Shown in pieces: positions 1 through 18,264 of a stretch of DNA of 18,264 nucleotides. Both the position numbers and the translations under genes were made by a program. The DNA lies in contig SABF01000010.1 of the NCBI GenBank assembly GCA_009929095.1, forward strand, positions 1-18,264, given 5' to 3'. Origin of the DNA: Erysipelotrichia bacterium. GTDB lineage: Bacteria; Bacillota_I; Bacilli_A; Erysipelotrichales; Erysipelotrichaceae. The notes beneath the pieces were generated by a model. That model was not told the DNA's origin and did no database searches. It saw only the letters and a program-made list of their open reading frames with translations. The stretch's first letter is position 1. The number at the start of each line of letters is the position of its first letter.

Positions 1-1259
1 AACGAAGACTGAACGATCGCAAAAGCCTCATTGGCATCGGCTGCTCTGGCAATGAGAGCACTCCTGGACGCCTGTCTCAATGTCTGTATCTGATCCAGAC
101 AGATTCTTCTGCCTGCTTCACTGATGCCTCGAGCATTTATTTCCTTCTGCATTCTGCTTTCAATTTCATCTGCCAGTTTCTTCAGTCTCTCTGTCACCTT
201 CACCTCCGCAGGATGTGCCTTAGCTTCCTGCTTGAGCTGTCTCAGATCATTCAGCACTCCCTTGAGCGCCTGCTCATTTTCCATATTTCGGCGGATTCTC
301 GGCTGCAGTTTTTCAAGCAGAAGTCCTGCCACACTAATTTCTTCATCGAATGAAGCTTGCTTCATGCGCAGTACGATATGCTCCGGTGCATCTCCGGCAA
401 GAATTTCATCCACTTGATAATCAGAACGATATTTAGAGAACAATTCATAGTAGACAGCAAAGGATCCAGCAATCCGGCGTGAGTGCAGATACTGTCTGAT
501 CAGCACTTCATCCACTGGGTAGCCCTTCTCTTCATATAGTGAAATAGCAACGGATAGATCTTCCCACCCTCTTGCAGTAACATACTCTCTGCCATCCGCA
601 GAATTCTCCATGCTGTAGAAGTCCTCGCTGCGGATATCCAGATAGGAACGAACAGCCGGATGAATGTCCCGTTCATCTGCATATGTTTTCCATACCTGAT
701 AATCCGGTTCCACTTCCAGTATGCGCAGTCTGTCCATGGTTGCCACATCAAAGACGTGGACTGCCCGGTTGTATTCCTGCGGATTGCCGGCAGTTACTAC
801 TGCCCAGCCCTGCGGCAGACTGTGATTGCCAAAGGTCTTGTACTGCAGAAACTGAAGCATGCTTGGACCAAGAGTCTCTGATACGCAGTTGATTTCATCG
901 AGAAAGAGAATACCTTCCTGTTTACCGGAAACCTCCATGTTTTCATATACCGATGCCAGAATCTCTGACAGCGTATATTCGGATACTTCAAATTTCTTTC
1001 CCTGATAGGTCTTGTGGGCAATATAAGGAAGGCCGAGAGCGCTCTGCCTTGTATGATGCGTCATGGAATAGGAAATCAGAGAAATGTCCAGTTCTTCTGC
1101 AATCTGTGCCATAATGGCAGTCTTTCCTATTCCCGGAGCACCGACCATGAAAATCGGCCTCTGTTCCTGCAGCGGAATCCGATAGGTTCCGAATTCATCC
1201 TTCATAAGATAGATGCTGACAGATTCCTTGATCTGCTGCTTCGCTTCCTGAATATTCAT
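1..1259 (-). CDS. MoxR-type AAA+ ATPase (partial, C-terminus off the left edge)
   Basis: I translated this frame from the sequence; it is open from the ATG at 1259 to the window edge, 419 complete codons. Seen: Walker A GAPGIGKT at residues 40-47, Walker B ILFLDE at 117-122, sensor-1 Asn in TAGNP near 159, and an arginine-finger-like MDR near 177. The C-terminal part is helical and charged. MoxR ATPases are chaperone-like enzymes that work with VWA-domain partners encoded beside them. The gene starts 5 bases after the stop of the VWA gene, and its ribosome site (AAGGAGA) lies inside that gene's last codons, so the two are translationally coupled. The client is unknown. The family call is firm; the biological role is not. 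Confidence 0.9.
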   Translation of the reverse strand, partial: MNIQEAKQQIKESVSIYLMKDEFGTYRIPLQEQRPIFMVGAPGIGKTAIMAQIAEELDISLISYSMTHHTRQSALGLPYIAHKTYQGKKFEVSEYTLSEILASVYENMEVSGKQEGILFLDEINCVSETLGPSMLQFLQYKTFGNHSLPQGWAVVTAGNPQEYNRAVHVFDVATMDRLRILEVEPDYQVWKTYADERDIHPAVRSYLDIRSEDFYSMENSADGREYVTARGWEDLSVAISLYEEKGYPVDEVLIRQYLHSRRIAGSFAVYYELFSKYRSDYQVDEILAGDAPEHIVLRMKQASFDEEISVAGLLLEKLQPRIRRNMENEQALKGVLNDLRQLKQEAKAHPAEVKVTERLKKLADEIESRMQKEINARGISEAGRRICLDQIQTLRQASRSALIARAADANEAFAIVQSS

Positions 1260-1264
1260 ATTCT

Positions 1265-2665
1265 CTATTCTCCTTCTAATGCTTCTCGTTCCAGAATGAC
1301 ACGCATTGCCCAGGGCGGAACTTCCGGTGCCTTGAACTCATCCTGCAAAAATATAAATGCAGTATCAAATGAAGGAACTGCCTTCGGATATATCCCTTTG
1401 CCATCCGTCAGATAAAGAAGACCTCTGAGATCGCTGAATTCCCCATCCTGTTTCAGTTTCTCTACATATTCGAATACCGGTCGGAAGTCAGTCCCTCCAA
1501 ATCCAGCGAGATCAATGTCTCTGACATACTCTTCAAACTGCTCCTTACTGACAATCTTCACATCTTTCTGAATCTTAGAATCACATTGAATGATGTGTAA
1601 GTTCATTTCTCTATAGAAGGCATTGGAGCTTTGCAATAAATCATATGTCTTCATCAGAAAATCTCTGACAATTCTCCCCTGACAGGAGCCTGAAGTATCC
1701 AGAGCAATCGCAAAGTCTCTTATTTTTGATTCTTCACAGTATTCCAGCGGTTCAATCAGCGGTATATTGCCATACAATGACATCCCGTATGTGTAATAAA
1801 TATAATCAAACTCATCCGGATTGATTCTGACCTCTTCGTTCGGGGAAGAAAACTTTCTGAGAAACTCAGCGTAATCGGTATGCGGAGTTCTGGACAGTGA
1901 CAGTTTTCTGAGAATGGTTCCGGGTGATATGCCCATTGCTTTCTCATAACTTTCAATTTCTATCTCCACTGCCTGCTCTTTCTGCGACCACTGATGCTTT
2001 GCCTTAGGCTTGGCCGGATATCCTTTGACCTTATCCTTGAAAGGATATTCCTTTCCTTCGATATCATCACTCATCCAGAACACATGAAGATCCTGTCTAA
2101 AGAGTTCTGCGTGACGGATGACAGTGCCTGCTTCTTCTTTGTGATTCTTCAGCCAGAAGTATATTTCTTCCGCATTCATACTCTTTACATGGCGCTTAAC
2201 TTCATCGAGTATAATCTTTCTTTCATTATCATCTCTGATGATGCTCTCCGGTCGATTCAGGTTCAGTATCACCTGTTCCACGGAAAGATCTGCCGCAAGA
2301 TTCCAGGCATCCGGATTCAGTTCCCCATAATTGAACATATGACAGTACAGACAGTGAAGCACGGAATGAAGAACCATTCGGTACAGTTTTCCCGGTTCAT
2401 GAAACGCCTGCAGTACGATGGATGGAATACAGAAGATCGTTTCTGCATCGGTGCCAAACCCAACGGTATGCTCGTCCGGTTCTTCCGGCAAATAAAAAGA
2501 TATCGGCATCTGCAGAACAGCCCGGTTCAGGTATGGCATACTGGCAATCAGTTCATCACGGGTATAAGAAAGTGCCTCAGAGGCTAACTTCTGTTCCCCA
2601 AGATCCATCTCTGCTTTCCGGTTCGTTTTTTCCTCTGTCTTCTGCATGCGTAAACATCTTATCAT
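1265..2665 (-). CDS. VWA-like / DUF2201-type metallopeptidase-like protein, partner of MoxR
   Basis: 466 residues. The N-terminal half resembles the putative metallopeptidase domain of DUF2201 proteins: HSVLH at residues 100-104, a further His at 109, and WNLAADL at 121-127. The C-terminal half is a VWA-like domain with a MIDAS metal site: DTSGS at 323-327, Thr in GGTDF at 392, and Asp in LTDG at 421. Family members usually show HExxH; here the Glu is Ser, so protease activity is doubtful. It is the first gene of a two-gene unit with the MoxR ATPase. The start is uncertain: an in-frame stop lies just upstream of 2665, and neither the ATG at 2665 nor those at 2647 and 2608 has a strong ribosome site. 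The pair probably acts as an ATPase-adaptor module on an unidentified cytoplasmic target. Confidence 0.85.
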   Translation of the reverse strand: MIRCLRMQKTEEKTNRKAEMDLGEQKLASEALSYTRDELIASMPYLNRAVLQMPISFYLPEEPDEHTVGFGTDAETIFCIPSIVLQAFHEPGKLYRMVLHSVLHCLYCHMFNYGELNPDAWNLAADLSVEQVILNLNRPESIIRDDNERKIILDEVKRHVKSMNAEEIYFWLKNHKEEAGTVIRHAELFRQDLHVFWMSDDIEGKEYPFKDKVKGYPAKPKAKHQWSQKEQAVEIEIESYEKAMGISPGTILRKLSLSRTPHTDYAEFLRKFSSPNEEVRINPDEFDYIYYTYGMSLYGNIPLIEPLEYCEESKIRDFAIALDTSGSCQGRIVRDFLMKTYDLLQSSNAFYREMNLHIIQCDSKIQKDVKIVSKEQFEEYVRDIDLAGFGGTDFRPVFEYVEKLKQDGEFSDLRGLLYLTDGKGIYPKAVPSFDTAFIFLQDEFKAPEVPPWAMRVILEREALEGE

Positions 2666-2686
2666 GAGTGCATATTATCGATGACA

Positions 2687-2698
2687 GCAGGTTCCTGC
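2687..2698. promoter_or_regulatory. Short palindrome upstream of the VWA-MoxR unit
   Basis: GCAGG-TT-CCTGC is a perfect dyad of two 5-bp arms about 22 bases upstream of the first possible VWA start. It could be an operator or a small hairpin in the leader. I could not place a convincing -35/-10 pair around it. No regulator is suggested by the sequence. Confidence 0.25.
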
Positions 2699-2770
2699 GC
2701 AGAATACAAATAAGAGAAATTGTACTGCAGAACAAGATGCAGACTTGTGTTTCCATTGATAAACACTTCA

Positions 2771-2810
2771 TAAATAAAATCTTCCGTCAATTGATTCTGA
2801 CGAAAGATTT
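2771..2810 (-). terminator. Rho-independent terminator after the APC permeases
   Basis: Arms 2777-2789 and 2798-2810 pair over 13 bp with one mismatch around an 8-base loop. Read on the minus strand the stem is followed by TTTTATTTA. It lies 45 bases past the stop codon of the permease at 2855. Confidence 0.7.
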
Positions 2811-2854
2811 ATCTGCGTCTGAAGATTTACAGTGCGGCTGATGATACAGATCAA

Positions 2855-4267
2855 TCAGAACTCTTTTTTGCCATCCGGCGTATCAATGATTACCGGTGCT
2901 TTCTTCCAATTGACAAACTGCATCCAGCACCAGAGTACGATACCGATGCCCAGATAAATCGCAAATGAAATCCAGGAACCGATTCCCTGCCCCAAGGTGC
3001 AGAAGAAGGCAACTACAATCGCTATGATCAGTGACAGATAGCGAGTGAAGTTTCCGCCTTTTAAATGATAAGTTGCCCATTCCGGATGTTTCTTATGAAT
3101 ACGAATTGCCGATATCATTGTGATTGCATAGGCACAGGCACAGCCAAACGCCATCAGATTGAAGAAATCATTCATGAACGTACCGGCATTCTGCAGAATC
3201 AGGAATATTACAGAAACTGCCAGCAGCATGATGTTTGGCAGAATCGGCTGCTGATGTTTATTCAGTTTTGCAAAGCTCGCCGGCAGAAAATTGCTCTTTC
3301 CCATGGCATACAGAAGACGCACTGTCGACAGCCAGAAACCCAGAAGACAGGTTCCGATTGCACAGAGTATTGCTGCAATGCCAAATATAATGGACCAGAT
3401 TTTCCAGCCGCCCCCAAGCTGTTCCATCATACTGATCGCAAGGAAGCCGGAAGTAGCAGCACCGCCCTGTTCAACCATTGACTGTACCGGCATTCCTCCC
3501 AGACCCAGGAAAAAGAATGCATACACAATTCCGCAGGTTATTACCGAACCCCAGATTGCTTTAGTGGAGTCCTTCAGAGGGAAGTCGCCTTCTTCAATCA
3601 TCTGAGGAACTGTTTCAAAGCCGAAGAACGGTGTAATCAGAAATGCAAGACCGATTATCCAGCCCGGAATACCTAATTGCGGTGAAGCCTGTGAATAGAA
3701 GAAGTGACTGAAGTTTGAAAGGCTCCACTGTCCGGAGAACATGAATCCAATGGAAGCCGCAATACAGCCGACAATAGCCAGAACCAGCATGACGAGCTGG
3801 ATCTTGCCGGCGATTTCAATGTTCTGCATGCTGAGGCAGAAATACCCAATCAAAGCTGCCGCCGCAATGATTTCAATCAGAGTAAAACTGGAAGTGATAT
3901 TTAAAACATGGAATATCCACTGCACAATTGCCATAACAGCAGCCGGCGGAACTGCAATCCATGCCAGCATAATCAGCCAGGCTGATAAGAATCCCATATG
4001 CTTATTCTGACCAACCGTATTGTAAATCAGTTCTCCGCCTGCTTCCGGAAACATCGGAGCCAATTCACAGTAGACAAATGCAATTGGCAGAATCATCAGA
4101 GTCATCAGCAGAAATGCAATCCATGTTCCAGGACCGCAGTATTCATAGAATATTGAATCCCAATATCCAATAAATGTGAAAATTGCTCCTGTTGCAATGG
4201 CATAAACATATATCAGTTTAAGACTTTTCTTTAAGCCCTTTGCTTCGGTATTATCTGGTTTTGACAT
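2855..4267 (-). CDS. APC-superfamily amino acid/polyamine-type permease, paralog A
   Basis: 470 residues, very hydrophobic, about 12 predicted membrane segments. The first segment carries a glycine-rich ATGAIF stretch near residues 25-30. FGFETVPQMIEEGDFP at 215-230 matches the conserved APC region around helix 6. Such carriers move amino acids or related amines/acids by proton symport or exchange; the substrate cannot be read from the sequence. The start is the ATG at 4267, preceded by AAAGGGG 7 bases upstream. The gene sits 74 bases after the stop of a paralog with the same length and near-identical motifs (4342-5751), so the two probably form one transcription unit, modulated by the weak hairpin between them. 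It is the last gene before a terminator. Confidence 0.88.
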   Translation of the reverse strand: MSKPDNTEAKGLKKSLKLIYVYAIATGAIFTFIGYWDSIFYEYCGPGTWIAFLLMTLMILPIAFVYCELAPMFPEAGGELIYNTVGQNKHMGFLSAWLIMLAWIAVPPAAVMAIVQWIFHVLNITSSFTLIEIIAAAALIGYFCLSMQNIEIAGKIQLVMLVLAIVGCIAASIGFMFSGQWSLSNFSHFFYSQASPQLGIPGWIIGLAFLITPFFGFETVPQMIEEGDFPLKDSTKAIWGSVITCGIVYAFFFLGLGGMPVQSMVEQGGAATSGFLAISMMEQLGGGWKIWSIIFGIAAILCAIGTCLLGFWLSTVRLLYAMGKSNFLPASFAKLNKHQQPILPNIMLLAVSVIFLILQNAGTFMNDFFNLMAFGCACAYAITMISAIRIHKKHPEWATYHLKGGNFTRYLSLIIAIVVAFFCTLGQGIGSWISFAIYLGIGIVLWCWMQFVNWKKAPVIIDTPDGKKEF

Positions 4268-4283
4268 TTTTTCCCCTTTAGAA

Positions 4284-4318
4284 AACTCCCCATGATTCAG
4301 ATTCAGGCACAGGGAGTT
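4284..4318 (-). terminator. Weak intercistronic hairpin between the two permeases
   Basis: AACTCCC (4284-4290) pairs with GGGAGTT (4312-4318) across a 21-base loop. On the minus strand the stem is followed by TTCTAAAGGGG, the ribosome site of the downstream permease. The U-run is short, so partial termination or mRNA processing is more likely than a full stop. Confidence 0.4.
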
Positions 4319-4341
4319 AATTTATCCAGTGTTATGAGTCT

Positions 4342-5751
4342 TTAGAACTGTTCAATTCCGTCTGGTGTTTCAATTTCAACGTTTGATTTTTTCCAGCGGA
4401 TCAGAACCATGTACAGCCAGATCAGGACACCGACTCCGAGATATACCGCAAAGGATATCCAAGAACCGATTCCCTGTCCCAATGTGCAGAAGAAAGCAAT
4501 TGTGATCATGATGCACATTGCCAGAATACGCAGAATGTTTCCGCCTTTAACTGCATTGGGACTCTTCCAGTCCGGATGCTTTGAATGAATGCGAACAGCA
4601 GAAATCATTGTCAGAGCATATGCACATGCACAGCCAAATGACATCAGATTGAAGAAGTCATTCATAAATGTTGTTGCATTCATGAGAAGCAGGAATATCA
4701 GGGAAATAGCCAGAAGGAAGCAGTTTGGAAGAATCGGCTGCTGATGTTTGTTTAGCTTTTTGAAAGCTGGCGGCAGGAAATTCTTTTCTGACATGGAATA
4801 CAGCATGCGTACGGTAGACATCCAGAAACCGAGAATGGAAGCGCCAAGGCCGAGCAGCACTGAGCAGAATCCATAGATCAGCGGCCAGATGGTCCAGCCA
4901 AGAGTACGTTCCATGTTAATGATTGTAAGGAATCCGTTTGCCGCATCACCTGCCAGCAGATTCTGGAAGGAATCCAGTCCTGCAACGCAGAAATAGAAGA
5001 ATGTGTAGATTGCTCCGCAGGTCAGTACTGAACCACAGATTGCTTTCTTGGAGTCCTTGATCGGAAAGTCTCCTTCTTCAACCATCTGCGGAACTGTCTC
5101 AAATCCAAAGTATGGAGTAATCAGAAGCGCCATGCCAATCAGCCAGCCTGGAATGCCATTTGACGCACCAATATTTGTCTGGAACATACCAGACATATTG
5201 GAAAGGCTCCAGTGCCCTGAGAATAGAATCAGAATTCCGGTTATCAGTGTGGAAACAATGTTAATGAACAGGAATGCAGCCTGAGTTTTTACCAGAGTCT
5301 TAATGTCCTGCAGACTCAGAATGAAAACCAGGACAAGAATGCATACACCAATCAGCATTGTGTTTCCAAAGGTAAGTCCCAAACCAAAGGTACGGGAAAT
5401 CCAGGTGGCAATTGCCATTACAACTGCGGGCGGAACTGCAATCCACGCAGCCATAATCAGCCAGGAAGCCAGAAAGCCAACGTGCTTATTAATTCCTACC
5501 GTGTTATAGATCAATTCGCCGCCAGTAGTATGAAACAGCGGTGCAAGTTCAGAATACACCAATGCTATTGGCAGTATTGCAATGGTCATTAATGCAAACG
5601 CCAGCCAGGTGCCAGATCCGCAATAGCCAAAGAATACGGAATCCCAGTAGCTGACCCAGGTAAAGATAGAACCTGTAGCAACTGTGTAAACAAAGACCAG
5701 CTGCAGACTTTTCTGCAGCCCTACGTTCTTTGAAGAATTCTTTTCAGACAT
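4342..5751 (-). CDS. APC-superfamily amino acid/polyamine-type permease, paralog B
   Basis: 469 residues, about 12 membrane segments. It is collinear with the neighbouring permease without large gaps: shared blocks include GELIYNTVG at 78-86, FGFETVPQMVEEGDFP at 215-230 and the C-terminal GQGIGSWISFA stretch. This points to a tandem duplication followed by divergence. Differences concentrate in the loop near residues 185-200 and in the middle helices, which may reflect different substrate choice. The start ATG at 5751 has a GGGGGGA ribosome site 4 bases upstream. A strong promoter lies at 5800-5827, so this is the first gene of the permease unit, divergent from the UcpA-like dehydrogenase. 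A shared substrate pathway with that enzyme is plausible but inferred. Confidence 0.88.
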   Translation of the reverse strand: MSEKNSSKNVGLQKSLQLVFVYTVATGSIFTWVSYWDSVFFGYCGSGTWLAFALMTIAILPIALVYSELAPLFHTTGGELIYNTVGINKHVGFLASWLIMAAWIAVPPAVVMAIATWISRTFGLGLTFGNTMLIGVCILVLVFILSLQDIKTLVKTQAAFLFINIVSTLITGILILFSGHWSLSNMSGMFQTNIGASNGIPGWLIGMALLITPYFGFETVPQMVEEGDFPIKDSKKAICGSVLTCGAIYTFFYFCVAGLDSFQNLLAGDAANGFLTIINMERTLGWTIWPLIYGFCSVLLGLGASILGFWMSTVRMLYSMSEKNFLPPAFKKLNKHQQPILPNCFLLAISLIFLLLMNATTFMNDFFNLMSFGCACAYALTMISAVRIHSKHPDWKSPNAVKGGNILRILAMCIMITIAFFCTLGQGIGSWISFAVYLGVGVLIWLYMVLIRWKKSNVEIETPDGIEQF

Positions 5752-5762
5752 ATAATCCCCCC

Positions 5763-5801
5763 ATGTCCATGGCGGTGTGTCTTGTTCCTATCCTTGGACA
5801 T
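5763..5801. promoter_or_regulatory. Bipartite inverted repeat overlapping the permease promoter
   Basis: ATGTCCA-T-GG at 5763-5772 is inverted at 5792-5801 (CC-T-TGGACAT), 9 of 10 positions matching, 19 bases between arms. The outer arm touches the -10 hexamer, and the likely transcription start lies inside the repeat. A DNA operator bound as a looped or two-site element is therefore likelier than an RNA hairpin. Confidence 0.45.
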
Positions 5802-5827
5802 TTTATGACTTGTTAGTTATTTGTCAA
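5800..5827 (-). promoter_or_regulatory. Sigma-A-type promoter for the permease unit
   Basis: On the minus strand: TTGACA (5822-5827, perfect -35), 16-base spacer, TAAAAT (5800-5805). The 5' leader would be about 40 bases. Confidence 0.7.
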
Positions 5828-5842
5828 GTGTTTGTTATTTAC

Positions 5843-5871
5843 TTTACATTATTGCACTATTGTGCTATCAT
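5843..5871 (+). promoter_or_regulatory. Sigma-A-type promoter for the UcpA-like gene with a dyad in its spacer
   Basis: TTTACA (5843-5848), 17-base spacer, TATCAT (5866-5871). The spacer contains GCAC-TATT-GTGC (5854-5865), a perfect 4-bp dyad where a repressor would block RNA polymerase. The leader is about 75 bases. The -35 boxes of this and the divergent promoter are 15 bases apart. Confidence 0.6.
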
Positions 5872-5951
5872 TCTCCGGGCGGTTGGTCCTATCCAAATTA
5901 ATCTGCCGTTATAAATCAAATATACTTATAAATAAGGGAGGGTACTTTAAA

Positions 5952-6752
5952 ATGGCAAACTTAAAGGATAAAGTCGCATTAATCACAGGTGCAGCAGCAG
6001 GTCTCGGCGAAGGCATTGCAACTGCATACGTAAAGTCCGGGGCAAAAATCTGCATGGTTGATCTATCAAAGAGCGTAGAGGATACCGCAAACAAGCTTCG
6101 TGAACAGTATCCCGGATCAGAAATCATTACATTCGTTGCAAACGTTGCTGACAAAGAACAGATGAAAGCGGCTGCTGCGGCCACTGTCGAAAAATTCGGA
6201 AGACTGGACATTGCGTGCTGCAATGCCGGTGTATGCCGTCTGGCTCCATTTGAAGAGATGACTGATGAAATCCGTGATTTTCACATTGATGTCAACATCA
6301 AAGGAACATGGAACACATGTCAGGCAGCCATTCCTTATATGCTGAAACAGGGCAAAGGCGCTATTGTCATCGCATCTTCAGTAACTGGAGACATTGTTGC
6401 GGATGGCGGAGAAGCAGCTTATGCAATGAGCAAAGCGGCTCTCGTTGGTTTGACAAGATGCCTTGCTGTTGAATATGCACCTAAGAACATTCGTGTTAAC
6501 TGCAGCCAGCTCGGCTATGCACGCACACCGATGGTTGAGAAAATGGCCGTTGAATCCAATCCGGAAGATCCAGAGAGTGCAATTACTGCAATTGCGCGCA
6601 ATGTACCAATGGGAAGACTTGCTAAGCCGATCGAAGTTGGTGAACTGTTTGCTTTCCTTGGCAGTGATGATGCTTCATATATCACTGGTTCACAGGTTGT
6701 CATCGATGGCGCTGCAACACTGCCAGAGACAAACTCCATTGGCACTAACTGA
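5952..6752 (+). CDS. ucpA: UcpA-like short-chain dehydrogenase/reductase (SDR)
   Basis: 266 residues. A classical SDR: NAD(P)-binding TGAAAGLGEG at residues 12-21, CNAG at 90-93, Asn at 115, Ser pair at 142-143, and catalytic Tyr157/Lys161 in YAMSK. From memory, segments such as NAGVCRL, RDFHID, NIKG, SSVTGD, EVGELAAFL-like and the DG..TLPE end match E. coli UcpA closely, so I use that symbol for the family; the substrate of UcpA itself is poorly defined. I chose the ATG at 5952 because AAGGGAGGG lies 9 bases upstream; an open frame extends back to 5832 but crosses the promoter. Odd points: the usual NNAG reads CNAG, and the usual CPG loop reads QLG. It is monocistronic, with its own terminator, and divergent from two permeases. 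Confidence 0.88.
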   Translation: MANLKDKVALITGAAAGLGEGIATAYVKSGAKICMVDLSKSVEDTANKLREQYPGSEIITFVANVADKEQMKAAAAATVEKFGRLDIACCNAGVCRLAPFEEMTDEIRDFHIDVNIKGTWNTCQAAIPYMLKQGKGAIVIASSVTGDIVADGGEAAYAMSKAALVGLTRCLAVEYAPKNIRVNCSQLGYARTPMVEKMAVESNPEDPESAITAIARNVPMGRLAKPIEVGELFAFLGSDDASYITGSQVVIDGAATLPETNSIGTN

Positions 6753-6779
6753 GCAATTAGACAATAGATACTAGAAATA

Positions 6780-6815
6780 GACAGCAATTCATATAACAAG
6801 GGTTGCTGTCTTTTT
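6780..6815 (+). terminator. Rho-independent terminator of the UcpA-like gene
   Basis: GACAGCAA (6780-6787) and TTGCTGTC (6803-6810) form a perfect 8-bp stem followed by TTTTT. It starts 28 bases after the stop codon. Confidence 0.88.
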
Positions 6816-6850
6816 GTATTATGTCATTCTGGCAGCCTCTGATGAGCATT

Positions 6851-6878
6851 AAAAAGCAGTGTCCCGAAAGACACTGCT
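6851..6878 (-). terminator. Rho-independent terminator of the LacI-lipoprotein unit
   Basis: AGCAGTGTC (6855-6863) and GACACTGCT (6870-6878) form a perfect 9-bp stem with a 6-base loop. On the minus strand it is followed by a T5 run. It converges with the plus-strand terminator at 6780-6815. Confidence 0.88.
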
Positions 6879-6900
6879 GCTGTATTTCATTGGTTTTCTG

Positions 6901-7371
6901 CTACTTGGTATTATCTTTGATCAGCTGCTTTACTTCTGTTACAAAGGCATCTTCTCCGATGATATAACCAAGCATACTGTTCTCATCCACTGATGTGCGC
7001 TTCTTGACCAGATCGTACTGGTCAGGCAGATACTGACTCCATGTATTTTCAAGCTGCTTCAGTCTGGTATCAAGAGCATTTTGAATCGCAGTTTTCTGCG
7101 TGTCGGATTCATACTGGAACAGAAGTACTTCTGTAGCAGTCACATTCATCAGCGGAACAAAACATACCGATGCTGTATAGTCTTCTGGCTTAACCCCCAG
7201 GAAACTGGTGATGTCCTCTGATGACAGTTCCATCATTGCCGGAACATCTTCTATTGCCGAGATGCCGGTTTTAACTGCTTCCAGATCAACAGTCTTTGCG
7301 CTTGTCCCTGAGGATGCACATCCGCTGAGCAGAATGGCTGCTGCAGTCATAGTCAGAAAGTATTTTTTCAT
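6901..7371 (-). CDS. DUF4358-like small lipoprotein
   Basis: 156 residues. An N-terminal Lys-Lys, a hydrophobic stretch and the lipobox LSGC with Cys18 mark a lipoprotein signal, so the mature protein should be anchored on the outer face of the membrane. The remaining domain has an FQYESD segment, a helix with alternating Lys/Gln, and a YLPDQYDLVKK segment followed by an IIGED end. This pattern fits DUF4358 lipoproteins common in gut Bacillota; that assignment is from memory. No function is known to me. I chose the ATG at 7371 rather than 7416 because it places the signal peptide at the N-terminus; AAAGGAGAAGAG lies upstream, though spaced rather far. It follows the LacI gene by 34 bases and is probably cotranscribed with it. 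Confidence 0.78.
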   Translation of the reverse strand: MKKYFLTMTAAAILLSGCASSGTSAKTVDLEAVKTGISAIEDVPAMMELSSEDITSFLGVKPEDYTASVCFVPLMNVTATEVLLFQYESDTQKTAIQNALDTRLKQLENTWSQYLPDQYDLVKKRTSVDENSMLGYIIGEDAFVTEVKQLIKDNTK

Positions 7372-7405
7372 AGTAATCAACTCTTCTCCTTTTGGCATAT
7401 GCCTT

Positions 7406-8416
7406 TCAGTTTTCATTGTGTCTAGTGGAACTCATTTCATTAATGCGGCATTTCAAAATCTGGTTTGGGGGTTCCTCATCGATTCCCTCCATGCGGTCAA
7501 TCAGTATCTTTGCGGCTACTCTTCCTTCTTCATAAGCAGGCTGAACAATTGTGGTGATTGTTGGTGATACAAGTTCACTCCAGTCACAGGAGTCCATGCC
7601 GATCAGTCCCAATCGTCGAGGAATCCAAGACCGATAAGGTTCCAAGGCCAGATGAACTTTATTCAGCAGCCAGTTGCTTGACGCAAAGATGCATATATCT
7701 TCTTTCCCGTTGATATACACTTGCAGCTGTTTCTGAAGATCTTCAGGATCAGTCTGTTTCTCTGCAGTAATTACATCATAAGGTACTTTTCTGATATCCA
7801 GGTGATCTGTAAATCCGCGGCATCGTTCTTCTCTGGTGACAATCTTGGAAGGATCTGCTGTGACCAATATAAATCTATGATATCCGCGCTTCAGAAGCAA
7901 GCTTACTGCATCGTAAACAGCCTCATAGTTATTCGTCTTTACCCATAATCCTTTGGTGGAATGATTGGGAGAATCAAAATACACAAGCGGTTTGTCAATT
8001 TCCAACCCCTGCCACATTGTTTCAAAATGCGCTGTTGGCTGCACAACAAAGCCTCCCACACCCATCTCATTCATTCCGTCGATGCATCTGCGTTCGTTTT
8101 CAAGCAGATAATTGCTGGACCCAAGAATCAGCTGGTAGTTCTTTTCACGGGTATAGTCTTCCAGACCTTTCACAATATGACTGGCAAAGGGACTGGTGAT
8201 GTCTCCAATCACAACACCGATCAGATGTTTCTGATTGATGCCTCGCTGAGAAACAGTGCCCTCCAGCTGATAGTTTGTCTTAGCAATTGCCTGCTCAATT
8301 CTTTTCCGAGTATCTTCAGACATTCGGCTGAATTTGCCGTTGAGATAAAAGGAAACCGTGGCTTTTGAAACACCCGCAAGTACGGCAATATCACTAATGG
8401 TTGTCTTTCGGCTCAT
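7406..8416 (-). CDS. LacI-family transcriptional regulator
   Basis: 336 residues. The helix-turn-helix occupies residues 5-27 (TISDIAVLAGVSKATVS), followed by a sugar-binding-protein-like effector domain from about residue 65 (IGVVIGDI) to the C-terminus. The linker is odd: at the hinge helix, where most members have PNxxARxL, this protein reads LEGTVSQR, so the minor-groove contact may differ. The start ATG has GAGGAAAAA directly upstream. It lies downstream of the kinase end of the catabolic operon, on the same strand but behind a terminator and with its own promoter candidate. It is a reasonable regulator of the neighbouring operon or of the permease/SDR divergon; the effector is unknown. 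Confidence 0.92.
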   Translation of the reverse strand: MSRKTTISDIAVLAGVSKATVSFYLNGKFSRMSEDTRKRIEQAIAKTNYQLEGTVSQRGINQKHLIGVVIGDITSPFASHIVKGLEDYTREKNYQLILGSSNYLLENERRCIDGMNEMGVGGFVVQPTAHFETMWQGLEIDKPLVYFDSPNHSTKGLWVKTNNYEAVYDAVSLLLKRGYHRFILVTADPSKIVTREERCRGFTDHLDIRKVPYDVITAEKQTDPEDLQKQLQVYINGKEDICIFASSNWLLNKVHLALEPYRSWIPRRLGLIGMDSCDWSELVSPTITTIVQPAYEEGRVAAKILIDRMEGIDEEPPNQILKCRINEMSSTRHNEN

Positions 8417-8439
8417 TTTTTCCTCACCATGTACTATTG

Positions 8440-8468
8440 ATGGTAACAGACATCATACATGCAGTCAA
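8440..8468 (-). promoter_or_regulatory. Candidate promoter of the LacI-lipoprotein unit
   Basis: On the minus strand: TTGACT (8463-8468), 17-base spacer, TACCAT (8440-8445), just upstream of the LacI ribosome site. A perfect 6-bp inverted repeat, ATGAAT-N7-ATTCAT (8481-8499), lies upstream of the -35. Confidence 0.45.
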
Positions 8469-8666
8469 AATCAGCCCGCTATGAATACATACTATTCATC
8501 CTATTGATATTATCTGCCCAGAAAATCCATAATAACCCAGCGACAGCCTATTCAAAGAGATTAACAAATTGTAAAGACGATTAAGAACGGACTTTAATCA
8601 ATTCTATTATTCGGCAGAAGAACAGTCTATTATCATTTCAAATACTTGCAGACATAGATCCCAATG

Positions 8667-8700
8667 AAAAAAAACGCCATATTCTGCTGTGAATATGACG
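8667..8700 (-). terminator. Rho-independent terminator of the catabolic operon
   Basis: CGCCATATTC (8675-8684) pairs with GAATATGACG (8691-8700), 10 positions with one mismatch, 6-base loop. On the minus strand it is followed by eight T. It lies 18 bases beyond the kinase stop codon. Confidence 0.88.
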
Positions 8701-8717
8701 TGATATGAATTGATTCT

Positions 8718-10133
8718 CTACCTATCTATACTGCCTCGATGTTCCAGCTTTTCTATTATTTTCTTCAAAGTATCGGGAGCCCCGACATTTCCCGGGAATA
8801 TCACATACAGCATGCCCGGATACTTTGCTCTGTCACCCAGCTGCCATACAGAGATTCCAGGTTCAATCTGCCCTTTGACCAGTACTCGACTGTCATTCAG
8901 CAGCATTTCACCTAGTTGACAGGAAGTGATTCCGCCCTTGCCTATAACATACGCAGGAGATGACGTGATTGCATACACAGATGAGAGAAATGCCTCTGAT
9001 ATCCGAGCAGTCAGCGTCAGCTGTTCTTTTTCATCTGCACCCGGCAGGTCTATCCGGCAGCGGTCTGTCATGAAGCAAACCGTCTTTCCCCGGCTGAGTG
9101 CCATATCAATTGTTTCCGTGCATCGCTTCATTTCCTGTTCTGCTGATGCTGCATTTTCGTCCAGCAATACTGACTGATGAAAGGTGACTGTTTCACAAAG
9201 GGGTGAAATTTCGTTTAGCTGCCGAGCAGTTTTTTTAACGTGTGAACCAGCCACAATCAGTCCGCCACATGTATGTTCAGAAGCACTTTCAAACTGTGTG
9301 TGACCAATCAAGTCAGCGAATGGCTGTTTCATCCAGAATCTGAGCAATGAAGAAGCACCGCGATAAATCTGATTCTTCCCGTTTCCGCATGCTGTAATAT
9401 ACTGCAGTGCAAAGAATGACAGCTGCTCATAATCCGTTGCGCTGACTATCACATACTGATCTGCCCGTGAGGTCATCAGTTTTGTAAGAACTGAATCTGA
9501 TTCCTGTTTCAATTCCTCTTCTTCAATGTAGACAAACCGGGAAGCAGGTATCTTTTCACTGCGCTTTTCTCTGATATAATCATCAAGCTTTGATGCGCTG
9601 AACGAGAAGGACTGATCTTCTGCGAATTCGGTTTCTCCAACCGGTATCCATTCATCTCGTGTAACTGCATAGTGCACATGTCCTCTGGTCAGTCTTCCGC
9701 CTTCCACAAAACAGGGGCAGATGACTTCTGCACCTGTTTCAATATCTGCTTCCTTCATCTGTTTCAGTATCGCATCCATCTCACATGGATAATTCCAGCG
9801 CAAAGTTGAATCACTGCGTGAAAGGATTCTGAATTCTCTGCTCTGTTTCTCTGATTCCGCAATAATTTTCTGCAGAAGAGATTCATGAAGAGCTGTCGAT
9901 TCTTCTTTTTGCAATGCTCGGGAATTGGTCAGTATAAATGCCATACTGTGATCAGAATCATCGAACATCTGATGAATCTCCGCATTGCTCCATTTTGTAT
10001 AAACATATACGTCATTGCAGCACTGTGTTCCAGTCGGATCGTCATCCAAAACAATATACAGGATATGCTGTTTGCATAGTTCCTGACGAATTCGCTCTGT
10101 ATTGTGCATGATAGATATATTAAGTGCCTTCAT
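8718..10133 (-). CDS. Four-carbon acid sugar kinase-like protein (DUF1537 family)
   Basis: 471 residues from the chosen start. The N-terminal VLDDDPTGTQ (residues 29-37) is the substrate-binding signature of DUF1537 kinases. The C-terminal GKGGITS, KGQIEPGISVW and IFPGNVG segments match the nucleotide-binding domain. Characterised relatives phosphorylate D-threonate, L-threonate, D-erythronate or 3-oxotetronates with ATP. The usual partner genes (class II AraD-like decarboxylase, PdxA-type dehydrogenase) are not in this window, so the substrate may differ. The start at 10133 is one base after the stop of the small membrane-protein gene (TGA-G-ATG) and gives the usual 28 or so residues before DDDPTG; the frame stays open to 10190 but would then overlap that gene. 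Last gene of the operon. Confidence 0.85.
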   Translation of the reverse strand: MKALNISIMHNTERIRQELCKQHILYIVLDDDPTGTQCCNDVYVYTKWSNAEIHQMFDDSDHSMAFILTNSRALQKEESTALHESLLQKIIAESEKQSREFRILSRSDSTLRWNYPCEMDAILKQMKEADIETGAEVICPCFVEGGRLTRGHVHYAVTRDEWIPVGETEFAEDQSFSFSASKLDDYIREKRSEKIPASRFVYIEEEELKQESDSVLTKLMTSRADQYVIVSATDYEQLSFFALQYITACGNGKNQIYRGASSLLRFWMKQPFADLIGHTQFESASEHTCGGLIVAGSHVKKTARQLNEISPLCETVTFHQSVLLDENAASAEQEMKRCTETIDMALSRGKTVCFMTDRCRIDLPGADEKEQLTLTARISEAFLSSVYAITSSPAYVIGKGGITSCQLGEMLLNDSRVLVKGQIEPGISVWQLGDRAKYPGMLYVIFPGNVGAPDTLKKIIEKLEHRGSIDR

Positions 10134-10134
10134 C

Positions 10135-10329
10135 TCAGAAATTAATGAATCCAGCGATAATGACATCAGTGATGCAGATGGCATAGCCAAGATATCTCAT
10201 CTGGTTTTCCCGTTTACTCCATTGATTGTCAGGATCTGTTTCCTGACGTTTGGCAAAATGCAGCTTTGCATACAGCAGGCATCCCATTCCTGCAATCAGC
10301 AGGATGATCATCACAATCATTCTCGCCAT
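10135..10329 (-). CDS. Small membrane protein, 64 residues, within the catabolic operon
   Basis: Two hydrophobic segments (about residues 4-22 and 49-63) flank a charged, polar middle (KRQETDPDNQWSKRENQ), so a two-helix hairpin membrane protein is expected. I do not recognise a family. The ATG at 10329 has a strong site, AGAGGAGAA, 7 bases upstream. A TTG at 10335 would also be in frame but is less likely. The frame starts 2 bases after the stop of the racemase-like gene and ends 1 base before the kinase start, so it is tightly packed in the operon and probably translated. It could assist transport or anchor an enzyme; that is speculation. Confidence 0.72.
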   Translation of the reverse strand: MARMIVMIILLIAGMGCLLYAKLHFAKRQETDPDNQWSKRENQMRYLGYAICITDVIIAGFINF

Positions 10330-10331
10330 AT

Positions 10332-11003
10332 TCAATTCTCCTCTTCTTCAAGCATTGCCCGTACTCGTTCTACCGCAAGGCGTGGGGAAGTCAGCACCGG
10401 CTTCTCCATCCGATCAAGACACGGCAGAATTGCTGTCATTGAACCCTGTGCAAGAACTATCACATCACACTCCTGCTGAGCCTTCTCTATCTGCTGCTTA
10501 ACCAGCTGGTTATGTTTCTCGACATTGTGTTCCTTCATCAAAATATCAAGTGCACCATCCACAAGATATTTTTTTACTTCAACTTCCTTATTTGTTTCTC
10601 TTGCTTTTTCGACAATCAGACTGCAGGATGGCTTCATCGTGCTGGCAACGGTTGCCACGACACCTATCGTCCTGCCAAGCTTAACTGCTTCTTCCGCCAT
10701 CGGTTCATCAATGCGAAGTGTCTTGCATTCAACCTGCTTCCGGGCAATGTCAAACGCTGCGCCGACCGAGCTGCATTGATTGAAAATCAGAACCGGATTC
10801 ATGCTTTCAGCGACTGATACATAGGTGCACATACGGCGGATGACAGCCGGTGTCAATCCACAATTTGACTTCACATCTTCCAGAAGGCTGTCATCAATAA
10901 TATTAACCATTTCAACTTCCGGAATTATTTCTCGAAATAAATCCTTCAGATCATTGAGTGATACCGGACTGGTATGAATCAGAACCACTTTCTTTTTTGT
11001 CAT
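10332..11003 (-). CDS. Aspartate/glutamate (hydantoin) racemase-like protein
   Basis: 223 residues. The fold signature fits the Asp/Glu/hydantoin racemase superfamily: VVLIHTSP at the N-terminus, FNQCSS with Cys77 as the first catalytic Cys, IGVVATVAST near 113-122, and VIVLAQGSM at 181-189. The second catalytic Cys, expected where this last motif has Gln186, is missing. Proton transfer by two Cys is therefore unlikely; such one-Cys members can be isomerases, decarboxylases or hydrolases. The start ATG lies one base after the dehydrogenase stop (TAA-T-ATG) with AGAGG upstream. Its location between a dehydrogenase and a sugar-acid kinase suggests a role on a small hydroxy- or keto-acid rather than on an amino acid. 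The exact reaction is unknown. Confidence 0.78.
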   Translation of the reverse strand: MTKKKVVLIHTSPVSLNDLKDLFREIIPEVEMVNIIDDSLLEDVKSNCGLTPAVIRRMCTYVSVAESMNPVLIFNQCSSVGAAFDIARKQVECKTLRIDEPMAEEAVKLGRTIGVVATVASTMKPSCSLIVEKARETNKEVEVKKYLVDGALDILMKEHNVEKHNQLVKQQIEKAQQECDVIVLAQGSMTAILPCLDRMEKPVLTSPRLAVERVRAMLEEEEN

Positions 11004-11004
11004 A

Positions 11005-12075
11005 TTATGCCTCTTCTATTCTATATGCTTCCAGCTGCTTCATTGCTTTATATATCCTGTCTGCTGTAACCGGGTAAGGGACATGTTCCAGTTCCTGATT
11101 TTCTTCTGCTGTTTTAAGTATATCGGAAAGATCAGAGTTAACATCCAGATCCAGGTCAGATAGTTTTACCGGCAGCTGAATTGCTTTGTTAAATGTATAT
11201 GCCTGTTTCAGCATCTCTTTCTGATCGTCCATCATCAGCTGTACCAGAGTTCCATAAGACACCACTTCTCCATGAAGATGATCTCGTTCAATTGAAGGTC
11301 TGACTGTCAATCCATAAAACAATGCATGCGCAAGAGCACTGTTATATTTTGAAGAAACGGACACTGATACCGAACCGGTTGAGATCACAATATTCTGTAT
11401 TGCCTTCTCCAATGCCGGTGTAACTTCATGTGTCGTTGCATCCTCATAGGCTTGTGCACCATATTCCAGCATGCCATAAAAACACAAATCGCCAATTTTA
11501 ATACCCAGTTCACTCGGAAAATCCAGTTCATCTCCTCTGGCGGAGAAGGCTGACTCAACATGTTTAGCCATGGTATCACCGATCCCTGCCCATAGATATT
11601 TAACAGGCGCTTCGGAAATAATCTCCGTGTCTATGTAGCAGTGTTCCGGCGGCTGTTTCAGCTGAGTGATTTCCCGGAAGGAATGATCCTCATGGTACAT
11701 GATGGATATGCGTGTGACAGCCGCACATGTTGACGCAATGGAAGCACAGGTATATACCGGCTTATTCATTTTGCAACCTGCATACTTAACTGTATCGATG
11801 CACTTACCTCCGCCCAAAGCAATCAGACAGTCAGCTTCCTGTGCACCTGCACTGGCAATAATCATTTCAGCATTCTCAATAGTTGCCTCATGACCATAGA
11901 CCCCCTGATCAAGGATACGTATCCCAGCACTCTTCAATGCAGCAAGTACTTTTCTCTCCGAGGCTTCCCAAGCATGCTGACCATAGTACAGCGCACATGT
12001 ATGATACGGAATCTCACAGAACGCATCAAAAGCATCGATGCCAATTGTATATCTTGGTAGAAACACTGAATACAT
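11005..12075 (-). CDS. GldA-like iron/zinc-dependent dehydrogenase
   Basis: 356 residues. Seen: NAD-binding GGGK at 88-91, and the metal ligands expected of glycerol dehydrogenases: Asp167 in GIGDTMAK, His250 in ALAHALFYGL, and His268 in HLHGEVVSYG. GldA oxidises glycerol to dihydroxyacetone; relatives act on other polyols and hydroxyketones or on glycerol 1-phosphate. I chose the ATG at 12075 (MYSVFLPRY) over an upstream in-frame start at 12126 because AGAAGGGA lies 6 bases before it and the protein then has the family's normal N-terminus. The gene is preceded by a GC-rich hairpin at 12095-12120. In this operon it probably reduces or oxidises the aldehyde or ketose product of the aldolase step; this is inferred. 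Confidence 0.87.
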   Translation of the reverse strand: MYSVFLPRYTIGIDAFDAFCEIPYHTCALYYGQHAWEASERKVLAALKSAGIRILDQGVYGHEATIENAEMIIASAGAQEADCLIALGGGKCIDTVKYAGCKMNKPVYTCASIASTCAAVTRISIMYHEDHSFREITQLKQPPEHCYIDTEIISEAPVKYLWAGIGDTMAKHVESAFSARGDELDFPSELGIKIGDLCFYGMLEYGAQAYEDATTHEVTPALEKAIQNIVISTGSVSVSVSSKYNSALAHALFYGLTVRPSIERDHLHGEVVSYGTLVQLMMDDQKEMLKQAYTFNKAIQLPVKLSDLDLDVNSDLSDILKTAEENQELEHVPYPVTADRIYKAMKQLEAYRIEEA

Positions 12076-12094
12076 GACTGTCCCTTCTTTCTGT

Positions 12095-12120
12095 ATAAGG
12101 CCGGGTTTCCCCGGCCTTAT
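12095..12120 (-). promoter_or_regulatory. GC-rich intercistronic hairpin before the dehydrogenase
   Basis: ATAAGGCCGGG (12095-12105) and CCCGGCCTTAT (12110-12120) are perfect 11-bp arms with a 4-base loop. No U-run follows on the minus strand (ACAGAAAG), so it is not a standard terminator. It probably protects or processes the mRNA between isomerase and dehydrogenase genes. Confidence 0.7.
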
Positions 12121-12132
12121 CATCAATATTCA

Positions 12133-12774
12133 CTACTTCGCATCTGCAATGCTTTTGACATATGCCTCAATCTCAGCATCTTTGCAGTTTGCATAAAAGC
12201 ATTCCAGGAACCGCGGAGTCAGACTCTTTTTTACAATTTCTTCATCCATCGCTTTCAGTCCTTCCAGCAGTGGTTTGCAAGTTTCTGATTTCACTTTGAA
12301 AAGTGTTGCCGCATTGCGGTTCTGTGATTCTCTCCGATCAGCCGGATATCCCATGCCTTTGGGAGAGCCGAAGGCTTTCTCAAACATCGTATGAATATTA
12401 AGCTCTGCGCCCCAGCCAAATCCCTTAGCAAACGGTATTGACAGTGCATTTCCATCGTTAATCTGGAGGAATAGGTAAGCATCCGTCGGTTCAATGCAGT
12501 AGCCGCATACAACGCCCGGGAAGCTGTTAAGCGCCATCAGCGCACCCTGACCAGTACCACAGCCTGCGATTACAAAATCTGCAGCTTTTGAGTTAATGAG
12601 AAGTGCTGCCTGGACGCCAAGATTCAGATAGGTCAGATAACAAGGATCATCATCCCCGGTCATTCCCGTGTTGTAGACCGTGTGTCCCATCGGCTCCACA
12701 ACATCTTTCAACTGCGCTAAGACAATTGGATTTTTGGAAGCCTGGCTGAACTCATTCATCAATGCAATATTCAT
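12133..12774 (-). CDS. RpiB/LacA/LacB-family sugar-phosphate isomerase
   Basis: 213 residues. The family signature is clear: AGCGTGQGALMALN (residues 70-83) with the catalytic-base Cys72, and NDGNALSIP at 107-114. Members interconvert aldose and ketose phosphates, such as ribose/ribulose 5-phosphate, galactose/tagatose 6-phosphate or erythrulose phosphates. The protein is about 60 residues longer than plain RpiB; the extra C-terminal part from about residue 150 (PADRRES to the end) is helical. Similar extended members exist, as I recall, with an RpiB C-terminal domain. The ATG has AAGGAG 10 bases upstream. It lies 91 bases after the aldolase and 57 bases before the dehydrogenase, each gap holding a hairpin. 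Confidence 0.87.
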   Translation of the reverse strand: MNIALMNEFSQASKNPIVLAQLKDVVEPMGHTVYNTGMTGDDDPCYLTYLNLGVQAALLINSKAADFVIAGCGTGQGALMALNSFPGVVCGYCIEPTDAYLFLQINDGNALSIPFAKGFGWGAELNIHTMFEKAFGSPKGMGYPADRRESQNRNAATLFKVKSETCKPLLEGLKAMDEEIVKKSLTPRFLECFYANCKDAEIEAYVKSIADAK

Positions 12775-12822
12775 CAGTGTATTCTCCTTATATTCACTGT
12801 TTCATTTTCATAGCAAGAAGGG

Positions 12823-12851
12823 GGGAAGAGATTCTCGCAGTACCTCTTCCC
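12823..12851 (-). promoter_or_regulatory. Intercistronic hairpin between aldolase and isomerase genes
   Basis: GGGAAGAG (12823-12830) pairs perfectly with CTCTTCCC (12844-12851) around a 13-base loop, 14 bases past the aldolase stop. On the minus strand it is followed by CCCTTCTTGC, not a proper U-run, so partial attenuation or RNA processing is likelier than termination. Confidence 0.5.
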
Positions 12852-12865
12852 TCATACAGGTATAC

Positions 12866-13750
12866 TTATTCCTTACTGGTATTGACCGTTTCACCGTATC
12901 CGTAAGCATTCTTGGACCCGATAATCTGGATGTAGTCTTTTACAAACTGCTTGATCGCTGCTTCAGCAATAACCATGATGTCAAGATAGTTTGTGCCTGG
13001 GGCCTCTGCCCACTTTGCCTTCATGGCATTCTCTGCCGCATGGAAAGCATCCGTGCAGACATTGATCTTATTAATACCGCCAGCGACTGCCTTGCGAATA
13101 TTCTCTTCGCCGGATCCTGAACCGCCGTGAAGAACCAATGGCATTTTCAGCTCTGCCTTAAGTTCTGCCAGACGATTGAAATCAAGTACCGGCTTCATTC
13201 CTTTAGGATAATCTCCATGGGCAGTTCCGATAGCCACAGCCAGTGCATCGATTCCCGTGCGGTCGACATAGTCTCTCGCCTGTGCAACATTGGTATAAAG
13301 ATCGACCTGACTGTTGTCACCGGCATCTGCCTGACCAACATGTCCCAGTTCACCTTCAACACAGATCCCTTTGGCATGAGCCAAGGCAGAAATCTGAGCA
13401 ACACGCCTGATGTTTTCCTCATAAGGAAGAGAGGACGCATCGATCATGACAGAAGAGAAGCCATAGCGCATCGCCGCAGTCTCATCTTCAAACTTGGAAC
13501 CATGATCCAGATTCAGAGCAACTGGTACATTCACTTTTTCAGCCAATTCCTTGATCATTGGAACCATCTCTGTCGGATGAGCAAGTTTTGCCATCTGACC
13601 AACACCGATATTGACAATAATCGGTGAGTTCTCTTCGGCAGCTGCTGTTATTACAGCACGTGCCATTTCCATGTTGACGCTGTTGACTGCCATGACAGCA
13701 TAGTTATGTGCATTGGCATGAGTCAGAATGTCTTTCATTGAAACATACAT
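12866..13750 (-). CDS. Class II fructose-bisphosphate aldolase-family enzyme (ketose phosphate aldolase)
   Basis: 294 residues. Zn-dependent aldolase features: NLDHGS at 80-85 (catalytic Asp82, Zn ligand His83), VEGELGHVG at 131-139, Zn ligand His178 in GTAHGDY, Zn ligand His208 in LHGGSGSG, and the phosphate-binding NKINVCTD near 227-234. The family includes fructose-bisphosphate, tagatose-bisphosphate and related aldolases releasing dihydroxyacetone phosphate. In a PTS operon a tagatose- or ketose-phosphate substrate is more likely than the glycolytic one. The ATG at 13750 has AGAAGGACA upstream; Met5 is a less likely start. It follows the IIC gene by 35 bases and is part of the same transcript. 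Confidence 0.9.
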   Translation of the reverse strand: MYVSMKDILTHANAHNYAVMAVNSVNMEMARAVITAAAEENSPIIVNIGVGQMAKLAHPTEMVPMIKELAEKVNVPVALNLDHGSKFEDETAAMRYGFSSVMIDASSLPYEENIRRVAQISALAHAKGICVEGELGHVGQADAGDNSQVDLYTNVAQARDYVDRTGIDALAVAIGTAHGDYPKGMKPVLDFNRLAELKAELKMPLVLHGGSGSGEENIRKAVAGGINKINVCTDAFHAAENAMKAKWAEAPGTNYLDIMVIAEAAIKQFVKDYIQIIGSKNAYGYGETVNTSKE

Positions 13751-13785
13751 ATTGAATATGTCCTTCTCTCTATTTGTTGAATGAA

Positions 13786-14913
13786 TTATTTGATATCAAT
13801 GTCGAGTTCTTCAGAAATTTCTTCTTCTTTAGATTCTTCTTCAGATACCGGTTTCTTGAGGAATGCATACATCACGGCAGTGACGATAGATCCGACCGCA
13901 AGAGCAATCAGGAAGAAATGCCAGTTGGTTGTTACCGGGACAATGAAGATACCGCCATGCGCTGCCGGTGTATGGCAGCCAAGAGCCATAACCATTCCGG
14001 CTGCTACTGCTGAACCGACCATGGAGGAAGGAATGACTCTGAGCGGATCATCAGCCGCAAATGGCAGAACGCCCTCAGTGATAAAGCAGAGACCCATTGG
14101 AATGCAGGAGATGCCAGCATCACGCTGTTCACGTGTGAACTTCTTTGGAGCAATCAGAGTTGCGATACCAATTCCGAGAGGAGGAGTCATACCGCCAATA
14201 ATCTTTGCAGATTCTGCAGCAGAGCCAATTCCTTCAGGATCATCCGCAAACAGTGCGTTAGCTGCCATGGATGCGGTTTTGTTAATCGGGCCGCCCATAT
14301 CGAAGCCCATGCAGGCACCGATAACAGCTCCAATGATGGAGAGAGAGCCAGAAGAAAGTGACTGAATCCAAGCCTGTATGGAGCTCATTGCGAGTGCCAT
14401 CGGCTTGCATACGATCCAGAAGAACAGTGCACCGCCAATTAATGTTGCAAGCACCGGTATAATCATGACTGGCATCAGACCCTGAAGTGCCTTTGGCATC
14501 TTCCAGCCTTCCATCCATTTCACGATGAAGCCAATAACGAACGCCATTAACATGGCTCCAATGAAGCCGGCCTTTGCAGCATTTGCTGTATAGCCAATAA
14601 TGAATCCCGGAACAATACCCGGACGATCTGCCATGGAATAAGCAATGCCGGCAGCGAGAACTGCACATGCAAAACTCATTGCATAGTCAGAAAGTTTGGA
14701 AATTGCCCACCAGAACTGTGTCCAGCTAAATGCATTCAGATTCGAGAAGATGGTTGCTGCACCTTCTGCACTAGGACCCATACTGCCAATTGTGTATCCG
14801 CCAAGTCCTTTAGCCAGAGCGCCTAGAATGCCGCCGGCCACGACCATGGGGATCATGTAGGAAATACCTGTCATCATGTGTTTCTTGAATGAAGCTCCTG
14901 TACCTTTTGCCAT
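13786..14913 (-). CDS. PTS fructose-type permease, IIC component
   Basis: 375 residues, about nine membrane segments. Fructose-family IIC signatures include GISYMIPMVVAGGI near residues 16-29, DMGGPINKTA at 205-214 and MTPPLGIGIATL at 242-253. It forms the sugar channel and works with IIB (15267-14953) and the IIA encoded at 16132. The C-terminal tail is strongly acidic (SEEESKEEEISEELDIDIK), and its last residues resemble the tail of the IIA protein (see findings). The ATG at 14913 has AAAGGGAAA upstream. Fructose-type IIs typically deliver a 1-phosphorylated ketose, which would suit the aldolase encoded next. Confidence 0.92.
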   Translation of the reverse strand: MAKGTGASFKKHMMTGISYMIPMVVAGGILGALAKGLGGYTIGSMGPSAEGAATIFSNLNAFSWTQFWWAISKLSDYAMSFACAVLAAGIAYSMADRPGIVPGFIIGYTANAAKAGFIGAMLMAFVIGFIVKWMEGWKMPKALQGLMPVMIIPVLATLIGGALFFWIVCKPMALAMSSIQAWIQSLSSGSLSIIGAVIGACMGFDMGGPINKTASMAANALFADDPEGIGSAAESAKIIGGMTPPLGIGIATLIAPKKFTREQRDAGISCIPMGLCFITEGVLPFAADDPLRVIPSSMVGSAVAAGMVMALGCHTPAAHGGIFIVPVTTNWHFFLIALAVGSIVTAVMYAFLKKPVSEEESKEEEISEELDIDIK

Positions 14914-14952
14914 AATTTCCCTTTCTTATAAACCTTTCCCTTTCTGTTTCTG

Positions 14953-15267
14953 CTACTTCAGATTCAGTTTCTTCTGAATGGTAGCGATGAGACTCTTCGG
15001 ACTTTTCATTGCAATGCTGATCGGAATATCAACGACATGTTTGTCTTTGAAGCGTTCCATTCCGCCGACCTGGATATCGTGGGCAAGGACGACAACGTCT
15101 GCATCTTTGATCTCCTGATCTGTCAGCTTGTTCTGAACACCAATTGTTCCCTGCGTTTCGATCTTGCATTCATGACCTGCTTCCTTTGCGGCAGTCTGTA
15201 TCTTCTCCGCAACGATGTAGGTGTGAGCAATCCCGGCAGTGCAGGCGGTAACTCCGACAATCTTCAT
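14953..15267 (-). CDS. PTS fructose-type IIB component
   Basis: 104 residues from the ATG at 15267, chosen because AAAAGGAGGTG stands 5 bases upstream; the frame extends to 15285 without a better start. The phosphocysteine is Cys9 in VTACTAGIAHT; relatives usually read ACPTGIAHT, so the loop residues after Cys differ here. The C-terminal half (VVVLAHDIQVGG, then a basic helix) fits the small fructose IIB fold. It accepts phosphate from IIA and passes it to the sugar in IIC. It is the first gene of the catabolic operon, with an 815-base noncoding region upstream. Confidence 0.92.
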   Translation of the reverse strand: MKIVGVTACTAGIAHTYIVAEKIQTAAKEAGHECKIETQGTIGVQNKLTDQEIKDADVVVLAHDIQVGGMERFKDKHVVDIPISIAMKSPKSLIATIQKKLNLK

Positions 15268-15379
15268 AGTGCACCTCCTTTTCACTGAATCTTCTGCTGC
15301 TAACGATAGATTAGCATTTCATAGTTTCTATAGAATTTATTATCTGTCAGACTATTACGGTAATACTTTGCTTATTTAT

Positions 15380-15394
15380 GTTAATATTGTTAAC
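15380..15394. promoter_or_regulatory. Palindrome GTTAA-TATTG-TTAAC upstream of the PTS operon
   Basis: Perfect 5-bp arms over 15 bases, 113 bases before the IIB start. It is in the position of an operator or activator site in the leader or promoter of the catabolic operon. Confidence 0.4.
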
Positions 15395-15413
15395 CTTTCA
15401 GGCAGAATATCTA

Positions 15414-15423
15414 AAACCGGTTT
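15414..15423. promoter_or_regulatory. Candidate LacI-family operator AAACCGGTTT
   Basis: A perfect 10-bp palindrome with the central CCGG that many LacI-family operators share. It lies upstream of IIB, and the window encodes one LacI regulator (7406-8416). The regulator's unusual hinge makes the link tentative. Confidence 0.4.
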
Positions 15424-15465
15424 GCATAAATGAATTGGTTTGAGCGCAATTATATATTGCCTGAT

Positions 15466-15493
15466 AATATAAGCCTACAGAGTATAATAACAA
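15466..15493 (-). promoter_or_regulatory. Weak candidate promoter for the catabolic operon
   Basis: On the minus strand: TTGTTA (15488-15493), 16-base spacer, TATATT (15466-15471). The leader would be about 190 bases and include both palindromes above. Other AT-rich matches nearby are possible. Confidence 0.3.
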
Positions 15494-16082
15494 TCAATAT
15501 ACTTTCCATTAAGTAAACCGCGTAATTTCAAACAAATGTTTTTTAGTCGAAATCAAAGTCCGTTAATGAGTACATTCTGCAGGAAATGCTATCTGACTCC
15601 GTTATGCCTGGGTGCTATGGTTTATGCCGATAATATAAATACGCTTTCCCTGCAATAGAGAATTATGTTTCTATCTGAACATTCTCTGTATTATCGTAAG
15701 CATGATTTCTGTCTCCATAACATATTTCCTGATACTGCGCAGACGGATTGCAGATCAAAACAGTTAACAGCACAGAATACGTACACCTCCATAAATTCGC
15801 CTGACGTATATTTCTTTTTGGCTCTGAGCTTCAGATATCTGTACGTACTATGTTCAATTGAATAGGAGATCATATTTCATCAGACTGTCATTCCTTCATT
15901 GAATGCAAAATGATATCTTGCCATTTTCAGCTGCGCGGAGCATATTGTTTTACGGCGATCAAAATTGAAGCATCTATTGTAGTTCGTTGTATTTGCGCTG
16001 TATATTTCTGCTAGATAGAAATGTCGCATCTCTGCTAATGATTCAACAAACAAATCCCTTTCTTACCTGGATATTTGACGAT

Positions 16083-16124
16083 AAAAAAAGAACCTGAAGC
16101 GGAATAATTCGCCTCAAGTTCTTT
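16083..16124 (-). terminator. Strong terminator after the IIA gene
   Basis: Arms 16087-16101 and 16110-16124 pair over 15 positions (13 Watson-Crick, two off positions that can wobble in one orientation) with an 8-base loop, followed on the minus strand by a T7 run. It separates the regulator/IIA unit from the IIB-to-kinase operon. Confidence 0.88.
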
Positions 16125-16131
16125 ATTCTAT

Positions 16132-16662
16132 TCAAACATTAATATCGAGATCTACAATTTCTTCTTCACTGTCTGCAGGACCTTCGAGTACACTGTCATC
16201 GCAGACAATAGTACTGATAATTTCTTCTGCATCTGTACAGGTTTTTAGTTTTTGAATCCGTGCATCGTTGCCGAGTTTGCCTGCCAGCTGACTCAGCAGA
16301 ATCATATGGTTCTCTGCAAAAGACTGATCCGCACTGACGCAGAATAGAAAGATCATTTCTGTGTCCTGAAAGCCTGACGGATCTATGCTTGATTCCCACT
16401 TAATTGGATTGATCGTCCTGCCGATTGCAATTCCTATCTTCTTAGCGGCAGCAGATTTACCATGAGGGATGGAGAGAGAACTGCCCATTCCTGTAGGACC
16501 CTCTTTTTCCCGGTCATAGATATCCGCCACAAACTGATCAACATCATCAATATAGCCGTTATTTAACAGCAGTCTGCTGAGACTGCGCAGAACTTCGTCT
16601 TTGTCTGTACCGTTTACTTGTAAACTAATAATGCTTGGATCAAGTATTTCTTTTAATTCCAT
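16132..16662 (-). CDS. PTS fructose/mannitol-type IIA component
   Basis: 176 residues. The EIIA type 2 fold is shown by the phosphohistidine His67 in LSIPHGKS, GPTGMGSSL just before it, and FLFCVSADQS plus HMILLSQLAGKL further on. It carries phosphate from HPr to the separate IIB. Most free-standing IIA proteins of this type are about 150 residues; here an acidic extension (SEEEIVDLDINV) ends the protein and resembles the IIC tail. The ATG at 16662 has AAAAGGAGAA upstream. It lies 21 bases after the regulator stop and is cotranscribed with it, but is separated from IIB/IIC by a strong terminator and 815 noncoding bases. Confidence 0.92.
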   Translation of the reverse strand: MELKEILDPSIISLQVNGTDKDEVLRSLSRLLLNNGYIDDVDQFVADIYDREKEGPTGMGSSLSIPHGKSAAAKKIGIAIGRTINPIKWESSIDPSGFQDTEMIFLFCVSADQSFAENHMILLSQLAGKLGNDARIQKLKTCTDAEEIISTIVCDDSVLEGPADSEEEIVDLDINV

Positions 16663-16683
16663 TTTTTTATTCTCCTTTTAATG

Positions 16684-18264
16684 TTATTGGACAAGATAGT
16701 AATAAAGATCTATTTCATTTTTGAACCGGCATATCCGATCCACGTTTTCCTGAGATTCTGTCAGCTTTATGAATTGCCGATAGAATTCCTGCCACTTAGC
16801 CAATTCGTTTTCGTTCTTCATAAGAATATTTAACAGCAAAACAACTCTTACCTTTTCAGTGCCCCAGTCGATTGGTTCATCAAGTGTCGCAATAACCAGC
16901 TTTGATTCGTTAGTATACTTCATCTGCCCATGAGGAATTGCTACGCCCAGACCGATGGAGGTTGTAGACTTTTCTTCTCTGTCCAGCACCGTTGAACAAT
17001 ACTGAGATGCTGCGTATCCCTTCGATGTCAGTTTGAGGCACATCTCATTCAGCAGCTTTGTCTTATCGGTATAATGCACCTGAGTCATCATGAGTTCCGG
17101 CTCAAACAGAGAATGGCAGATTGGATCAAAGTGGAAAGGCTTCATCAGATCATTTCTGCGGATTACGCTGATATGTTCTCTGATCAAGTCATAATTACTG
17201 TCAGCGAACGGATCCGGAAGCAGAACAATGTGTTTATCTTTGCTTTCAAGCGATGCAGTCGATAAGATCAGATCTGCATCTGTTGAAGATAAACTGCTGA
17301 ACTCATGCACAGACAAAATGTCACATCTGCCAAGATCCGAGATATGATGCATCAGCTTATCCGTAACCATCTGAGAGATACTCATACTCAGATTGGAAAC
17401 AAGGATTGCCTTCAAAGGACGACTGCTGCGATCAAGCGCGCTTTGAATATACAGAGCAATATAACTGAGTTCATTGTCCGAGATCGTCACGCGGAAATAC
17501 TCTTCAAATAATGTGGAGATCAGCCAGGATACTCTCAGTGTGGAAATATATTTTTCACGCATATAGATATTTGCCGTTCCATCTGCCGGCATGCCATACC
17601 TAAGTCTGAACAGAAGAGGTCTGATATGATTGATCAGTCCTCGGTACAGACTGTCATCATGGGTCAGATCTACATTCATGACTTCAGATACCACTGAAAT
17701 TGTCTTTCTGACAAACTCCTGCAGTTTTTCATCATATTCCTTTACCATCTGCTGAGGATTATCAGTCTTGTTATCAATCACCTGAGAACAAAGTATCTGA
17801 ACGGTTAGAAAACCAACTTCTTCAGGACGTTCCAGCAAGCCAAGATGATCATTGAGCTGTTGGTACAATGCTTTGGAGAAATGATATTCTGTGCTCTGTC
17901 CAACAGCCCTTCCCACATCTGTGTATTTCATGCTCAGGCACTTCTGCCCCTGCAGATTTTCATATAATGCGATCGAAATATATACGAGAATATCGGTGTA
18001 AGAATGATCCGTGAAGTTGAAATTCCACTGCTTTTCCACATCCAAAAGAATTTTCTCGATCGCATCAATATTTAATCCAGGCAAAAAATACACCAGATCT
18101 TCTCCAGGCTTTTTATCTGAATCCACTGACACAATAAATTCTTTCAGTGCCTGTCGATAATCCTCTTCGGAAAACTGCACAGTCAGTCCTTTTCGTCTGA
18201 CTGATTTTAAAGAGATGCTGAACGCTTTCAGCCACTCTGCACAATCCTGTATTACTTTCTGGGC
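16684..18264 (-). CDS. BglG/LicR/MtlR-type PTS regulator with PRD and EIIA domains (partial, N-terminus off the right edge)
   Basis: 526 codons visible. The frame is open through 18264; the GTG at 18180 is internal, since the upstream residues (EWLKAFSISLKSVRRKGLTV) look like the end of the DNA-binding region. Numbered from the window edge: PRD1 with His87 (TDHSYTDIL), PRD2 with His213 (LINHIRPLL), an EIIB-like domain near 285-365, and EIIA with His445 (VAIPHGQ). The second His of each PRD reads Gln and Tyr, and the EIIB-like domain lacks its Cys (LVSNLSMS). Such proteins are DNA-binding activators whose activity is set by PTS phosphorylation. It probably controls the catabolic operon from sites in 15268-16082. 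Confidence 0.88.
   Translation of the reverse strand, partial: AQKVIQDCAEWLKAFSISLKSVRRKGLTVQFSEEDYRQALKEFIVSVDSDKKPGEDLVYFLPGLNIDAIEKILLDVEKQWNFNFTDHSYTDILVYISIALYENLQGQKCLSMKYTDVGRAVGQSTEYHFSKALYQQLNDHLGLLERPEEVGFLTVQILCSQVIDNKTDNPQQMVKEYDEKLQEFVRKTISVVSEVMNVDLTHDDSLYRGLINHIRPLLFRLRYGMPADGTANIYMREKYISTLRVSWLISTLFEEYFRVTISDNELSYIALYIQSALDRSSRPLKAILVSNLSMSISQMVTDKLMHHISDLGRCDILSVHEFSSLSSTDADLILSTASLESKDKHIVLLPDPFADSNYDLIREHISVIRRNDLMKPFHFDPICHSLFEPELMMTQVHYTDKTKLLNEMCLKLTSKGYAASQYCSTVLDREEKSTTSIGLGVAIPHGQMKYTNESKLVIATLDEPIDWGTEKVRVVLLLNILMKNENELAKWQEFYRQFIKLTESQENVDRICRFKNEIDLYYYLVQ

Follow-up and report, generated by a model that had tools for sequence, protein, structure and literature searches.

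Organization of the locus

The DNA analysed here is an 18,264-nt stretch of an Erysipelotrichaceae contig (hereafter, the window), in which eight genes lie in one orientation, on the minus strand, as the original prediction had described. In gene order, these encode a fructose-family PTS IIB (14953..15267, 104 aa; TIGR00829, 98.5 bits against a cut-off of 76.85), a fructose-family PTS IIC (13786..14913, 375 aa; TIGR01427, 274 bits against 157.55), a class II ketose-phosphate aldolase (12866..13750, 294 aa; PF01116, 294.5 bits), an isomerase of the RpiB/LacA/LacB family (12133..12774, 213 aa), a GldA-like polyol-type dehydrogenase (11005..12075), an Asp/Glu racemase-fold protein (10332..11003, 223 aa), a 66-aa membrane protein that has two hydrophobic stretches and matches no Pfam family (10135..10335, termed mem66) and a DUF1537 kinase with SBD_N and NBD_C domains (8718..10133, 471 aa). 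Successive genes from IIB to DUF1537 are separated by 39, 35, 91, 57, 1, −4 and 1 bp, with likely starts, judged from the translations, at 15267 for IIB, 12075 (ATG) for the GldA-like gene and 10133 for DUF1537, and a minus-strand intrinsic terminator (8674..8701) closes the operon.

The IIA gene and a PRD/EIIA-type regulator, both upstream of IIB on the same strand, are part of the PTS system too. The fructose-family IIA (16132..16662, 176 aa) narrowly exceeds its model cut-off (TIGR00848, 105.7 against 103.5 bits); the regulator (16684..18264), which combines PRD with EIIA(Fru) at its C terminus and is truncated by the contig end, matches the fruA, GlcT and LicT models, each below cut-off. 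The operon is separated from IIA by 864 bp that include a minus-strand intrinsic terminator 3′ of IIA (16087..16124; 15 pairs and a T-tail), and the remaining gene-free stretch (15268..16086, minus strand) presumably holds the sequences that promote and regulate expression of the IIB operon. Promoter-like sites in the IIA–IIB region (25) were not in excess of those in shuffled sequences (20.7, s.d. 4.8), and no Rfam family was matched and no tRNA found within the window.

Family membership and residues of the operon proteins

The aldolase aligns with E. coli YdjI, GatY and KbaY with Asp82, His83, His178, His208 and Asn230 invariant, positions that we take to be catalytic and metal residues. 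At the TELK motif of GatY and KbaY, whose Lys is presumably the basic residue for the distal phosphate, the window protein reads TDAF, such that Phe replaces Lys (YdjI has Cys), and the same Phe occurs in 36 of 37 aldolase loci of the family. Lacking this Lys, the aldolase therefore fits a substrate with one phosphate, i.e., a ketose 1-phosphate. The originally proposed sequence of PTS import to a ketose 1-phosphate followed by aldol cleavage to dihydroxyacetone phosphate (DHAP) and an aldehyde is plausible, and the imported sugar is probably split in a manner resembling glycolysis.

The isomerase, first described as RpiB-like, scores poorly as a ribose-5-phosphate isomerase (TIGR01120, 26 of 139 bits; PRK05571, 37 of 135 bits), and that assignment was rejected. 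Its score against PRK09273 (312 bits, cut-off 137), its LacAB_rpiB and DUF3666 Pfam domains (both over cut-off) and the presence of DhuI (gbs1892, PDB 4u8e) among four near solved relatives place it, as judged from sequence relationships, in the DhuI-type (uronate isomerase) family. DhuI, of the RpiB/LacA/LacB family, and KduI, of the KduI/IolB family, are described as non-homologous enzymes for one uronate isomerization (PMC12838403), and KduI is reported to facilitate galacturonate and glucuronate breakdown as well (PMC3578941); further sources bear on the DhuI family and tetronate-pathway gene names (PMC6837340, PMC10580937). Both isomerase families occur among aldolase-bearing loci, as they do in the DhuI/KduI uronate isomerase–reductase clusters (PMC12838403).

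Aligned to 1kq3, the GldA-like protein keeps the Asp/His/His positions, presumably metal ligands, and scores 203 bits against PRK09423, below the cut-off of 336. The racemase-like protein belongs to the Asp/Glu racemase fold superfamily and, compared with a MurI-like protein, keeps Cys77 and has Gln186 where the second Cys would lie; because Gln occupies that position in all 16 aligned family rows, a two-base amino-acid (Asp/Glu) racemase was rejected. In the fold list for this protein, maleate isomerase 2xed stands at rank 50, and no decarboxylase of the superfamily is among the matches listed.

The DUF1537 protein exceeds both Pfam cut-offs (SBD_N, PF07005, 137 against 25 bits; NBD_C, PF17042, 81 against 28.3 bits), and its model matches eight DUF1537 PDB chains, including 5dmh, 4xgj, 3dqq, 1yzy, 4xfr and 4xg0. 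Members of this family, whose founding paper is reportedly Zhang et al. 2016, act in tetronate pathways of the form LtnD/DenD–OtnK–OtnC–OtnI or DtnK–PdxA2. Kinase domains, motifs and fold are common to these pathways and the operon kinase; however, PdxA, OtnC and OtnI partners were not found among the operon proteins, which also bear out the expectation that AraD- and PdxA-type domains are absent from them, and the operon kinase falls far below the NCBIfam kinase model that it matched. Specifically, among named kinase models (D-threonate, 3-oxo-tetronate and 3-oxo-isoapionate) only NF047819 was matched, at 45 of 450 bits. The racemase-like protein was considered as a stand-in for OtnI, a role not upheld because a weak YgbM-like match (E = 0.001) itself adjoins tetronate-type genes at another locus (L107).

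Conservation of the gene set among relatives

An orthologue of the aldolase is present in 37 of 272 genomes of the family and is rare outside it (3 of 395 genomes in a class sample and 4 of 392 in a phylum sample by profile search at E ≤ 1e-105, each count including the window's own genome). For comparison of loci, one locus was kept per genome (L014, L015, L020 and L021, which repeat contigs of G750, G751, G667 and G684, were counted once), tblastn rows with <30% query coverage or E > 1e-6 were dropped, and genes were named by BLAST to representatives named by hmmscan, several of which lie below curated cut-offs. The order IIB–IIC–aldolase is kept in 35/37 loci, and it extends through the DhuI-type isomerase in 26, the GldA-like gene in 24, the racemase-like gene in 19 and DUF1537, completing the full order, in 14, where counts pass over interposed mem66, UxaC, GND5 and MATE genes and several contigs end inside the cluster. 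Furthermore, IIA is present in 33/37 loci, mem66 homologues in 24/37 (two of them weak) and a PRD-like gene in 13/37, window included. The eight-gene set is thus genuine and conserved among gut bacteria, and for it, as originally supposed, neither a published description nor a named pathway was found in the open-licence literature searched. The racemase-like gene is absent from 16/37 fetched stretches and DUF1537 from 21/37, counts that include some contigs ending early; since both are missing from many aldolase loci, they appear dispensable for the core.

These distributions bear on a reading in which the principal task is a tetronate branch: as in the otn/den pathways, the racemase-like and DUF1537 proteins would catabolize a four-carbon acid sugar, either 3-oxo-tetronate or one of its stereoisomers, and the PTS and aldolase would be auxiliaries. 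The pair does occur on a contig apart from the PTS genes in G663 (L122) and G734 (L125), and in Holdemania (L019, L024) it shares their contig at a distance of ~22 kb. Racemase-like, OiaX-like and OiaK-like genes also follow one another at an actinobacterial locus, and a locus of G710 holds YgbJ-, racemase-, YgbL- and YgbK-like genes. We nevertheless regard such a function as quite improbable, given that DUF1537 lies within the fetched stretch in 16/37 loci and within 20 kb in 20 of 28 DUF1537-bearing genomes, that YgbJ- and YgbL-type domains were not found in the operon proteins and that the window kinase scores so low as a D-threonate kinase.

Linkage to hexuronate genes

Genes of the uxaA/B/C or uxuA/B type lie within the fetched stretch of 12/37 aldolase loci, a figure that rises to 20/37 when IolB-like isomerase and IolC-like kinase genes are included (≥40% identity). 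In 11 of 31 UxuA-bearing genomes, UxuA and the aldolase lie no more than 20 kb apart, compared to ~0.63 expected at random (counts uncorrected for kinship, the 11 linked genomes representing four genera); in G048, G007, G043 and G055, UxuA is on contigs other than that of the aldolase. In the relative G664, whose genes were likewise named by BLAST to representatives, a 22-gene same-strand run with gaps ≤149 bp unites the PTS–aldolase set with a complete complement of hexuronate-pathway-type genes: it comprises IolC, PTS, aldolase, RpiB, UxaB, UxaA, UxaC, Eda, KDG kinase, gluconate 5-dehydrogenase, GldA, racemase-like, DUF1537, UxuA, UxuB and IolB-like genes together with a split transketolase. 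Transaldolase-like genes were found in 20/37 loci, Fe-ADH genes in 24/37 and both in 17/37. Scores of several such proteins are below curated cut-offs (UxaA-like, 294/731 bits; UxuB-like, 165/603 as fructuronate reductase; KDG-kinase-like, 252/440; transaldolase-like, 113/367; IolB-like, 96/205). The supposition that the operon is a free-standing set is not supported, as several relatives have it embedded among clustered hexuronate genes, and its isomerase falls in the DhuI family.

Within the window's own genus, 0/6 loci have uxa/uxu genes beside the aldolase and 4/6 have IolB-like genes; no Uxa/Uxu genes lie in the window, and neither UxuA nor a KduI/IolB-family gene was found in the window's genome (74.6% complete). 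The absence of these two uronate markers would suit an operon for a neutral ketose, in which the PTS imports sorbose, tagatose or psicose as the 1-phosphate, the aldolase releases DHAP and glyceraldehyde, GldA reduces glyceraldehyde to glycerol and the uronate genes are simply co-located. Membership of IIC in the fructose family, the resemblance of the aldolase to a ketose 1-phosphate enzyme and the best score of the GldA-like protein, to glycerol dehydrogenase, are all in keeping with this. Such an operon would, however, leave the DhuI-type isomerase, the DUF1537 acid-sugar kinase and the racemase-fold protein without a role, and the UxuA linkage recurs in four genera; we therefore hold it to be unlikely. 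A hexuronate or keto-aldonate is moderately supported as the substrate class.

A proposed route for keto-hexuronate catabolism

We tentatively propose that, in Erysipelotrichaceae, the operon supplies the PTS and aldolase arm of a system for hexuronate (keto-aldonate) catabolism, a reading to which we assign a probability of roughly 0.4. In the glycolysis-like route that we infer, the fructose-type PTS would import a keto-hexuronate or 5-keto-aldonate, phosphorylating the CH2OH beside the keto group (a phosphorylation that an IolC-like kinase might carry out inside the cell in some relatives), and cleavage of the ketose 1-phosphate by the aldolase would release DHAP and tartronate semialdehyde. 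The semialdehyde would then be reduced to glycerate by GldA-like or Fe-ADH dehydrogenases, and the glycerate may pass into glycolysis by way of an ordinary glycerate kinase. A side branch of the DhuI-type isomerase, the racemase-fold protein and the DUF1537 kinase might turn an acid aldehyde (C4 from transketolase, or C3) into an oxo-acid that is then phosphorylated. The window copy would presumably work like the uronate-linked ones.

In the original prediction, the operon kinase would act on the aldol product; at least one of two known glycerate kinase families, PF02595 and PF13660, is represented in 32/37 aldolase genomes. PF02595 accounts for 8, and PF13660, which is commoner with the aldolase (25/37 vs 56/235) in a distribution that closely follows genera, adds 24; neither was found in G000, G638, G630, G736 and G755, the last four being 93–99% complete. 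The idea that DUF1537 is the sole glycerate kinase of aldolase genomes was dropped because PF13660 fills the gap in those 24 additional genomes.

Pectin, hemicellulose and glycosaminoglycans supply gut microbes with uronic acids, which rank among their main foods, and the gene linkage hints at an undescribed route for the breakdown of these acids, one that a few purified proteins would be enough to test directly. If the proposal is true, splitting uronates straight to DHAP would alter predicted energy and redox yields, explain split transketolase, transaldolase-like and DHAP-aldolase genes beside uronate genes and suggest functions for several families with poor annotation: a clade of DUF1537 kinases, the racemase-fold proteins with one cysteine and a small membrane protein.

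Comparison with known systems

The Ashwell pathway (UxaABC/UxuAB–KdgK–Eda) reduces hexuronates, dehydrates them to KDG and yields pyruvate and glyceraldehyde 3-phosphate. Its genes share loci with the operon, as in the G664 run, and the same keto-hexuronate intermediates are proposed; in contrast, the aldolase proposed here would yield DHAP, and the window is without Uxa/Uxu genes. The lower inositol pathway (IolB–IolC–IolJ) employs a uronate isomerase, a kinase and a class II aldolase to form DHAP and a C3 semialdehyde acid. The proposed route shares this logic, and relatives carry IolB-like and IolC-like genes (IolC-like, 335 and 379 bits, cut-off 300), but a PTS replaces or supplements the kinase and the IolB-like proteins (88 and 96 bits) score less than half the cut-off, and the pathway proper was rejected. 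E. coli ydjH–ydjI offers, in YdjI (annotated as octuluronate-1-phosphate aldolase), another class II enzyme without the TELK Lys, yet aldolase identity is 36%, and that system has a kinase rather than a PTS and is without DUF1537.

Sulfoglycolysis, of which sulfo-EMP is a further route, is the system to which we liken the route as a whole, with keto-hexuronates yielding DHAP and an acid aldehyde by analogy. According to passages of PMC11659671, the sulfo-TAL and sulfo-TK routes dismantle an acid-tailed ketohexose by transaldolase or split transketolase and reduce or oxidize the acid aldehyde, and the transaldolase-like and Fe-ADH genes of aldolase loci resemble bifurcated sulfoglycolysis as outlined there. 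That the cluster itself degrades sulfoquinovose through transketolase, transaldolase and aldolase, the acid being a sulfonate, is very improbable: like Faecalicatena (PMC11659671), relatives do combine genes for a split transketolase and an isomerase with transaldolase-like and alcohol/aldehyde dehydrogenase genes, but the clusters also hold hexuronate genes, no GH31-type protein was among the proteins scanned, and the likely importer named in the same passages is SftA, not a PTS (PMC11659671). The proposal differs in having a carboxylate in place of the sulfonate, linked uronate genes and a PTS.

An extended form of the proposal, a carboxylate counterpart of sulfoglycolysis with several C–C cleavages of keto-hexuronates at once, is doubtful. 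Here, a PTS- or IolC-primed DHAP aldolase, transaldolase and split transketolase would run parallel to the Ashwell pathway or replace it; the DhuI-type enzyme would isomerize transketolase's C4 acid aldehyde to 3-oxo-tetronate, the one-cysteine racemase-fold protein would adjust its stereochemistry, and the DUF1537 kinase would phosphorylate it toward DHAP. In the relative G453, a second DhuI-like copy does not group with the PTS-linked RpiB-like proteins in a tree but lies on a long branch of unsure placement, and its gene adjoins gluconate-5-dehydrogenase-, KDG-kinase- and Eda-like genes.

Gene content and distribution of the operon

The window is one entire contig (G000:C204, 18,264 bp); its assembly totals 2.14 Mb, with completeness put at 74.6%, and has as near relatives Erysipelotrichaceae/Solobacterium MAGs, several of them labelled as sheep, goat, cattle or buffalo gut samples. 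On its minus strand, a PRD/EIIA-type regulator gene that runs off the contig is followed by IIA and a terminator; IIB begins 864 bp beyond IIA, and genes for IIC, a class II ketose-phosphate aldolase (FBA), an RpiB-family isomerase, a GldA-like dehydrogenase, a racemase-fold protein, a 66-aa membrane protein (mem66) and a DUF1537 kinase then follow, ending at a terminator. All genes of the original prediction were located on this strand and its coordinates (15267 down to 8718) are correct; it omitted IIA and the PRD/EIIA-type regulator. Inspection of the sequence also revealed a GC-rich hairpin at 12097-12118, in the gap separating the RpiB-like gene from the GldA-like one; its 9-bp stem is perfect, its loop is GAAA and no T-run follows, so that it may serve in mRNA processing or stability. 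A LacI-type regulator gene (7406-8416) may belong to the regulon despite the intervening terminator, because it follows the DUF1537 gene both here and in the nearest relative locus (L032:6947-7960). Further along lies a tandem pair of amino-acid permease genes of near-equal length (470 and 469 aa; 2855-5751, minus strand).

The operon is real and, for the most part, restricted to the family. A search of 272 family genomes with an aldolase profile (A4, E <= 1e-95) recovered orthologues in 37, the window's included, from 12 of 59 genera; at E <= 1e-105, the aldolase occurred in 3/395 genomes of an even class sample and 4/392 of a phylum sample. Taking one aldolase locus per genome, and disregarding interposed mem66, UxaC, GND5 and MATE genes, the order IIB-IIC-FBA is kept in 35/37 loci and extends through RpiB in 26, GldA in 24, the racemase-like gene in 19 and DUF1537 in 14, several contigs stopping within the cluster. 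Of the 37 genomes, 28 have DUF1537 genes, and in 20 of these 28 the distance to the aldolase is no more than 20 kb. Homologues of mem66, two of them weak matches, occur in 24/37 loci; in seven, the window's included, they point the same way as the aldolase, and in 17 they are on the opposite strand, in 15 of which they sit between GldA and the racemase-like gene (for example, L018:7543-7767, minus strand); a small conserved gene flipped inside a tight operon is an odd arrangement. A further tail variant is seen at two loci (L087:4739-5945 and L088), where OMPdecase/HUMPS-family and SIS-domain genes, which are hexulose-phosphate-type enzymes, follow GldA and mem66 in place of the racemase-like and DUF1537 genes.

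Linkage to hexuronate genes in relatives

Fetched stretches spanning 1 to 16 kb either side of the aldolase carried uxaA/B/C- or uxuA/B-type genes in 12/37 loci and a split transketolase in seven; at least 40% identity was the threshold for IolB-like isomerases (14/37) and IolC-like kinases (5/37). A transaldolase-like gene was found in 20/37 loci and an Fe-ADH in 24, the two together in 17. Representatives of UxaC (652 bits) and UxuA (485 bits) scored over their cut-offs, as did those of tagaturonate reductase (548 bits, cut-off 359), gluconate 5-dehydrogenase (491, cut-off 369), KDPG aldolase (283, cut-off 241) and IolC (379 and 335, cut-off 300). Other representatives fell below cut-off and are designated by family name only: UxaA-like (294 of 731 bits as galactarate dehydratase), UxuB-like (169 of 600 as arabinitol dehydrogenase, 165 of 603 as fructuronate reductase), KDG-kinase-like (252 of 440), transaldolase-like (113 of 367) and IolB-like (88 and 96 of 205). 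Often beside the Fe-ADH/transaldolase pair is a gene for a ~210-aa protein with a hydrophobic N-terminus and no Pfam family (L036:11213-11845), similar genes occurring in 15/37 loci and being mostly distant homologues (25-43% identity).

Genome-wide, UxuA was found in 31/37 genomes; in 11 of these it lay no more than 20 kb from the aldolase, compared with ~0.63 expected at random placement. The accompanying Poisson figure overstates the independent evidence because the 11 genomes represent four genera. In one genome (G664), a single contig carries 22 same-strand genes in one run with gaps of at most 149 bp: DeoR, IolC, IIA, IIB, IIC, FBA, RpiB, UxaB, UxaA, an auxin-efflux-type transporter, UxaC, Eda, KDG kinase, gluconate 5-dehydrogenase, GldA, racemase-like, DUF1537, UxuA, UxuB, TktN, TktC and IolB-like. 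The operon's genes therefore form part of a full hexuronate cluster in G664. PTS, FBA, RpiB, GldA, UxuA and UxuB genes are also carried by G710 (L097), a genome matched to the cultured commensal Holdemania filiformis DSM 12042. Counting against the hexuronate link, none of the six loci of the window's own genus had uxa/uxu genes beside the aldolase, although four had IolB-like genes; a search of the window's genome, at its 74.6% completeness, found neither UxuA nor a KduI/IolB-family gene.

We consider a hexuronate or keto-aldonate the probable substrate class (probability about 0.6). The earlier proposal of a ketose 1-phosphate is upheld in part, with the hexuronate linkage in relatives as the new element, which leaves only a few candidate substrates, few enough to test.

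A possible keto-hexuronate route

The keto-hexuronates fructuronate, tagaturonate and 5-ketogluconate share with fructose a CH2OH beside the ketone, a group that could be phosphorylated by a fructose-type PTS or by a kinase of the IolC type; we infer this and every subsequent chemical step. After phosphorylation by either, a class II aldolase lacking the site for a distal phosphate could yield DHAP and tartronate semialdehyde, reduction of the latter would give glycerate, and a glycerate kinase would complete the route. From the same ketohexuronate, transketolase would produce a C4 acid aldehyde, the aldose-ketose isomer of 3-oxo-tetronate, which is the known kind of DUF1537 substrate. The proposed scheme parallels the bifurcated transketolase/transaldolase sulfoglycolysis reported in gut Faecalicatena (PMC11659671). 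As a whole, the PTS/aldolase hexuronate route is tentative, at slightly below even odds.

Glycerate kinase genes (PF02595 or PF13660) were present in 32/37 aldolase-carrying genomes, five having neither family; PF13660 occurred in 25/37 versus 56/235 family genomes without an aldolase profile match, a comparison that ignores kinship. In the genome whose locus, of the 37, is nearest to the window by sequence (G048), this kinase lies ~1 kb from UxuA and UxuB (L106).

Contexts of the racemase-like/DUF1537 pair

The racemase-like/DUF1537 pair lies adjacent on contigs other than those of the PTS genes in G663 (L122) and G734 (L125). Two Holdemania genomes (L019, L024) have the pair and the PTS genes on one contig but ~22 kb apart, and in G735 (L124) the pair is ~10 kb from the aldolase. 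In an actinobacterial MAG (L027:6862-10109), a RuBisCO-like OiaX-type gene (394 bits, cut-off 700) separates the racemase-like gene from an OiaK-type DUF1537 gene (260 of 700 bits), and three Nonomuraea loci place the racemase-like gene after a LacD-like aldolase, accompanied in two (L030, L031) by a xylulokinase-like FGGY kinase and alone in the third (L029), all at scores below cut-offs. These contexts associate the two genes with the chemistry of sugar acids or sugars, not with the PTS. The L027 row, preceded by a GH2 and a weak GH127-like gene, possibly represents an apionate/isoapionate-like pathway plus an added racemase-fold enzyme. In the genome matched to Holdemania filiformis (G710), a glycerate kinase gene accompanies genes like those of YgbJ, a racemase, YgbL and YgbK (L107:8724-18010), a cluster of tetronate type that includes a racemase-fold protein. 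The window's genome has a second DUF1537 gene, YgbK-like and adjoining an Fe-ADH-like gene (G000:C478:1699-2961, L038).
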